A stretch of 64,000 bases of DNA, taken from assembly GCF_024518835.1 (NCBI RefSeq), contig NZ_JANIGO010000003.1, positions 310,001-374,000 on the forward strand, given 5' to 3'. Positions within the stretch are counted from its first letter, which is position 1, and the number at the start of each line of letters is the position of its first letter. Shown here one piece after another: positions 1 to 64,000 of this stretch. Origin of the DNA: Limnobacter humi (lineage in GTDB: Bacteria; Pseudomonadota; Gammaproteobacteria; Burkholderiales; Burkholderiaceae_B). A program made the translations under genes and the position numbers. Under the pieces are notes generated by a model. The model saw nothing but the letters and a program-made list of their open reading frames with translations. It was not told where the DNA came from and did no database searches.

Positions 1-230
1 CACAGGCCAAAATCAGCGCAGTCAACCAAGTGCTGGACATTCACACCCTGCTGCATGGTGAAAGCACCAAAACAGTGCAAATGAATGACCTGGCCCGCAT
101 TGACTTGGTGCTGGCCCAACCGCTGGTGGCCGATTTGTATGCGGAATGCCGCGGCACTGGCAGTTTTATCCTGATTGACAGTGCCACCAACCAAACTGTG
201 GCGGCTGGCATGATCGTTGCAAAGAACTGA
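1..230 (+). CDS. cysN: Sulfate adenylyltransferase large subunit CysN, C-terminal fragment
   Basis: Only the last 75 or so codons are present; the gene begins before the window and stops at 228-230 (TGA). The visible tail reads as the C-terminal beta-barrel of CysN/NodQ-type GTPases, with a conserved stretch TGSFILID followed by TN.TVAAGMI close to the end. CysN is the GTP-hydrolysing subunit of ATP sulfurylase, which with CysD makes adenosine phosphosulfate from sulfate in assimilatory sulfur metabolism. It lies 56 bp upstream of cobA on the same strand, a common pairing because sulfite reductase needs siroheme. Identification rests on this tail alone but the motif is characteristic. Confidence 0.85.
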   Translation, partial: QAKISAVNQVLDIHTLLHGESTKTVQMNDLARIDLVLAQPLVADLYAECRGTGSFILIDSATNQTVAAGMIVAKN

Positions 231-286
231 GCAGACGACCCTTCACCCGGTTGTTGGTTGCTTGGTTCTAAATAGGGACTTTTGAG

Positions 287-1069
287 ATGGGACGCATTGC
301 ATTGATTGGCGCAGGGCCAGGCGCGGAGGACTTGATCACCGTGCGTGGCTTGCGTTTGCTGATGCAGGCAGACTGTGTGTTGTACGACGCACTGGTCAGT
401 CCCTCTCTTCTTTCAAACGCCCGCCCGGATGCAAAGTTGATTGCGGTGGGCAAACGGTGCGGAAAGCTCTCCACCGCTCAACACTTCATCAACAAACAGC
501 TGGTGGATGCAGCCAAAGAATTTGAACTGGTGGTTCGCCTGAAAGGTGGCGACCCCATGGTGTTTGGCCGGGCCGATGAAGAAATCACGGCCTTGCACGA
601 CGCAGGTTTTGAGGTGGAGGTGGTGCCCGGCGTGACCGCGGCGCTGGCGGCTGCCAGCAGCCTGAAAACATCACTCACACTGCGCGGTGTAGCCCGCAGC
701 CTGACCCTGACCACGCCGGCAGTCGGCGTGAGCGAAACGCCCAGCACCGAACTGTTTACCGGCACCGAGAAAGACACGGTGGCTGTCTACATGGGCCTAC
801 GGCAAGCGGGCCCCTGGGCCCAAGCCTTGCTCGACCAGGGCCGCAATGCCCACACACCCGTGGTGTTGTGCGAGAGTGTCTCCCTTCCCAATGAACGCTT
901 CACGCCGCTAACACTGGGTGCCCTACCCGGCTTTTCTGCCGAACAACTGGCCGATGGCCCATGCTTGATCCTGATTGGCGAGGCACTGTCCAAGGCCACC
1001 CAACGGCTTGACAAACTGGCCTTGCAAGGCCTTCAAGCAGCCAAAAACAGCCAGCGCAAGCACGCCTAA
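287..1069 (+). CDS. cobA: Uroporphyrinogen-III C-methyltransferase (SUMT)
   Basis: This 260-residue protein is the single-domain SUMT that uses two S-adenosylmethionine to convert uroporphyrinogen III to precorrin-2, the branch point to siroheme and cobalamin. Visible family signatures are the N-terminal ALIGAGPGAEDLIT loop (residues 5-18), the VRLKGGDPMVFGR segment near residue 85 and the VVPGVTAALAAA loop near residue 112. Length matches stand-alone CobA; the CysG oxidase/chelatase N-terminal domain is absent. It follows cysN closely, which suggests co-expression with sulfate assimilation. A chelatase-like cbiX lies about 4 kb away, and the siroheme-dependent nirB is at the far end of this window. 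Confidence 0.93.
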   Translation: MGRIALIGAGPGAEDLITVRGLRLLMQADCVLYDALVSPSLLSNARPDAKLIAVGKRCGKLSTAQHFINKQLVDAAKEFELVVRLKGGDPMVFGRADEEITALHDAGFEVEVVPGVTAALAAASSLKTSLTLRGVARSLTLTTPAVGVSETPSTELFTGTEKDTVAVYMGLRQAGPWAQALLDQGRNAHTPVVLCESVSLPNERFTPLTLGALPGFSAEQLADGPCLILIGEALSKATQRLDKLALQGLQAAKNSQRKHA

Positions 1070-1130
1070 CCCACAGCCGCTGAACTACCGGCTGCACGCG
1101 GTTACGAAAAGGGTTTGACCCGGTTGTGTC

Positions 1131-4100
1131 ATGCCCATCACAGCGCCAAGCGCCCCCACCACGCGAATTGACGCGTTTGAACTGGGAGATCGCCCCCACC
1201 AACAGCGATTGCCATACCAACCCGTCAACGGGGTGTTGGACCGTGCATTGACTTTGCGCAGTGGACCTCAGTCAACGATTCGGGGTTTCCGGCTGCGGGA
1301 TTTGCTCGAATTTCTCAAAATACCAACCCTGGCACTCAAAGGTTCATCGGTATTCACCTACCGGGAGCCAGCCCCGCTGCAGGACATTGACCTGCAAATA
1401 CCCGCTGGCGATTGCATGGCGGCCGATTGGCCTCAACAAACGTTGTCAAACATTCGCGCGTTTTTTCAACAGCAAGCCACCAAACGGGGTGAATTGTTGG
1501 ACAGCAAAACCTTGGATCGATTGGTCCGAATCAGCCGGCTCGCGTCGCAAGACGGAAACACCTGGAAACGGGTGGTGTTCAGTTTGGGGTACGGTCAACC
1601 ATCGCCAGGCCATTCCAGTGTGGACGTGACATGCAGTCGAGACAACACATTGGGCTACGACACGCTGAATGCATCGCGTGCACTGGTGATCCGTCGGGCC
1701 GAGTGCTCGGTGGTACAAACCGATGTGATCAGCCCGCCGCTGCTGGCTTGGCTGAATCGCCACGGATATCTGTGGTTCAACCCACAGATGGAAGGCGGCC
1801 TTCGGCGCCTGAATTATCGCCTTTCAAAAAATGACCGATCCGTCTGTTTGCAACCAGCCATTTTTCAACACTTTCTCGACAAAGCGGACCCCAATGAACT
1901 GACTGATGTGCTGATTCACCTGCTACACACTGCGGTTGAGGTGCCAGGCCCAAGGGCTGAGGCCATGGCCAGGATATGGCGCGGCTTGCTCAACCATTTG
2001 AGCACCTTGCAGGGCGAGGCACAGAACACGCTGGCGGAGTCAATAACGCAAGGGCTGTTGGAGTGGACTGGAACCGCCGATTTGATGATGCTGGGCAATG
2101 CGCTGGAGTCAGAAAACAACCTTGCGCATGTTCAGCATCTGCATCAGGCTTGCACCCGGGCGTTGAATCTTCGGACCGATATCCGCACATGGCTGCAACA
2201 ACACCCGACACTGGCGCGAAAAGCCATCCGCGATCACGGTCAACAGGCCATGCGGGTTGAGCTGGTTCAACCCGCCGATTTTTTCGAAGCGCTGGACAGT
2301 TGGGTACACCTGGGCGACATTCCCGAATCCGAACTTGTTCAGGTGCTTCGACCGCTGGCCGCCCATTGGCAACAGCACTTGCAGACTGAATACCAGCAAC
2401 GGGCAACCCACCTGCTCGGCTGGCTGGATGGCGATCTGCCCTTGGGCCTGTTGTGTTGGATGGACCGCATTCCCACGCATCGCCGACGAAACCCCGCCAC
2501 AGAGCACACGCAAGCCCTGCTGCCAATGCTGAAAGCGATTCTCGAAGATGGCAAATTACGTCAATCGTTGCCCGCCGCGATTTGGGACATCGCTTGGCCC
2601 AAAGTACATTTACAGGAGTTGGCTGAACACATCGAACAACAGGTGCATTCGCCCAGACAGGCCGAATTCGGTCGCATGCCCTGGAATGGTTTGCTGATCA
2701 CGCTGATTTTTCATCAACGCCTGGGCGTGCTGGCCGAGCAAATGCACCAAGTGGTGAGCAACAAGAACCTAGCGTGCTCTGATGAGATGTGGTTTGAAGC
2801 TGCATTTTTGCACAACATGAGCACCTGGAGCTTTCAAACACTGGCCAACCAGCCATTGCCGCCCTTGCTGAAACATGCCCTGGTTCAACAAGGCAACACC
2901 TATCGGCTTCAGTTGCTGGACCATGCCGAACCCGTGGTGTGGAGCGAAGATGCACTGCGTGGGCAAATCAAGACATCCAGCACCGGGGCGAAAGTACACT
3001 TCTGCCTGCGAGACGGCCCCACTTGGATACACACCACCTTTCCGGACAAACCCAATCGACGTCACCGCATATTCTGGAGCGACCAAGGGCAGGTCAGCAT
3101 CCAGGGACGAGAAATCCACACGAGTGCTGATCAGCGCCTGATGACGCAAATGAAGCACCTGACACCCACGCAACGTGAATGGCTCGACAAAGCCACGCCG
3201 CTGATCCAACAGCTCACAGGCCACACGCCCACGCCCGACAATATCGTTCAAGCGGTGGGGACCGTTGATGAGCAGGCGATGTTGCGAGCCCGAAACCCGG
3301 CCGAGGGGCTCATGGCCTTGCAGCAAGGCGAAATTTGGCTGCTGGCCGGAGAAAAAACACCCTGTTTTTGCATCCAGATTGATCAAGGGAAACCCAGTGT
3401 GTGCCGGGTTGAAACACGAACCGGCTTGTTCAAGGTGAGTCACAGCTATCAGGTAACCAGTGAAAACACAACGCCGCTGCAGGAACTTTCCCAGCCTGAA
3501 CATGTTGGGCGCTTGCAAACAAAGGGCACGTTGATCACGACAGAACTGCCGTATTTGGGCGGCACTCAACTGCAGGCTGCGCATTGCCTGCGTGAATTCG
3601 ACTTCGAACACCAGCAGTTTGGGGACGAATGCTTGCTCCTTGCACAGGACGGGCTTCGGTATGCATGGCAAGGCAAGCTGAACGCAGCCGGGGCCCTGCT
3701 GCATGATGGACAACTCAACATACCCGGTGTGCTGGCGCAACCTCTTGCGCTGCGCCAGCAACGGGATGGCCACACCATGCCCATGGAGGCCATTCCACTG
3801 ATGGCTGAAATCCTGGAGACCAATCCGGACATCGCCCTGCAATTCAAACCGCATGTTCATGATGCCGATGAGGGCTCACCACCCCATGGCTTTGAAGGGT
3901 TTGTGGTCAATGTGGGCAGTGCGGTGATGCAGTTCAAAGGCTATTTCAAGGCCAATGGACGCGGCGTTGGGCATCTGTATCGGCTGGATCGCCAGGGCGA
4001 TATTATGATGCTGAGCGGCGGCTTTCTGCTGCGACAACCCGATGAGGTTCATGACATGGCGGGCCTTGAACAAACGGTGATGCATGCCTCGGGATTGACC

Positions 4101-4838
4101 ATCGCTTTGGTGGATCACGCCACTCAAACGCCCACTGGCGTGCTGATGCCACACGGCCATTGCACCATCAAAACATTTCCGGCCGACCGCAGCAAGGCCA
4201 GCCTTGTGCGCCATGAACTGTATTTCGCGGGGTGGCGCAGCGCTCTGCGAGGGCTGGAAAATCCGGTCAAGCCGCTGGATGCATCCGGCTCGCTCCAACA
4301 CCTGCTGGGAACCGGACGTAATGGGGCAGGTGGGCTCACCCTGAGCGTGTTTGTCATTCATCCAACCGACGGCGGGCCAGATTACGTGACCTCATTTCCG
4401 CTGAACTTCACCCAACAAACCAATTGCATCCACCACTTCAGTAACCTCAACGGATTTTATGCGGCGTGGACGATGGAAAAGGACATTTGCAAACATGCCC
4501 GCTTGATGTGGCCCAACGGCTTGCAGCTCAACTGTGGCATTGCACAGTACGGTGGCTACTTCAAACCAGACAAAATGGGCAATGTGCAATTCAATGGCCT
4601 TTGTGTGGCATTCAAGATGACAGCCGATGAGCGAATCACCACACTGACACCCCGCGATGAACCCACCAAAGCGTGGATGATGGACAAAGGCATTTCGCCA
4701 CAATCCGTCAAAGGACTGCCCGATCTGATTGCCCGGATCAGCAACCAACAACTGGATTGGGAAACAGATTGCCTGCCGGATTTGAAGATCAGGGAGCTGG
4801 ATGCGATAAAGGACCAGCGGCGGACGTTTGAAGCATGA
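1131..4838 (+). CDS. Large protein of unknown function with a nucleotidyltransferase-like N-terminal signature
   Basis: I do not recognise this 1235-residue protein as a named family. Near the N-terminus, ALKGSS (residues 68-73) followed twelve residues later by DIDL (85-88) fits the polymerase-beta/poly(A)-polymerase superfamily pattern G[GS]-x(9-13)-Dx[DE]. A later SVDVT (163-167) could carry the third carboxylate, and LGYDTLNAS (174-182) and GGLRRL sit where PAP-type enzymes have their RRDFTINAL and GGL motifs. This is an inference from pattern alone. The central part is helical and Leu/Gln-rich. The C-terminal third has Gly/aromatic segments such as FKGYFKANGRGVGHLYR that loosely resemble MORN repeats. 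No signal peptide or membrane helix is seen. There is no clear Shine-Dalgarno before the ATG, so the start is uncertain. The 3' end overlaps convergent cbiX by 50 nt. Confidence 0.75.
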   Translation: MPITAPSAPTTRIDAFELGDRPHQQRLPYQPVNGVLDRALTLRSGPQSTIRGFRLRDLLEFLKIPTLALKGSSVFTYREPAPLQDIDLQIPAGDCMAADWPQQTLSNIRAFFQQQATKRGELLDSKTLDRLVRISRLASQDGNTWKRVVFSLGYGQPSPGHSSVDVTCSRDNTLGYDTLNASRALVIRRAECSVVQTDVISPPLLAWLNRHGYLWFNPQMEGGLRRLNYRLSKNDRSVCLQPAIFQHFLDKADPNELTDVLIHLLHTAVEVPGPRAEAMARIWRGLLNHLSTLQGEAQNTLAESITQGLLEWTGTADLMMLGNALESENNLAHVQHLHQACTRALNLRTDIRTWLQQHPTLARKAIRDHGQQAMRVELVQPADFFEALDSWVHLGDIPESELVQVLRPLAAHWQQHLQTEYQQRATHLLGWLDGDLPLGLLCWMDRIPTHRRRNPATEHTQALLPMLKAILEDGKLRQSLPAAIWDIAWPKVHLQELAEHIEQQVHSPRQAEFGRMPWNGLLITLIFHQRLGVLAEQMHQVVSNKNLACSDEMWFEAAFLHNMSTWSFQTLANQPLPPLLKHALVQQGNTYRLQLLDHAEPVVWSEDALRGQIKTSSTGAKVHFCLRDGPTWIHTTFPDKPNRRHRIFWSDQGQVSIQGREIHTSADQRLMTQMKHLTPTQREWLDKATPLIQQLTGHTPTPDNIVQAVGTVDEQAMLRARNPAEGLMALQQGEIWLLAGEKTPCFCIQIDQGKPSVCRVETRTGLFKVSHSYQVTSENTTPLQELSQPEHVGRLQTKGTLITTELPYLGGTQLQAAHCLREFDFEHQQFGDECLLLAQDGLRYAWQGKLNAAGALLHDGQLNIPGVLAQPLALRQQRDGHTMPMEAIPLMAEILETNPDIALQFKPHVHDADEGSPPHGFEGFVVNVGSAVMQFKGYFKANGRGVGHLYRLDRQGDIMMLSGGFLLRQPDEVHDMAGLEQTVMHASGLTIALVDHATQTPTGVLMPHGHCTIKTFPADRSKASLVRHELYFAGWRSALRGLENPVKPLDASGSLQHLLGTGRNGAGGLTLSVFVIHPTDGGPDYVTSFPLNFTQQTNCIHHFSNLNGFYAAWTMEKDICKHARLMWPNGLQLNCGIAQYGGYFKPDKMGNVQFNGLCVAFKMTADERITTLTPRDEPTKAWMMDKGISPQSVKGLPDLIARISNQQLDWETDCLPDLKIRELDAIKDQRRTFEA

Positions 4839-5199
4839 TTTCGTCTGCAATGGCGAGCCAGACTGCATCCCATTGACCCACTGCAGCCGTGGCTGTGATC
4901 TGCAATGCCGGGTGCTGCTGATTCAGCGTGGCCAGCAATGCGGGAAAGTCATTTTTGAGGTGTCCACCTTTGCCGAAAAAAATCGGTACGATCTGGATCT
5001 GCGTGGCCCCATGCTCTGCCAGTTGCTGAACACAGTCTGGCAATGATGGTGCCATGAGCTCAAGGAATGCAAGCTCAACCAGGGCGCCTGGGCAGCGCTC
5101 CCGCAGCATCTGTTGCAAATGCTTCATGGGCTCAGCCCACTGTGGATCACGGGCGCCGTGACCGAACAATACGATGGCAGGATTGGTGTTTGTCGTCAT
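4789..5199 (-). CDS. cbiX: Sirohydrochlorin chelatase-like protein (CbiX small type)
   Basis: The 136-residue product matches the short CbiX family. It begins with AIVLFGHGARDPQW, whose GHG.R carries the metal-handling His, and later has VPIFFGKGGHLKND with the second conserved His. These enzymes insert cobalt, iron or nickel into sirohydrochlorin. Here a role in siroheme synthesis alongside cobA is the natural inference, but the metal cannot be read from sequence. I chose the ATG at 5199 because the longer open frame upstream reads into lptG. The gene starts 4 nt after the lptG stop, so it is the last gene of lptF-lptG-cbiX. Its 3' end overlaps the convergent 1235-codon gene. Confidence 0.85.
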   Translation of the reverse strand: MTTNTNPAIVLFGHGARDPQWAEPMKHLQQMLRERCPGALVELAFLELMAPSLPDCVQQLAEHGATQIQIVPIFFGKGGHLKNDFPALLATLNQQHPALQITATAAVGQWDAVWLAIADEIMLQTSAAGPLSHPAP

Positions 5200-5203
5200 G
5201 GCA

Positions 5204-6451
5204 TTATCGGGTTGAAACGTTCGCAGGGCGCTTGTTGAACAAACGTTCAACCAGGCGCCAAGGTGCCGGCTGGGAAACCCACCACAAGGAACCCATGCCC
5301 AATACAAAACCAATCACGGTGGGCATGCTTGCGCTGAGGAAAGGGGGCAGACTCGCCACCATGCTGAGGTGGGAAAACAGGTTGTTGACCAGGTGAAAAC
5401 CCACGCCAATCATGATGCCGACGAACACCTTGACGCTGACGCCACCGGAGCGGAAATGCAGGTAAGCAAACGGCAGCGAGATCATCATCATGATGAGGAT
5501 GGCAAACGGATACATCACTTTTTTGGCGAAGGCCAGATCGATGTTGTCGGTGGCTTGTTGATTGCTTTTGAGAAAGCGGGAATAGTTGTAAAGCTGCCAG
5601 GCGCTCATGCGGTCTGGCCGAACAAACAAGCCTGTCAACAGCTCTGGCGCCAGATTGGATTTCCATCGCAGTGTATCTAGGGTTTGCACTGACGAGGCTT
5701 GAATAGTCAGCCCTGCTTTGGCAGCGCGGTCGTTGGGCACCGCTGTATCAAAGTAGCGTTGAATGCGCACACCGGATAGCGTCCAGTCCCTTGTGTCATT
5801 GTTGTAACTGGCTGACGCTGCCCGCACCCATTGGCGGATGCGGTTTTCGGCATCCATTTCGTAATATTCCACTTGCTTCAGATCGCCATCACGGTCAAAG
5901 CCACCAAAATTGACAAACCGAACGCGGGTGCCCGTTTCCGGTGACTGGTCGGTGTCCCGCAACCAATACCCACTGCGAAAATCCCGATCCACCTCAAAGC
6001 CCAATGCCTTGGCGCGCATGGGCACCGCTGCACGCTCGGCCGCGGGCGCAACACCTTCACCAAACAGCACCGTGAGCAACACCACGCCCGAAGCAATCCG
6101 AATGATGAGTTTGAGCATCATGAGAGTACTCATGCCGGCAGCCCGCATGGCAGTTAATTCGCTGCTGGCTGCCAACTGCACCAACGCATAGATGGAACCG
6201 ATGAGGGCGGCAATCGGTGCTATTTCGTATACGCGTGCCGGCAAACCCAGAAAAATCGCCACCGTGTAGTACAGCCAGCTGGTGCCGGGTTGGCTTAAAC
6301 GGTCCACCTCGGCAATCAGGTCGAAGAATGCAAACAACCCCACAAAAGCCACCATCACGAAGCTGATGGACTTGTACAGTTCTCGGCGGAAATAGCGCAG
6401 GATGGACTTGGGCACTTTGAATGACTGGTCGGCCATCTGGTTCAAGTTCAT
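5204..6451 (-). CDS. lptG: LPS export ABC transporter permease LptG
   Basis: This 415-residue inner-membrane protein is one of the two permeases of the LptB2FGC complex, which extracts lipopolysaccharide from the inner membrane and pushes it to the LptA bridge. The YjgP/YjgQ architecture is visible: an N-terminal membrane segment beginning SILRYFRRELYKS, two helices with the conserved LIGSIYALVQLAASSEL region, a periplasmic beta-jellyroll of about 150 residues, and three C-terminal helices. Its ATG overlaps the lptF stop by 4 nt (ATGA), so the two are translationally coupled. It is about 40 residues longer than many LptG proteins, mainly at both ends. lptB, lptC and lptA are not in the window. 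Confidence 0.93.
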   Translation of the reverse strand: MNLNQMADQSFKVPKSILRYFRRELYKSISFVMVAFVGLFAFFDLIAEVDRLSQPGTSWLYYTVAIFLGLPARVYEIAPIAALIGSIYALVQLAASSELTAMRAAGMSTLMMLKLIIRIASGVVLLTVLFGEGVAPAAERAAVPMRAKALGFEVDRDFRSGYWLRDTDQSPETGTRVRFVNFGGFDRDGDLKQVEYYEMDAENRIRQWVRAASASYNNDTRDWTLSGVRIQRYFDTAVPNDRAAKAGLTIQASSVQTLDTLRWKSNLAPELLTGLFVRPDRMSAWQLYNYSRFLKSNQQATDNIDLAFAKKVMYPFAILIMMMISLPFAYLHFRSGGVSVKVFVGIMIGVGFHLVNNLFSHLSMVASLPPFLSASMPTVIGFVLGMGSLWWVSQPAPWRLVERLFNKRPANVSTR

Positions 6452-7584
6452 GGCTTGATCTCCTGATTGCCCACCACATCATCCAACTGCAGTTTGGCAG
6501 ACGCCGGACGCCGGAACCAGGCGGCACCAGCGGGACGGTTTCGGCGAACCAGCAAGAACCAAAACAGCAGCAGTACAGCCAGGTGTGGCAAGGCCAGTGC
6601 CAGCCAGAAGTCCAGCTTGCCTTTGCTCACCATGCTTTGTGTCACTGAGACCACATTGCTGTAGGTAAGGTAAATCAACAGGGCGAAAACCTGGTTGAGG
6701 GACTGGCCCCCACGCGGATTGACAAAAGCCAGCGGAATGGCGAGCAAACCCAAAACCAGCGCAGACAGGGGCAAGCTAATGCGCCACAGCAATTCAGCCC
6801 GCGCGGGTAGCGAGGTGTCGGCAATAAGGTAGTCCACTCGGCGATGTTGGAGCTGGTAACTGGGTGCGGCGCCCAGGGTGTTGTCAATGGCCACGCCGTA
6901 GGTTTCGAATTCTGTGCTGGTGAAGCGCTTGCCGGTGCCATCCAGTGCAAACCGGCGGCCTTCACTGAGAACAAGGTAGGGTTGTCCGTCAGCATCGATT
7001 TCAACCTTTCCCCGCGAAGCCGACACGATGGTGCGGTTTTCACCCTTGGCGTCGACCACAAATACGTTTTCAACCTGCTTGGTGAGCTCCGATTGCCGCT
7101 CGACAAAAAACACACGGTTTGCATCGCCCGACTCTCGGAATTGACCCGCACTCACCTTGCTGACATCGCTGCGCTTGGCAAACCGGTCTTTTGCAGCGTC
7201 CAGCTCGGCCTTGGCCCAAGGGGTTAGCCACACGGAACACGCCAAGGCCAGCACGGTCAACGGAATCGCAAACCGGATCACGGGTCGAATCAGGGAATGC
7301 AGCGACAGACCCGATGCAAACCAGGCGGTCATTTCCTGCTCCTTGAAAGCGCGGGACACCACGCCCATCACGGCGATGAACACCGTAATAACCAGTGCCG
7401 CTGGCAAGTACTGCAAGCCGCCCAACAAAATGAGCATGAAGACTTCCGCATTGTCCACCGTACCGCCGGCCGCCTGCCCCAGGGTGCGAACCAGCACGGT
7501 GGTGACAATGATGGTGAACAGGGCCACAAAAGTGGCACCCGCTGTTTGCGCGAAATCTTTTCGAAAGGACGATCGAAACAGCAT
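6448..7584 (-). CDS. lptF: LPS export ABC transporter permease LptF
   Basis: The 378-residue protein is the partner permease of LptG. It starts MLFRSSFRKDFAQTAGATF, typical of LptF, followed by a first membrane helix. The coupling-helix region VSRAFKEQEMTAWFASGLS near residues 95-113 contains the glutamate-containing contact with the LptB ATPase. A periplasmic jellyroll and C-terminal helices with PLAFVNPRGGQS follow. It is divergent from pepA across a 151-bp gap, an arrangement found in many beta- and gammaproteobacteria. It is the first gene of lptF-lptG-cbiX. Confidence 0.93.
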   Translation of the reverse strand: MLFRSSFRKDFAQTAGATFVALFTIIVTTVLVRTLGQAAGGTVDNAEVFMLILLGGLQYLPAALVITVFIAVMGVVSRAFKEQEMTAWFASGLSLHSLIRPVIRFAIPLTVLALACSVWLTPWAKAELDAAKDRFAKRSDVSKVSAGQFRESGDANRVFFVERQSELTKQVENVFVVDAKGENRTIVSASRGKVEIDADGQPYLVLSEGRRFALDGTGKRFTSTEFETYGVAIDNTLGAAPSYQLQHRRVDYLIADTSLPARAELLWRISLPLSALVLGLLAIPLAFVNPRGGQSLNQVFALLIYLTYSNVVSVTQSMVSKGKLDFWLALALPHLAVLLLFWFLLVRRNRPAGAAWFRRPASAKLQLDDVVGNQEIKP

Positions 7585-7735
7585 GCGTGGCAGGCAACGC
7601 CCACGCGCGCCTTTCCGGGGTTTGAATAATGGTAGATTGTCTCATGCAATTGTTTTTGATGGCTGCAGACCCGCTTAAAATAGACACCGATCCGGTTGCG
7701 ACTGCCTGCAGCCCATTTGGAGGAAAGGAATTCCC

Positions 7736-9367
7736 ATGACAGTGAACACACCCACCAACCCCCGAGGCAAAGCCGTCAAGACTGGAGCCGTCAAAACAGC
7801 CACCACAAAAAAAAGCACGCCGAGCAGCAAAACCACGCCACCGCCGATGTTCAGTTTCAAAGCCGGCAGCGGTGCCACGGTCAAGGTGAGCTCAGGCAAC
7901 CCGGTGCCCGGCAAAGGCACCGATGTCGCGGTGGTGGCGGTGTTGAAAGACGGTACCCTGAGCGCGGCTGCCAAGCGTGCGGACGTGGACACCGATGGTT
8001 TGATTTCCGCTGCCTGCAAGCTGGACCCCCAATTGGGCAAAGCCGGCAGCCTGAGAACCGTGTTGAACACCGGTAGCAATGCCGGCGTGGCCGCTTATGT
8101 GCTGGTGGGGTTGGACGATGTTGAAAAGCTGACGGCCAAAGCCCTTCGAAAAGCCACCGATGCCGCGTGTAGCGCGGTCAAAGGCCTAAAACCGGGGAAG
8201 GTGTTTTTTGCACTGAACCAGGAACTGCCGAACGGTGGCGATGATGAAGAGGCAGCCAGCCTCTGCGCGCGCACCATCATCGAGCACTTCTACACATTCA
8301 CGGCCTGCCGCAAACAGGATGAAGAGCCTGCGGTACTGCCTGCCTTTGAATTGGCCGCCACCAAATCAACAGAGAAAGCGGTCGACAAGGGGGTACGGAT
8401 TGGTGTGGCGGTGGGCACGGGCATGCAACTGGCCAAAGACCTTGGCAACCTGCCCGGCAATATCTGCACGCCCAACTACCTCGCCGAGACCGCCAAGGCC
8501 ATGGCCAAACAGCACAAGTTGGACGTGGATGTGCTGGACCACAAAAAGATGGAAAGCCTGGGCATGTTCAGCCTTTTGTCGGTGGGCAAAGCCTCCAGCG
8601 AACCACCCAAACTGATCGTGTTGAAGTACACGGGCGCCAAAAACCCCAAGGAAGCACCGGTGGTGCTGGTGGGCAAGGGCATCACATTTGACACCGGCGG
8701 GATTTCACTCAAGCCCGGTGCCAACATGGATGAAATGAAATACGACATGTGCGGTGCTGCCAGCGTGCTGGGCACCATGAAAGCGGTGGCTGAACTGAAG
8801 TTGCCAATCAACCTGGTGGTGGTGGTGCCCACGGCAGAGAACATGCCCGCCGGCAACGCCAGCAAACCCGGTGACATTGTGGTGTCCATGAGTGGCCAAA
8901 CCATCGAAATTTTGAATACCGACGCCGAAGGCCGCCTGATCCTGTGTGACGCGTTGACCTATGTGGAACGCTTTAACCCGGCCGCAGTGGTGGATGTGGC
9001 CACCTTGACTGGTGCCTGCATTGTGGCCCTGGGCCACATCAATAGCGGTTTGTACAGTCCGCAAGATGACCTCGCCGATGAACTGCTGGACGCTGGCAAG
9101 CGCGCGCTGGACACCGCCTGGCGCATGCCGCTGGACGAGGAATATCACGAGCAGCTGAAAAGCAACTTCGCAGACATGGCCAACATCGGTGGGCCACCCG
9201 CCGGTAGTGTCACTGCCGCTTGTTTTTTGCAGAAATACACCAAAGCCTATGACTGGGCGCACCTGGATATCGCTGGCACAGCCTGGCACTCTGGCAAGGC
9301 CAAGGGCGCCAGTGGTCGTCCGGTGCCCCTGCTGACGGAATTTGTCATGGGTCGCGCAAAAGGTTGA
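7736..9367 (+). CDS. pepA: Leucyl aminopeptidase (M17 family)
   Basis: A 543-residue cytosolic M17 metallo-aminopeptidase that removes N-terminal residues, preferring leucine; in some bacteria PepA also binds DNA. The dinuclear metal site motifs are present: [11 protein letters not shown] (lysine and aspartate ligands) and the family signature NTDAEGRL. The N-terminus carries an extra Lys/Thr-rich, low-complexity stretch of about 40 residues before the macro-like domain, longer than usual. The ATG at 7736 is preceded by GGAGGAAAGG, a strong ribosome binding site, which supports this start. holC follows 19 bp downstream, the standard pepA-holC order, with valS on the same strand further on. 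Confidence 0.94.
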
Positions 9368-9386
9368 AGCAGAGGAATCGCCAGCC

Positions 9387-9809
9387 GTGACCAGAATCGA
9401 CTTTCATCTCAACGTGGCCGACCACCTGCTGTACACCTGTCGACTGGTTCGCAAGGCCCATGGCAGTGGGCTCAGAGTGGTTTGTTTCAGCACCCGCCCC
9501 GAGGTGCTGGAGCAGTTGGACCAGTTGATGTGGACTTTTTCCGATGAGGATTTTTTGCCCCATGTGGTCACGGGTCACCCTGGCATTACCGAGACGCCGA
9601 TTGTGCTGACCGACAAAGCCGACGACGTGGTGCATCACGACTTGCTCATCAACCTGGATGAGCAGTGGCCGCCATTTTTTTCCCGATTCGAACGCCTGGT
9701 CGAAATCGTTGGCCTGGACGAAGACCACAAGGCCTTGGCTCGGCAGCGTTACAAGTTCTACAAGGACCGTGGATACCCACTGAATACCTTTGACCGTGCA
9801 GGAGCATGA
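9387..9809 (+). CDS. holC: DNA polymerase III chi subunit
   Basis: The 140-residue product is the chi subunit of the clamp-loader complex, which ties DNA polymerase III holoenzyme to single-strand binding protein. It begins VTRIDFHLNVADHLLYTCRL, a recognisable HolC start, and continues with the family-like FSDEDFLPH segment. I chose the GTG at 9387 rather than the upstream ATG inside pepA. AGAGGA (9371-9376) is well spaced for this GTG, and homologues begin at this position. It sits between pepA and a small unknown gene whose ATG follows 3 nt after the holC stop, so the three are probably one transcript. Confidence 0.92.
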   Translation: MTRIDFHLNVADHLLYTCRLVRKAHGSGLRVVCFSTRPEVLEQLDQLMWTFSDEDFLPHVVTGHPGITETPIVLTDKADDVVHHDLLINLDEQWPPFFSRFERLVEIVGLDEDHKALARQRYKFYKDRGYPLNTFDRAGA

Positions 9810-9812
9810 CCC

Positions 9813-10040
9813 ATGGGAGAGCAGTTTGACGGCGGCCCACCGTTGTTGACCGAAGTCATTGAAAGCGGCCTTCAAGAAATAGAGCAGAGCACCGGCGTTC
9901 GGCTCGGTGCCCTGTCTGACCCGCAGATTGAAATTTTGCGGGCCCAATTGCCAGAATTATTTGAGCGGGCCTTGCTGCGAATCAAGCCCCAATTGATGGC
10001 GGAGTTTGAAAAAATCGTACTCAATGCCTTGGGCAAATAA
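9813..10040 (+). CDS. Small conserved-looking hypothetical protein after holC
   Basis: A 75-residue soluble, mostly helical, acidic protein of unknown function. AGGAG (9800-9804) lies 8 nt before the ATG, which supports translation. Spacing to holC is 3 nt, so it is probably coupled. I see no motif that assigns a function; an alternating hydrophobic pattern in PQIEILRAQLPELFERALLR suggests an amphipathic helix. Its TAA stop (10038-10040) abuts the stop of the convergent chemoreceptor gene directly, with no intergenic base between them. Confidence 0.7.
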   Translation: MGEQFDGGPPLLTEVIESGLQEIEQSTGVRLGALSDPQIEILRAQLPELFERALLRIKPQLMAEFEKIVLNALGK

Positions 10041-11666
10041 TCAAACCGTGAATTGACCCACCGACCGTTGCAACTCGCCGGCGAGTTGCGAAATCCGGCT
10101 CGAGCGGTCCTTGTTCAGGGAAATGGCCGCGGTATTTTCCTCCGTCATTTGGGCAACACGCTCCACGTTCCGGCTGATTTCCACACTGACATTGCTTTGC
10201 TCTTTCATCGACACGGAGATGGCCGCGATGGCATCGCTGACGCGGTCGGCATCGGACTTGATCTGGGCAATCGCGCTGGACACGGTGTCGGCTTGGGCAA
10301 TACCCTGCTCCACCAGTTCGACAGAAGACTCCATGGAGTTTGATGCGTCACGGGTGATGCTCTGGATCTGATTGACCATGCCGGAGATTCGGTCTGTGGA
10401 TCCTTTGGTTTGCTCGGCCAGCTTGCGTACTTCGTCGGCCACCACCGCAAAACCACGACCACTTTCGCCAGCCCGAGCGGCTTCAATGGCTGCGTTCAAG
10501 GCCAGCAAGTTGGTTTTCTCAGCAATTTCAGTGATGGTGGACACAATTTCGGAAATTTCGCTGGATTGCTGTTCCATGGAGCGAACAGCCTGCGCACTGG
10601 TTTGTACCGAATTGGCGATTTGCCGAATGTTGTTCACCACCTGCCCCAGGGTTTGCATGCCACCGTCGGCTGAGCGCTTGGCTTGCAAGGCTGTTTGCGA
10701 TGCTTCGCCCGAGTTTTCTGTGATTTGTCCAATGCTGACGGTCAACTCCTCCACCGCGGCAGCCATGGAAGCTGTTGCATCGGCCTGTTCGGTGGCTGCG
10801 CGGGCCATTTCATCCGACGCACCCAGCACCTCGTTGGAGCTGCCGGTGATATCCACTGCTGAGCTTCGAATTTCACCGATCAGATTTTGCAGATTGTTCT
10901 GGGCTTTGCTCAGATCAGCCAACAAGCGGTCGATTTCATCGTCACCCTGGATCTGGAAACGTGAATTGAGCTTACCTTCGGCCAGGGCCTGCAGAACCCC
11001 TGAGGCGATGCCCACCTTGTGTTTGAAAAAGCGGGCAATCACAAAGTTCAAACCCAAACCCACCACCAAGGCGAAAATGGTAATGCCGGCCGCAATCCAG
11101 ATGGACTGTTCGTACGTGGATTGGGCAGCCTCTTTGCGCAGGCCCAAGAGACGAACCTCTTCCTTTTCAACGTCGGCCAACACAGCGCGCATCGCATCCA
11201 TTTTGGGTTTGCTGGGGCGTGATTTCAATTCCGCATCAAACTGGGCCTGGGTGATGGTGCCCGCAATCTGCTGACGCTTGACAGCAATCATCGGCTCAAT
11301 CACCTCACTCATCCAGCGGCCATACTCGGCCGAAAACTCTTTTAGTTTTGCAGTAACCAATGGGTTGTGCCCAGTCAGTTTTTCGGCCTTCTCCAAATAG
11401 GCTTGCACCTGGACTTTGCCATCCTGGTAGGGCTGGAGATAACTTTCATCGCCACGCAACAAAAAACCGCGTTCACCGGTTTCAATGTTGAAGAGGTTTT
11501 CACGCACACCACCCACAGACTCAATCACCACATGGGTGAATTCATTTTGCGCGTTGGCCTCCATGATGGAGTGGCTGTTGTAGATGCCCAGCACGCCCAT
11601 GAGGGTGCCCAGCATGATGACTGTGACGAGACTGGCGCTGAATTTGGCGCTGATGGACTTGAGCAT
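10041..11666 (-). CDS. Methyl-accepting chemotaxis protein with CHASE3-like sensor
   Basis: A 541-residue transducer. A first membrane helix is at about residues 10-30. The periplasmic region of about 150 residues contains [19 protein letters not shown], characteristic of CHASE3 domains. A second helix near residues 190-210 is followed by a HAMP segment and a long cytoplasmic signalling coiled coil. The hairpin tip [19 protein letters not shown] is the universally conserved contact with CheA and CheW. The ligand is unknown. I start it at the ATG at 11666 because the upstream frame opens only with TTG. No chemotaxis kinase genes are nearby, so it is an orphan receptor that presumably feeds a distant che cluster. 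Confidence 0.93.
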
Positions 11667-11841
11667 GTTGACCCCGCGAGCATGGACATGAAATGACAAT
11701 GATCGGATTGTGACCCTTTGGAGGGACCTCCAATTTGGGGAAAAGACAATGTTTCACGCTTCAGATTACAGGCTTAAACATTTAGTCAAGGTCAGGCATC
11801 GGGGTCGACAGGCCAGCACGCGACTGAGCGCATCAGCCCGG

Positions 11842-11847
11842 TATAAT
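11842..11847 (+). promoter_or_regulatory. Probable -10 element of the valS promoter
   Basis: An exact TATAAT lies 45 bp before the valS ATG in the divergent gap between the chemoreceptor gene and valS. No good -35 hexamer sits 16-18 bp upstream, so promoter strength is uncertain. Inferred from the hexamer and its position only. Confidence 0.45.
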
Positions 11848-11891
11848 CAGGCCCCATCCAATTGATTTGTCTGCATGACGCAGTGCTAACC

Positions 11892-14744
11892 ATGACTGAA
11901 CTCGCCAAAAGTTTTGACCCCGCCGCCATCGAAGCCTGCTGGGGCCCTGAATGGGAGAACCGTGGACTGGCCAAGTCCACCACAGACGATGGCAAGCCAG
12001 ACTTCTGCATCCAACTGCCACCACCCAATGTGACCGGCACGCTGCACATGGGCCATGCGTTTAACCAGACCATCATGGATGGCCTGACCCGCTATCACCG
12101 CATGAAGGGTTACAACACCCTGTGGCAACCGGGCACCGACCATGCCGGGATTGCCACGCAGATTGTGGTGGAACGCCAATTGGCCGCACAGAACATTACC
12201 CGACATGACCTGGGCCGTGAACAGTTTGTCGAAAAGGTGTGGGAGTGGAAGGAAAAATCCGGCGGCACGATTGCCCAGCAGATGCGGCGCATGGGTGCCA
12301 GTGTGGACTGGAGTCGAGAATACTTCACCATGGACGGCACCTGCTCCAAAGCAGTGACCGAGGTATTTGTCCGCTTGTACGAACAGGGCCTGATTTACAG
12401 GGGCCAACGTTTGGTGAACTGGGACCCCGTGCTCAATACCGCCGTGTCGGACCTGGAAGTGGAGAGCGTGGAGACTGAAGGCAGCTTGTGGGAAATCCAT
12501 TATCCACTGGTGGAGGCGGACCCGGTCAAGGGCCTGACCCACCTGACCGTGGCCACCACCCGCCCCGAAACCATGCTGGGCGACACTGCGGTCATGGTGC
12601 ACCCCGAGGACGAACGCTACCAGCACCTGATTGGCAAAAAGGTTACCTTGCCACTGTGCAACCGCGAATTGCCGATCATCGCCGATGAATACGTGGACAA
12701 GGCATTTGGCACGGGCGTGGTCAAAGTGACCCCGGCGCACGACTTCAATGACTACGCGGTGGGCCAGCGCCATGGCTTGCCGATGATCAACATCCTGACA
12801 CTGGATGCAAAGGTGAATGAAAACGGACCGCCCGCTTACCAAGGTCTGGATCGTTTTGTGGCCCGTGCAAAAATTGTGGAAGACCTGCAAGCGCAAGGCC
12901 TGATGGGGCATGTTAAAAAACACACGCTCATGGTGCCCAAAGGCGACCGAACCAAAGCCGTGATTGAACCCATGTTGACCGACCAATGGTTTGTGGCCAT
13001 GAGCAAGGTGGGCGAGAACGACCCCACTGGCAAAAGCATCACCCAAAAAGCCATGGATGCAGTGGCCAGCGGTGAAGTGAAGTTTGTGCCCGAGCAGTGG
13101 GTGAACACATACAACCAGTGGCTGAACAACATTCAGGACTGGTGTATTTCCCGCCAACTGTGGTGGGGGCATCAAATTCCTGCATGGTATGGCGACAACG
13201 GTCAGATTTTCGTGGGCCGCACAGAAGCAGAAGCCCAGGCTCAGGCCACCCGAGCAGGCTATACCGGTCGCTTGAGGCGGGATGAAGATGTACTAGACAC
13301 CTGGTTCAGCTCAGCCCTGGTGCCCTTCTCCACCTTGGGTTGGCCCGAGCAAACACCGGAATTGAAGCACTTCATGCCCTCATCGGTGCTGGTCACCGGT
13401 TTTGACATCATTTTCTTCTGGGTTGCCCGGATGATCATGATGACGACGCACTTCACCGGCCAAGTGCCCTTCAAGACCGTGTACGTACACGGGTTGGTTC
13501 GGGATGCTGAAGGCAAAAAAATGAGCAAGTCAGTGGGCAATACGCTGGACCCGGTGGATTTGATCGATGGCTGCAGCCTTGAAACCTTGTTGGAAAAACG
13601 CACCACCGGCTTGAGCAAACCCCAAGACGCCCCCAAGATTGAAAAACGCACCCGCAAAGAGTTTCCAGACGGCATTCCCGCCTACGGTGCCGATGCGCTG
13701 CGCTTCACCTTCGCCAGCCTGGCCACCCTGGGACGCAACATCAACTTCGACCAGAAGCGCTGTGACGGTTATCGCAATTTCTGCAACAAGCTGTGGAATG
13801 CCACCCGCTTTGTGCTGATGAACACCGAGGGCCAGGACTGCGGACTGAGCGACCATGATGCCGACGCCTGCACCCCAGGCGGCTATTTGGACTTTTCCCA
13901 GGTAGACCGCTGGATTACCAGCCAGTTGCAACGGGTAGAAGCCGATGTGGCAACAGCTTTTGAAACCTATCGCTTCGACCTGATTGCACAACACATTTAC
14001 CAATTTGTGTGGGACGAATACTGCGATTGGTACCTGGAAATTGCCAAGGTGCAAATCGCCAACGGCTCTCCCGCCCAGCAGCGGGCCACACGCCGCACCC
14101 TGGTGCGCGTGTTGGAGACCATTCTGCGACTGGCACACCCCATCATTCCGTTCATCACGGAGGAACTGTGGCAAACGGTGAGTGTGGTGGCTGGCCGCCG
14201 TGAGGCCGGTCAACCAGCCAGCCTGATGAATCAAGCCTACCCACAGTGCGTGCCATCGCGCATTGACGAGCAGGCTGAAGCCCATGTGGCCGCATTGAAG
14301 GCGGCAGTGGATGCCGTGCGTGCACTGCGCGGCGACATGGGTCTGAGCCCCGCCGACAAAGTACCCCTGTTTGCCAGTTTTGAAGGCGATGCCGCCCAGG
14401 AAACCTTCCTGAACCAGATTGCCGGTGCACTCATGGCATTGGGCAAAATCAGTGCTGTGAACGTGGTGCGCTCATTGCCCGAAGGATCGCCCGCGCCAGT
14501 CCAAATCGTGGGTGGCGTGAAGCTGATGCTGCATGTGGAAATTGACGTGGACGCCGAGCGCAAGCGACTGGCCAAAGAAATCGACAAACTGACGATTGAG
14601 ATCGCCAAGTGCCAAGGCAAGCTGGGTAACCAAGCGTTTGTTGCCAAAGCGCCGCAGGCTGTGGTGGATCAGGAAAATGCCCGACTGAAAGACTTTGCAG
14701 AACTGAAAGGCAAATTGGAAGAGCAGATGGCCAAACTGGGCTGA
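11892..14744 (+). CDS. valS: Valine--tRNA ligase
   Basis: The 950-residue class Ia aminoacyl-tRNA synthetase charges tRNA-Val with valine. The HIGH-type motif appears as [10 protein letters not shown] near residue 50 and the KMSKS loop as [14 protein letters not shown] near residue 545. Between them is the CP1 editing domain ([20 protein letters not shown]) that clears mischarged threonine. The C-terminus ends in the coiled-coil arm typical of ValRS, with many Lys and Glu. Length is normal. I chose the ATG at 11892 because the ten residues encoded upstream are not typical of the family. A hairpin terminator lies 35 bp beyond the stop. Confidence 0.96.
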
Positions 14745-14756
14745 CCGCGAACCGGC

Positions 14757-15227
14757 TCAGCCCCCGTGGTCAGAGAGCAAAGCCCTCCGCTGGGGGGCTT
14801 TTTCCATTTCTGCTTTCACCTGGCCGTATTCCATCACCACATTCAACACGCCAGCCCCCAAGGACTGCCAAGACCGGTGAAGCTGGGCATCCAGGTAATC
14901 AAACGCTGTTTTGGCTTCCGATGCGGGTCGATTGGGCCCCAAATGAATGCCCTGCATGCCCCAGCCTGTGAAAAGCCGATCAGCCACCGGGCCAAAGCAA
15001 TGAATCTGAATGTCTCGATGGCGACTGTCTTGGGTGATGGGCTTGAACACCTCGGTGATTTGGGCGTGATCACCCTCCAGACACTGCAGAAACTCCTGGC
15101 CGTTGAACAACAGAATCCCCGACAGGCCCAAGCGTTGGTTCCTGGAGGATGCCTGCTCACACAGGCGCTCAAAATCCTCCGGATTTAAAGGTACCGCCTG
15201 CGTTGACGTGTACACCAGCCTGTGCAT
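14757..15227 (-). CDS. BLUF-domain blue-light sensor protein
   Basis: A 156-residue protein that is essentially one BLUF domain (blue-light sensing using FAD) with a short C-terminal tail. The flavin-binding and photocycle residues are all visible: Tyr6 in RLVYTS, Asn30 in SRNQRLGLSG, Gln48 in FLQCLEG, and the WGM segment equivalent to the W/M switch region of AppA. Stand-alone BLUF proteins act through partner proteins, so no output domain is expected. It is the last gene of a minus-strand run with alaS, nudix, tusA and a PIN gene. I start at the ATG at 15227; an upstream ATG at 15272 would add 15 residues that do not belong to the fold. The 3' coding end overlaps the valS terminator hairpin on the other strand. 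Confidence 0.9.
   Translation of the reverse strand: MHRLVYTSTQAVPLNPEDFERLCEQASSRNQRLGLSGILLFNGQEFLQCLEGDHAQITEVFKPITQDSRHRDIQIHCFGPVADRLFTGWGMQGIHLGPNRPASEAKTAFDYLDAQLHRSWQSLGAGVLNVVMEYGQVKAEMEKAPQRRALLSDHGG
14779..14803 (+). terminator. Rho-independent terminator of valS
   Basis: AAAGCCCTCC pairs with GGGGGGCTTT (10 bp with one G-T wobble, 3-nt loop) followed by further T residues, 35 bp after the valS stop. It lies inside the last codons of the convergent BLUF gene. Confidence 0.65.
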
Positions 15228-15268
15228 GTGTCGTGTCTTTTGGTGAAAATTTGAATGTATGTTACGCG

Positions 15269-15967
15269 TCATTGACCCAAAAGACGCCCACCCGTTTTGG
15301 GGAAACCACTGTTGAATCGCTGAAGACACCGGGCTGTTCGGTGCAACCGGTTGCGATCCAGAAAATCAAGCCACTGCGCAGGGGTTTCCGGGGCAGGACG
15401 CCCCTGCTGCCGGTGGGGACTCGGCTCATGAACCGGTAACTGCTGCAGAATAACCGCCAGTCGCCCCAGGCTTGCCTGCAACAGATCCAGCAGCAGGGAG
15501 GGCTCTGGACAGATATCCAACAGCACCTCGTCTGGCGTGTACCGCACCACCCCCAACTTCAACAGGTTCTTTCGGGGAAAATCACGAATATTCCAGGTGA
15601 CCACAGCCACTGGCTGCGCCAGACGGTGTTTCAAATGCAAGGCCGCTGCAGCAACATGGCGGTCCTTCTCGTCCACGCATTTCACATCGGCCACGCAGGC
15701 GGTGTAATCATCCGTCAACACCTGTGCCGACATGACGGTTGGCAGAGCGGCACGATGGGCAATGCCGTCGGCTTCGGACAGGCGCTGAAGCCTGACCAGA
15801 TTGCGGAAGCATTCATTTTCAATGACGGGCGTCCAATGGAGCGTTGCCCCATGTCGCTGGGCCAACTCCAGCAGCAGCGCACGGCACCAGTCTGAAAACA
15901 GAACATTGGCGTCCAGCACCCAGTGTTTGGGCAGTGCGGGTTTGGCCAGCAGGACGCTCAATGACAA
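15269..15967 (-). CDS. PIN-domain protein
   Basis: The first 150 or so of the 232 residues form a PIN nuclease-like domain. WVLDANVLFSD holds the first acidic residue (Asp19), TPVIENE the second, and DEKDRHVAAAA with VTWNIRDF gives the remaining catalytic-type acids and the strand typical of VapC-like folds. The roughly 80-residue C-terminal tail is Pro/Arg/Gln-rich and unassigned. No small antitoxin precedes it; instead tusA lies 9 bp upstream, so it does not look like a classic VapBC pair. RNase activity is a family expectation, not something shown here. It is co-oriented with the alaS operon and precedes the BLUF gene. Confidence 0.8.
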   Translation of the reverse strand: MSLSVLLAKPALPKHWVLDANVLFSDWCRALLLELAQRHGATLHWTPVIENECFRNLVRLQRLSEADGIAHRAALPTVMSAQVLTDDYTACVADVKCVDEKDRHVAAAALHLKHRLAQPVAVVTWNIRDFPRKNLLKLGVVRYTPDEVLLDICPEPSLLLDLLQASLGRLAVILQQLPVHEPSPHRQQGRPAPETPAQWLDFLDRNRLHRTARCLQRFNSGFPKTGGRLLGQ

Positions 15968-15976
15968 CCTTGGGGA

Positions 15977-16204
15977 TTAGCGACGTTTCATGAAAAACAC
16001 AAAAGTGCCAGCTTGCTCCTGCTGATCAAGCAGCTCATTGCCAGTCTGTTTGGCAAACATGGCAAAGTCGCGCACGGCACCCGGATCGGTGGCCAGCACC
16101 TTCAACACCTGACCGCTTTGCATATCGGCCAAGGCTTTTTTGGTGCGAAGAATGGGCAGTGGGCAATTCAGGCCACTGGCATCAATTTCACGGTCTGCAT
16201 TCAT
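15977..16204 (-). CDS. tusA: TusA-family sulfurtransferase
   Basis: A 75-residue SirA/TusA fold protein. The DASGLNCPLPILRTKKAL segment contains the CPxP motif whose cysteine carries the persulfide sulfur. Such proteins relay sulfur for tRNA thiouridine, molybdenum cofactor and other pathways. The ATG at 16204 has a good AGGAG ribosome binding site, which decides the start against a longer open frame. It sits 28 bp downstream of the Nudix gene in a minus-strand operon after alaS. Whether it functions as TusA proper or as a paralogue cannot be decided here. Confidence 0.88.
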   Translation of the reverse strand: MNADREIDASGLNCPLPILRTKKALADMQSGQVLKVLATDPGAVRDFAMFAKQTGNELLDQQEQAGTFVFFMKRR

Positions 16205-16232
16205 GGGACACTCCTGCAATTCAGTTCGGTGT

Positions 16233-16748
16233 TCAAAATTCAAGCCACTGGACTTCCAGACCACGGGCCTGCATCCAATGCGCCATGGCCAAGCCGGTAC
16301 CCATGCGCCAAGGCCGCAGTTTGGCAGGCTCAATCAACTTGTAAGCCACCAACTCTTCCGACAGGCTGACTTCACCCTCGGCCTTCACGTGGTAAGCCAT
16401 GATGACCTCATTTTTCCGTTGAAAAGGGTAGACACCGATGAGGCTTGTTTCCACGGCATCCAGATTCGTTTCTTCTTTCAACTCCCGGGCCACACCTTCT
16501 TCGGGCGACTCGTTGCGTTCCAGAAAGCCGGTGATCAGCGCGTAAAATTCTGCCGGCCAACCCGCATTGCGCGCCAGCAGGATTTTCCCTTGGTACTCCA
16601 CCAAAGCAGCCACCACTGGCACCGGGTTACCCCACTGTACAAAGCCGCAGGGCTCAGCGGTGCACACCATGCGCGGTGCCCCACCATGGTCGCGCTGCTC
16701 AAGCGGCTGCGCGCACTGAGGGCAAAACCGGTATTGAAGTGTGCTCAT
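16233..16748 (-). CDS. Nudix hydrolase with N-terminal zinc ribbon
   Basis: The 171-residue protein starts with a zinc ribbon (FCPQC near residue 8 and CTAEPCGF near residue 29), followed by a Nudix domain. The Nudix box runs from GFLERNESPEEG through RELKEET, with the catalytic REx2EE glutamates present. The final Gly of the consensus is replaced, which is tolerated in the family. The zinc ribbon plus Nudix order resembles NudC/NADH pyrophosphatase, but the protein is shorter and lacks the N-terminal NudC domain. The substrate is therefore open (dinucleotides or nucleoside diphosphate derivatives). It follows alaS by 54 bp on the same strand. Confidence 0.85.
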   Translation of the reverse strand: MSTLQYRFCPQCAQPLEQRDHGGAPRMVCTAEPCGFVQWGNPVPVVAALVEYQGKILLARNAGWPAEFYALITGFLERNESPEEGVARELKEETNLDAVETSLIGVYPFQRKNEVIMAYHVKAEGEVSLSEELVAYKLIEPAKLRPWRMGTGLAMAHWMQARGLEVQWLEF

Positions 16749-16802
16749 GGTGCATACCGCCTAAGGGGTTTGAGGTCGAGTGAAGAAAACGTGGGGTCCG
16801 CC

Positions 16803-19442
16803 TTAAACCTTGGACTTGACCCAATCCACCACGCCGGCCAACGCTGCGGGCAGATTCTCGGGCTGTGTGCCACCCGCCTGGGCCATGTCGGGGCGACCAC
16901 CGCCCTTGCCACCCACCTGCTGGGCCACAAAGTTCACGAGGTCGCCAGCCTTGACTTTGGCGGAGGCGTCTTTGCTGACCGAGGCAATGAGGCTGACCTT
17001 GCCATCGGCCACGGTGGCCAGCACCAAAGCCGCATTGCCCAGCTTGTCGCGCAGCTTGTCGGCAGTTTCGCGCAGTTGCTTCACATCAGCACCTTCCAGC
17101 GCTGCAGCCAGCACCTGGATACCGGCCACGTCCACCGCCTGGCTGGCCAGGTCGTCGCCCTGGCTGGCCGCCAACTTGCTCTTCAAGCGGTCCAGTTCCT
17201 TTTCCAGGCTTTTCACCTGGTCCAGCATTTGGGCAATCTTGGCGGTGGCCTCAAAGGCTGGTACCCGCAGGCTTTGGGCAATGGCGTCCATTTGGGCCTG
17301 CGTGGCTTGGGCAAACGCCAGCGCACCCAAACCGGTGGTGGCCTCCACCCGGCGAATACCCGCGGCCACACCGCTTTCACTGGTGATCTTGAACAAACCA
17401 ATGTCGCCAGTGCGCTGCACGTGCGTTCCACCGCAAAGCTCGCGGGATGAGCCAATGTCCAGCACCCGCACGGTGTCGCCGTACTTCTCGCCAAACAGCA
17501 TCATCGCACCCGCGGCCTTGGCGCTTTCAATGTCCATCACGCGGGCACTGGCCTGTACGTTGGCCAGAATTTCATCATTCACCTTGCGCTCTACCGCTGC
17601 AATTTCCTCGGCGGTCATGGGGCTGTGGTGCGCAAAGTCGAAACGGGTTTTGTCGGCATCCACCAGCGAACCTTTCTGGCTGACGTGCTCGCCCAACACG
17701 TCGCGCAGGGCTTTGTGCATGAGGTGGGTGGCACTGTGGTTGCGTATGGTACGGCCACGCTTGTACTGGTCCACTTGCGCGCCAACAGCATCGCCGACTT
17801 TCAGTTCGCCAGTCACCAACTCACCATGGTGGCCAAACACGCTGGCTTGAATTTTTTGGGTGTCTTCAACACGGAACAGGTTGAGGCAGGCTGCACCGCT
17901 GGAGATTTCACCTTGATCGCCCACCTGGCCACCGCTTTCAGCGTAGAACGGTGTTTGGTCCAACACAATCACGCCTTGCTGGCCCGCAGAAATACTGTCC
18001 ACAGCGCTGCCATTCACATAGATGGCGGTGATGCGGGCGTTGGCCACATCCAGCTGCTCGTAGCCTTTGAACTCGGTGGGCACGCCACTGTAGGCCAAGT
18101 CAGCATCCATCTTGAACTTGCCAGCGGCGCGGGCCTGCTGTTTTTGCTTGTCCATGGCGGCATCAAATGCGGCTTCGTCCACGCTCATGTCGCGCTCGCG
18201 GCAAACGTCGGCAGTGAGGTCCAAGGGGAAGCCATAGGTGTCGTGCAGCTTGAAGGCGGTTTCACCGTCGAGCACACCATTCTTGGGCAACGCGCCCAAG
18301 GCTGCATCCAGAATGCTCATGCCGTTTTCAATGGTTTCAAAGAAGCGCTCTTCTTCGGCTTTCAGAATGTTTTGCACTTGCGCTGCCGATTTGGCCAACT
18401 CGGGATAGGCCTCGCCCATTTGCGCAACCAGGTCGGGCACCAGTGCGTTGAAGAATGGCTTGCGGCAACCCAGCTTGTAGCCATGGCGAATGGCGCGGCG
18501 AACAATGCGGCGCAGCACATAGCCGCGGCCTTCATTGCCGGGAATAACCCCATCCACCACCAAAAAGGAACAGGCGCGAATGTGGTCAGCAATGACCTTC
18601 AGGCTGTTGTTGTTCAGTTCAACAGCATTGCCTTGCGCATTCACTTCACGGGCTGCACCAGCAATTAGCGCCTGGAACAGGTCGATTTCATAGTTGCTGT
18701 GCACATGCTGCAACACCGCCGCAATGCGTTCCAGGCCCATGCCGGTGTCGACACAGGGCTTGGGCAGCGGGTGCAGCACGCCGTCGGCGGTGCGCTCAAA
18801 CTGCATGAACACCAGGTTCCAGATTTCGATGTACCGGTCGCCATCTTCCTCGGGGCTTCCGGGTGGGCCACCCCACACCTCGGGGCCGTGGTCGTAGAAA
18901 ATTTCGGTACAGGGGCCGCAAGGGCCGGTGTCGGCCATTTGCCAGAAGTTGTCAGATGCGTAGCGGGCACCCTTGTTGTCGCCAATGCGGATGATGCGTT
19001 CAGCCGGCACACCCACCTGCTTGTTCCAGATGTTGTAGGCCTCGTCATCCTCGTGGTACACGGTGACATACAGGCGTTCAGCGGGCAGCTTGTACACGCT
19101 GGTCAACAATTCCCACGCGTATTGGATGGCGTTTTCCTTGAAGTAGTCGCCGAAGCTGAAATTGCCCAGCATTTCAAAGAAGGTGTGGTGGCGCGCGGTG
19201 TAGCCCACGTTCTCCAGGTCGTTGTGTTTGCCACCGGCACGCACCGAGCGCTGGCTGGACGTGGCCCGCGTGTAGGGGCGTTTGTCCTTGCCGGTGAATA
19301 CGTCTTTGAACTGCACCATGCCGCTGTTGGTGAACAACAGGGTGGGGTCATTGCCGGGCACCAGCGAACTGGAGGGCACAATGGTATGGCCCTTGGAGGC
19401 AAAAAAGTTCAGAAACTTGTCGCGAATCTCAGCGGCTTTCAT
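16803..19442 (-). CDS. alaS: Alanine--tRNA ligase
   Basis: The 879-residue class II synthetase charges tRNA-Ala. N-terminal catalytic motifs are visible ([13 protein letters not shown], then [18 protein letters not shown]). The editing domain carries the zinc-binding HSATHLMH and CGGTH motifs that hydrolyse Ser- and Gly-tRNA-Ala. The C-terminal DHHA1-like domain ends with [15 protein letters not shown]. The start is the ATG at 19442; the frame opens three codons earlier only with TTG. Length is normal. It heads a minus-strand gene run with nudix, tusA, PIN and BLUF. Confidence 0.97.
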
Positions 19443-19496
19443 TGGGTACAAACCTGGGAAAATGGTTGAATAGGCAGTGATTATACGGGGCGCGGC

Positions 19497-20225
19497 TTAA
19501 AAAGAGTGCCTGCCAAACGCCATTCGATCTGTGAAGGCGCCATCCACACCCAGCGCCGCCAAGGTCCGCAAAGTGTCCTCATCATTCACCGTGTAAACCC
19601 GCACCTGCCGACCTGAGGTGTGAATGCGGCGTACCACCGTGGCATCCACTGCCGACCAATGCAAGTGCACGGCCTGGGCACCCAGCGCATCGGCATGCAA
19701 CACCCAATCATCCGGAAATGCCTCGTAGAGAACCGCCAAGGTCAAACCCTGCAAGGGCAACAAGCTGGCATGGTAGAAACTGGAAAACAGCCAGTGTTGG
19801 CGGATGTGGGCTTGTTGCTCCAGCGTGCAGGCTTCCACCTGTTGCCGCACCACCTGCCCCAACTGGCGGGCATTGGCCGGGTCGGTGGCTTTTAGCTCCA
19901 CATTGGCGGAAATGTTGTGTTGCAAACACCAGTCCAAGACCTCCACCAAACGGGGAACCGGTTCGCCCGCCACGCTGTAGTGGCGCAAGTCGCTGGCCCG
20001 CAAGCTGTCGAACCGGGTGACGGAGTCGGTGCCGGCCAAGGCCGGGTCGACCGACTGCGCACAACGGCCCATCACCCAGTCGTGGTGAACAAAAGCATGG
20101 CCATCGGCCGTGAGCATCACGTCAAATTCGACCGCATCAAAACCGTTGTCCAGTGCGGTTTGAAAACCTTTGAGCGTGTTTTCGAGTGCGCCTTTTCCAC
20201 TGCCGCGGTGTGCCCACAATTTCAT
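19497..20225 (-). CDS. ugpQ: Glycerophosphodiester phosphodiesterase
   Basis: A 242-residue cytosolic GDPD-family enzyme that hydrolyses glycerophosphodiesters to glycerol-3-phosphate and an alcohol. AHRGSGKGALENTL near the N-terminus and VEFDVMLTADGHAFVHHD give the catalytic His pair and the metal-binding Glu/Asp; VELKAT and TVNDEDT follow in the expected order. I use the ATG at 20225 with its AGGA box. A longer open frame would add a hydrophobic segment but runs into the control region of the divergent EthD gene. It is located 54 bp upstream of alaS on the same strand. Confidence 0.9.
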   Translation of the reverse strand: MKLWAHRGSGKGALENTLKGFQTALDNGFDAVEFDVMLTADGHAFVHHDWVMGRCAQSVDPALAGTDSVTRFDSLRASDLRHYSVAGEPVPRLVEVLDWCLQHNISANVELKATDPANARQLGQVVRQQVEACTLEQQAHIRQHWLFSSFYHASLLPLQGLTLAVLYEAFPDDWVLHADALGAQAVHLHWSAVDATVVRRIHTSGRQVRVYTVNDEDTLRTLAALGVDGAFTDRMAFGRHSF

Positions 20226-20298
20226 GCGATATCCTGTGATGGCCAAAACAGCAGTGTACAAATTCTGCGGCAGAAAATTAACCTGAAGGAGAACGAGG

Positions 20299-20631
20299 AT
20301 GAGCAGCAAAGGAATTAAGGTGAGCGTGATGTACCCCAACAAGGCCGGTGCACGGTTTGACCACGAGTATTACAAAAACACCCACATGCCCTTGGTGAAA
20401 AGCAAAATGGGCGATGCGCTGCGCTACTACACGGTGGACCGTGGACTGGCCGGCGGCACGCCCGGCGAGGCACCCACCTACGTGGCCATGTGCCATTTGT
20501 TTTGCGATTCGGTGGAAAGCTTTCAGGCGGCATTCGGCCCCCATGCACAAACCATTCTGGCCGACATCCCCAACTACACCGACCTGCAACCCGTGTTGCA
20601 GATCAGCGAAGTGGTGGTGGGCAAGCCTTGA
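20299..20631 (+). CDS. EthD-family protein
   Basis: This 110-residue protein fits the EthD/dimeric alpha-beta barrel family. It opens IKVSVMYPNKAGARFDHEYY and has the TH.PL motif (NTHMPLVK), then a second beta-strand series ending LQISEVVVGKP. EthD proteins are small ferredoxin-fold dimers whose biochemical role is usually unknown. AAGGAG lies just before the ATG. It is divergent from ugpQ; the two start codons are 73 bp apart. Confidence 0.85.
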   Translation: MSSKGIKVSVMYPNKAGARFDHEYYKNTHMPLVKSKMGDALRYYTVDRGLAGGTPGEAPTYVAMCHLFCDSVESFQAAFGPHAQTILADIPNYTDLQPVLQISEVVVGKP

Positions 20632-20758
20632 TGATGTGAATGGCCGGGGGGCTACGCCCCCTTCCTTGTGCATCACTCTGCGGAGCGACGAATTGCCACG
20701 GCTGCGGGTTTGGACGACATTGTTAAATGGACCAAACCCCCAAAGGCCATCCAATTCC

Positions 20759-21235
20759 ATGCGCTATTTACGCCGCCGCTGCATCGGCTTGTTGTTGGCC
20801 CTCAACCCACTTTTGTTCTCCTGCGCCATGGCCACCGAGAAAGTACTTTTGTGGCCTGAAATTCAAGGCCAGATCCTGAATGCCGGCAAACCTGTTCCCG
20901 AGCTTGAACTGACCCAAACTCTTTTCTGGAACTACGAAGAATCCAAAGCCCCCCCGCGCGTGGTCACCTTGAAAACCGATACGGACGGGCGGTTTGTTTT
21001 CCCAAAAATTACGGGGGAAATCAGTACGGGGTTGTTGACGCAGTTATTACATCAACCGGGTATTGGTTTGGGAATCGATACCCAATTTGATGGACGGGAT
21101 ATCCGCGTTTTAGCCTCTCTAAGAACCTCCTATGGAAAATCGGCAACAAGCTTTTTAAATTGTGACCTTAAAAACTTGGAGCTTTTTGATGGACGTTGGT
21201 CTGCCATCTGTGATCTGAAGAAGCTGAACCCATGA
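20759..21235 (+). CDS. Exported protein of unknown function, paralogue 1
   Basis: A 158-residue protein with an Arg-rich start (RYLRRR), a hydrophobic core and LLFSC, which could be a lipobox; AMA shortly after could be a signal peptidase I site. The mature part opens with a beta-rich domain (LLWPEIQGQILNAGKPV) resembling a carboxypeptidase-regulatory or transthyretin-like fold: G.I...GKPV followed by TDTDGRFVFPKI. Function is unknown. The next gene downstream encodes a close paralogue. Between them, 95 nt (20909-21003 against 21504-21598) differ at a single base, although the rest of the genes has diverged clearly. Confidence 0.75.
   Translation: MRYLRRRCIGLLLALNPLLFSCAMATEKVLLWPEIQGQILNAGKPVPELELTQTLFWNYEESKAPPRVVTLKTDTDGRFVFPKITGEISTGLLTQLLHQPGIGLGIDTQFDGRDIRVLASLRTSYGKSATSFLNCDLKNLELFDGRWSAICDLKKLNP
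20909..21003 (+). repeat. 95-nt near-identical block, copy 1
   Basis: This segment matches 21504-21598 at 94 of 95 positions by eye (C in copy 1 against T in copy 2 within CACYTTG), including synonymous third positions. Flanking coding sequence of the two paralogues is much less similar. This pattern suggests gene conversion or recent partial duplication. Confidence 0.85.
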
Positions 21236-21356
21236 AGGCCCTTACTCCCTCGCTACAGGGCTACCAACCAAAGCCACTCTGACCATCGCTGTTATCACGA
21301 ATTAGTGACCATGAACGCTGGCCGATTGAGTAACCATTCAAAGGTCACACATCCAC

Positions 21357-21866
21357 ATGTATCTTCCCTGCCGCTTTATCGGTCTCTTGTTGGTTTTCAC
21401 CCCTCTTTTATTCTCCTGTTCCATGGCTACTGCGAAAGTTCTTTTATGGCCCGAGATTCAGGGTCAAATCCTGAATGCTGGCAAACCTGTTGCTGGGCTT
21501 AAACTGACCCAAACTCTTTTCTGGAACTACGAAGAATCCAAAGCCCCCCCGCGCGTGGTCACTTTGAAAACCGATACGGACGGGCGGTTTGTTTTCCCCA
21601 AAATTTCCGGGGAAATCAGTACGGGGTTTATGACACGGTTGTTATATCAGCCGGGGATCGTCATGGAAATCAAGACTACCCATGCTGGCAAGCCATACAG
21701 CGTGAATATTTCATCATCTCTAAGCCATTTTGGCGAATCAGAACCGCCGGAGCAGCTGGAATGTGATTTACAAAGGTCCGAGCTATTTGAAGGGGTTTAT
21801 TTGGTTGAATGCACCAGGAATACAATCCCTGCAATGACCTTTACACCCACCCCGGCTTCGCCCTAG
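21357..21866 (+). CDS. Exported protein of unknown function, paralogue 2
   Basis: A 169-residue paralogue of the preceding gene, 121 bp downstream. The N-terminus is a signal sequence with LLFSC (possible lipoprotein cysteine) and SMATAKVLL. The first 70 or so mature residues match paralogue 1 closely; the C-terminal halves have diverged, this copy ending with a Thr/Pro-rich tail. It has the same TTR-like beta pattern with GKPV and DTDGRFVFPKI. The last third retains a Cys before an acidic Leu-Phe-(Glu/Asp)-Gly segment in both copies (CDLQRSELFEG against CDLKNLELFDG), so these may be structurally important. Role unknown. Confidence 0.75.
   Translation: MYLPCRFIGLLLVFTPLLFSCSMATAKVLLWPEIQGQILNAGKPVAGLKLTQTLFWNYEESKAPPRVVTLKTDTDGRFVFPKISGEISTGFMTRLLYQPGIVMEIKTTHAGKPYSVNISSSLSHFGESEPPEQLECDLQRSELFEGVYLVECTRNTIPAMTFTPTPASP
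21504..21598 (+). repeat. 95-nt near-identical block, copy 2
   Basis: Partner of 20909-21003, in the same orientation and 595 nt away, encoding the same protein segment (from LTQTLFWNYEESKAPP to DGRFVFP). Confidence 0.85.
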
Positions 21867-21908
21867 ACTGTGGCCTCTTACCCACAGCTGGAAGCATCGG
21901 AGGCTGTC

Positions 21909-22817
21909 ATGCAGCAAACCCCCAACCCACACAACACCCCAACCATTCCGCAAGCGGCGTTTGACTGGTACGACGACTATGCCCATGGTCGAATCGACCG
22001 GCGCACCTTCATGACACGACTGGCCACACTGGCTGCTGCTGGCTTTGCATTGAACACCTTGACGGCCGCCCTGCTGCCTGACTATGCACAGGCAGAGCAG
22101 GTCAACTTCAACGACCCGGCCATCAAAGCCGGTTACGTGGAGTTTGACTCGCCACAAGGCCACGGCAAAGGGCGGGGTTACCTGGTGGCCCCTTCCAAGC
22201 TGGGCAACGGCAAAGCACCGGCTGTGCTGGTGGTGCACGAAAACCGGGGGCTCAACCCCTACATTGAAGATGTGGCAAGACGATTGGCCAAAGCAGGTTA
22301 CCTGGCGTTTGCACCCGATGCCCTGTTCCCGGTGGGCGGCTACCCCGGCAACGATGACAAAGGCCGCGAACTGCAGGCCAGCCTGGTGCCTGAGAAAATA
22401 GAACAGGATTTTGTAGCCGCTGCCCGGTTTTTGAAAGCCCATGCCAACAGCAGCGGCAAACTGGGCGTGGTGGGCTTTTGTTTTGGGGGTTACATCTGCA
22501 ACTTCTTGGCGGCCACGCACCCAGAACTGCTGTCGGCCACCGTGCCGTATTACGGTACACCGGCCAAAGGTGAGCTGCCCAAGCAGGTCAAAGGCCCACT
22601 GTTGCTGCATTTTGGCGAACTCGACAAACGGGTGAACGACACCTGGTCTGCCTACGAAGCCACCTTAAAAGCTGGGCAGGTGCCTTACACAGCGCACATT
22701 TATCCCAACACCAACCATGGTTTCCACAACGACTCCACCGCCCGGTACGACCGGGAAGCCGCGGAACTGTCGTGGAACCGGACATTGGCTTTCTTCAGCC
22801 AACACCTGGGCAACTGA
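21909..22817 (+). CDS. Dienelactone hydrolase family protein, probable Tat substrate
   Basis: A 302-residue alpha/beta hydrolase. The N-terminal RIDRRTFMTRL, followed by a hydrophobic stretch ending YAQA, looks like a twin-arginine signal, so the enzyme is probably periplasmic. The catalytic triad of the dienelactone hydrolase type is visible: nucleophilic cysteine in GFCFGGY, aspartate in GELDKRV, histidine in NTNHGFH. VVHENRGLNPYIEDVARRL is the usual oxyanion/entry region. The substrate is unknown; many relatives are annotated as carboxymethylenebutenolidase without proof. I start at the ATG at 21909, preceded by GGAGG, rather than 13 codons earlier. Confidence 0.88.
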   Translation: MQQTPNPHNTPTIPQAAFDWYDDYAHGRIDRRTFMTRLATLAAAGFALNTLTAALLPDYAQAEQVNFNDPAIKAGYVEFDSPQGHGKGRGYLVAPSKLGNGKAPAVLVVHENRGLNPYIEDVARRLAKAGYLAFAPDALFPVGGYPGNDDKGRELQASLVPEKIEQDFVAAARFLKAHANSSGKLGVVGFCFGGYICNFLAATHPELLSATVPYYGTPAKGELPKQVKGPLLLHFGELDKRVNDTWSAYEATLKAGQVPYTAHIYPNTNHGFHNDSTARYDREAAELSWNRTLAFFSQHLGN

Positions 22818-22931
22818 GGCGCCAGCGCCGCCCGCATTAGGGATTTCAGGGGGCGAACTTTTGCCAGCCTTGGGCTACAGTAATCGTCCACATAGGCGTT
22901 TGGTTCAACCCCCTTACAAGGCTGAAAGAAC

Positions 22932-23795
22932 ATGGGATTGAAAGTTGCATTTTTGGGTTTGGGTGTCATGGGCTACCCCATGGCGGGGCACTTGGCCAAG
23001 GCAGGCCACACCGTCACGGTGTACAACCGCACAGTGAGCAAGGCCCAGCAATGGGTTGCAGAGCACGGCGGCAAGCTGGCCCACACACCGATCAAAGCCG
23101 CCGAGGGGCAAGACCTGGTGTTTGCCTGCGTGGGCAATGACGATGATCTTCGCCAGGTGTGTACCGGCATCGATGGCGCATTTCACGCCATGCAGCCGGG
23201 TGCTGTGTTTATTGACCACACCACCGCCAGTGCCAAAATTGCCCGTGAACTGCACGAGCAGGCGGAAAGTTCCGGGTTTGGTTTTCTGGATGCCCCGGTG
23301 TCGGGTGGACAGGCCGGCGCTCAAAACGGCCAATTGACCGTGATGTGTGGTGGCAACGAAGTGGACTTTGAAAAAGCCAAACCCGTGATTGCCCATTTCG
23401 CCAAGGCCGTGACTTTGATGGGCGAGTCTGGCAGTGGTCAGTTGACCAAAATGATGAACCAGATCTGCATCGGTGGGCTGGTGCAAGCCTTGTCCGAAGC
23501 CTTGAAGTTCGGCATGAATGCCGGGCTGGACGTCAACAAAGCGCTGGACGTGATCAGCAAAGGCGCCGCCCAAAGCTGGCAGATGGAAAACCGGGGCCGC
23601 ACCATGGTGAAAGACGAATTCAATTTCGGGTTTGCTGTGGACTGGATGCGCAAGGATTTTTCGCTGGTGCTGGAAGAAGCACGGCGCAATGGCTCCCAAT
23701 TGCCGGTGACGGCGCTGGTCGACCAGTTTTATGCCGAAGTGCAAGCCATGGGCGGCGGCCGTTGGGACACCTCCAGCCTGATCAAACGACTTTAA
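22932..23795 (+). CDS. NAD(P)-dependent beta-hydroxyacid dehydrogenase (3-hydroxyisobutyrate dehydrogenase family)
   Basis: The 287-residue protein opens with a Rossmann nucleotide-binding motif, FLGLGVMGYPMAGHL. It then has the substrate-binding signature DAPVSGGQAGAQNG and the catalytic-lysine region GQLTKMMNQ. These place it in the HIBADH/tartronate semialdehyde reductase/GLYR family. Exact substrate cannot be told from sequence. The VYNRT segment after the second strand, with an Arg, favours NADP over NAD, weakly. An EamA transporter and a quinone oxidoreductase follow on the same strand with minimal gaps, suggesting one operon. Confidence 0.88.
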   Translation: MGLKVAFLGLGVMGYPMAGHLAKAGHTVTVYNRTVSKAQQWVAEHGGKLAHTPIKAAEGQDLVFACVGNDDDLRQVCTGIDGAFHAMQPGAVFIDHTTASAKIARELHEQAESSGFGFLDAPVSGGQAGAQNGQLTVMCGGNEVDFEKAKPVIAHFAKAVTLMGESGSGQLTKMMNQICIGGLVQALSEALKFGMNAGLDVNKALDVISKGAAQSWQMENRGRTMVKDEFNFGFAVDWMRKDFSLVLEEARRNGSQLPVTALVDQFYAEVQAMGGGRWDTSSLIKRL

Positions 23796-23808
23796 ACACA
23801 CCATTACC

Positions 23809-24741
23809 TTGAGTAACACCCGAGCGCTGCTGGAGCGCTCGCCAACCGCTTGGGGCGTGGGCCTCGCATTGGCGGGTGCCGTTTGTTTTTCAGCCAAGGC
23901 CATTGTGGTCAAGCTGGCCTACGCGCACGGGGTGGACGCTTCCACCCTGCTGGCCATGCGCATGTTGCTGTCGCTACCGCTGTTTTTGGGGGCCTTGGTG
24001 TACACCAGCCTGAAAAGCCACAACAGCGAACGACTGACCCTGCGGGACTACGGACTGATTGCCGTCACAGGTTTGCTGGGGTACTACCTGGCGAGCCTGT
24101 TCGATTTCATGGGTTTGCAGTACATCACGGCTGGCCTGGAACGGCTGATTTTATTCACCTACCCATCGCTGGTGTTGCTCATGGGTTGCGCCATTCGCCA
24201 ACAATGGCCACAACCCTGGCAACTGGGTTGTATGGGTTTGGCCTACGTGGGCCTGATGGTGGTGTACGGCCATGAAACCGTGCTCACCGGTGGCAACACC
24301 GCACTGGGTTCCATCCTGGTGTTTTTGTCATCCATCAGCTATGCCTCGTACCTGATTTTGGGCGAGCGTTTGCTCAAACGGCTGGGCACCATCCGCGTCA
24401 CCGCCCTGGCCACTTTGGTGTCAGCAGCGGCCATCCTGGTGCAAATCAACATTCAGCAACCCATGTCGGTCATTTGGCAGCAACCGGCTGCAGTGTGGGG
24501 CTGGTCGGTGGTCAATGCAGTGTTGTGTACCTTTGTGCCGGTGTTTGCGGTCATGACGGCCATCAGTCTGATTGGTGCACCGCGCGTGTCGCAACTGGGC
24601 ATGGTCGGGCCCATCGCCACCATGGTGTTGGGCACCGTCATTCTCAACGAACCATTCACGATTTGGCATGCCGTGGGCACCGCACTGGTGCTGGCTGGCG
24701 TGGCCCTGTTAACACTCAAGAAGCACAAGGAGTCCGCATGA
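23809..24741 (+). CDS. DMT-superfamily (EamA) transporter
   Basis: A 310-residue inner-membrane protein with ten predicted hydrophobic helices in two EamA repeats of about 140 residues; the repeat starts are near AVCFSAKAIVVKLAY and ALGSILVFLSSISYASYLI. These transporters export or import small metabolites, and the substrate is not predictable. The only upstream in-frame start in reach is TTG at 23809, without a clear ribosome binding site, so the N-terminus is uncertain. Its TGA overlaps the ATG of the next gene (ATGA), so the pair is coupled. Confidence 0.85.
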   Translation: MSNTRALLERSPTAWGVGLALAGAVCFSAKAIVVKLAYAHGVDASTLLAMRMLLSLPLFLGALVYTSLKSHNSERLTLRDYGLIAVTGLLGYYLASLFDFMGLQYITAGLERLILFTYPSLVLLMGCAIRQQWPQPWQLGCMGLAYVGLMVVYGHETVLTGGNTALGSILVFLSSISYASYLILGERLLKRLGTIRVTALATLVSAAAILVQINIQQPMSVIWQQPAAVWGWSVVNAVLCTFVPVFAVMTAISLIGAPRVSQLGMVGPIATMVLGTVILNEPFTIWHAVGTALVLAGVALLTLKKHKESA

Positions 24742-25721
24742 ATACCTCCGTTCAAACCGTTCGAATCCACCGAACCGGTGGCCCTGACGTATTGCAGATG
24801 GATACGCTGGAACTGGGCCCGCCGCAAGCTGGCGAAGTGCAGGTGGAGCACAAGGCGATTGGCCTGAATTTTATCGAAGTGTACTGGCGCACCGGCTTGT
24901 ACCCTCTGCCCTTGCCCAGCAGCCTGGGCACCGAGGCGGCTGGGGTGATTACCGCCGTGGGGCCAGGCGTGACCGGCTTTCAGGTGGGCGACCGGGTGGC
25001 GTATGCATCCGGCCCGGTGGGTGCGTACAGCACGCGGCGCAACATGCCCGCACAGCCGCTGGTGAAACTGCCCGACGGCATTGGCTTTGACACCGCAGCG
25101 GCCATCATGTTGAAAGGCTTGACTGCGCAGTACCTGCTGCGCCGGGTGTATCCAGTCAAAGCGGGCGACACCATTCTTTTCCATGCTGCAGCGGGCGGTG
25201 TGGGTTTGTTGGCGTGTCAGTGGGCCAAGGCACTGGGTGCCCGGGTGATTGGTACAGTCTCCACCCGCGCCAAGGCTGAATTGGCCTTGGCCAATGGCTG
25301 CGACGAGGTGATCGTGACCTCGGAAGACAACACCGTGGAGCGCGTGAAAGCCCTGACCAGTGGCAAAGGCGTGCCGGTGGTGTATGACAGCGTGGGCAAA
25401 GACACCTTTGTGACGTCGCTAGACTGCCTGAAACCCCGCGGCATGATGGTGAGTTTCGGCAATGCCAGTGGGGCTGTAGACCCTGTGCCCCTGGGCTGGT
25501 TGGCCCAACGGGGCTCGCTGGTGCTCACTCGCCCCACCCTGGCCAGCTTCACGGCGGATTCAGCCGAGCTGCAGGAAAGCGCCGATGAATTGTTTGATGT
25601 CGTGATGCGTGGCGTGGTGAAGGTTCACATCAACCAGCGCATGCCGCTGGCCGATGTGGGCCGTGCTCACGAACTGCTCACCAGCCGTCAAACCACCGGG
25701 TGCACAGTGCTGCTGCCGTGA
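24738..25721 (+). CDS. Quinone oxidoreductase / NADPH:quinone reductase (zeta-crystallin-like)
   Basis: A 327-residue zinc-free MDR protein. GLNFIEVYWRTGLYPLPLP and GTEAAGVITAVGPGV are typical of the Qor subgroup, and AAAGGVGLLACQWAKALGA is the NADPH-binding AxxGxxG loop. Catalysis is one-electron quinone or two-electron alkene reduction depending on member, so the substrate is open. The ATG overlaps the EamA stop, and AAGGAG precedes it by 5 nt. It probably ends the operon that starts at the dehydrogenase, since the next gene is convergent, with only 8 bp between the stops. Confidence 0.9.
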   Translation: MNTSVQTVRIHRTGGPDVLQMDTLELGPPQAGEVQVEHKAIGLNFIEVYWRTGLYPLPLPSSLGTEAAGVITAVGPGVTGFQVGDRVAYASGPVGAYSTRRNMPAQPLVKLPDGIGFDTAAAIMLKGLTAQYLLRRVYPVKAGDTILFHAAAGGVGLLACQWAKALGARVIGTVSTRAKAELALANGCDEVIVTSEDNTVERVKALTSGKGVPVVYDSVGKDTFVTSLDCLKPRGMMVSFGNASGAVDPVPLGWLAQRGSLVLTRPTLASFTADSAELQESADELFDVVMRGVVKVHINQRMPLADVGRAHELLTSRQTTGCTVLLP

Positions 25722-25729
25722 CAGATCGG

Positions 25730-26569
25730 TCAGACGCCGGAATCGTTGTTGCCGTAGCCCACCATCAGCATCAGGTTGTTGTATTTCAACTGCACATCCC
25801 GTTCAAAACGGGGAAGGTTGGTGCTTTTGAGTTCAAACAGGGTGCGGTGCTCCGGTGACAGCGCCTGGAACGTCACCTCGGGTGGGTCCTCACGGTGGCG
25901 GTGCAGAACATGGGCACATTTCAGGATCTCGGTCATCCAGGCGGCGGGCTGAAAAGGCCCGTCCACATATTGCTGTGCCACAGCATGCACCATAACTGGC
26001 GGCAGCTTCCAGACGGCCAGCATCTCACCGCCCATTTGCCCATGGTCGACGCCAAACAGTTCCCGCTCCACCTGGGCCAGCTTGTCTTCATCCTCTTCCC
26101 AGTTGAACAGCACTTGGTAAGCATCCCCTTCCTGCCCGAGCAGGATCAACATCCCGATGTTGTGAAACAAACCCGTGGACATGGCCAGTGCGGGACTTAG
26201 CGCACACCGGTTGGCCAGCGTGTATGCGGCGCACCCCATCCACAGGGCCTGGCCCCAGAATCGCTCCAGATTCACTTCATTCCAGGGCGGAAACTGGGTA
26301 ATGCCCCGCAGCATTTCTGCCTGTATATAGCCCCGCACACTGGCCAGACCGATCACCACCAGGGAGTCTTCGATGTTGCTGATTTGACCGCTCACGCCAT
26401 AAAACGGGGAATTGGCCACCCGCAGCAATTTGGCGCTCAACACGGGGTCAAGCTGAATGGATCGGGCGAGCTCATGCATGCCCACCTGGTCATCCATGAC
26501 TTTGGCCAGCAAATGGCTGGATTGACCGAGCAAAATCGGCAGTCGGGACTGTTCACACAAATACGTCAT
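25730..26569 (-). CDS. HDOD-domain signalling protein
   Basis: The 279-residue protein contains an HDOD domain, an HD-related fold that lacks the phosphodiesterase metal site. LDPVLSAKLLRVANSPFYG near residue 40 is the diagnostic motif, followed by ISNIEDSLVVIGLASVRGY. HDOD proteins act in regulatory networks for motility, stress or c-di-GMP, but the partner is unknown. There is no other domain, so it is a stand-alone HDOD. It is convergent with the quinone oxidoreductase gene. Confidence 0.87.
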   Translation of the reverse strand: MTYLCEQSRLPILLGQSSHLLAKVMDDQVGMHELARSIQLDPVLSAKLLRVANSPFYGVSGQISNIEDSLVVIGLASVRGYIQAEMLRGITQFPPWNEVNLERFWGQALWMGCAAYTLANRCALSPALAMSTGLFHNIGMLILLGQEGDAYQVLFNWEEDEDKLAQVERELFGVDHGQMGGEMLAVWKLPPVMVHAVAQQYVDGPFQPAAWMTEILKCAHVLHRHREDPPEVTFQALSPEHRTLFELKSTNLPRFERDVQLKYNNLMLMVGYGNNDSGV

Positions 26570-26826
26570 GACATGACCTCATACACCTTAGCCGCACAGT
26601 GTAGACCGCCCCCGCGCCAACAGATCCAAGGAGCAGGGAGGGTATACAGGCCCTTTACCCATGTTCAATCGGCTTGAGCGACCCATACTTGAGCCCGACG
26701 CAGTCTGCTTCTGTCAAAGTTCTGACAAAGCCGGGGTTTTGCTGACAAGCCAGCGAATCTGCTCCAGCGTTCGGGAAGTAACAGTTGTTACACATTCAAG
26801 GCCACCCCGACGTCGAGTAGAGAGAC
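26570..26826. other. Intergenic region between divergent HDOD and lipoprotein genes
   Basis: These 257 bp hold no credible gene. The clearest element is an inverted repeat GTAACA-GT-TGTTAC (26778-26791), 36 bp before the lipoprotein ATG, which could be an operator. A near direct repeat around 26714-26735 (CTGTCAAAG and CTGACAAAG) is also visible. No consensus promoter is obvious. Confidence 0.45.
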
Positions 26827-29061
26827 ATGCGCACACAACCCCACCAATCTGATCGTGCAGCCAGGTGCCTGAGCGCCCTGGGCCTTCTGGCCGCAGTCAC
26901 CCTACTGGGTGCCTGCAATTCCGATTCTGGCTCGCTGGCTGGTGGTGGCAACAATGGCACACCCACGTCACCCAGCGAAGTGGTGGTCAAACCCACCGCG
27001 TTCAACATCGCCAACCAGTGCCATGCCCTGCAGTCGGTGGCCAGCGGAAAATTTGTGTCAGTCACCACCGGCGGCACCTACGCGGTGGATCAAACCCTGC
27101 TGTCCAAAGCAGCGCCGTTGTATCTCAAACCCTCGGCTTTGGGCAAATACATGCTGTTCAACGCCAATCAGCAGCTCATGCAAGGTGTGGGTAACACCGC
27201 AGGAACCCCGGTGACCAGTACCACGGCCTATTCCGACAGCATCGAATGGTCGGTGCTGGACGATGAGCGAGGTCGAGATGGTTTCTCACTCACCAACACC
27301 GGAACCCAAATGAAGTTGGCACTGCTGGACAGCAGCAGCACATTGGGGTCTGTCGAGAAGGCAGCCACAGGGAGCAACACCCTGTTCCGCTTTGTGCCCA
27401 CCCAAGGTTGTGCCGACTTCCCCGAGATTTCCACCAATACCACCGGGGACACATTCACTGGCGCTGGTGAAAACCAAGCACTGCGAGGATTTGCCGATGT
27501 GCACAACCACATCACCGCGACCACGTTCTTGGGCGGTGCCCACCATGGCAGACCGTTTCACCGGTTCGGCGTGACCCAGGCGCTGGATAACTGCCAAACC
27601 GATCATGGTCCGGACGGCCGCCTGGACCTGGTGGAAAACCTCTTCAAGGTACAGCCGCAAGCGACCCACGACACAGTGGGCTGGCCCACCTTCAACGACT
27701 GGCCGGCGGCCGACTCGCTCACCCACGAGGGCCTCTACTACAAATGGCTGGAACGGGCCTGGAAAGCAGGTTTGCGAATATTCGTGACCAACCTGGTGGA
27801 AAACGAAACCTTGTGTAATCTGGTTCGCAACACCAAAGGCAAACCCACGCAAAACTGCAATGAAATGGACAGTGCCGTGTCGCAAATTGCTTTTGCACGT
27901 GACTTGGAAAGCTATGTGGATGCCCAATACGGCGGCAACGGCAAAGGTTGGTTCCGCATTGTGACTACACCGGCAGAGGCCCGCAAAGTGGTCAATGAAG
28001 GCAAATTGGCAGTGGTGCTGGGCATTGAGATTTCACACCTGTTCAATTGCGGCGTGAAGCTGGGGCAAGCCCAATGCGACCAGGCTGAAATTGACCGGCA
28101 ACTGGACCGCCTGTACAACTTGGGTGTACGGCAGATGTTCCCGATTCATGAGTTTGACAACGCCTTTGGCGGCAACGGCATTTTTGACGGATTGGTGCTC
28201 AACGGCGGTAACTTTCTGGACACCGGCGCTTTCTGGACCACCTACGATTGCCCGGGTGGCGACAATAACTACAAGGACTACATTTTGCGCCAGCCTGGTG
28301 CGGTCATGACGTCCGTGCCTGGTCTGGGTAACGACCCGCTGAGCTCGGCGGTGATTGCCAACAACCCCGGCCTGCCCGTGTATCCATCGGCCGAAAACCG
28401 CCGCCAATGCAACAAACGCGGCCTGACCGAGCTTGGCAAATACGCCTTCAAGCGACTCATGGAGCGCGGCATCATCATCGAAGTGGATCACCTGGAACTG
28501 TCCATCAAAGGCGATTTGATTGATTTGGCCGAACGCCAGGTGCCAGCCTACCCCTTGGTGTCCACCCACGGTGCGCATGGCGGCATTACCCGTGAACAGG
28601 CCCGCCGCATGATTGCCGCTGGCGGTTTGGTCTACCCTTACCAGGGCAATGCCCAGGCCTGGACACAGGACTTCAAACTGATCAGCAGCCTGAAAAGCCC
28701 CAAATACGATTTTGCGGTGGGCTATGGTGCCGACACAAATGGCCTGGGTGCCCAAGCCGGTCCACGCGGTGCAGATCGCCCACCCGTCAAGTATCCGTTC
28801 ACACTCTTCTCGGGCAAGGACTGGGACGGTGTGTTCAACAAATCCGTCAGCCCGGTCAAATTTGACCAACAAAAAAGTGGTGAACGAATTTACGATGCCA
28901 ACGCAGAAGGCCAAGCCCACTATGGCTTGAAGGCGGACTGGGTGGAAGAAGTTCGACTGGAAGGCGGCAACGAGGCATTGAAAGCCTTGTACAACTCGGC
29001 CGAGGTGTATATTCAAATGTGGGAACGTACCCAGGCCAAACGCAGCAAAATCAATCCATGA
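26827..29061 (+). CDS. Lipoprotein with membrane-dipeptidase (M19)-like metallohydrolase domain
   Basis: A 744-residue protein with a lipoprotein signal (LLGAC, Cys near residue 30) followed by a Gly/Ser/Thr linker. Residues 60-210 form a beta-rich region with few recognisable motifs. From about residue 225 a TIM-barrel metallohydrolase begins: FADVHNHI (HxH-like metal site), VVLGIEISHLF, LGVRQMFPIHEFDNAFGG, IIIEVDHLE and STHGAHGG, in the order of M19 renal-dipeptidase motifs but strongly diverged. The substrate is unknown; the location is probably the periplasmic face of a membrane. It overlaps the next gene by 4 nt (ATGA). Confidence 0.75.
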   Translation: MRTQPHQSDRAARCLSALGLLAAVTLLGACNSDSGSLAGGGNNGTPTSPSEVVVKPTAFNIANQCHALQSVASGKFVSVTTGGTYAVDQTLLSKAAPLYLKPSALGKYMLFNANQQLMQGVGNTAGTPVTSTTAYSDSIEWSVLDDERGRDGFSLTNTGTQMKLALLDSSSTLGSVEKAATGSNTLFRFVPTQGCADFPEISTNTTGDTFTGAGENQALRGFADVHNHITATTFLGGAHHGRPFHRFGVTQALDNCQTDHGPDGRLDLVENLFKVQPQATHDTVGWPTFNDWPAADSLTHEGLYYKWLERAWKAGLRIFVTNLVENETLCNLVRNTKGKPTQNCNEMDSAVSQIAFARDLESYVDAQYGGNGKGWFRIVTTPAEARKVVNEGKLAVVLGIEISHLFNCGVKLGQAQCDQAEIDRQLDRLYNLGVRQMFPIHEFDNAFGGNGIFDGLVLNGGNFLDTGAFWTTYDCPGGDNNYKDYILRQPGAVMTSVPGLGNDPLSSAVIANNPGLPVYPSAENRRQCNKRGLTELGKYAFKRLMERGIIIEVDHLELSIKGDLIDLAERQVPAYPLVSTHGAHGGITREQARRMIAAGGLVYPYQGNAQAWTQDFKLISSLKSPKYDFAVGYGADTNGLGAQAGPRGADRPPVKYPFTLFSGKDWDGVFNKSVSPVKFDQQKSGERIYDANAEGQAHYGLKADWVEEVRLEGGNEALKALYNSAEVYIQMWERTQAKRSKINP

Positions 29062-29459
29062 ACAAACGCGCTCTTGTTTACCTGGCCTTGGTCAGCGCCG
29101 TGCTGGCCCGGGCTTTTTTGTATATCCAGTCGCTGCAAACCCCGGCACCTGCGCCCGCCAGCGCCCGCAATGCCCCCACCGGTGAGTCGGCGCAGGCACT
29201 GCCGCAACTTACAGTGCTCAGTGGCAAGCTGACGTCAGAACCCATCCGATTCACCACCACCGTGGGCGGTAAAGCCGAGTTTTTGGTGTTTACCGACCAG
29301 GCCGATGAATTGCACGTGCACGGCATTGATCAAACCATCCCATTGCCAGCCGGCCAAACCACGCGCGTGAGCATTCCAGTGAAGGACAGCGGTGCATTCG
29401 AAATGGAGTTGCACCATGCCGAGGCCATTTTGGGCGTGATTGAGTCCTACCCCAAATAA
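29058..29459 (+). CDS. Membrane-anchored cupredoxin-like protein
   Basis: The 133-residue product has an N-terminal membrane anchor or uncleaved signal (LVYLALVSAVLARAFLYI), a Pro/Ala-rich spacer, and a C-terminal domain of about 80 residues whose strand pattern looks like a cupredoxin. The pattern includes VGGKAEFLVFTDQADELHVHG, then SGAFEMELHHAEAILGVIESYP. Histidines are present (HVHG, LHH), but the canonical Cys-His-Met copper set is not, so copper binding is doubtful. It is coupled to the lipoprotein gene upstream, and the membrane protein gene follows by 16 nt. Confidence 0.65.
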   Translation: MNKRALVYLALVSAVLARAFLYIQSLQTPAPAPASARNAPTGESAQALPQLTVLSGKLTSEPIRFTTTVGGKAEFLVFTDQADELHVHGIDQTIPLPAGQTTRVSIPVKDSGAFEMELHHAEAILGVIESYPK

Positions 29460-29475
29460 CAGGGTTGCCTTGCCC

Positions 29476-30927
29476 ATGAACAAGGCCCTTCGTCTAGCCT
29501 TTATCCTACTCAGTGCCAGTTCGCCAAGCGTGTGCATGGCCCATGGCTTTGGTCAGATATTTGCCTTGCCCATGCCATTCTGGATGGTTGCATGGGCCAG
29601 CGCTGCGGTGCTGTTGATCACCTTTGTGTTGCTAGCCCTGTCCAAACCAACCCAACACGCGCCAACCACCTGTACCGCAAAAAGCCGACCCAACACCCAA
29701 CACCGGCGTTGGTTTATTCGATGGGCTCAAACCGTGAGCCTGGTCGTGTTTTTTTTGGCATTGTATGCAGGCTTTGCGGGCACACAAAACCGAAACAATA
29801 ACCTGGCCATGACCTACTTCTGGATACTGTGGCTACTGGCCGGTGTGTACGCCATGGGATTGCTGGGTGGGTTCACTGGCGATTGGTTCCAACACGTTCA
29901 CCCATACCGCTTGCTGTTTGGGGGTTTGAAAACGAAGCGCCTGCCCTATCCAGCCTGGTTATCGCATTGGCCAGCCGTGTTGGGGCTGGTGGGCATGGCC
30001 TGGCTGGAATTGTTCGGCCACACCCGGCCCAACGACGTGGCCTGGATGCTCAGCCTCTATGGGGCGTATGTGCTGCTGGGCTGCTGGTTATGGGGTAGCA
30101 CCGAATTTTTTGCCAAGGTCGATTGGTTCAGTGTGTATTTTGACTGGCTACACCGTTTGGGCGTGTCGGTACGCCAGCACATTCAGTCCGGTGTTCGAGC
30201 AATATCAGCCACCCCCAGCCTGCAGCATGCAGCACCCAGCATGGCCAGTGTGGTGTTTGTGCTGGGCCTGTTTGCCACCACTGCTTTTGACGGTTTGAAG
30301 GACACGCAGTGGTGGTTGACCACCGTGTGGCCCTGGTTTGTGGACGCTGCCGCACCATGGATTGGGTACTCGTCAGCCGCACTGAAGGCCAACCCCATGC
30401 AGGCCAGTGCCCTGCTGGGTGGCGCTTTTGGCGTGTTTGAGCAGGCAACACTCTTACTCAGTCCATTGGCACTGGGTGCCGTGTTTTGTGCAACGCTGCA
30501 TTGGGGTTTGCGCTGGGGGCGCGCACCACTCTCACTGGCCCAGGGTGTGTTGCTGTTCGGCCCTGCCCTGATGCCGATTGTCCTGGCCTACAGCCTCTCC
30601 CACTATTTCACACTCATCCTGACGCAAGGTGTGCAAATGGTTCACTTGTTGTCCGACCCGGTGGGCCGTGGCTGGAACCTGTTAGGCACCCGCAACCTGT
30701 GGCGTTCGCCCATTCTACTGAACGCGCAACTGGTGTGGTGGATCCAGCTCGGCATGATCATGGCGGGTCATGTGCTGTCAGCCGTGCTGGCTCACCACCA
30801 GGCTTTTGCGCACTGCCCAACCCGCCGGCAAGCCAATCTGAGTCAACTGCCCGTGCTGGGGCTCATGGTGGCATTGACGGTGTTGGGCTTGTGGATACTG
30901 TCCCAACCCCTTCAACTGGGTCGTTGA
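29476..30927 (+). CDS. Multi-helix membrane protein, function unknown
   Basis: A 483-residue inner-membrane protein. After a signal-like start it reads MAHGFGQIFALPMPFW, an N-terminal pattern I associate with a family of polytopic proteins sometimes labelled fenitrothion hydrolase in databases; that recollection is unverified and I do not propose that activity. About eleven hydrophobic helices follow, with a long soluble loop around residues 200-245. The ATG at 29476 is favoured over an upstream in-frame codon inside the preceding gene. It is the third member of a four-gene cluster with the lipoprotein, the cupredoxin-like protein and a TauE permease. Confidence 0.7.
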   Translation: MNKALRLAFILLSASSPSVCMAHGFGQIFALPMPFWMVAWASAAVLLITFVLLALSKPTQHAPTTCTAKSRPNTQHRRWFIRWAQTVSLVVFFLALYAGFAGTQNRNNNLAMTYFWILWLLAGVYAMGLLGGFTGDWFQHVHPYRLLFGGLKTKRLPYPAWLSHWPAVLGLVGMAWLELFGHTRPNDVAWMLSLYGAYVLLGCWLWGSTEFFAKVDWFSVYFDWLHRLGVSVRQHIQSGVRAISATPSLQHAAPSMASVVFVLGLFATTAFDGLKDTQWWLTTVWPWFVDAAAPWIGYSSAALKANPMQASALLGGAFGVFEQATLLLSPLALGAVFCATLHWGLRWGRAPLSLAQGVLLFGPALMPIVLAYSLSHYFTLILTQGVQMVHLLSDPVGRGWNLLGTRNLWRSPILLNAQLVWWIQLGMIMAGHVLSAVLAHHQAFAHCPTRRQANLSQLPVLGLMVALTVLGLWILSQPLQLGR

Positions 30928-30949
30928 TGAACACTGTCGAGCGCATGCC

Positions 30950-31705
30950 ATGAGCCTGTTAATCCTGTTGAGCCTCGCTGCATTTTTTACTTCCAGCGTG
31001 ACCGCCACGCTGGGCATTGGTGGTGGCGTTATTCTGCTGGCCATCATGGCGCAGTTGCTGCCACCATCGGTTCTCATTCCCCTGCACGGTGCAGCGCAAT
31101 TTCTGTCCAACATCAACCGGGTGTGGGTGCAGCATCGGCACATCAACTGGGCCTACATCAAACCATTCACCGTGGGTGCCATTCTCGGTACAGGGGTGGT
31201 CACACCGGTGGCGCTGTGGGTGCCGCAGGGCTGGGGTATGGTGGTGCTGGGCATTTTCATTCTGGTGGCCACCTGGCGCGCGCAATGGCTCAAATTGCAA
31301 GCCTGGCACCCGGCTGCGTCTGGCGGCATCACCACGGGCTTGAGCATGGTGCTGGGTGCCACCGGCCCCCTGGTCATGAGCGTATTGCCCAAGCAATGGC
31401 AGCGCATGACCGTGGTGGGCACCCATGGCATGGCCATGACCATTCAGCATGGCCTGAAGCTCATCGCGTTCTCAAGTCTGAACGTGGAATTGTGGAACCA
31501 CTGGGACTTGCTGCTGGGGCTGACCTTGGCAACCCTGGCTGGCAACCGCGTGGGCGCCAGGTTATTGGGCCATTTGCCCGAGCGACATTTCAAAACGGCG
31601 CTGGACTGGACCCTTACCCTGTTGGCACTGCGGTTGGTGTGGCAAGGCCTTGCGCTGTTGGACTTACAAGCGCTCGATTTTCACGTCGGGCTTGAACACC
31701 AGTGA
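30950..31705 (+). CDS. TauE/SafE family permease
   Basis: A 251-residue membrane protein with eight or so helices. The duplicated TauE pattern is visible: ATLGIGGGVILLAIMAQLLPP near the N-terminus and GATGPLVMSVLPKQW in the second half. Family members export sulfite, sulfoacetate or related anions, or take up organic acids; the substrate is not inferable. It ends the four-gene cluster, and its last 42 nt overlap the 3' end of the convergent YvlD-like gene. Confidence 0.85.
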   Translation: MSLLILLSLAAFFTSSVTATLGIGGGVILLAIMAQLLPPSVLIPLHGAAQFLSNINRVWVQHRHINWAYIKPFTVGAILGTGVVTPVALWVPQGWGMVVLGIFILVATWRAQWLKLQAWHPAASGGITTGLSMVLGATGPLVMSVLPKQWQRMTVVGTHGMAMTIQHGLKLIAFSSLNVELWNHWDLLLGLTLATLAGNRVGARLLGHLPERHFKTALDWTLTLLALRLVWQGLALLDLQALDFHVGLEHQ

Positions 31706-32026
31706 ATTGAGGAAGGTTGCAAACACCGAATATAACAAAGCGGCCAGCACCGCCCACCAAAACCCGTCCACCCGAAAACCGCTGAGCACCGAGCCCACCC
31801 AGTAGAACATGAGCCCATTGAGCAAAAAATAAAACAGCCCCAGGGTGAGCACCGTGAGCGGCAACGTCAAAATGGTCAACACAGGCTTGACCACAGTGTT
31901 GACCAATCCCAAAATCAGCGCAGCCCACAACGCAGACGTAAAACCATTCACATGCACCCCGGGCAACAGGTAGGCCACCGCCATCAGTGCCAGTGCGTAC
32001 AACACCCAACTCAACAGCAATTTCAT
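31664..32026 (-). CDS. YvlD/DUF360-type (phage holin family 4) membrane protein
   Basis: A 120-residue protein with four hydrophobic segments. LLPGVHVNGFTSALWAALILGLVNTVVKPVL and TLPLTVLTLGLFYFLLNGLMFY-like segments are diagnostic of the DUF360 family, often called phage holin family 4 although no lytic role is implied. Function is unknown. It starts 3 nt after the stop of the hybrid kinase gene, so it is probably the end of that transcript. Confidence 0.85.
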   Translation of the reverse strand: MKLLLSWVLYALALMAVAYLLPGVHVNGFTSALWAALILGLVNTVVKPVLTILTLPLTVLTLGLFYFLLNGLMFYWVGSVLSGFRVDGFWWAVLAALLYSVFATFLNSLVFKPDVKIERL

Positions 32027-32029
32027 GGT

Positions 32030-34366
32030 TCATGTCTCCTTGGAGGCGAGGTTTGACGGATTCTTTCCGTGCAATAGTTTGGCCAGTGTGCTCAAGAGTT
32101 CATCCGGCTGCAAGGGTTTGGGCAGCACTGCGTCCATGCCGGCCTGCAGCGCACGGCGCTCGTCCTGAGGCTCCACTTCACCGGTTAAGCCAATGATGGG
32201 CAAACGCGCGTTGAACGACAGGGTCCGGATGTGTTCGGTGGCCTCCAAACCGTCCATCAAAGGCATCTGTACATCCATGATGACGGCATCAAACCCATGG
32301 TCTGGCAGTTTCAACAGGCTCACCGCTTCCAGTCCGTGGCGCGCACGAAGGGTTCGATAACCCCGGCCCTTCAATATCCCCTCGAGTACTTTCAAGTTCA
32401 ATTCGCTGTCATCGACGATCAACACTCGAAGCCCCTGCCCTTGCTCAGCCAGCGAGAGGTCATCGGGCTCGATGGGTGCCGGACTCAGCAATTGCTGAAG
32501 TTGCAGCGGGGTGAGCGGCTTGACCACCACAGCCGTGACTGAATCATCCAGCTGCTGATCCAGCAAGTCGCGGGCATCACCGCCCTTGGCCAGCATCACG
32601 AACCGCACATCCCCCAGCGAACTGGACTGGACAACCCGAACCACCGACTCCCGAATGCCCTGATGGGCCTCGAAATCCACAATGATCAACAGTGTGCCCT
32701 CGGGAAACTGCGAGCGGATCAAGGGCAACTGGCTGGCCAGGCCAGACACATCGGCCACCACATGCAGGCTTCGGCCCAAACATCGGCTCACATTGCGAAG
32801 TGCTTGCACCTGCAGCTCACTTTGCGAAACCAGCACCACTGGCAATTGGCGTCGGGCCATGTCGTCCCTGGCCCGGCGGGGTGATGCCGCCGATGTCACA
32901 GAATCGGGCAAACGCAAGGGAACCTCCACCCAGAAACAGCTGCCTTCGCCCAGGCGACTGTCAAACCCAACGCGGCCGCCCATCAACTCTGCCAAACGTT
33001 TAACCAGGCTCAACCCAAGTCCGGAACCACCAAACTCGCGAGCCACCGACACAGCGGCTTGTGAGAATTTCTGAAACAGGTGCTGCTTGGCCTCTTCAGC
33101 CAAACCCACACCCGAATCATGCACAGCCATCCGGAGCTGTAAACCTTGGCCACGCACCTCCAACGCCTCCATGACCAGCCGCACAAAGCCCTGGTGCGTA
33201 AACTTCACAGCATTGCCCACCAGGTTCACCGCCATCTGCCGAATTCGAAGTTCATCACCCACCACCTGCAAGGGCAAATCCGGAGATGGGTCTATGATCA
33301 ACTCCAGCGACTTGCCCGCTGCAGCGCCCGACATCAGCCCACCCAACTTGTCCAGCAAGTCCAGCACCGAAAACTCGCGTTCCTCCAAATCCATGCTGCC
33401 CGACTCAATCTTGGAAATGTCCAGCACATCGCTGACCAGATCGATCAGATTGCGGGAGGTCTTCTCCAGGCTTTCCAACAGCACCCGTTGGTTGACCGAG
33501 CTGGCCGTGTCTTTGAGCAGGTAGCTCAGGCCCACAATGCCGTTCAATGGTGTGCGGATTTCATGACTCATGGTCGATAAAAAATCGCTTTTCGCGCGAC
33601 TGGCCAGCTGCGCTTTTTCTTCAGCATGTCGAAGCTCTTCATTTTGGCGAGCCAGGCTCTGCGCCATCTGGTTGACCGCCATCGCCACCTCGGCAATTTC
33701 ATCCTGGCCAGACACCTCGCAAGTAGCACTGTGGTCGCCAGACCGAATGGCATTGGCGGCGGTTTGCAATGTCAGCAGGCTGTTGAGCACCCCCCAGCGC
33801 AGCAACACCACCAGCAACACGATGACCACGACAAAAAACCCAAGGCCCAGTGCAGTGATCAAAACCAGCGTTTGCAAGGCGCTGCGCTGCTGTTTGTTGA
33901 CCTCGGTGGACAAGGCGTGCCCCATCTCCACAATCACCTGGGCTTCGGTCACCAAGCGGTCCACAATCAACTGCTCACGGCGAATCTGGAATGCCGCCGA
34001 GTTTTCGTCGGCGGATTGCGCGATCGCAATCAATTCATTGAAAATCGGTTTGATTTCTAGCACGCCCTGTTCAAAATCGTCCATGTCCTGACTGTGTTGC
34101 GGCGTGGTTTTCAGGCTGGACAACCGTGCTGTGAGCGCATCGTAGGTGGCATACCAGCTTTGCACGGCAGTGGGGGACTTGAACAACACATATTCCTGGG
34201 TCAAACCCAGCAGATTGGCCGACAGGCGCGTGATGTCCTGCGCATACTCGGCCTGATTCAAATCGCTGAATTGCTGGCGCAGAATCCAGACGTTGCCCAC
34301 AATCATCAGCAACACGCAGACCAGGGTACTGACAATGGTCAAATTGATTTTGCTGGAGACCCGCAT
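32030..34366 (-). CDS. Hybrid sensor histidine kinase/response regulator
   Basis: A 778-residue membrane kinase. Domain order: a helix at residues 10-28, a periplasmic all-alpha region of about 135 residues, a second helix at 166-190, HAMP at 190-245, and dimerisation/phosphoacceptor with MSHEIRTPLNG (His268). An HATPase_c follows (NLVGNAVKFTH N-box, DSGVGL and GGSGLGLSL G-boxes), then a degenerate receiver-like domain (about 500-635) and a C-terminal receiver with LIVDDSELN and IMDVQMPLMDG carrying the phosphorylatable Asp. No HPt domain is fused, so an external HPt or direct phosphotransfer is expected. It starts 8 nt after the stop of a periplasmic binding protein gene, which is likely its input module. 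Confidence 0.9.
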   Translation of the reverse strand: MRVSSKINLTIVSTLVCVLLMIVGNVWILRQQFSDLNQAEYAQDITRLSANLLGLTQEYVLFKSPTAVQSWYATYDALTARLSSLKTTPQHSQDMDDFEQGVLEIKPIFNELIAIAQSADENSAAFQIRREQLIVDRLVTEAQVIVEMGHALSTEVNKQQRSALQTLVLITALGLGFFVVVIVLLVVLLRWGVLNSLLTLQTAANAIRSGDHSATCEVSGQDEIAEVAMAVNQMAQSLARQNEELRHAEEKAQLASRAKSDFLSTMSHEIRTPLNGIVGLSYLLKDTASSVNQRVLLESLEKTSRNLIDLVSDVLDISKIESGSMDLEEREFSVLDLLDKLGGLMSGAAAGKSLELIIDPSPDLPLQVVGDELRIRQMAVNLVGNAVKFTHQGFVRLVMEALEVRGQGLQLRMAVHDSGVGLAEEAKQHLFQKFSQAAVSVAREFGGSGLGLSLVKRLAELMGGRVGFDSRLGEGSCFWVEVPLRLPDSVTSAASPRRARDDMARRQLPVVLVSQSELQVQALRNVSRCLGRSLHVVADVSGLASQLPLIRSQFPEGTLLIIVDFEAHQGIRESVVRVVQSSSLGDVRFVMLAKGGDARDLLDQQLDDSVTAVVVKPLTPLQLQQLLSPAPIEPDDLSLAEQGQGLRVLIVDDSELNLKVLEGILKGRGYRTLRARHGLEAVSLLKLPDHGFDAVIMDVQMPLMDGLEATEHIRTLSFNARLPIIGLTGEVEPQDERRALQAGMDAVLPKPLQPDELLSTLAKLLHGKNPSNLASKET

Positions 34367-34374
34367 GCCACGTA

Positions 34375-35349
34375 CTACCGCAGGGTAACGGCCTGGGGAT
34401 CCACCTTGCGCAAAAAGGCTGGATTCACAAACTGAATGTAGTTGGGAATGGTCGTTCCGCGCGGCACATGCCCTTCACGAACAGCCCAGTTGGCCTGGCC
34501 ATCCATGGTCCGCATCAGGGACTGGTTCAAACTCAGCTTGTACCGGTAGTCATCGAAAATTCGGCCCACCAAGTCCGGTGATATTTTTAAACGAACAGAC
34601 AGGATTTTTTTGGCACGCTCGGGGTTGGCACTGATGAAGTCACTGGCATTCTGCAGCGACTTCACAATTCTTTCCATGGCCTCCGGACGACCATCCAGAA
34701 TGGCCTTGGTGCCGATCAGGTTGAACGTCTCTGTGTACAAACGTGGAACCTTCACAATGCTGACCTCGTCAGCCAAATCTTGCGCCGCCTTGGACGCATA
34801 GGGCTCCAACACCACCACCGCATCCACCTGCCCACTGCGCAACAGGTCCTGTGTCTGGTCCGGATTCATTTCTTTCAGCACCACTTGCTGGGGGTTGATG
34901 CCGTGGTACAGCAGGATCAGATCGGTGAAATACTGACTGGCCGCTCCCTTGATGTAGGCAATCCGCTTGCCTTTGAGATCAGAAGCCAGCTTCACACCGG
35001 AATCCCGGCGAACCACCAGTTTTAAATCGTTGGATGTTGAAACAAACGAGGTGAGGATGGCGAAATCACGCCGCTTGAAACTGCTGAACACCACCGGTAA
35101 CTCGGTGGCTGTGCAAAGGTCTGCAGCACCATCATGCATCATGGCCATGCAGCGCACACCACCCACACAAGGCAGCAATTCTACAGCCGCCGCATTTTGC
35201 TGGAAAAAGCCTTCTGCATCAGCAACGTACACTGGCAAGCTTAGAACCGTGTTGGAGACTGCAATTCGCACGGGCGGCTCGGCATGCAGCGAGACGCTAA
35301 ATAACCAGCCGGCCAACCCGACCACAGTCAATCGAAAGAATTTCAGCAT
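34375..35349 (-). CDS. Periplasmic substrate-binding protein (NMT1/SsuA-like)
   Basis: The 324-residue product has a cleavable signal ending SLHAEPPVR and a two-lobe periplasmic binding fold of the NMT1/THI5-like type: VRIAVSNTVLSLPVYVADAEGFF at the start, then LKGKRIAYIKGAASQYF and GQVDAVVVLEPYAS. Such proteins bind sulfonates, nitrate, pyrimidines or similar ligands. No ABC permease or ATPase is adjacent; instead the gene is followed immediately by a hybrid histidine kinase. The sensible inference is a ligand-sensing partner rather than an uptake component. I start at the ATG at 35349 because the frame opens upstream only with GTG and non-signal residues. Confidence 0.85.
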   Translation of the reverse strand: MLKFFRLTVVGLAGWLFSVSLHAEPPVRIAVSNTVLSLPVYVADAEGFFQQNAAAVELLPCVGGVRCMAMMHDGAADLCTATELPVVFSSFKRRDFAILTSFVSTSNDLKLVVRRDSGVKLASDLKGKRIAYIKGAASQYFTDLILLYHGINPQQVVLKEMNPDQTQDLLRSGQVDAVVVLEPYASKAAQDLADEVSIVKVPRLYTETFNLIGTKAILDGRPEAMERIVKSLQNASDFISANPERAKKILSVRLKISPDLVGRIFDDYRYKLSLNQSLMRTMDGQANWAVREGHVPRGTTIPNYIQFVNPAFLRKVDPQAVTLR

Positions 35350-35482
35350 GGGATCATGCACGCACACTCAAGAATGCCCTCAGTGTACGTGATAACCACC
35401 CGCGTTGCCTGCTCCGCCACGGGTGTGTCGAAACAGGTGTTGCAAATCCATCAAAAAAAGTCAGGACCTGCCGTGGCGCAAG

Positions 35483-38155
35483 TTAACGACTGTCTTCTTT
35501 CGCAATCAACCATGCACCGTTCTTGCGAACAAAGGTGACACGCTTCTTGCTGGTTTCTTTCAGAACATCCGATTGATATTCCTGAATAAACTCAGCCGTG
35601 GCCGTGTCGCCCTGCACCTCGATGTGGGTGTTTTTCAAGCGGATGGAAATGGATTGCTTCGATTCAATTTTCTGCTTGCGCTCGGAATCCCATGCAGGGC
35701 GCTTCACCCCTTTGGCAGACACGAAGTCGGGTGAGTATGCGGCCAAGTAGGCTCCCACATCCCGGTTGGACCATGCCGTGGCCCAAGTCATGAGTGCCTC
35801 ATCGATTTCGCCAGCAGGATCTGCAGCAGCGGGCAACGCGGCGCTGGCTGGCAATGACAGCGCTGCAGGTTCAGCGGTGGGAATGGGCTCGGAAGGCGCC
35901 TCCACGGGCTGAGGTTCTACCGGCAGCGCGGCAGCGTCCACCGGTTCGGCAACACCTGCCGCAGCGGGTTGATTCTCACTGACTGGCACCGGTTCAGCCG
36001 CATCATGCTCAGCGGGACGAATTAGATGCGCCAACGGCTTCAGCACCTCAAACTTCTGCACAGCCAGCGGACCGTAGGCGGTGATCAACATGCCAACCGT
36101 CATCACCACGGTGGGCAAAATCCACCGTTCGTAACGCCAGTAAAAGGATTTGCGTTTGACCTCATTGTCGGCCTTACGCACCTCGTCGTCGCCAATCACC
36201 AGGCGGGTCAACAACTGGTTCAGCGCCACCGGTGGCATGAGGTAACCCAATTCAAAGGCCACCAACACCATCATCCAGAAATGCAGCGGGTCAATACCGT
36301 TGTTGTAAGCGATGGGCGCCAAAGTACCCGACACCAAAATGACCGCACCAAACGGATCCATCACCATGCCCAGAATCACCTTGGTGATCATCAGGAAGGT
36401 CATGGCAGTCCATGCGTTGCTGAAAGTCTTGGGCGCCAAGTCCATGATGCCAGAACGTTCAACCACGCCACCAATCGCCAATGACAGCGCCATCAACATG
36501 ATCAGCGCGCCGATGTGGCCCACCGCCTCGGAGGTGGCAAACCGAATAGCGGGTTCAACACCTTCCTTGCGATCATCCACATGGCCGTGCTCACTCACGC
36601 CACCCAGCGAGCCTTTGGGCGTGCGCAATTTGTCAAACACCAACAGAATGAACATGATGGCGGGCATGATCACCGGTGCAGAACTTTCGTTCAGCTCGGT
36701 GTCCAGCAGGTATTTGTAGCCCAACACAACCGCCATCACCAGGGCCACATAGGGCAGCACCGGCACGATTTCACGCATCATTTTCGGCAAGGCCACCAAT
36801 GGGCGTTCTACCGCGGCCTTCTTGCGACGGGTCAACTGCGAGAAAATGAAAAACAGCGTGGACGTCAGCAGGAATACATAGAAGCCGTAGTGGTAGAGCG
36901 CACTGGAGGTGACCTGTTTGTTCAGCGCTGCAATCAGCACCACCAGCAAACAGGGGCGCAACACCACGCCCAACGAACCCGACATGGCCGTGGCAGCCAG
37001 CGCAAACTGGCGTGTACCGCCTGCTGCCCGAACCTCGTTGTACACAATGCCCCCGGCTGCAATCACGAAAATACCGGAGGCACCCGTGTACGCAGTGGGC
37101 AAGGCTGCGGCCAGCAAGATGATGTAGGTGAGCAGCTCCGGCGACAACTTCCAGGGCCGCAGAATGTTCATGAACAAATCAACAATGCGGCTTTGCTTGA
37201 GCAACATACCGGCCCAAATATACAAGGCCAGGCTCAGGAAAATGCTGGGCAATTCCAGCAACTGGTTAACGTAAATCGCCAAACCTGGCCAGTTGCCATG
37301 GGTGAAGAAATACACGCCCGCCACGATGCCCATCATGCCGAACAGAGGCACCGACAGCATGGCGCTGAACACCGTCCCGCCTTTTTTGAGGTGGGTGGGC
37401 GGACGCAAAACCTGTTTCAGACTGATGCCAGCCAGCGTAACAAACAAGGCAATCCAGATGAAGTGGGTGATGGGGTGTTCCATCTTCACCCCGGCGTTGG
37501 CCGAGATGTTGTAGTAGGCCACCGAGGAAATGGCACCAAAAATACTGGCAATGCCAATGGCACCAGTGCCAAACCGGTAATCCAGCACAGTCAGTGGCGG
37601 GCGAATAACCACGTGATGCACGCCCACGGTGGTAATCACCGCAGCCAGTGCCACCATGATGAGCAGCACCAGGGGCCTGTTTTCCGTGCCGGTTTTGAAA
37701 AGGTCGAAAAACCCGGTTTCAACCGAGGTGAAGGTTTTGAGCTTGCCCGTCATGAGCTTGGCGACCTTGGTGTAGCGGTCTGTTTCTTCCTGACAGAGTT
37801 TGTTGGCGGCCACCACCGCTTCGCGGATTTCATCAGGATTGGCGGGTGCCATCTCGCCCATCAGGTCGCCCAAACCACTGTCATCGGCCTTGGGCGCAGC
37901 CATTTGGCGCGCAACCTCCGCATCAATATCCGTGACCAAAGTACAGGTGGGTTGGGGGTTGTCCCCCCGCAGCATGAAGTACTGGATGCCCTGCTCGGGT
38001 ACGCCGAACATCGATTCACCGATTTTCAGCAATTGACCGTGCACCATTTCGCCGGTGCCGATGATGAGAGTAAAAATCAGCAAGCCAATGATCGGCAAGC
38101 CAAAAAACCACTCGGACACGGTCCGTCCGAGCAGTCGTCGCCCTGTTGTCTCCAT
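35483..38155 (-). CDS. TRAP-type large permease fused to C-terminal NTF2-like domain
   Basis: An 890-residue membrane protein. An N-terminal helix (residues 15-35) and a roughly 130-residue non-membrane segment come before a DctM-like permease core of about a dozen helices, with typical Gly-rich segments such as LPTAYTGASGIFVIAAGG and GMVMDPFGAVILVSG. Residues 700-780 form a Pro/Ala/Glu-rich linker. The last 110 residues (from EIDEALMTWATAWSNRD) look like an NTF2/SnoaL-type domain of the kind appended to Cds6-like proteins (FVRKNGAWLIAKEDS end). No DctQ or DctP gene is adjacent. The substrate is unknown. It lies 72 bp downstream of a KdpE-like regulator on the same strand. Confidence 0.8.
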   Translation of the reverse strand: METTGRRLLGRTVSEWFFGLPIIGLLIFTLIIGTGEMVHGQLLKIGESMFGVPEQGIQYFMLRGDNPQPTCTLVTDIDAEVARQMAAPKADDSGLGDLMGEMAPANPDEIREAVVAANKLCQEETDRYTKVAKLMTGKLKTFTSVETGFFDLFKTGTENRPLVLLIMVALAAVITTVGVHHVVIRPPLTVLDYRFGTGAIGIASIFGAISSVAYYNISANAGVKMEHPITHFIWIALFVTLAGISLKQVLRPPTHLKKGGTVFSAMLSVPLFGMMGIVAGVYFFTHGNWPGLAIYVNQLLELPSIFLSLALYIWAGMLLKQSRIVDLFMNILRPWKLSPELLTYIILLAAALPTAYTGASGIFVIAAGGIVYNEVRAAGGTRQFALAATAMSGSLGVVLRPCLLVVLIAALNKQVTSSALYHYGFYVFLLTSTLFFIFSQLTRRKKAAVERPLVALPKMMREIVPVLPYVALVMAVVLGYKYLLDTELNESSAPVIMPAIMFILLVFDKLRTPKGSLGGVSEHGHVDDRKEGVEPAIRFATSEAVGHIGALIMLMALSLAIGGVVERSGIMDLAPKTFSNAWTAMTFLMITKVILGMVMDPFGAVILVSGTLAPIAYNNGIDPLHFWMMVLVAFELGYLMPPVALNQLLTRLVIGDDEVRKADNEVKRKSFYWRYERWILPTVVMTVGMLITAYGPLAVQKFEVLKPLAHLIRPAEHDAAEPVPVSENQPAAAGVAEPVDAAALPVEPQPVEAPSEPIPTAEPAALSLPASAALPAAADPAGEIDEALMTWATAWSNRDVGAYLAAYSPDFVSAKGVKRPAWDSERKQKIESKQSISIRLKNTHIEVQGDTATAEFIQEYQSDVLKETSKKRVTFVRKNGAWLIAKEDSR

Positions 38156-38227
38156 GAACTCTGTCTCTTTATTGTTGGGAATTTGGTGAGCTATGGGAAC
38201 ACAGGGGCCGTAAAAAAAACGTAAAAA

Positions 38228-38923
38228 TCAGGGCAACTGGAGCCGATACCCTAAACCCGGTTCAGTCAACAGCAGCCGGGGCTCTGACGGGTTTTCTTCC
38301 AGCTTTGCCCGAAGCTTGCTCATGAGAATGCGCAGGTAGTGCGTGTCGTCCAGGTATTCTGGCCCCCAGACGGTTTGCAGCAACTCCCGCTGCTTGACCA
38401 GCTTGCCCGGTGCGCGAGCCAAAATCATCAGGGTTTTCAGTTCCTTGGCAGTAAGGTGAATTTTCTCGCCCGCGCGGTACACCGCCTCATGCTCCACATC
38501 AATCACCAAATCACCGGTTGCCAATGTGGTGGCTGTGGCCAGGTTTTGCACGCCACCCTGCCGACGCAAGTTTGCACGCACGCGGGCCAGCAACTCATTG
38601 ACTCCGAATGGTTTACCGATGTAGTCATCCGCCCCCAAGTCCAGGGCTGTCACCTTGTCATCCTCTGCGCCCCGCGCCGACAACACGATCACGCCGGCGC
38701 TGGTGCCGTTGCGCTGGCGGCGCAACCAGTCCAAACCATCCCCATCGGGCAAGCCAAGGTCCAGCAAAATCAGCGAGGCGCTCGGGTCGGGCAATGCGGC
38801 ATTCACCGCGGCCAGCGTGCCAAACAAAATCACCTCATAGCCTTCAACACCCAGTGCTGTTTGCAGCAATCGGGCGATGTGGGTGTCGTCTTCCACCACC
38901 AGAATTCGGGGCCTAAGGTTCAT
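38228..38923 (-). CDS. OmpR/KdpE-family response regulator
   Basis: A 231-residue two-domain regulator. The receiver has ILVVEDD (acidic pocket), Asp55 in LLDLGLPDGDG, and the lysine in YIGKPFG. A winged-helix DNA-binding domain follows, with LTAKELKTLMILARAPGKLV and the wing DTHYLRILMSKLRAKLEENP, close to KdpE. It overlaps the upstream kinase gene by 11 nt. No kdpABC potassium pump lies in the window, so calling it KdpE functionally would be premature. The nearest downstream target is the TRAP-NTF2 fusion. Confidence 0.88.
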   Translation of the reverse strand: MNLRPRILVVEDDTHIARLLQTALGVEGYEVILFGTLAAVNAALPDPSASLILLDLGLPDGDGLDWLRRQRNGTSAGVIVLSARGAEDDKVTALDLGADDYIGKPFGVNELLARVRANLRRQGGVQNLATATTLATGDLVIDVEHEAVYRAGEKIHLTAKELKTLMILARAPGKLVKQRELLQTVWGPEYLDDTHYLRILMSKLRAKLEENPSEPRLLLTEPGLGYRLQLP

Positions 38924-40046
38924 CACTGGTCCAATCGGGTTGTTCACGCCATTCAAACGCCAGGGTGACGGTGGCACCGCCACCTGGCCTGTTCTGAATG
39001 CGCAGGGTGCCATGGTGCAGTTCTGTGATGGTTTTGACAATCACCAAACCCAAGCCGTAACCCGTGGCGGTGGCTTGTCGCGCCTGCTCGTCAAAAGCCT
39101 GAATATTGGCCGTGTTGAAGTGTGCCGGAAAACCCCGCCCACGGTCACTCACCGACCATTCAATGCACGGCGGGCTGCTGGTTGAATTGGTGACGCATTC
39201 AATCACTACAGGCTCAATCGGTGAGCCTGCTGTAACATTTCCACGGAGGGTCGCCGCCAGGGCATTGTCCAGCAGATTGGCCAGTGCCTGCGCCAGCAGC
39301 AGGGCATCCCCTTTGACAAACAACGGTGGGTTGGGCATGTGCACCTCAATGCCACAGGGCAATTTGCGCAAGCGGTAGCGGCGCACCGTGGTTTCCACAA
39401 TTTCAGAAATGGATTGCCAGGCCTGGGGCTGTGGCAAGGCCTTCAGCGAGCGCAGCTTGACCAAAGCCAGTACATTTTCGGCAGAACTCACCAAGTGGAA
39501 AGCCTCATGTTCAATCGAGGAAATCAATTGGCGACGTTCATGATCCTGCAATCGATCATATTGGGTACCCAGTGACGTGGAAGCACCCAAAATGGCGGTC
39601 AGTGGTGTTCGCATGTCGTGCGACAATGAAGCCAGCAGTTGGCCTTTCACCCGCTCTTCATGGGTTTGTATCAAACCCTCCTGGGCCTCTTTGAGGCGGA
39701 CCAGGGTTCGCTCGGCTTCATCGGTTTTGTCTTTCAGCTTTTGCACCAGCGTGTTGACCAACAGTGAGGTACCCAAATAAGCGGCCAACACAAAATACGA
39801 ACGCGGGTCTGGCACATGCAGGGAATAGCGGGGGTCGACGATGAGGTAATTCACCAGCAGATACGACAACACTGCGACCGCCAACGATACCGCGCGCGCA
39901 AAGTTGTAGGCAGAGACCACCACCGCAAAAAGATACAACGTGATGGATGCCAGCGGACTGTAGTCCAGCAGAATCAACTCCACCAGCGCAGTGATGGACA
40001 ACAGCAGTGCCGTGGCCTGCAAACTTTGGACCGGGATGGGCTTCAT
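38913..40046 (-). CDS. KdpD-like sensor histidine kinase lacking the N-terminal KdpD and Usp domains
   Basis: The 377-residue kinase has the DUF4118 four-helix membrane module of KdpD (residues 8-100, with YLFAVVVSAYNFARAVSL), a short coiled coil, HisKA with LASLSHDMRTPLTAILG (His143), and HATPase_c (NLLDNALAAT, SDRGRGFP, GYGLGLVIVK). The roughly 400-residue cytosolic KdpD sensory and Usp domains of classical KdpD are missing, and the start is an ATG after a normal intergenic region. It therefore looks like a native short form rather than a truncation. It is co-transcribed with the response regulator. Confidence 0.87.
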   Translation of the reverse strand: MKPIPVQSLQATALLLSITALVELILLDYSPLASITLYLFAVVVSAYNFARAVSLAVAVLSYLLVNYLIVDPRYSLHVPDPRSYFVLAAYLGTSLLVNTLVQKLKDKTDEAERTLVRLKEAQEGLIQTHEERVKGQLLASLSHDMRTPLTAILGASTSLGTQYDRLQDHERRQLISSIEHEAFHLVSSAENVLALVKLRSLKALPQPQAWQSISEIVETTVRRYRLRKLPCGIEVHMPNPPLFVKGDALLLAQALANLLDNALAATLRGNVTAGSPIEPVVIECVTNSTSSPPCIEWSVSDRGRGFPAHFNTANIQAFDEQARQATATGYGLGLVIVKTITELHHGTLRIQNRPGGGATVTLAFEWREQPDWTSDEP

Positions 40047-40294
40047 GCAAACGGCGCGAAGTAAGGTGTGGCGCCAGTGTACTCAAAAGCGCGTCACCTT
40101 CGTGGGCTGACTGTTTGACAGGCCTGAAACACCGGCGTTTTTCGAGCCTTCAATTATGAACTTTTCATGAATTTTCAAGGACTTTGGAAGATTGATTCTA
40201 TTTTGTGTACAACTGTACACTTTGGTAGTGACACTCTAGTTGCCCCGGGGTATTGTTGAACCGTTGGTCATTAACGTTTCAAAGGAGATCAACC
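40047..40294. other. Intergenic region with a 16-bp dyad between divergent genes
   Basis: These 248 bp separate the KdpD-like gene (minus) from a small membrane-protein gene (plus). No gene is visible. The notable element is the palindrome at 40205-40220; the rest, 40100-40200, is AT-richer than the coding DNA around it, as expected for a divergent promoter region. Confidence 0.6.
40192..40221 (+). promoter_or_regulatory. Candidate promoter overlapped by 16-bp palindromic operator
   Basis: TTGATT (40192-40197) and TACACT (40216-40221) are spaced 18 bp and could be -35 and -10 boxes for the gene at 40295. Between and over the -10 lies a perfect inverted repeat GTGTACA-AC-TGTACAC (40205-40220), a shape typical of dimeric repressor sites. 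The binding protein is unknown. Confidence 0.5.
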
Positions 40295-40522
40295 ATGAAG
40301 ACCTTCAACAATGCCTTGTCGCATGCAGTGGCCTCGGCTGTGCCCACGTTCATTTTGCTGAACCTCAACGGCACAACCCTGTTCCACGGGTTCGAGTCCA
40401 CAGTGGCTGTCGCACTGCTGGTGGGTGGTTTGTCCGCTACAGCGCAAATGCTCAGTGACACATTCCGACAATCGCGTCGGCCTGCGGGAACACGACGCGC
40501 CCTGAAAGCCAAACAGGCTTGA
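40295..40522 (+). CDS. Small membrane protein, unknown function
   Basis: A 75-residue protein with two hydrophobic stretches (SAVPTFILLNL and VAVALLVGGLSATAQML) and a basic C-terminal tail (SRRPAGTRRALKAKQ), so it is probably a two-helix inner-membrane protein with its ends in the cytoplasm. AAAGGAG sits 8 nt before the ATG, an excellent ribosome binding site that settles the start against a longer frame. It is preceded by a promoter-like site with a strong dyad. No homologous function is recognised. Confidence 0.75.
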   Translation: MKTFNNALSHAVASAVPTFILLNLNGTTLFHGFESTVAVALLVGGLSATAQMLSDTFRQSRRPAGTRRALKAKQA

Positions 40523-40609
40523 TCGCACATCCATCGCCCACAAGGGGTCTACAATGCGCAGCAGGTTCACCCGGTGAGCCTGCTGTTCATTTTTCTGGAG
40601 TACCCCGTC

Positions 40610-41671
40610 ATGTCCCACTTGTTTGAACCCCTTTCACTTCGCAGCATCACACTCAAAAACCGCATCGGCATGTCGCCCATGTGCCAATATTCGGCGGTGG
40701 ATGGCGTACCCCAAACATGGCACACCGTGCACTACGGAAGCCGCGCCTTGGGTGGTGCAGGCTTGGTCATCGTTGAAGCGACCGGGGTGAGTGCAGAAGG
40801 TCGAATCAGCCCGGGTTGCCTGGGTTTGTGGAACAGCACACAGCAACAGGCATTGGACCCGTTGCGCCAATTGATTGAACAGCAAGGTGCCGTGGCTGGC
40901 ATTCAGCTGGCCCATGCCGGGCGAAAAGCCAGTGTTGGCCTGGGTTGGCAAGCGCAGCGCACATTGACGGCGGCGGAAGGTGGCTGGCCCACGGTAGGCC
41001 CATCGGCCATTGCGTTCGGTGATGCTTATGCAGCACCGGCCGCGCTGGATGAAACAGGCATTCAGGCATTGATTGGTCAATTTGCTGCATCCGCCCAACG
41101 CGCATTGGCCGCGGGTTTCCAGGTGGTGGAGGTGCATGCAGCCCACGGGTATTTGCTTCACCAGTTTTTGTCGCCACTGGCCAACCAGCGCACGGATGCT
41201 TATGGCGGATCGCTGGACAACCGCATGCGGTTTCCGCTGGCTGTGGTGAAGGCTGTTCGCGCCGTGTGGCCCGACCATTTGCCGGTGCTGGTGCGTGTAT
41301 CGGCCACCGACTGGGTGGACGGTGGCTGGACCATTGAGGACACCGTGACTTTTTGCAAACACCTCAAAGCACTGGGTGTGGACCTGGTGGATGTGTCCAC
41401 CGGGGGCATGGTACCAACCGCCAAAATTCCGGCAGCGCCCGGTTTTCAGGCCCCGTTTGCCCAACGCATTCGCGCAGAAGCAGGCTTGCCGACCGCCACA
41501 GTCGGCCTGATTACGCAAGCCCAACAGGCCGATGATTTGCTGCAAACCGGTCACGCTGACCTTGTGCTCTTGGGGCGCGAACTGCTGCGCAACCCGCTGT
41601 GGCCCTTGCTGGCAGCCCGTGAATTGAACACCGCCATCGAGTGGCCAGCCCAATACAAACGCGCCTCTTGA
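40610..41671 (+). CDS. Old Yellow Enzyme family NADH:flavin oxidoreductase (YqjM-like)
   Basis: A 353-residue FMN-dependent TIM-barrel ene-reductase. The N-terminus LFEPLSLRSITLKNRIGMSP and MCQYSA carry the YqjM-class Cys that tunes the flavin. GIQLAHAGRKAS and VEVHAAHGYLLHQFLSP supply FMN- and substrate-binding His residues, and DAYGGSLDNRMRFPL is a family hallmark. These enzymes reduce activated C=C bonds using NADPH; the physiological substrate is unknown. The ATG at 40610 has a TGGAG box. A GC-rich hairpin follows the gene. Confidence 0.92.
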   Translation: MSHLFEPLSLRSITLKNRIGMSPMCQYSAVDGVPQTWHTVHYGSRALGGAGLVIVEATGVSAEGRISPGCLGLWNSTQQQALDPLRQLIEQQGAVAGIQLAHAGRKASVGLGWQAQRTLTAAEGGWPTVGPSAIAFGDAYAAPAALDETGIQALIGQFAASAQRALAAGFQVVEVHAAHGYLLHQFLSPLANQRTDAYGGSLDNRMRFPLAVVKAVRAVWPDHLPVLVRVSATDWVDGGWTIEDTVTFCKHLKALGVDLVDVSTGGMVPTAKIPAAPGFQAPFAQRIRAEAGLPTATVGLITQAQQADDLLQTGHADLVLLGRELLRNPLWPLLAARELNTAIEWPAQYKRAS

Positions 41672-41691
41672 ACACCATCGAACTGCATCAA

Positions 41692-41720
41692 CGGGATAAC
41701 CCTAAACCGGGTTTGTCCCG
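41692..41720 (+). terminator. Hairpin after the Old Yellow Enzyme gene, possible terminator
   Basis: CGGGA...TCCCG encloses AACCC...GGGTT with a 6-nt loop, 20 bp after the stop. There is no U-rich tail, so it may end transcription inefficiently or protect the 3' end. Confidence 0.4.
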
Positions 41721-41830
41721 ATGATTTCTACAAAAATGCTGCGCTATCGTTGTGGCACTGGTGTGTTTTCAAACACCACCACATAACCACAACAATATTT
41801 TCTCAACACTCACAAAGGTTGGAGCAAGGC

Positions 41831-43015
41831 ATGAAATTCCGGTTGAATTCATTTGTAGTTGCATGTTCATTTGCCGTGGCTGCGTCGTCAGCACTGGCTG
41901 CAGAGCCGATCAAAATCGGTGTATCGGGACCGTTCACGGGCGGTTCGTCTTCCATGGGTGTGAGCATGCGCGACGGCGTTCGCCTGGCCGCCAAGGAGAT
42001 CAACGCCAAGGGCGGTATTCTGGGCCGCCAGCTTCAGTTGGTGGAGCGTGACGACGAAGCCAAGAACGAGCGCGGTGTGCAAATTGCGCAAGAGCTGATT
42101 GAAAAAGAAAAGGTGGTTGCCACCGTGGGCTTCATCAACACCGGCGTGGCTTTGGCCGCCCAGCGTTTTTATGAAGATGCCAAAATTCCGGTCATGAACA
42201 ACGTGGCCACCGGCACCATCATCACCAAACAGTTTCCCGACAAACCCGAAAACTACGTGTTCCGCAATTCGGCCGCTGACTTCATTCAGTCGCCCATGAT
42301 TGTGGAAGAAGCGGTGACCAAGCGTGGTTTCAAGAAGGTGGCAATTCTGGCCGACTCGACCAACTACGGTCAGTTGGGCCGCCAGGACTTGGAAAAAGCC
42401 CTGGCTGCCAAAGGCATCAAACCCGTGACGGAAGAGAAATTCAACATTGGTGATGTGGACATGACCGCGCAATTGTTGAAAGCCCGCCAGGCTGGCGCTG
42501 AGGCTGTGCTCACCTACGGCATTGGCCCTGAGCTGGCACAAATCGCCAACGGCATGGCCAAGCTGGGCTGGAAGGTACCGATGATTGGCAGCTGGACACT
42601 GTCCATGGCCAACTTCATCGACACCGCTGGCGCAAACGGTAACGGCGCCATCATGCCGCAAACCTTCATTCAGGACCCCAACACACCCAAGCGCAAAGCA
42701 TTCATCGACGCATACCTGAAGGAATTCAGCCCCAAAAACGGCCGCATTGACTCACCTGTGTCGGCCGCACAAGCCTACGACTCCATCTACCTGCTGAAAG
42801 CTGCGATGGAGCAGGCCAAGTCCACTGAAGGTCCAAAAATCCGCGAGGCACTGGAAGACCTGAAGGCGCCTGTTGAAGGCGTGGTGACAACCTACAAGAA
42901 GCCCTACACCAAGGACAACCACGAAGCCATCACCAACGAAATTCCAGTGATGGGCCTGGTCAAAGACGGCAAAGTGATTTACGCCCACCCCGAAGACAAA
43001 GCCAAAAAATCCTGA
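41831..43015 (+). CDS. livJ: Branched-chain amino acid-type ABC transporter substrate-binding protein
   Basis: A 394-residue periplasmic binding protein. A cleavable signal ends ALAAEPIK. IKIGVSGPFTGGSSSMGVSMRDG and VVATVGFINTGVALAAQRF are typical of the LivJ/LivK-like Peripla_BP_6 family. The ligand may be leucine-type amino acids, but relatives bind urea, amides or aromatic acids, and no single residue settles it. GGAGCAAGGC precedes the ATG at 41831. It heads a four-gene operon and is separated from livH by a strong hairpin, which would give higher expression of the binding protein than of the membrane parts. Confidence 0.9.
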   Translation: MKFRLNSFVVACSFAVAASSALAAEPIKIGVSGPFTGGSSSMGVSMRDGVRLAAKEINAKGGILGRQLQLVERDDEAKNERGVQIAQELIEKEKVVATVGFINTGVALAAQRFYEDAKIPVMNNVATGTIITKQFPDKPENYVFRNSAADFIQSPMIVEEAVTKRGFKKVAILADSTNYGQLGRQDLEKALAAKGIKPVTEEKFNIGDVDMTAQLLKARQAGAEAVLTYGIGPELAQIANGMAKLGWKVPMIGSWTLSMANFIDTAGANGNGAIMPQTFIQDPNTPKRKAFIDAYLKEFSPKNGRIDSPVSAAQAYDSIYLLKAAMEQAKSTEGPKIREALEDLKAPVEGVVTTYKKPYTKDNHEAITNEIPVMGLVKDGKVIYAHPEDKAKKS

Positions 43016-43028
43016 TTGGCTAAACCAC

Positions 43029-43060
43029 AAAAGCGACTCTCACAAGGAGTCGCTTTTTTT
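43029..43060 (+). terminator. Intrinsic terminator between livJ and livH
   Basis: AAAAGCGACTC pairs with GAGTCGCTTTT around a 7-nt loop and is followed by a run of seven T. It ends the livJ message in part; livH starts 37 bp further on, so readthrough must feed the rest of the operon unless there is an internal promoter. Confidence 0.85.
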
Positions 43061-43096
43061 CGTGCTGTTGAATAACACTCGTCTGAAGGACTGGGT

Positions 43097-43975
43097 ATGG
43101 AAATCCTATTGCAACTCGTCTACAGCGGCATTGCGCTGGGGATGATTTACGCCGTGATTGCGTTTGGTTATCAGTTGACCTTCGCCACTTCCGGCACACT
43201 GAATTTTGGACAGGGCGAAGCGCTTATGCTGGGCGCTTTGGTCGGCCTGTCCATTGTTGAAAAACTGGGTTTGAATTATTGGCTGATGCTGCCGATTGTG
43301 TGCGTGTTTGGCATGTTGCAAGGCGGGCTGGTGGAGGCAGTCGGTGTGCGGCCTGCCATCAAAATCAAGTCGGAATTTGGCTGGATCATGTCCACCATTG
43401 CGCTGGGGATTATTTTCAAGAACACCGCTGAGAACATTTGGGGGCGTGACAACTTCCGTTTCCCCTCTCCTTTGCCGGAAATGCCCATCAACGTGTTTGG
43501 TGGCAATGTGCTGCCCATGGAAATTTTGGTGGTGGTCGGCGCCATTCTCATGATGTTGGCGGTGGAATTCTTCAACCGCAAAACCATTTACGGCAAAGCC
43601 GTGGTCGCCACATCGAATGACCGCGATGCTGCTGCGCTGATGGGCATCAACACCGGCGTGGTGATTTCATTCTCGTATGCACTGTCATCCATGACCGCCG
43701 CACTGGCTGGCGTGCTGGTGGCCCCCCTCACCCTGACGGGTGCCACCATGGGTGCAGTGCTGGGCCTGAAAGCATTCGCTGTGGCCATTATCGGCGGCCT
43801 GAACAGCGGCCTGGGCGTGGTGGTGGGTGGCATTATTTTAGGCATCGCTGAAACCACCACCGGCTTCTACATTTCCACGGGCTACAAAGACGTACCAGGC
43901 TTGGTGCTGTTGCTGCTCGTGCTCGCCATCAAACCCGCTGGCCTGTTTGGCAAGCTGGCCATTAAAAAGGTGTGA
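43097..43975 (+). CDS. livH: Branched-chain amino acid ABC transporter permease LivH
   Basis: A 292-residue inner-membrane permease with eight or so helices. It starts EILLQLVYSGIALGMIYAVIAFGY, the standard LivH opening, and has the LTFATSGTLNFGQGEALMLGAL segment and a cytoplasmic loop SNDRDAAALMGIN that contacts the ATPase. It pairs with the LivM half of the next gene to form the membrane channel. GAAGGA precedes the ATG at suitable spacing. Confidence 0.93.
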   Translation: MEILLQLVYSGIALGMIYAVIAFGYQLTFATSGTLNFGQGEALMLGALVGLSIVEKLGLNYWLMLPIVCVFGMLQGGLVEAVGVRPAIKIKSEFGWIMSTIALGIIFKNTAENIWGRDNFRFPSPLPEMPINVFGGNVLPMEILVVVGAILMMLAVEFFNRKTIYGKAVVATSNDRDAAALMGINTGVVISFSYALSSMTAALAGVLVAPLTLTGATMGAVLGLKAFAVAIIGGLNSGLGVVVGGIILGIAETTTGFYISTGYKDVPGLVLLLLVLAIKPAGLFGKLAIKKV

Positions 43976-43980
43976 TCGCG

Positions 43981-45903
43981 ATGAACGCATTGAAAAAACT
44001 ATTGATTGGCTTGGGCTTTGCGGCCATTTTCATCTTCCCGGTGGTGCAGACCAATCCGTACTACATCCACCTGGTTGAAACCATCATGATCTACACCATC
44101 CTGCTGTTTGGGCTGGACATTGTGGTGGGCTACACCGGGCAAGTGTCGCTGGGCCATGCAGGCCTGTTCGGTATTGGGGCCTACACGGCCGGCGTGTTGT
44201 TCATGCACATGCATGCGCCCATTTGGATCACCTTGCCAGCGGCCATTGCCATCACCGCGGCGTTTGGTGCGGTGCTGGCACTGCCTGCCTTGCGGGTTAC
44301 CGGGCCTTACCTGGCCATGGTCACCCTGGCATTTGGCACCATCATCCAGATTTTGATCAACGAGATGGACTGGTTGACCGAAGGCCCCATGGGTGTGCGC
44401 ATTCCAAAACCGCACATCGACGGTGTGGCCATGGGCGATGAACATTACTACTGGTTGGTTGCTGTGTTGATGGGGCTGTCGATGCTGGTGGTGCACCGCA
44501 TTTTGAAAAGCCATTTGGGCCGGGCGTTTGAAGCGCTGCGCGACAGCCCGGTGGCCTCGGATTGTATGGGTGTGTCAGTCTACAAATACAAAGTGATTGC
44601 CTTTGTATTGAGTGCAGGCTTTGCCGGTTTGTCCGGTGCCTTGTACTCGTATTCCGAGCAGTACATTTCACCCAACACCTACAACTTTGAACTGACCATT
44701 CTGTTTTTGCTGGCCATTATCATGGGTGGCCGTAAAACACGACTGGGTGCCATTCTGGGCGCCACCATCATCGTGATGTTGCCCAAATTGCTGGACGACA
44801 TTCACACCTTCCGCATGGTGGCCTTGGCTTTGGCGGTGGTGGTGCTGGTGGGTTCACTGGTGGCCATTTCCCGCAAAATTGCACAGCCCCGTACCCTGCT
44901 CATTCCCGTGTTGGGCACGGTGGGCCTGGCCGTATTTGCGTACAGCCTGAAAAACATCACCGACTGGCGCTTGACCATTTTCGGTTTGATGATTTTGCTG
45001 GTGGTCTACTACCTGCAAGATGGCATTGTCGGCTTTGTGAAAAAATGCCGCGACCTGCTGGTGGGCCAGCGCACCATGCCCCCAGCACCGGCCATTGACG
45101 GTCGGGATGCCATTTCGGCTGCTGTGCGCAGTGGCCCCGAGCAAATCCTGAAAGCCAACAATTTGCTGATGCAGTTCGGCGGTGTGAAGGCGCTGAACAA
45201 TGTGGACCTGGTGGTACAGCGCGGCAGCATTCATGGCTTGATTGGCCCGAACGGTTCGGGCAAGTCCACCATGATGAACGTGCTGACCGGCATTTATGTG
45301 CCCACGGCCGGTGCCATTCAGTTTGTGGAAGAACAGATCCACGGCAAATCATCGGCACACATTGCGTTAAACGGCATTGCCCGCACATTCCAGAACGTGC
45401 AGTTGTTTGGCGAAATGACCGCACTGGAAAACGTGCTGGTGGGCCTGCACCACACCTTCCGCAGCACGCTGCCGGAAGTGGCCCTGAAGCTGCCACGGCA
45501 CAGCCGCGAAGAAAAAGAAGCCATCGCCCGTGCCATGAACCTGCTGAACTTTGTGGGACTGGCCGACCTGGCGATGGAAGAAGCCCGCAACCTGCCCTAC
45601 GGCAAACAGCGCCTGCTGGAAATTGCCCGCGCGCTGGCGCTGGACCCCCGCTTGCTGTTGCTGGATGAACCTGCTGCGGGCCTGACTGCACCAGACATCA
45701 AAGAGCTGGTGGCCATCATCCACAAAATTCGGGAGCACGGCATCACGCTGATTCTGATTGAGCACCACATGGACATGGTGATGGCCATTTGCGACACCGT
45801 GACCGTGCTGGACTTCGGACAGAAAATTGCGGAAGGTACCCCAGCCGAAGTGCAAACCAACGAGAAGGTGGTGGAAGCCTACCTCGGTGGCGAAGCCGCC
45901 TGA
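43981..45903 (+). CDS. LivM-LivG fusion: ABC permease and ATPase in one polypeptide
   Basis: A 640-residue protein combining two usually separate subunits. Residues 1-345 are a LivM-type permease (DIVVGYTGQVSLGHAGLFGIGAY and the coupling loop EALRDSPVASDCMGVSVYKYK). After a linker, residues 395-640 are a LivG-type ATPase: Walker A GPNGSGKST, ABC signature LPYGKQRLLEIARAL, Walker B LLLDEPAAGL and switch His in LIEHHMDMV. Both halves are complete. I start at the ATG at 43981, which has AGG at proper distance; a GTG three codons earlier overlaps the livH stop. Such fusions are known in some proteobacteria. livF follows 24 bp downstream. Confidence 0.93.
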   Translation: MNALKKLLIGLGFAAIFIFPVVQTNPYYIHLVETIMIYTILLFGLDIVVGYTGQVSLGHAGLFGIGAYTAGVLFMHMHAPIWITLPAAIAITAAFGAVLALPALRVTGPYLAMVTLAFGTIIQILINEMDWLTEGPMGVRIPKPHIDGVAMGDEHYYWLVAVLMGLSMLVVHRILKSHLGRAFEALRDSPVASDCMGVSVYKYKVIAFVLSAGFAGLSGALYSYSEQYISPNTYNFELTILFLLAIIMGGRKTRLGAILGATIIVMLPKLLDDIHTFRMVALALAVVVLVGSLVAISRKIAQPRTLLIPVLGTVGLAVFAYSLKNITDWRLTIFGLMILLVVYYLQDGIVGFVKKCRDLLVGQRTMPPAPAIDGRDAISAAVRSGPEQILKANNLLMQFGGVKALNNVDLVVQRGSIHGLIGPNGSGKSTMMNVLTGIYVPTAGAIQFVEEQIHGKSSAHIALNGIARTFQNVQLFGEMTALENVLVGLHHTFRSTLPEVALKLPRHSREEKEAIARAMNLLNFVGLADLAMEEARNLPYGKQRLLEIARALALDPRLLLLDEPAAGLTAPDIKELVAIIHKIREHGITLILIEHHMDMVMAICDTVTVLDFGQKIAEGTPAEVQTNEKVVEAYLGGEAA

Positions 45904-45927
45904 CCCTGCAGAACAAGGACGACGACG

Positions 45928-46650
45928 ATGTTATCGATTAAAAATCTGGAAGCCGGGTACGGTCAGGTCAAGGTGTTGCACAACATTTCGATTGACGTGC
46001 CCAAGGGCAAAGTGATCACGCTGATTGGCTCCAATGGTGCAGGCAAAACCACCACCATGCGCGCTGTGTCGGGCATGATCAAACCCACCCACGGTGAAAT
46101 CACGCTGGACGGCAAACGCATTGATGCCCTGCCCTCGCACCGCATTGCGCGGCTGGGCCTGGCCCATTCGCCCGAAGGTCGACGCGTGTTTGCCACCATG
46201 AGCGTTGAAGACAACCTGATTCTGGGTGCCTTCCCGCGCTACACCGGCAGCCGCAGCAAAGGCGATGTGAAAGGCGACCTTGAAAAAGCCATGGAATTGT
46301 TTCCGCGCTTGAAAGAGCGACGGACGCAGCAAGCGGGCACATTGTCTGGCGGTGAACAGCAAATGCTGGCCATGGCCCGCGCCATCATGCTCAACCCCGA
46401 GGTGGTGCTGCTGGACGAACCTTCCATGGGCCTGGCGCCGATTTTGGTGGAAGAGGTGTTCAACATCATTGGCCGCCTAAAAAGTGAGGGTGTGACCATG
46501 TTGCTGGTGGAGCAGTTTGCAGCAGCAGCATTGAATGTGGCCGACTATGGCTACGTGTTGGAGAACGGAAAAATTTCCGTACATGGGCCAGCCGACAAAT
46601 TGAAAACCGACCCGGCTGTGAAAGCGGCGTATTTGGGTGGGGGGCACTGA
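45928..46650 (+). CDS. livF: Branched-chain amino acid ABC transporter ATPase LivF
   Basis: The 240-residue second ATPase of the transporter. It has Walker A GSNGAGKTT, signature LSGGEQQMLAMARAI, Walker B VVLLDEPSMGL and the switch region LLVEQFAAAAL. It begins MLSIKNLEAGYGQVKVLHNIS, standard for LivF. It would dimerise with the LivG half of the fusion protein. AAGGA precedes the ATG. It is the last gene of the operon, and a small accessory region follows. Confidence 0.95.
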   Translation: MLSIKNLEAGYGQVKVLHNISIDVPKGKVITLIGSNGAGKTTTMRAVSGMIKPTHGEITLDGKRIDALPSHRIARLGLAHSPEGRRVFATMSVEDNLILGAFPRYTGSRSKGDVKGDLEKAMELFPRLKERRTQQAGTLSGGEQQMLAMARAIMLNPEVVLLDEPSMGLAPILVEEVFNIIGRLKSEGVTMLLVEQFAAAALNVADYGYVLENGKISVHGPADKLKTDPAVKAAYLGGGH

Positions 46651-46686
46651 CAGGGCAACGTCATGCTGGTGGGGCCAGGTGCAGCG

Positions 46687-47178
46687 TCAACCCTGCTTAC
46701 CCTGGCCCGACCGGAACAGTGCGCTGTATTCAAAAGGCCGAACCACCTGAGCGGATATTTTTGACGCAGCAGGATGCAAGGGATTGATCAGTGCCACACA
46801 CTCTTCTGGAACAATCACAGAAGGCACCAACAAAATGGGTGAGCGTTGGCTTGTTAACCAATCAGACCCAAACTTTGCGCTGGTTTGTCCAGCAGGAATA
46901 CTCGACCAACCCTTGGGAAGCTTGGCAATGTCGGCCACCTCATGCTGCGCCCACACCGCAGCAGGCACATCAATACTCACCAAAAAGCGATTCAGTGGTA
47001 AACCAGCATCATTGATGTGTGCAGCGGTTTCTAGTACTGCCAACGCAATGCTGGGCGAGCAATACAGAACGGGTTGTTGATATGTGTTCCACCGGCCTGG
47101 GAACAAGGCTGCCCCAGTGCCGCTCAGGTCGTTTGCAAGCCGTGATCGCGTTTTGCTTGCAATACGCCACAACTTCAC
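46687..47178 (-). CDS. RES-domain toxin
   Basis: A 163-residue RES-family protein, the toxic partner of Xre/MbcA/ParS-type modules; characterised members degrade or modify NAD+. The RES residues are visible: LWRIASK at the start, GRWNTYQQPVLYCSPSIALAVLE (Arg, Tyr and Glu of the active site) and a later Ser. I start it with the GTG at 47178, whose GTGA overlaps the stop of the antitoxin gene, so translation is coupled and homologous starts agree. Its 3' end faces livF. Confidence 0.88.
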   Translation of the reverse strand: MKLWRIASKTRSRLANDLSGTGAALFPGRWNTYQQPVLYCSPSIALAVLETAAHINDAGLPLNRFLVSIDVPAAVWAQHEVADIAKLPKGWSSIPAGQTSAKFGSDWLTSQRSPILLVPSVIVPEECVALINPLHPAASKISAQVVRPFEYSALFRSGQGKQG

Positions 47179-47702
47179 AAATAGGCTCCGCTTTGAAGAG
47201 CACCCAGCACACGGCACACCAGCTCAATACCTGTTGGTGTATCTAAAAGCTCAGACGGTTTTTGCCCGCCCAAGGCGGGCTGAGGTTGCTCTATCCACTG
47301 CCCCAACCACTTCACCACATCAAACTGGTCAGCACTGGGTGCAGTGCTGTCATCCACAATACTTTGCGCAACCGTGATGAGCTTAATCATTCCAATTGCG
47401 GCCAAGCCTGCCCGTCCATCCAACACAACACCCGGCGCGGCTTTACGTGCTGCTGTTGCTGGTGGAATGCGCAGCATTTCGTAAATGCGTTTGGATGGGA
47501 TATCCATTCGCTGAGACAAATCTGCTATCACAGCGCCGGGCACCCCCGCCCGCTCCATCTCGACCAATTCAAGCGGGCTGGCGTTGTACACCGCCCTTAC
47601 ATAACTGTCGATACCACCTTTAGTTTTCGTGGACTGCGCAGATGAGGGAAGCACAGGTTTGGCTTTGCGAGTACGTAAAGTTTTTTGGAGAGCAGTCGTC
47701 AT
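47175..47702 (-). CDS. Xre/MbcA/ParS-type antitoxin
   Basis: The 175-residue partner of the RES toxin. The N-terminal third is basic and flexible (KTLRTRKAKPVLPS). The middle (VIADLSQRMDIPSKRIYEMLRIPPATAARK) looks like the Xre-like HTH of this antitoxin family. The C-terminal toxin-binding domain ends with the diagnostic LLDTPTGIELVCRVLGALQSGAYL-like segment, read in parts. The ATG at 47702 has an AGGGG box and is preferred to the ATG 15 nt upstream, which has none. A perfect 10-bp palindrome lies 18 bp upstream and is a candidate autoregulatory operator. Confidence 0.85.
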   Translation of the reverse strand: MTTALQKTLRTRKAKPVLPSSAQSTKTKGGIDSYVRAVYNASPLELVEMERAGVPGAVIADLSQRMDIPSKRIYEMLRIPPATAARKAAPGVVLDGRAGLAAIGMIKLITVAQSIVDDSTAPSADQFDVVKWLGQWIEQPQPALGGQKPSELLDTPTGIELVCRVLGALQSGAYL

Positions 47703-47720
47703 GAGAAGCCCCTGCATAAT

Positions 47721-47730
47721 ATCAATTGAT
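47721..47730 (-). promoter_or_regulatory. Palindrome upstream of the antitoxin gene
   Basis: ATCAATTGAT is a perfect 10-bp dyad in an AT-rich stretch 18 bp before the antitoxin start. Autorepression of Xre/RES operons at such sites is common, so this is a candidate operator; binding is not shown. Confidence 0.5.
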
Positions 47731-47939
47731 TATTAATGTACTATCAAATGAGATCGATAGGCAAATTACCGTGTAAAAACTCCGCTGCGAAGGTATTGAG
47801 TGGCATCCGGAATTGCCTTAGTTAAATTGAAGATGAGCGTCGGGATTCAAGTCCCGTACAACACGATTTCCAGTCCGGACTGAGGTAGGGGCGAGTTGAA
47901 GCAGCCGATCCAAAAACAGAATCATCGGATCGCCCGTCT

Positions 47940-48317
47940 TCATGACTGGTCCCATGCGTCGATGGTTAGCACGTGGTCTGCATGGCAAGCGGCTATCCGC
48001 TCGTCATACAACTCGATTTTGCCGCGCCAGTTGGATGGCATTACGTAGTCATCGCCAATGATGAGGGTTCCGCCGTCGGTCGGCGATGCTGCATCCAGCA
48101 ATGGCAGCACATCGTGGGCCTTGGCCGTGTAACGGTTTGGGTAGCCATTACCCGATAGCTTCGCAGCCTTGCCCTGCTCGGTCAGCCGCTCAATCCAGCA
48201 GATACCGTCTGCACCGGCTTCCCACTGCGCCAGAGTTGCAGCCAGCTTGGTGTCTTGGTCTGCTTGATCGCGTTCTTGCGGGGTATGTGTCGATACGACG
48301 ATCCACCAACCGATCAT
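47940..48317 (-). CDS. Hypothetical protein of the accessory region
   Basis: A 125-residue soluble, acidic protein with no family I recognise. It opens IGWWIVVSTHTPQERDQAD and has many aromatic and acidic residues. GGAGGG precedes the ATG at 48317 at good spacing, which supports a real gene. It lies between the toxin-antitoxin pair and the tRNA gene and is flanked by sequence that does not look coding, consistent with acquired DNA. What it does is unknown. Confidence 0.6.
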   Translation of the reverse strand: MIGWWIVVSTHTPQERDQADQDTKLAATLAQWEAGADGICWIERLTEQGKAAKLSGNGYPNRYTAKAHDVLPLLDAASPTDGGTLIIGDDYVMPSNWRGKIELYDERIAACHADHVLTIDAWDQS

Positions 48318-48630
48318 GCTAAAACCCTCCACTCTGGGCCGATGCCCGGTTCACGTTCTCTTTAGTGGCCATTTGGTCGGCTGTGGTTCATGCTTTTGGG
48401 CATTGTCAATCGATCTGCTTAGGTCGACGGCTTCAACTTGGCTAACGTATTGCCCCTACTTGGTATCCGTTGGTTTTCGCTCGATGGCCGAAGCGAAGTA
48501 CTGCACTTCAGCCACCTTGCTGTGCAGAGAACAGTGTCATCAACAGCGTGAATTTTGGATGTCAATCAACACGTATTTCAAGGAAATGGAAAAGAAAAAA
48601 CCCCAACCAAATGGTTGGGGTTTTTCGTGT
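48318..48630. other. Non-coding stretch between the hypothetical gene and the tRNA gene
   Basis: These 313 bp contain no convincing gene in either direction; open frames that cross it run into the tRNA. The only structured element is the tRNA terminator hairpin near its right end. It may be a remnant of integrated DNA beside the tRNA. Confidence 0.5.
48594..48622 (-). terminator. Rho-independent terminator after the tRNA gene
   Basis: Read on the minus strand, CCCCAACC-ATTT-GGTTGGGG is followed by TTTTTT, starting about 10 nt after the tRNA CCA end. The same inverted repeat followed by five T on the plus strand could also act in that direction. Confidence 0.8.
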
Positions 48631-48915
48631 TGGTGGGCCCGCAGGGACTTGAACCCTGGACCAAAGGATTCGGGTTTGTGTGACTTTCGCCACTCCCTGG
48701 ACTATGCCTTCACCGTAGCTTTCGCCTTAGGTGGGTGCCGTCTAGTCTCTACACCTTCAACGACGCTTTCGCATCGAAGCTTGGCTCGGCGTTGCCGTAT
48801 GCGTTACCGCACTTAGGGTTCGCCGAATTTGACACCATCCCATACGCCGTTTCCAAACGTACGGCACAACTTAACGCTATGAGTCCTCTGCTCTGACCAA
48901 CTGAGCTACAGGCCC
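48631..48915 (-). tRNA. tRNA with CAU anticodon (probably tRNA-Ile2), interrupted by a group I intron
   Basis: The 5' exon is 48915-48879 and the 3' exon 48670-48631. Joined they give a 77-nt cloverleaf with encoded CCA. The acceptor is GGGCCTG paired with CGGGCCC (one G-U pair) and the discriminator is A. The D arm is GTAGCTCAGTTGGTCAGAGC. The anticodon stem GAGGA/TCCTT closes loop CTCATAA, and the T arm is CAGGG-TTCAAGT-CCCTG. The anticodon CAU could be Met or lysidine-modified Ile. The body matches what I remember of betaproteobacterial tRNA-Ile(CAU), and the known Azoarcus intron sits in that same tRNA, so Ile2 is favoured. The exon break falls directly 3' of the anticodon. Confidence 0.93.
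48671..48878 (-). ncRNA. Group I self-splicing intron (subgroup IC3-like) in tRNA(CAU)
   Basis: A 208-nt insertion between anticodon nucleotide 36 and A37. Read 5' to 3' on the minus strand it contains GGGATGGTGTCAAATTCGGC, then AACGCCGAGCCAAGCTTCG, GAAGGTGTAGAGACTAGACG, GGCACCCACCTAAGG and CATAGTCCAGGGAGTGGCG, ending ...CACACAAACCCG. These are the P3-P4-P6-P7-P8-P9 core segments of the Azoarcus pre-tRNA-Ile ribozyme, remembered rather than aligned. GNRA loops are visible: GTAA on TGCG/CGCA (P5 region), GAAA on CGATGC/GCGTCG (P6) and GCGAAAGT (L9). The last intron base is G, the 5' exon ends in T, and a GUG 12 nt into the intron can pair with exon CAU, leaving the U-G pair expected at the 5' splice site. 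No homing endonuclease gene is present. Confidence 0.95.
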
Positions 48916-49016
48916 GAAACTACAGCACCGAAAGCCCCGAAGTGGCAACCTGTCGGTGGGCCGTTCTCTGAGCAATACATGCGCCAGACAACGATTTTAC
49001 TTCCCGCCAAGGTGGG

Positions 49017-49044
49017 AAAAATTCAGGCCCCGCGCAAGCAGGGC
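49017..49044 (-). terminator. Probable terminator of the rpoD operon
   Basis: GCCCTGC-TTGC-GCGGGGC (7 bp with one wobble, 49027-49044) stands 8 nt after the rpoD stop, followed by CTGAA and then TTTTT. The T-run is displaced, so strength is uncertain. Confidence 0.45.
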
Positions 49045-49052
49045 ACCAAAAC

Positions 49053-52016
49053 TTACTCGCCTTCCAGGAAGCTCTTGAGCTTGTCGGAACGGCTGGGGTG
49101 GCGCAGCTTGCGCAGTGCCTTGGCTTCAATTTGGCGAATCCGCTCGCGCGTCACGTCAAACTGCTTGCCCACTTCTTCCAGCGTGTGGTCGGTGCTCATC
49201 TCGATACCAAAGCGCATGCGCAGCACCTTGGCTTCGCGGGGTGTGAGCGAATCGAGCACGTCCTTGGTCACAAAACGCAGGCTGCTGTATTGCGCAGCAT
49301 CTTGCGGTGCCAGGGTCACGCTGTCTTCAATGAAGTCGCCCAAGTGCGAATCATCATCGTCACCAATCGGGGTTTCCATCGAAATGGGTTCCTTGGCGAT
49401 TTTGAGGATTTTACGAATTTTGTCTTCGGGCATTTCCATGCGTTCGGCCAGGGTTGCTGGGTCCGGCTCAATACCGGTTTCCTGCAAAATCTGGCGGCTG
49501 ATGCGGTTCATCTTGTTGATGGTCTCAATCATGTGAACCGGAATTCGAATGGTGCGAGCCTGGTCAGCAATTGAGCGGGTAATCGCCTGGCGAATCCACC
49601 AGGTGGCGTAGGTCGAAAACTTGTAACCCCGGCGGTATTCAAACTTGTCCACCGCTTTCATCAGGCCCACGTTGCCTTCTTGGATCAGGTCCAGGAATTG
49701 CAGACCACGGTTGGTGTACTTCTTGGCAATCGAAATCACCAAGCGCAGGTTGGCCTCGATCATTTCACGCTTGGCCATGCGAGCCCGGTTTTCACCGGAT
49801 ACCATCTGCTTGTTGATGGCCCGCAGGTCGGTCAACGGCAGCGACACGGCGTCCTGAATGCTGCGCAACTTGCCCTGCAATTCATTGATGGCGGGAATAT
49901 TGCGCACAAAGGTTTCAGACCATGCGGCGCTGTGGCCGGAAAATGCATCCACCCATTTGCCTGACACTTCATGACCGCGGAACTGCTCCAGGAAATACTC
50001 CCGCGGAATGCCCACACGGTTCACGCAGATGTCGTAAATCTCGTTTTCGAGTTTGCGCACACTATCCACCTGCTCACGCAGGATGCTGCACAAACGCTCC
50101 ACTTGCTTGGCCGTGAAGCGAATTTTCATGAACTCGTCGGCAATCGCATCCTTGGCTTTTTTGTAAGCGGCAGAATTGTAACCACCATCGCCACGGGCCT
50201 TGGCCATTTTGTCAAACTGCTTTTCAATGTCGGCAAACACCGCCAGTGAGTTTTTCTTCAACTCCTCAAGCTGTTTGGCCGACATGCCTGAGGTGCTGCC
50301 GCTGCCTTCTTCGCCTTCCTCGTCTTCTTCATCATCAACGTCGGCTGAGGCCTCGGTGTCTTCAACGGGCAGGCTGTCGTCCATGTTGGGGTCGACAATG
50401 CCATCCACCACTTCGTCCACCGACAGAGTGCCTTCGGCAATTTTCTTGCCCAGGGCTACCACATCTTCGACAATGGCTGGGCAGGCGGAAATGGCTTGCA
50501 CCATGTCTTTCAGACCAGCTTCAATCCGCTTGGCGATTTCAATCTCACCTTCGCGAGTCAGCAATTCAACCGTGCCCATTTCACGCATGTACATGCGAAC
50601 TGGGTCTGTGGTGCGTCCAAATTCAGAGTCCACGTTGCTGAGTGCTGCCTCGGCTTCTTCCTCTGCGTCTTCTGCAGAAGTGCCCACGGGTGCATTGTCG
50701 TTCATCAACAGGGCTTCCGCATCGGGCGCCTGTTCGTACACGGTAATGCCCATGTCGTGGAAGGTGCTGACCATGGCTTCGATCACTTCGCCATCGGTCA
50801 CTTCGTCGGGCAGGTGGTCGTTGATTTCAGCAAACGTCAGGTAGCCACGCTCTTTACCCATTTTGATCAGGGTCTTCAGCTGTGTGCGACGCGCTTCCAA
50901 CTCCTGTGCCGTGGCTGTGCTGGACGACAAATAGGCTGAGTTGATCAACGCTTTGTCTTTGGCCTTGGCGCCCCGACCGCGCTTCACCGGAATGACCAGG
51001 TCTGCTTTCTTCGCGTCGCTGTCATCTTCCTCGGTCAACACATCGCTGTCGATGCTGTCATCGGCCACGCCACTTGCCTCAATGTCCTCGCCCTCTTCGA
51101 GCTCAGCCGCTGGTTTACCGGCTTTGGGGGGACGACCACGGCCCTTGGCCGCCACGGTTTCTACAACTTCAACCTCGGACTTGGGTTTACGTCCGCGCTT
51201 TTTTGGGGTCTCTTCAACTGCCATGTCTTGAACAATCGCTTCTTCAGCTTTGAGCGCACGACCACGCTTGGCGGGGGATTCCACCACAGGTGCAGGCGCC
51301 ACGGATTTTTTCGGGCTGGCCTTGGCAGGTTCTGCCTTGGCTGCAACGGGTTTGGTGGACTTGCCAGGCTTGTCCACCGGTTTGGATTCTTTACTGGCCT
51401 TGGCTGCGGCTTTTGGTGCAGGCTTCGGAGCAACTTTGCCGCCAGCCTTGCCCGCTGGCTTTGGAAGCGCTTTCGCAGCGGGTTTTGCAGCGGCTTTTGC
51501 AACGGGTTTGGCAGGTGCTTTCGCAGCCGTTGCCTTGGCAGGTGTCGCTTTCGCCGGGGCCTTGGCTGCCGGCTTTGCTGGTGCCTTGGCAGCCGCTTTG
51601 GTCACCGCTTTGGTCACCGCTTTGGCCACCGCCTTCGCAGGCGCTTTCACGGGTGCAACCGCCTTCTTGGCCGGGGCCGCTTTTTTCCCAACACTGCCCT
51701 TGCTCTCAACCACTTTGGCACTCGCCTTTTTTGCGGTTTCTGTTTTCTGGGTCACTGCAGGCTTCTTGGCAGCCGCTTTTGAGCTGGCCGGGACAACCTT
51801 GTGTGACGAAACCTTCTTCCCTACCATTGACGACGCTCCCTTGTGCTTCGTGGATTGCCCGGCACTGTGATCTGCAGTGGACGGTGAATCTGGAATGTGG
51901 GTTTGAGAATGGGCGTTTTGCTGCACCGCCGAACGTTTGTTGCCAGACTTGCCTTTGTGGTCGGAATCGAGTTTCTGTTCCTGGTTTTTCGAAAAAATGT
52001 TGAGAATTTTGAACAT
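49053..52016 (-). CDS. rpoD: RNA polymerase primary sigma factor RpoD, with long histone H1-like N-terminal extension
   Basis: The 987-residue housekeeping sigma factor. Region 1.1 starts near residue 377 ([20 protein letters not shown]). Region 1.2 is [16 protein letters not shown]. The acidic non-conserved region follows. Region 2 contains [19 protein letters not shown] and [16 protein letters not shown]. Region 4 has [20 protein letters not shown]. Everything needed for -10/-35 recognition is intact. The unusual part is the first 370 or so residues: Lys/Ala/Pro repeats (KAPAK-, KPAAKA-like) plus AT-hook-like KKRGRKPK and KGRGRPPK. Starts at 52016 (AAAGGGA box) or 51827 (GGGAG box) are both plausible; the shorter form loses 63 residues. 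It is the last gene after rpsU, yqeY and dnaG. Confidence 0.95.
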
Positions 52017-52125
52017 TGATTCCCTTTGGAACACCGATTGAACCACTCAACACCGACAAACTGCCGCATGCCCAGCCTTGTTGGACTGCACATTGCGCGG
52101 GAAAAACCCGCACTCTAACCCTTAA

Positions 52126-53940
52126 TTATAACTGATTAACTCGCTTTTGTTTGAGTTGCTGGAAACGCTGCATGCATTCGTGGTACCACGCCAACTGCGC
52201 CGGGTTATCGGGCAACTGTGCCGTGATCCGCTCCAGCTCTTCCTTGAACCACACCTCACAGCATTGATACACGCCAGAACGCAACTCGGTTTCAAAGTCG
52301 AGGGAATCGTCCAAACCACGAGCTTCACGCAACACTGCATTTACCCAGTTTTGGTGAACCTCGTCATTGAACGCATGTTGAAGCCTGGCCTCCAGTAAAT
52401 TGGGATCTGTTTTAACTTTTGCAAGCAGATGAATAAAGCTGTGAACCTCGGTCTGTGGTTTTTCCTCACGCTCGTAGAGCTCAACCAACTCATCGCAGAC
52501 ATGAACCAACTGAGGCGCGCGAATCACCCGGGCAGCCAGACTCAGCAGGGGGGACTTGGCCGCGGGACGTGGCGGGCTCCAGGTATTTTCAAGCCTTTCG
52601 GCGCGGTATTTGCCCTTGCCTCTGGGCACAAAGGGTTCGCGCTCGGTGGTGCGCATTTTCAGGCCCAAATGCTGCGACAACTCCACCGGTGTGCTGTCCA
52701 GCAATTCAGCCAACCCCCTCAGCATGGACGAACGCAGCACGGTGGGTTGCATTTGCGCCATCAAGGGCTTTAAAAACGCAATGGCTGCGGCCTTGCCCTC
52801 AATTTGTTGCAGCGGATAATGCTGCTGAAGGTGGCGCGTCAGGAATTGGGACAGAGACAGTGACTGGGCCACCATGGCCTCAAAAGCCTCTGGGCCCTCG
52901 GTGCGGATGAAGGAGTCGGGGTCATGCTCAACCGGCAAAAACACAAAATCAGCCCGCTTGGTTTCGTTCACATGGGGCAAGCAGGCCTGTAACGCCCGCC
53001 AGGCTGCCTTTTGGCCCGCACCATCACCGTCAAAGGAAAAGACCAGCCGGTCGGTTTGCTTGAACAGCTTTTGAACATGATCGGGCGTCACCGCCGTGCC
53101 CAGTGTGGCCACGGCATTTTCAAACCCCCACTGCGCCAGGGCCACCACGTCCATATACCCCTCGGTCACGAGCACGTAGCCCATGCGGTGGATGGCCTGG
53201 CGGGCCTCAAACAGGCCGTATACCTCATGCCCTTTGGAAAACACCGGGGTTTCCGGGCTGTTGAGGTACTTGGGCTCACCCTGCCCCATCACACGCCCGC
53301 CAAAGCCAATCACCTGGCCTTTTCCATTGCGAATGGGAAACATGACCCGAGCACGAAAGCGGTCGTACCGCCGACCACCCTCTTCCGAGGTTTTGGTGAG
53401 CCCCGCCGTGTCCAGCAGGGTGTTGCTGGCGTAATGGTCAACAATCGCCTCCAGATTCTGGTAGCCATCCGGAGCGAACCCCATGCCGTAACGGGCTGCG
53501 ATTTGGCCGGTCAGGCCCCGCCCTTTGAGGTATTCAATGGCCTCAGGGTGGCTTTTGAGTTGGGCTTTGTACCAGTTGGCCGCGCGGGTCAGCAATTCAA
53601 CCAGTTGATCCCGCTCCGAACGCACCTCAGCGGGTATGTCTGCACCCTTCTCATAGGGCACCTCCAGCCCCATGCTGCCGGCCAGGTGCTCAACAGCTTC
53701 CGGGAAGGTCAGGCCCAAATGCTCCATGACAAAACCCACCGCATTGCCATGCGCGCCACACCCAAAGCAATGGTAAAACTGCTTGGAGGGACTGACCGTG
53801 AAGGAGGGTGATTTTTCGTTGTGAAACGGGCAAAGGCCTTGCAGGTTGGCACCGGCCGACTTGAGCTGAACGTAGCGGCCCACCACATCGGCAATGTCGG
53901 CGCGGTACAGCAAGTCGTCGATAAAACTTTGTGGAATCAT
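52126..53940 (-). CDS. dnaG: DNA primase
   Basis: The 604-residue primase synthesises RNA primers at the replication fork. The N-terminal zinc-binding domain has CPFHNEKSPSF and FHCFGCGAHG-like ligands (read as CFGCGAHGN), followed by the catalytic RNA polymerase core. The Toprim motif is VTEGYMDVVAL and DGDGAGQKAA, with metal-binding acids. The C-terminal third is the DnaB helicase-binding domain. Length is normal. It lies in the rpsU-yqeY-dnaG-rpoD macromolecular synthesis operon; rpoD starts 109 bp downstream of its stop. Confidence 0.96.
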   Translation of the reverse strand: MIPQSFIDDLLYRADIADVVGRYVQLKSAGANLQGLCPFHNEKSPSFTVSPSKQFYHCFGCGAHGNAVGFVMEHLGLTFPEAVEHLAGSMGLEVPYEKGADIPAEVRSERDQLVELLTRAANWYKAQLKSHPEAIEYLKGRGLTGQIAARYGMGFAPDGYQNLEAIVDHYASNTLLDTAGLTKTSEEGGRRYDRFRARVMFPIRNGKGQVIGFGGRVMGQGEPKYLNSPETPVFSKGHEVYGLFEARQAIHRMGYVLVTEGYMDVVALAQWGFENAVATLGTAVTPDHVQKLFKQTDRLVFSFDGDGAGQKAAWRALQACLPHVNETKRADFVFLPVEHDPDSFIRTEGPEAFEAMVAQSLSLSQFLTRHLQQHYPLQQIEGKAAAIAFLKPLMAQMQPTVLRSSMLRGLAELLDSTPVELSQHLGLKMRTTEREPFVPRGKGKYRAERLENTWSPPRPAAKSPLLSLAARVIRAPQLVHVCDELVELYEREEKPQTEVHSFIHLLAKVKTDPNLLEARLQHAFNDEVHQNWVNAVLREARGLDDSLDFETELRSGVYQCCEVWFKEELERITAQLPDNPAQLAWYHECMQRFQQLKQKRVNQL

Positions 53941-54028
53941 GCCCTGAAGCTGCGGGAGAAAGGCTGCCAGCTATACCTGCGGCAACCGACGCCCACAGAA
54001 TACCAATAAATGGTGAATGGAGGCGGCT

Positions 54029-54478
54029 TTACAGCGCCGAGAGAACTTGCTTGATGAGGGCGGACACTTTGCTCATGTCGGCTTTGCCGGCCAGACGCGG
54101 CTTGGCCTGCCCCATCACTTTGCCCATGTCTTGCGGCCCGGCAGCACCCACCGCGGCCACCACCTCGCGCACGACCGACAGAATTTCATCATCGGACAAT
54201 TGGGCTGGCAGGTAGCCAGCAAGCACCGCCGCTTCCGCTTTTTCCGCGGCAGCAGACTCGAGGCGGCCGCCCTGCTCGAACTGAACAGCCGCTTCGTTGC
54301 GTTGCTTGATTTGCTTCTCGATGATGGCAAGAACCGCCCCATCGTCGAGGTCGACACGTTCATCGACCTCTTTTTGCTTGATGGCCGCTGAGAGCATCCG
54401 AAGCGTGGCGAGCTTGGCTTGCTCGCGGGCCTTCATGGCCTGCTTGATGTCTTCAAGAATTTGGGCTTTCAGCGACAT
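54029..54478 (-). CDS. GatB/YqeY domain-containing protein
   Basis: A 149-residue YqeY-type protein. SLKAQILEDIKQAMKAREQAKLATLRMLSAAIKQ is the family's helical opening, and the C-terminal half (GYLPAQLSDDEI, MGKVMGQAKPRLAGKADMSKV) corresponds to the tail of GatB. It may act on aminoacyl-tRNA or tRNA amidation, but its role is not established. Its position between rpsU and dnaG is the usual one in proteobacteria. Confidence 0.93.
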   Translation of the reverse strand: MSLKAQILEDIKQAMKAREQAKLATLRMLSAAIKQKEVDERVDLDDGAVLAIIEKQIKQRNEAAVQFEQGGRLESAAAEKAEAAVLAGYLPAQLSDDEILSVVREVVAAVGAAGPQDMGKVMGQAKPRLAGKADMSKVSALIKQVLSAL

Positions 54479-54515
54479 GCGAACAACAGATCAGACTGTG
54501 TACGATCAAAAGCCA

Positions 54516-54728
54516 TCAATACATTTTCTTCGGCAGCATCTGGCTGCGCAGGCGCTTGTAGTGGCGCTTCACAGCAGCAGCCTTCAGGCGCTTGCGCTCA
54601 GAAGTTGGCTTTTCATAAAACTCGCGCGAACGCAATTCGGTCAACAGACCGGTTTTTTCGATGGTGCGCTTGAAGCGACGCAGGGCAACTTCAAATGGCT
54701 CGTTTTCTTTAACGCGAACGGAAGGCAT
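54516..54728 (-). CDS. rpsU: 30S ribosomal protein S21
   Basis: A 70-residue basic protein matching S21: [20 protein letters not shown] at the start and [14 protein letters not shown]-like helix (read as [19 protein letters not shown]). It joins the 30S platform and helps mRNA start-site selection. It is the first gene of the rpsU-yqeY-dnaG-rpoD operon. GGAG precedes the ATG. A sigma-70-type promoter lies about 140 bp upstream. Confidence 0.97.
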
Positions 54729-54865
54729 TCAGGCTCCAATCCAAAATGTGAGCGAATTATCAATTCACCACTACCCAAACAACCCATTGATTTGACTGAA
54801 ATTTTCAGCAATAACCCAATGTGAAAGGGCAATAAGTGACAGCCAGAGATCTGGCAAAGACCGAA

Positions 54866-54895
54866 ATCATACCACTGAAAAGCCTGTCCCCTCAA
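54866..54895 (-). promoter_or_regulatory. Probable sigma-70 promoter of the rpsU operon
   Basis: On the minus strand TTGAGG (54890-54895) and TATGAT (54866-54871) are spaced 18 bp, matching 4/6 and 5/6 of the consensus hexamers. The -35 box lies in the last codons of the upstream yhiN-like gene. The 5' UTR would be about 130 nt. Confidence 0.55.
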
Positions 54896-56136
54896 GCATT
54901 TTTGCTCAAAATGCCACGTGCGGCCGCCACACCGCTAGCCCAGGCCCACTGGAAGTTGTAGCCGCCCAACCAACCCGTCACATCCACCACTTCACCGATG
55001 AAATACAGACCAGAAACACGGCGGGACTCCAGGGTTTTGGGTTGAAGGTCAGCCGTACTCACACCACCGCGCATCACCTCGGCTTTTTTATAGCCTTCTG
55101 TGCCGCTGGGGCGCACAACCCAGGCTGCAACCGATGCCGCCAAGGGGCCCAATTGCTTCTTGCCCAACTCAGCGGCCTTGCGCTGGGCCCACAGCCCAAC
55201 ATCGGGGGCGCTCAACCAGTGTTGCAGCAGGCGACGGGGCCAATGCGGCAATTGTGCGGCCAGCCAGTTGTCGGCCTGCGCCTTGCTGCCCTGGGCTTGG
55301 GCCAACAAATGGGCGGTGAATGCGTCGGCGGTGTAATGACCGCCGCTGAGGTTCAAGACCAAGGGCTCGCCGGGGTTCCAATAGCTGGAAGCCTGCAAAA
55401 TGGCCGGGCCGCTCAGTCCACGGTGGGTAAACAACAAGTCTTCGTCAAACCAGGGGGCCTGTGCTTCGCTGCCGCGGCTGCGCACTGGCAAAGTTACACC
55501 GGCCAGCTCGGTCAGCCCACCCCACTGTGCTGCATCAAACGTGAGGGGCACCAGGGCCGGCCGCTGGTCCACCAGCGCATGGCCAAACTGCTTGGCCACG
55601 CGCAAGCCGAAGTCGGTGGCGCCAATTTTGGGAACCGGCAAGCCACCCGTGGCAATCACCAGGTGGCGGGCTGTTAATGGGCCTGCTGTGCTGTCCAGTC
55701 GAAACAAGCCGTCGCTGTGTTGAACCTGCTGCACTGCATGGGGCTTTAACCAGTGCACCCCACCATCCCGACACTCGCTGGCCAGCATCTCGATGATGTC
55801 TTCGCTGCTGCGGTCGCAGAACAATTGGCCCTTGTGTTTTTCGTGATAAGGGATGCGGTGGCTTTTCACCAGGCTGATAAAGTCATCGGGCGTGTAGGCC
55901 GACAAGGCGGCACGGGCAAAACACGGGTTGGCCGACACAAAATTGTGCTCGGTCACCACCCGGTTGGTGAAGTTGCAACGCCCGCCGCCACTGATGCGGA
56001 TTTTCTCGGCCAGCTTGTCGCTGTGGTCCAACAGGCCCACCCGCCAACCGCGCGCACGGCTACCCCGTCCCACCTGGGCTGCGCACATCAAGCCGGCTGC
56101 GCCGGCCCCCAACACCAACACATCAAAGGTTTGCAT
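54892..56136 (-). CDS. HI0933/YhiN-family FAD-dependent oxidoreductase
   Basis: A 414-residue flavoprotein. The FAD-binding Rossmann motif is VLGAGAAGLMCAAQ at residues 8-21. KIRISGGGRCNFTN is the signature of the HI0933-like (TIGR00275) family, and FIGEVVDVTGWLGGYNFQWAWASG near the end is its second FAD-binding motif. Function in vivo is unknown. The start overlaps the ybiB gene end by 14 nt, so it is the last gene of the nitrite/nitrate reductase cluster transcript or is coupled to ybiB. Confidence 0.9.
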   Translation of the reverse strand: MQTFDVLVLGAGAAGLMCAAQVGRGSRARGWRVGLLDHSDKLAEKIRISGGGRCNFTNRVVTEHNFVSANPCFARAALSAYTPDDFISLVKSHRIPYHEKHKGQLFCDRSSEDIIEMLASECRDGGVHWLKPHAVQQVQHSDGLFRLDSTAGPLTARHLVIATGGLPVPKIGATDFGLRVAKQFGHALVDQRPALVPLTFDAAQWGGLTELAGVTLPVRSRGSEAQAPWFDEDLLFTHRGLSGPAILQASSYWNPGEPLVLNLSGGHYTADAFTAHLLAQAQGSKAQADNWLAAQLPHWPRRLLQHWLSAPDVGLWAQRKAAELGKKQLGPLAASVAAWVVRPSGTEGYKKAEVMRGGVSTADLQPKTLESRRVSGLYFIGEVVDVTGWLGGYNFQWAWASGVAAARGILSKNA

Positions 56137-57082
56137 TCACCACCTGGGCAATGGCGTCTACCTGCCGGGCAAAACCATGTGGCATGGCTTGCGGGTCGGC
56201 CAACCAACGCTCAACCAGCCGCGCGGTGGCCTGTGCATCAATGTCGGGGTGGGGGTCGGGCTGCTCGGTGAACACAGCCTCTGGTTCGCTGATACACCAG
56301 GTGGCACCGGCCTTCACACCATCCATGCGCGGCACGCGGTAAGGGGCAGCCACAGGTTCTCCTTCGTGGGCACGCAGCACCAACGCGGTTTGACCCATGG
56401 CCTGCAGCACAGCCCGCTGCAGGTGCCAAAACTCGGGGTGGGTGTAACTGGTGACCAATACACTGTTGGTCAAGGAGGCAGGCACCAGCAACTTGACCAG
56501 TGTGTGCGTGCAATTGCGCACACCCAGGCGGTTGCGCAATTCGAGCAAGCGGGCCACCGCCGGGTTCAATTCAGCCATGGAGAGATACACGGGCGGACAG
56601 GGCATGGGCCACTGCAGGTGCTGAAACACCGCTGCACTGGTGACCCGCGCACCCGACTCGGTGCCCAAACCATGCACCAGCACCGGGTAACCCTGATGCG
56701 CCAGCAAACCGGCCAGCAATGGTGTGAAGTTGGGCTTGCGCCGCGCCCCGTTGTAACTCGGAATCACCACCACGGGCCTTCCAGTGCGCTGTGCCTGTTC
56801 ATTCAGGCCACTCAGGGTAGATGACACCCGTTCGCTGCAAGCCGCAGGGTGTTGTGCAATGGCCTGAAGAAAACCGGTGATTTCTTGTTCGGTTTCGCCT
56901 TTGACCCGCAGCGCAATCAGCACCGCGCCCAGTTCAAGCTCAGGGACATCACCCCGCAAAATACCTGCAAACAGGGCTTGGGCTTGTTCAATGGGCAAAC
57001 TGCGGGCACCGTCCTTGCCCCGCCCAATTTCTTTGATGAACGCGGCAGCGCTAAATGGGGTAGTGGACGACGGTGCAGACAT
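56123..57082 (-). CDS. ybiB: YbiB-like protein (anthranilate phosphoribosyltransferase fold)
   Basis: A 319-residue protein with the TrpD2/YbiB fold: an N-terminal helical domain (LPIEQAQALFAGILRGDVPELELGAVLIALRVKGETEQEI) and a nucleotide-binding domain with VVIPSYNGARRKPNFTPLLA and VLVHGLGTESGARVTSA. The phosphoribosyl-pyrophosphate motif of true TrpD is altered, and characterised YbiB binds nucleic acid instead. I use the ATG at 57082 since residues encoded upstream would overlap the nasA end. Its position after nasA is common in Burkholderiales, though its link to nitrate use is unexplained. Confidence 0.85.
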   Translation of the reverse strand: MSAPSSTTPFSAAAFIKEIGRGKDGARSLPIEQAQALFAGILRGDVPELELGAVLIALRVKGETEQEITGFLQAIAQHPAACSERVSSTLSGLNEQAQRTGRPVVVIPSYNGARRKPNFTPLLAGLLAHQGYPVLVHGLGTESGARVTSAAVFQHLQWPMPCPPVYLSMAELNPAVARLLELRNRLGVRNCTHTLVKLLVPASLTNSVLVTSYTHPEFWHLQRAVLQAMGQTALVLRAHEGEPVAAPYRVPRMDGVKAGATWCISEPEAVFTEQPDPHPDIDAQATARLVERWLADPQAMPHGFARQVDAIAQVVNANL

Positions 57083-57125
57083 GGCTTGGACAGGCTCGCG
57101 GTGTTTAACCGCTGGGTTGGTTATA

Positions 57126-59984
57126 TCAGGATTGTACCAAGTTGGCTTGCTGGGCGTGTTGCACCAGCCGCTTGATCTCGGGTACGCATGAGCCACATTG
57201 CGTGCCACAACCCAACTCACCCTGCAGGCGTGTCAGACATTCCGCAGCCGACAGCGGTCCTTGGTCCAGCCAACTGGCACAGCGCGATTGGATGGACTCT
57301 TCGGACACGCCCACGCAATTGCAGACCATGCGGACCGCGGTGGTCTTCGCGCCCGGGGGTTGTGCCGTGGGGGCCAACAAGTAATTGCGAAGGGGCAATA
57401 CATCCAATTGCTGGTCAAAGTGGTTGCGCAGCCAAATCTCGGACTGAACATCACCAGCCAAACAAACCCGGGTCAAGGTGGCCTCACGGGCCTGCGCATG
57501 GCCCTTCACCTGAAGGCCAATTTTCCGCATCGCACCTGTTTTGGGGTCGGAGTAGGACAGCACTTCCGATTCATTGAACTCAAACAACTGCAGCAGTTGC
57601 TCAAGCACGGCAGCCTGGGGCGCTTCCTCACAGGCGGCCCGAAACAATACACCCGGCGTTTCTCGGCCAACCGGCACACACACGGCCGTGTCAAAGTGCG
57701 CGAACAGATCACGGGCTTGCCGCCATGTGTGCAGCCAATGCGGGCTATGGGCAAACAACACCAATTGCCACGGCAGCTGGGCGCGCGCAATGTGAACCGC
57801 ACTGTGCTTGAGCTCGGGCTGTTTGGAATACGGGTCGAATGCTTCGGTGGTGAGCGCATTCACACCCGCCACCCCCCCTTTGCCACCAAAAAACTCCGGG
57901 CCCCAATGCATGGGCAGTGCCGCCTGGTTGGGGGCCACGCTGTCATCGGGCTTGACCCGCAGGGTTACCGTGGCTCTGCGGCTTTTCACGCGCACCCAGC
58001 TGTGTTCATTCAAACCCAGGCGTTGGTAATCAGCCGAGTTCAATGCCAACACAGGCTCTGCCTCGTGCGAGAAAAACTCGGGCAAGGTGCCGGTGCGGCT
58101 GGCACCGTGCCACTGGTCACGCAAGCGGCCGGTGTTCAGCTTCCAGGGAAAACGGGCATCGGTGTCTTCGGCCACAGGCTCGTAGGGTGCAAACACAAAC
58201 CGGGCTTTGCCACTGGCCGTCGGAAAGTTCAGGTCTTCGTACAAGCGCGCTGTACCCTGCGATGCACCTTCGGGCATGGGCCACTGTTGCGGCCCCAGGT
58301 GTTCAAGAATGTCATAGCCAAGGCCTGTGATGTCCAGGTCGCGTCCCCGAGTGGTTTCGCGGTGCTCCAGAAAAATATCCTCGGGTGTATTCCACGGGAA
58401 CAAGGTTTTCCCAGGCTCAATACTTGAGCTTGGTACACCCCGCGATGCCAGCGCTTTTTCAAGGCGACGTGCAAAATCAACGACAATGGCCCAGTCATGG
58501 CGGGCTTCGCCATGGGGCGGCAAAGCCGAGCGCACTCGGCTAATACGCCGCTCGCTGTTGGTAACGGTGCCCTCTTTTTCGCCCCAGGTGGTGGCTGGCA
58601 ACACCACGTCGGCATACTCCACCGTGGCGGGGGTCAGGTAGGCGTCCTGCACCACCACCAGTTCTGCCTTTTGCAAGGCACGCGCCACCTTTTGGGAATT
58701 GGGCAGGGAATGCGCCGGGTTGGTACAGGCCACCCACACTGCTTTGATGTCGCCTTTCTCCAGCCGGTCAAACAGTTCAACGGCGGTGGCACCGGGTGCG
58801 CTGCTTAGCTTCTTCACACCCCAAAAAGCTTCCATTTCCTGAATGTGTACGGGGTTGCTCAACTCACGGTGAGCCGGCAGCAGCGTGGACAAGCCACCCA
58901 CTTCCCGACCACCCATGGCGTTGGGCTGCCCGGTCAAAGAAAATGGACCAGCCCCTGCGCGACCAATTTGACCAGTGGCCAGGTGCAGCGCAATCAGTGC
59001 CGTATTTTTATCAGTGCCTGTGGTGGCCTGGTTCAAACCCTGGCAATACAAGGAGAGTGTCTTGGGGCTTTTCGCGAACCAGGTGGCCGCCTGCAAAATA
59101 TCGGCCTCTTTCACACCACAGACCCGTGCCGCCAGGGCTGGCGAGTACTCCGCCACGCCCCGGGCGTATTCATCAAAGCCTTCCGTGTGCAGGTTGATGG
59201 TGGCCATGTCCAGCCAACCCTGTTGCATCAGGATATTCAGCATGGCATTGAACAGCATCACATCTGTGCCCGGCTGAATTTTCAAATGCAGGTCGGCCAT
59301 TTGCGCTGTGTCGGTGGTGCGCGGGTCGACCACAATCAATCGGTGATTGGGGTTTTGCGCACGCGCCGCTTCCAATCGCCGGAACAAAATGGGGTGCGCA
59401 TAGGCGGTGTTGGAGCCTGCGATGAATACGCAATCGGCCAAAGCCACATCATCGTAACTGCAAGGTGGGGCGTCCGCCCCCAAGGTGCGTTTGTAGCCAC
59501 TCACCGCGCTGCTCATGCACAGGCGAGAATTGGTGTCCACGTTGTTGGTGCCGATCAGGGCCTTGGCCAGTTTGTTGAACGCGTAGTAGTCCTCAGTCAA
59601 CAATTGGCCACTGATGTAAAAGGCCACACTGTCGGGCCCGTGCTGGGTGATGAGCTCTGCATATTTGTCAACCACATGGTCGAGTGCATCATTCCAGGTG
59701 CCCGGGCTCACCGTTTGAGCCCGATCAGTGCGCATCAAAGGCTGGCTTGCCCGCACCTGCCCATACACATTGGCCTGCGCGGTTTCCGCCAGCTTGCTGC
59801 CCTTGCTGCACAATTTGCCAAAGTTGGCCGGGTGGTCTGGGTCGCCTTTTACACCAATCAACTCAATCACATCGCGACCATTGTGCTGCCGCCTTTCGGT
59901 GGTCACCACCACACCGCAACCCACGCCGCAGTAGGGGCAGGTGGTTTTGGTGTGCATGGTTTCCAGTCCGGTTACGGCAGTCAT
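57126..59984 (-). CDS. nasA: Assimilatory nitrate reductase catalytic subunit
   Basis: A 952-residue cytoplasmic molybdopterin enzyme that reduces nitrate to nitrite. The N-terminal [4Fe-4S] motif is CPYCGVGCG with a fourth Cys in GKLCSKGS. The Mo-ligating cysteine region is SRLCMSSAVSGYK, and MGD-binding segments run through the middle (LTGQPNAMGGREVGGL). The last 60 residues form a BFD-like [2Fe-2S] domain (CNCVGVSEESI and CGTQCGSCVPEIK). This domain is typical of NasA proteins that take electrons without a separate flavoprotein subunit, and no nasC gene is seen. It starts 2 nt after nirD. Confidence 0.94.
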   Translation of the reverse strand: MTAVTGLETMHTKTTCPYCGVGCGVVVTTERRQHNGRDVIELIGVKGDPDHPANFGKLCSKGSKLAETAQANVYGQVRASQPLMRTDRAQTVSPGTWNDALDHVVDKYAELITQHGPDSVAFYISGQLLTEDYYAFNKLAKALIGTNNVDTNSRLCMSSAVSGYKRTLGADAPPCSYDDVALADCVFIAGSNTAYAHPILFRRLEAARAQNPNHRLIVVDPRTTDTAQMADLHLKIQPGTDVMLFNAMLNILMQQGWLDMATINLHTEGFDEYARGVAEYSPALAARVCGVKEADILQAATWFAKSPKTLSLYCQGLNQATTGTDKNTALIALHLATGQIGRAGAGPFSLTGQPNAMGGREVGGLSTLLPAHRELSNPVHIQEMEAFWGVKKLSSAPGATAVELFDRLEKGDIKAVWVACTNPAHSLPNSQKVARALQKAELVVVQDAYLTPATVEYADVVLPATTWGEKEGTVTNSERRISRVRSALPPHGEARHDWAIVVDFARRLEKALASRGVPSSSIEPGKTLFPWNTPEDIFLEHRETTRGRDLDITGLGYDILEHLGPQQWPMPEGASQGTARLYEDLNFPTASGKARFVFAPYEPVAEDTDARFPWKLNTGRLRDQWHGASRTGTLPEFFSHEAEPVLALNSADYQRLGLNEHSWVRVKSRRATVTLRVKPDDSVAPNQAALPMHWGPEFFGGKGGVAGVNALTTEAFDPYSKQPELKHSAVHIARAQLPWQLVLFAHSPHWLHTWRQARDLFAHFDTAVCVPVGRETPGVLFRAACEEAPQAAVLEQLLQLFEFNESEVLSYSDPKTGAMRKIGLQVKGHAQAREATLTRVCLAGDVQSEIWLRNHFDQQLDVLPLRNYLLAPTAQPPGAKTTAVRMVCNCVGVSEESIQSRCASWLDQGPLSAAECLTRLQGELGCGTQCGSCVPEIKRLVQHAQQANLVQS

Positions 59985-59986
59985 GG

Positions 59987-60346
59987 TCACATTCCCAGTG
60001 TCTTGATTTCGTCGATGTTGAGGTGTACCCGGCCGTCCACCACTTTCACGGCAAACTTGGCCGTGCAGCCCACATCAGGCTCGCGGGCACAGCCGTCGCT
60101 CAAGCCGATTTGCCAGTTGTGCAGTGGGCAGGTCACGGTGGTGCCGTGCACAATGCCTTGACTCAGTGGGCCTTTTTTGTGCGGACACTCATCCAGCAGG
60201 GCAAACACTTGTTCTTCGGCATTGCGAAACACGGCCACGTCTTGCCCTTTGGGGCGGCGAACAATGCGTGAACCCAGCACGGGGATATCCTCCACCGCGC
60301 ACACGTCAATCCATTCCATGGTGATGTCTTCCTTGATTGCATTCAT
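59987..60346 (-). CDS. nirD: Nitrite reductase small subunit NirD
   Basis: A 119-residue Rieske-type protein, the small partner of NirB. The cluster ligands are kept (CPHKKGPLSQG and CPLHNWQ), so it may bind a [2Fe-2S] centre, which not all NirD proteins do. It starts 10 nt after the nirB stop. The ATG at 60346 is used here; an internal ATG at 60319 with AAGGA in front is a plausible alternative and would give 110 residues. nasA follows immediately. Confidence 0.93.
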   Translation of the reverse strand: MNAIKEDITMEWIDVCAVEDIPVLGSRIVRRPKGQDVAVFRNAEEQVFALLDECPHKKGPLSQGIVHGTTVTCPLHNWQIGLSDGCAREPDVGCTAKFAVKVVDGRVHLNIDEIKTLGM

Positions 60347-60356
60347 GACAGGGCCC

Positions 60357-62816
60357 TCATTCAACCACAACAGGGATGGAAATGGGCTTGAACTGGCGAA
60401 GATCCACCTGCGCAGCCTCCGGCTTGTGCCATGGGTCTTCTTCCAGGGCCAGTGCAGCTTGCAGTTCAGCCCACAAGGCATTGCGGTTGGCGACATCGTC
60501 AATCACACGGGCCTTCACATGTTCCATGCCCACCCGGGCCAGGTAGTGCACAGTGCGTTCCAGGTACCAACCTTCCTTGCGGTACAACTGCAGGAATGCA
60601 CCGCTCACGGCCAGCACTTCTTCGGCGGTTTTGACGCGACACAAAAATTCAGCCACTTCAGTTTTAATACCACCGTTGCCGCCGATGTAAATCTCCCAAC
60701 CGGAGTCCACACCAATCACACCCACATCTTTGATACCCGCTTCGGCACAGTTGCGTGGGCAACCCGACACCGCCAGTTTGACTTTGTGAGGCGCATACAT
60801 CTTGAAAAGGGCGCGTTCAAGGTCAATGCCCATCTGCGTACTGTCTTGCGTGCCAAAGCGGCACCACTGGCTGCCCACACAGGTTTTGACGGTGCGCAGG
60901 CCTTTGGCATAAGCGTGACCACTGGGCATGTCCAGGTCTTTCCACACACTTTGCAGGTCTTCCTTTTTCACGCCCAGCAAATCAATACGCTGACCGCCGG
61001 TCACCTTGACGGTGGGGATGTTGTACTTGTCGACCACATCCGCGATGCGGCGCAGCTCGGCAGCGGTGGTTTCCCCCCCCCACATGCGCGGCACCACAGA
61101 ATAAGTTTTGTCCTTCTGGATGTTGGCATGGGCCCGCTCGTTGATGAACCGGCTTTGCGGATCGTCCACCGCCTCACCAGGCCATGAGCTGATGAGATAG
61201 TAGTTCACGGCGGGCCGGCAGCTGGAACAACCATTGGGGGTGCGCCAGTTCATGCCGTTGAATACCTGTTCTTTGGTGGTGAAGTGGTGTTTGAAAATGG
61301 CATCGCGCACCACCTGGTGACCATGGTCGGTACAGCCACACATGGGCTTGGTTTTGGGTGTGGCCGAGTAGTCCGCACCTGCCGTGCTCATCAGGATTTG
61401 TTCGCACAAGCCCGTGCATGAACCACAGGAGGCACTGGCCTTGGTGTGTTTGCGCACCTCTTCAATGGTAAACAGGCCTTTGGTCTTGATGGCCTGCACA
61501 ATGGTGCCCTTGCACACGCCGTTGCAACCACACACTTCGTCGGTGTCGGCCATGCGGCTGGCCTGGCTTTGGCCCTCATGGCCCACATCACCAATATTGC
61601 TCTGACCAAACATCAGCTTTTCACGAATTTCGCGAATGCTTTGGCCTTCACGCATCAGTTTGAAGTACCAGGAACCATCCACGGTGTCGCCGTACAGGCA
61701 GGCGCCCACCAGCTTGTCGTCTTTGATAACCAGTTTTTTGTAAACACCGCCAATCGGGTCGGACAGCAACATTTCTTCGGTGCCGTCACCGCCCATGAAA
61801 TTGCCCGCTGAAAACAAGTCAACGCCTGTGACTTTCAACTTGGTGGAGGTGACCGAGCCTTCGTAGCGGCCAATGCCATACTGCGCCAAATGGTTGGCAC
61901 ACACCTTGGCCTGCTCAAACAGGGGGGCCACCAAACCATAAGCCACGCCCCGGTGGCTGGCGCATTCGCCCACGGCGTAAATTTTGGGGTCGGTGATGGT
62001 TTGTAGCGTGTCACTCACCACCACACCGCGGTTGCACAGCAAGCCTGCACTGGCAGCCAGCTTGTCGTTGGGGCGAATACCCACCGCCATCACCACCAGG
62101 TCGGCGTCCAGCTTTTCGCCATCGGCAAATTCAATCTGGGCCACGCGACCATCCGCCCCGGCATGCAGTGCCTTGGTATTTTTGGCCAGCAAAAATTTCA
62201 GGCCTTTGTCTTCCAGGCTCTTTTGCAGCAAACCCGCCGCAGTGGGGTCCAGTTGCCGCTCCATCAGCCAAGTGGGCAAATGCACCACACTCACATCCAT
62301 GCCTTGAATGGCCAAGCCGTTGGCTGCCTCCAGGCCCAACAAACCACCCCCGATCACAATCGCCTTTTTGTAGCTTTTGGCAGCCGTCAACATGGCCTCG
62401 GTGTCGGCAATGTCGCGATACCCAATCACACCCGGCAAGTTGCTGCCGGGCACGGGCAATATGAAAGAATTGGAGCCCGTGGCCAAGAGCAATCGGTCGT
62501 AAGCAGCCGAGGTGCCGTCGGCGCATTTCACCACGCGCTTCACCCGGTCGATTTCAACCACTTCCTTGCCCACATGCAAGGTGATGTTGTTCTCCTGGTA
62601 CCAAGCCCAGTCGTTCAACACGATTTCGTCGAAGGTTTGCTCTCCAGCCAACACGGGCGAAAGCATGATTCGGTTGTAATTGGGGTGTGGCTCTGCCCCG
62701 AATACGGTGATGTCGTACAACTCGGGGGTGAGCTTCAGCAGCTCTTCCACCACCCGAATACCGGCCATGCCGTTACCGATCACCACCAACTTCTGCTTAT
62801 GAACAGACATCAGCAT
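60357..62816 (-). CDS. nirB: Nitrite reductase (NADH) large subunit NirB
   Basis: The 819-residue siroheme enzyme reduces nitrite to ammonium with NADH. Order: FAD/NAD domains (KLVVIGNGMAGIRVVEELLK, IVIGGGLLGLEAANGL), and two BFD-like [2Fe-2S] modules (CGCNGVCKGTIVQAI with CGSCTGLCEQIL; then CGCTDHGHQVVRDAI with GCSSCRPAVNYYL). A sulfite/nitrite reductase half follows with siroheme-[4Fe-4S] ligands in TCVGSQWCRFGT and SGCPRNCAEAGI. I prefer the ATG at 62816, with GGTGA 7 nt before it, to the ATG at 62810. Its leader holds a terminator and its promoter is sigma-54 type. Confidence 0.96.
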   Translation of the reverse strand: MLMSVHKQKLVVIGNGMAGIRVVEELLKLTPELYDITVFGAEPHPNYNRIMLSPVLAGEQTFDEIVLNDWAWYQENNITLHVGKEVVEIDRVKRVVKCADGTSAAYDRLLLATGSNSFILPVPGSNLPGVIGYRDIADTEAMLTAAKSYKKAIVIGGGLLGLEAANGLAIQGMDVSVVHLPTWLMERQLDPTAAGLLQKSLEDKGLKFLLAKNTKALHAGADGRVAQIEFADGEKLDADLVVMAVGIRPNDKLAASAGLLCNRGVVVSDTLQTITDPKIYAVGECASHRGVAYGLVAPLFEQAKVCANHLAQYGIGRYEGSVTSTKLKVTGVDLFSAGNFMGGDGTEEMLLSDPIGGVYKKLVIKDDKLVGACLYGDTVDGSWYFKLMREGQSIREIREKLMFGQSNIGDVGHEGQSQASRMADTDEVCGCNGVCKGTIVQAIKTKGLFTIEEVRKHTKASASCGSCTGLCEQILMSTAGADYSATPKTKPMCGCTDHGHQVVRDAIFKHHFTTKEQVFNGMNWRTPNGCSSCRPAVNYYLISSWPGEAVDDPQSRFINERAHANIQKDKTYSVVPRMWGGETTAAELRRIADVVDKYNIPTVKVTGGQRIDLLGVKKEDLQSVWKDLDMPSGHAYAKGLRTVKTCVGSQWCRFGTQDSTQMGIDLERALFKMYAPHKVKLAVSGCPRNCAEAGIKDVGVIGVDSGWEIYIGGNGGIKTEVAEFLCRVKTAEEVLAVSGAFLQLYRKEGWYLERTVHYLARVGMEHVKARVIDDVANRNALWAELQAALALEEDPWHKPEAAQVDLRQFKPISIPVVVE

Positions 62817-62838
62817 TTTATTCACCCAATTCCGAACC

Positions 62839-62880
62839 AAAAAAAAACGGTGCCCTGCCACCGAAGCAGCGGGACACCGT
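62839..62880 (-). terminator. Intrinsic terminator inside the nirB leader (attenuator)
   Basis: ACGGTG pairs with CACCGT, CCC with GGG, and an upper stem closes on a C(TTCG)G tetraloop, with single-base bulges. A run of nine T follows. It ends 22 nt before the nirB ATG and about 75 nt after the expected sigma-54 start. A terminator placed between promoter and gene implies regulated readthrough, as in nas leaders controlled by NasR- or NasT-type ANTAR proteins. Confidence 0.85.
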
Positions 62881-62965
62881 TGTCCAACTCCGCAAGCGCA
62901 AGGCTCTTGGAGACCTGTCAATCCACCTGTGGACCGCCGCCGTTGACGACCCACGCCCCTGTATA

Positions 62966-62981
62966 TGCAAGGGGTGTGCCA
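62966..62981 (-). promoter_or_regulatory. Sigma-54 (RpoN) promoter of nirB
   Basis: TGGCACACCCCTTGCA keeps the invariant GG-N10-GC spacing of -24/-12 promoters and matches the consensus TGGCAC-N5-TTGC throughout. Transcription should begin about 12 nt after the GC, near 62955, giving a leader of about 140 nt. Confidence 0.88.
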
Positions 62982-63086
62982 GGGTTTAATGGGGAGGAAT
63001 TGCACCGAAAAGAGGACGAAAACCGCTATTCATGCGCCCAAAGGCTGCATGGGGGTGCAAGTTCGTCAAATTTGGTGAATTGGGTG

Positions 63087-63103
63087 GGCACCCAGATAGT
63101 GCA
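63087..63103 (-). promoter_or_regulatory. NtrC-like binding site upstream of nirB
   Basis: TGCACT-ATCTG-GGTGCC matches the NtrC dyad TGCACC-N5-GGTGCA at 10 of 12 positions and lies about 110 bp upstream of the sigma-54 -24 element, the usual enhancer distance. A second TGCACC half site is visible near 62994-62999. Confidence 0.7.
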
Positions 63104-63104
63104 A

Positions 63105-63130
63105 CGCACCATTCCTTGCAGAATGGTGCG
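63105..63130 (-). terminator. Hairpin after the partial terminal gene, possible terminator
   Basis: CGCACCATTC pairs perfectly with GAATGGTGCG around a 6-nt loop, 11 bp beyond the stop of the upstream minus-strand gene. There is no real T-run after it, so it may be Rho-assisted or structural. It abuts the NtrC-like site. Confidence 0.4.
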
Positions 63131-63141
63131 CCGGGGTTGAA

Positions 63142-64000
63142 TTACTGGCCGCAGAAACCTGTGGAGTCGGTGACCGTGTTGGGCAAGGCCACGCTGGCAC
63201 TCACATTCACAGGCACTGGAACACGGTTGAAACTGGTCAGAAACACTGGGTTGTAGCCCTGCAGGTTCAGCGTCAACTTGTCGCCAGCCTGCAAACGCAC
63301 CGAGATACCGGGCAATTCCAGCGTTTTTTCGCCGTAACCCTTGATGGGCGTGATTTGGTCATGCAGCACGGTTTTCGTACCATCCGCGCGTTCCAGGCCC
63401 AGGCCAACGAATACCTCGGGCGCTTCCGGCGAGGGCAAGCCCACAGGCTCCACCTTCACGGTGGCCTTGGGTACACCCACATAGCAGCCGGGCAGGTTGG
63501 CATTGTTCAGGTCCACATACACCGGCTGTGCCAATTGGCTACCCTGTGTGGACGACAAGCCCGAAGGCACACCCAACAGGCCGGTGACAACCTGGGTGGA
63601 CGCCGTGAATGCCGAGGCAGCACGCAAACCTTCCAGCTTGGGGCGGTCTGCCCCTTTGGCTTGGATGGCCACTGCGGTGGGGTCTGGCCGGCTGTCTTCC
63701 AGCACCGCCGCAATCTCCGGTACCGGCACAGGGTCAAATCCCAGGTAGGTTTTGGAGTTCGCTTCGTTCTTGCCGATCAGGTTTTGCACCAAAAACTGAA
63801 ACATCATGTCCTTCAGGGGAATCACACAACGGCCGGTGGCTTGGTCATACAGGGTAGCCGGACATTGATTCTGCGCGGTTTTGAGCCACACCAGGCTTTC
63901 ATTGAAGGCGTACTTGGCGCCGGTGCCAGCCAACTCGCCAGCAGGGTCCTTCTGAATTCTCAAAGCGCTCAGGCTGTGGCCATACTTCACAAACAGCAAC
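63142..64000 (-). CDS. Hypothetical protein, C-terminal fragment
   Basis: At least 286 codons are open to the window edge; the start lies outside. The visible part is Ala/Val/Pro/Leu-rich and looks extracytoplasmic or secreted, ending in a region of beta-strands (VRLQAGDKLTLNLQGYNPVFL, VPVNVSASVALPN) that reads like a jelly-roll C-terminal domain. Three or four cysteines are spread apart. I see a loose likeness to C-terminal domains of exported hydrolases but no catalytic motif, so I give no function. It is unlinked to nirB, because the control region and a hairpin separate them. Confidence 0.65.
   Translation of the reverse strand, partial: LLFVKYGHSLSALRIQKDPAGELAGTGAKYAFNESLVWLKTAQNQCPATLYDQATGRCVIPLKDMMFQFLVQNLIGKNEANSKTYLGFDPVPVPEIAAVLEDSRPDPTAVAIQAKGADRPKLEGLRAASAFTASTQVVTGLLGVPSGLSSTQGSQLAQPVYVDLNNANLPGCYVGVPKATVKVEPVGLPSPEAPEVFVGLGLERADGTKTVLHDQITPIKGYGEKTLELPGISVRLQAGDKLTLNLQGYNPVFLTSFNRVPVPVNVSASVALPNTVTDSTGFCGQ

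Follow-up and report, generated by a model that had tools for sequence, protein, structure and literature searches.

A group I intron in the tRNA-Ile(CAU) gene of Limnobacter humi and its probable arrival on an integrative element

The split tRNA gene and its intron

The minus strand of the window (the whole 64,000-nucleotide stretch of Limnobacter humi DNA that was analyzed) carries a 77 nt tRNA(CAU) gene at 48915–48631, into which 208 nt are inserted directly after the anticodon. An earlier note on this DNA had described the gene with exactly these coordinates, leaving the strand unstated, and had read the insert as a group I intron of the Azoarcus type. The gene lies behind rpoD, and a RES–Xre gene pair is close to it. 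The features of the region, all on the minus strand, are:

49053..52046, minus: rpoD (sigma-70 type), a frequent upstream neighbor of tRNA-Ile(CAU); an ORF named by reading its protein and conserved beside the tRNA
48590..49001, minus: putative transferred cassette of 86 bp of upstream DNA, the split tRNA and the terminator; 91.8% identical to L013 (Gulbenkiania) and L063 (Dechloromonas)
48879..48915, minus: 5′ exon of tRNA-Ile(CAU), ending with the anticodon CAU (ARAGORN and sequence; same as exon 1 of L029 and L063)
48865..48881, minus: P1, exon CAU plus AGC pairing with GUUGUG, U–G at the 5′ splice site (MFE fold; U–G in 38/38 rows)
48671..48878, minus: group I intron of 208 nt (RF00028 match, covariation over 38 introns, ORF list)
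48734..48836, minus: P3 (48836–48831 with 48739–48734), enclosing P4–P6; six pairs, invariant in 38/38 rows
48700..48747, minus: P7 (48747–48743 with 48704–48700); five pairs, invariant in 38/38 rows
48631..48670, minus: 3′ exon including the encoded CCA (ARAGORN and sequence; same in L013, L063 and L029)
48592..48624, minus: terminator-like hairpin and then a T run, downstream of the tRNA (sequence)
47175..47717, minus: Xre/MbcA/ParS-type antitoxin, possibly left-over cargo (PF09722, E 4.1e-12)
46687..47217, minus: RES-domain toxin, possibly left-over cargo (PF08808, E 1.5e-28)

The gene is easily overlooked, as the note had anticipated for tRNA finders: ARAGORN without intron search reports no tRNA at all in the window, and with intron search it returns tRNA(cat) at 48915–48631 with an intron of 208 nt. 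An Rfam scan of the window at the gathering threshold also gives nothing. In a 551 bp search with relaxed thresholds RF00028 spans 48882–48678 end to end (46.4 bits), so that the covariance search which the note had proposed gives an E-value of 1.1e-10 but a score under the gathering cut-off of 50; at E ≤ 10 this intron is the single RF00028 match in the genome. Default tRNA finding and the Rfam cut-off can together conceal an essential gene. The intron's own strand has no ORF of at least 60 aa, and a 166 aa ORF on the opposite strand extends into it. The fold of 48625–48920 beats 200 of 200 shuffled sequences (z −2.6).

A group I core of P3 to P8 with P7 (presumably the guanosine-binding helix, as in other group I introns), a U–G pair at the 5′ splice site and a terminal G were all found. 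The GNRA loops named in the note are present as well, and the U it had placed at the 5′ splice site is the exon's final base, which pairs with a G in P1. For comparison a set of 49 introns of 195–300 nt (lengths from ARAGORN) was taken from loci called CAU, window included; L025, L046 and L052 were left out as outside this range or mis-joined. The 38 introns with less than 95% identity were aligned, each extended by the final six bases of its 5′ exon (L013 was left out), and helices P1 to P9 were assigned by hand on the window row. Paired cells amount to 95.3% of 2148 in this alignment vs 85.6% when shuffled, where the structure is drawn on the window sequence and so favors it; 26 of the 58 pairs are altered on both sides, and slid versions of the structure bring pairing down to 27–43%. 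The P3, P7 and P8 pairs are invariant over the 38 introns, that of the window included, and since they never vary they are uninformative by covariation. P2, P6a, P9 and the three inner P5a pairs vary, with pairing mostly kept. The note's remark that the peripheral stems keep their pairing holds to that extent and fails for the two outer P5a pairs, which are lost in 15 and 11 of the 38 rows. One P4 pair is broken in 15 rows and P6 pairs are broken in 5–11 rows. The terminal base is G in all 49 introns. The assignment to group I is supported by the conserved core, the U–G pair of P1, the terminal G and the compensatory changes, and the intron is predicted to splice. A related MAG locus (L076, genome G066) has a split tRNA whose intron is just 81 nt long, lacks most of the core and adjoins a run of N; it represents either decay or misassembly.

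RNA catalysis is often studied with the Azoarcus ribozyme as a model; the BH72 intron is a small class IC3 intron with GAAA loops, inserted after the anticodon of tRNA-Ile(CAU). The window intron is presumably of this type, with the same tRNA, the same insertion point, small size and GAAA loops. To our knowledge, there is no established explanation for the presence of such introns in the anticodon loops of bacterial tRNA genes or for their spread in the absence of a homing enzyme. One source names the pre-tRNA-Ile group I intron of Azoarcus sp. BH72 and treats group I introns in bacterial tRNA genes as known (PMC3984707). No account of an element origin for the BH72 intron was found in the literature searched.

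Related loci and the ends of a putative integrative element

In 64 stretches of DNA a motif scan gave 65 exact matches to the intron core motif, and ARAGORN reported an intron-containing tRNA for 55 of these matches and none for 10. Four of the 55 were not called CAU; the remaining 51 and the window make up 52 split loci, of which 36 have rpoD upstream and 50 have enough upstream sequence to be judged. In 22 of these 50, a truncated tRNA 5′ half that reaches the anticodon precedes the split gene. Behind rpoD of L013 (Gulbenkiania mobilis) and of L063 (a Dechloromonas MAG) stands a resident 5′ half that ends ...GGACTCATAAT. This half is not the same in the two loci, but the DNA after it is common to both and leads to an intact split tRNA. 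The automated test found no 5′ half in the other 28 loci, among them L046 and L052, which do have one on reading and in which ARAGORN had mistaken this remnant for exon 1; counting both gives 24. As a control, 30 fetched loci and 14 loci of the genus were examined; 39 of them have an uninterrupted gene, and 2 of these 39 carry a 5′ half. The difference (22/50 vs 2/39) has a Fisher p of 2.7e-5, which is too small, since the loci share ancestry, some of them lie in the same genome, and only exact matches to the core motif entered the scan. In the relatives, the replacement tRNA inside the left end is of the same isotype as the cut one, tRNA(CAU). The intron is not required in such an element, since L219 and L233 combine a 5′ half with an uninterrupted replacement tRNA; a rule that it is always present was rejected on this ground.

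Two further features of these loci may be mentioned. In the left ends of L019, L026, L054 and L075 (with a variant in L021), the DNA that separates the resident 5′ half from the split tRNA contains direct repeats, for example GCTTACACACCGCTTACACACC, which may be integrase arm sites. Downstream of another split tRNA, 5′-truncated introns occur in L022 (+1798), L023 (+3816), L062 (+2541) and at G649:C1:1631294-1631376; a 3′ exon stands behind them in L022, L023 and L062, and the truncation points differ. These are perhaps older replacement tRNAs left by tandem insertion.

For the opposite end of the element, 80–120 kb of downstream DNA were fetched for four loci, those with a 5′ half among ten read other than the window. 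The expected 3′ half was present in all four, at 8.1 (G570), 2.7 (G449), 20.7 (G649) and 32.4 kb (G297) into the fetched stretch, which gives element sizes of about 8.6, 2.8, 21 and 33 kb, respectively. The split locus of G570 is that of L013, and the ends of G297 and G649, two genomes of a single genus, are nearly letter for letter alike, so the four amount to about three independent cases. When the two halves are joined, ARAGORN calls tRNA(cat) in all four, with 6 or 7 of 7 acceptor pairs. Both junctions share CTCATAA, the anticodon loop, and the shared sequence is longer in G570 (CTCATAAT) and G449 (CTCATAATCC). Across the four elements attL and attR have 7–10 bp in common, too little for a full tRNA at either junction, and the tRNA gene is not rebuilt. 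G449 combines two tRNA types, one as the cut resident and the other as the supplied gene.

Thirty hand-picked proteins were compared with Pfam and 20 with PADLOC. Tyrosine integrase domains (PF00589) were found in L015 and L050, and in L050 a 5′ half, the split tRNA and the integrase gene stand in a row; for L019, L051 and L066, which are relatives of L015, Pfam gave no hit at 0.001. An integrase match lies within 5 kb in 9 of the 52 loci, four of these being the query proteins, four being pieces of 47–74 aa and one being 175 aa long. The G297 element has matches to ZorA, ZorC and ZorD, a C5 methylase and an AspBHI/Mrr-type nuclease, and its integrase-like protein has no Pfam hit. The Gulbenkiania element encodes a DNA methylase, an SNF2-type helicase and a RadC-like protein, with no integrase seen in it; the G449 element has a RES–Xre pair, L038 an AbiU-like protein and L046 a type I methylase. 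PADLOC matches number 6 of 10 (E 1e-3) and 2 of 10 (E 1e-15), and the window Xre protein has none.

These loci suggest how such an element may work. A tyrosine integrase would recombine the anticodon loop CTCATAA within a resident tRNA-Ile(CAU) gene, mostly behind rpoD, and would leave the 5′ half of that gene at one end of the element and the 3′ half at the other, the gene never being rebuilt. The element would supply a complete tRNA-Ile(CAU) about 100–250 bp inside its left end; this gene usually has the intron, in which case it would have to splice to serve the host. The element would also bring cargo, in several cases anti-phage genes (Zor, restriction–modification, AbiU-like) or toxin–antitoxin genes.

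Probable origin of the window copy and the host's presumed reliance on it

In the window itself neither a resident 5′ half nor a 3′ half is present, the joined core has no match in the genome, and no integrase was found among the three downstream ORFs scanned. At the rpoD loci of the same genus, 12 of 14 have an uninterrupted tRNA-Ile(CAU), two have none (one of these was read over 375 bases only), and none of the 14 has the intron; the last genome of the genus, G150, gave a weak rpoD-like hit only. The slot behind rpoD holds a 76 nt form in eight of the twelve (L117, L119–L124, L128) and a 79 nt form with a long D loop in four (L116, L118, L125, L126), a pattern that might reflect repeated replacement of the gene. 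The exons of these relatives, as far as they can be aligned, are 80–89% identical to those of the window.

By contrast, the block 48590–49001 is 91.8% identical over 416 aligned columns to L013 and L063, whose rpoD proteins are 65–67% identical to that of the window, and the match to element sequence ends 51 bp before rpoD. The intron alone is 98.1% identical to that of L013 and 97.6% to that of L063, and in the intron tree the window groups with L013, L063, L029 and two divergent rows (95/95). In a sample of 268 genomes of the family, only the window's genome has a full-length match among the matches listed; the next best of those listed, G257, is cut by a contig end and has a 5′ half and then a split tRNA. 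An order-wide sample of 399 genomes has an intron match in 17 at E ≤ 1e-12 and in 11 at E ≤ 1e-30, L. humi itself being included in both counts. The earlier note's reading is thereby supported and yet incomplete: the 14 rpoD loci of the genus lack the intron, the cassette matches loci in other families, and these resemble integrative elements with a replacement tRNA.

We estimate a probability of about 85% that the locus holds a working group I intron and that the split tRNA-Ile(CAU), the only copy found, came as a replacement tRNA on an integrative element. The part of this reading that can be read from sequence comprises the intron and its pairing, the lack of any uninterrupted copy found, the cassette identity across families, the tRNA halves at both ends in relatives, and the integrases and cargo in some of them; splicing, the action of an integrase, the direction of transfer and the dependence of the host are inferred. 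The window copy is read as an element remnant that has lost both ends and turned resident gene: the left end of the element, the resident halves and any integrase would be gone, and the split tRNA would now be the resident. The nearby RES–Xre pair could be left over from its cargo. Its kinship with the RES–Xre pair of the G449 element is by domain only, since a tblastn search with the RES, Xre and 130 aa proteins of the window gave nothing at 1e-4 among the other loci compared.

An ordinary resident intron of the Azoarcus type, inherited vertically and unconnected with mobile elements, is improbable, though such a gene might look much like the present one: the split tRNA lies 32–85 bp behind rpoD with no 5′ half in L035, L037, L049, L065 and L072 (32–50 bp in the first three, as ordinary residents do), and the window copy likewise has no remnant. 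Vertical descent fits poorly with the lack of the intron at all 14 loci of the genus, with 98% intron identity to a genome of another family, and with a match that reaches 86 bp upstream of the tRNA into what is element-internal sequence in L013 and L063. It is slightly less probable still that the intron alone entered a resident tRNA by reverse splicing or homing. Genomes of the same family have related introns in tRNAs called Thr(tgt) (L077), Ser(tga) (L078) and Leu(taa) (L084), and therefore this intron type does spread between genes. The intron was nevertheless set aside as the sole unit of transfer, because the match extends to the exons and flanks: L013, L063 and L029 have the same exon 2 as the window, and the exons of the genus relatives reach just the 80–89% given above. 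In addition, the intron strand has no ORF of 60 aa. The least probable alternative is a decayed intron that no longer splices, with another tRNA reading AUA codons, for which the sub-threshold Rfam score and the 81 nt intron of L076 might speak, and against which stand the invariant P3, P7 and P8 pairs that the window shares, a TilS homolog above its cut-off in the genome and the failure to find another tRNA-Ile(CAU).

The search for such a tRNA covered genome G000 (99.7% complete), which has 37 RF00005 hits, 28 of them typed and the other nine (82–90 nt long) left out. Two of the typed hits are CAU tRNAs: L157 is initiator-like, and L149 is read as elongator Met because it is without the C4/C5 bases. 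These bases mark the lysidine tRNA, and by this rule and by exclusion the split tRNA is read as the lysidine type, tRNA-Ile(CAU). A genome-wide search for the joined exons with up to three mismatches found just two sequences, both with TTT in place of CAT. An uninterrupted tRNA-Ile(CAU) elsewhere in the genome, which the earlier note, in combination with a lack of spliced product, had counted as telling against its reading, was therefore found neither among the 28 typed hits nor with the joined-exon pattern. The host would then depend on the split copy. Among the 11 intron-matching genomes of the order sample (E ≤ 1e-30, L. humi included) the uninterrupted pattern is absent in nine; L. humi matches just a tRNA-Lys-type TTT sequence and G502 just the sequence GGAATCATAATCC, read as Met. 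The same pattern has no match in 64 of all 399 genomes, so its absence is weak evidence for any single genome.

The core motif also occurs in 10 viral contigs, all of which have a split tRNA by ARAGORN; by its calls only, six are CAU (L104–L107, L109, L111) and four are Gln, Pro or Leu (L108, L110, L112, L113). A phage donor of the window copy was set aside, as the viral contigs have no resident 5′ half in the 340 upstream bases; they indicate that phages carry such tRNAs, and donation of the window copy is not implied. Plasmid and phage records gave 8 and 7 partial matches, respectively, none spanning 80% of the query.

Known systems and a possible role for the intron

In tRNA-dependent lysogeny, established by experiment for mycobacteriophages in actinobacteria (Guerrero-Bustamante and Hatfull 2024, PMC10865867), the cut tRNA stays broken and a complete tRNA of that isotype comes with the integrating DNA, which the loci described here would appear to parallel. 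The actinobacterial phages were studied by experiment, whereas the present cases are Burkholderiales islands seen as sequence, and their replacement tRNA is split, an arrangement not described in that paper, where the only occurrence of the word intron is in the list of references. The loci suggest that tRNA-dependent integration extends beyond actinobacterial phages to Burkholderiales islands, some with defence genes. By this analogy, the new feature here would be the group I intron within the supplied tRNA.

The tRNA-targeting genomic islands collected by Islander have a tyrosine integrase, as proposed for the present elements, and, like them, an anticodon-centered attachment site and a leftover tRNA fragment (PMC4383910). 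In those islands the island sequence restores the cut gene, whereas here the cut gene is unrestored and a complete extra gene is supplied. A third parallel is an archaeal mobile element that brings a tRNA intron, for which a model of protection has been put forward (Sugahara et al. 2012, PMC3293823); that paper cites Randau and Soll for the proposal that introns in archaeal attachment sites are protective. The notion of an intron in the attachment site that blocks further integration is common to that case and to the reading offered below. The archaeal intron interrupts a tRNA that has been rebuilt, at a single locus of a single population, whereas here a group I intron lies in a separate, supplied gene in many lineages. 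No literature linking split replacement tRNAs to integrative elements in bacteria was found in the open-licence literature, most subscription papers lying outside the scope of the search, and searching the text of papers for the core motif gave no result.

Tentatively, the intron might be a device that makes the replacement tRNA immune to the same element and to re-targeting by its rivals. The integrase would need the anticodon loop and both arms of the anticodon stem, and the intron would shift the 3′ arm away; after splicing the supplied gene would still yield a normal tRNA. In 38 of the 49 introns, the sixth or seventh base of the attachment core is broken. CTCATAA is intact in 11 of the 49, where only the following 3′ stem arm is displaced, and none goes on with AAT; a claim that every split tRNA lacks an intact core was dropped for this reason. 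We have lowered our already modest expectation for the immunity reading somewhat because of these 11 introns, in which only the arm is lost, and of the uninterrupted replacements in L219 and L233. If the reading is true, the ribozyme would be attachment-site armor that binds host to element, which would explain the persistence of small, ORF-less group I introns in bacterial anticodon loops. The loci in any case tie anticodon-loop introns to elements that appear to break the same tRNA at the same loop, which would offer both a vehicle and a possible selective reason.

Several related arrangements were observed. The tycheposons of Methylophilaceae, which are comparable islands, begin with tRNA-Met(cat) and a xerD-type recombinase (PMC10872708), and the word intron is absent from that report; their slot may be the same as that of L040. 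The split tRNAs of L033, a MAG named Klebsiella pneumoniae, and L051, a Nevskiaceae MAG, are nearly identical, and the former name looks like a binning or labeling error. Finally, L080 (G213) and L081 (G254) of the same family as L. humi have a different, longer intron in what by eye is tRNA(CAU), called Pro and Arg by ARAGORN. In L080 the gene is cut after CTCAT and preceded by a 5′ half; the layout of the element may therefore be common to a second intron lineage.
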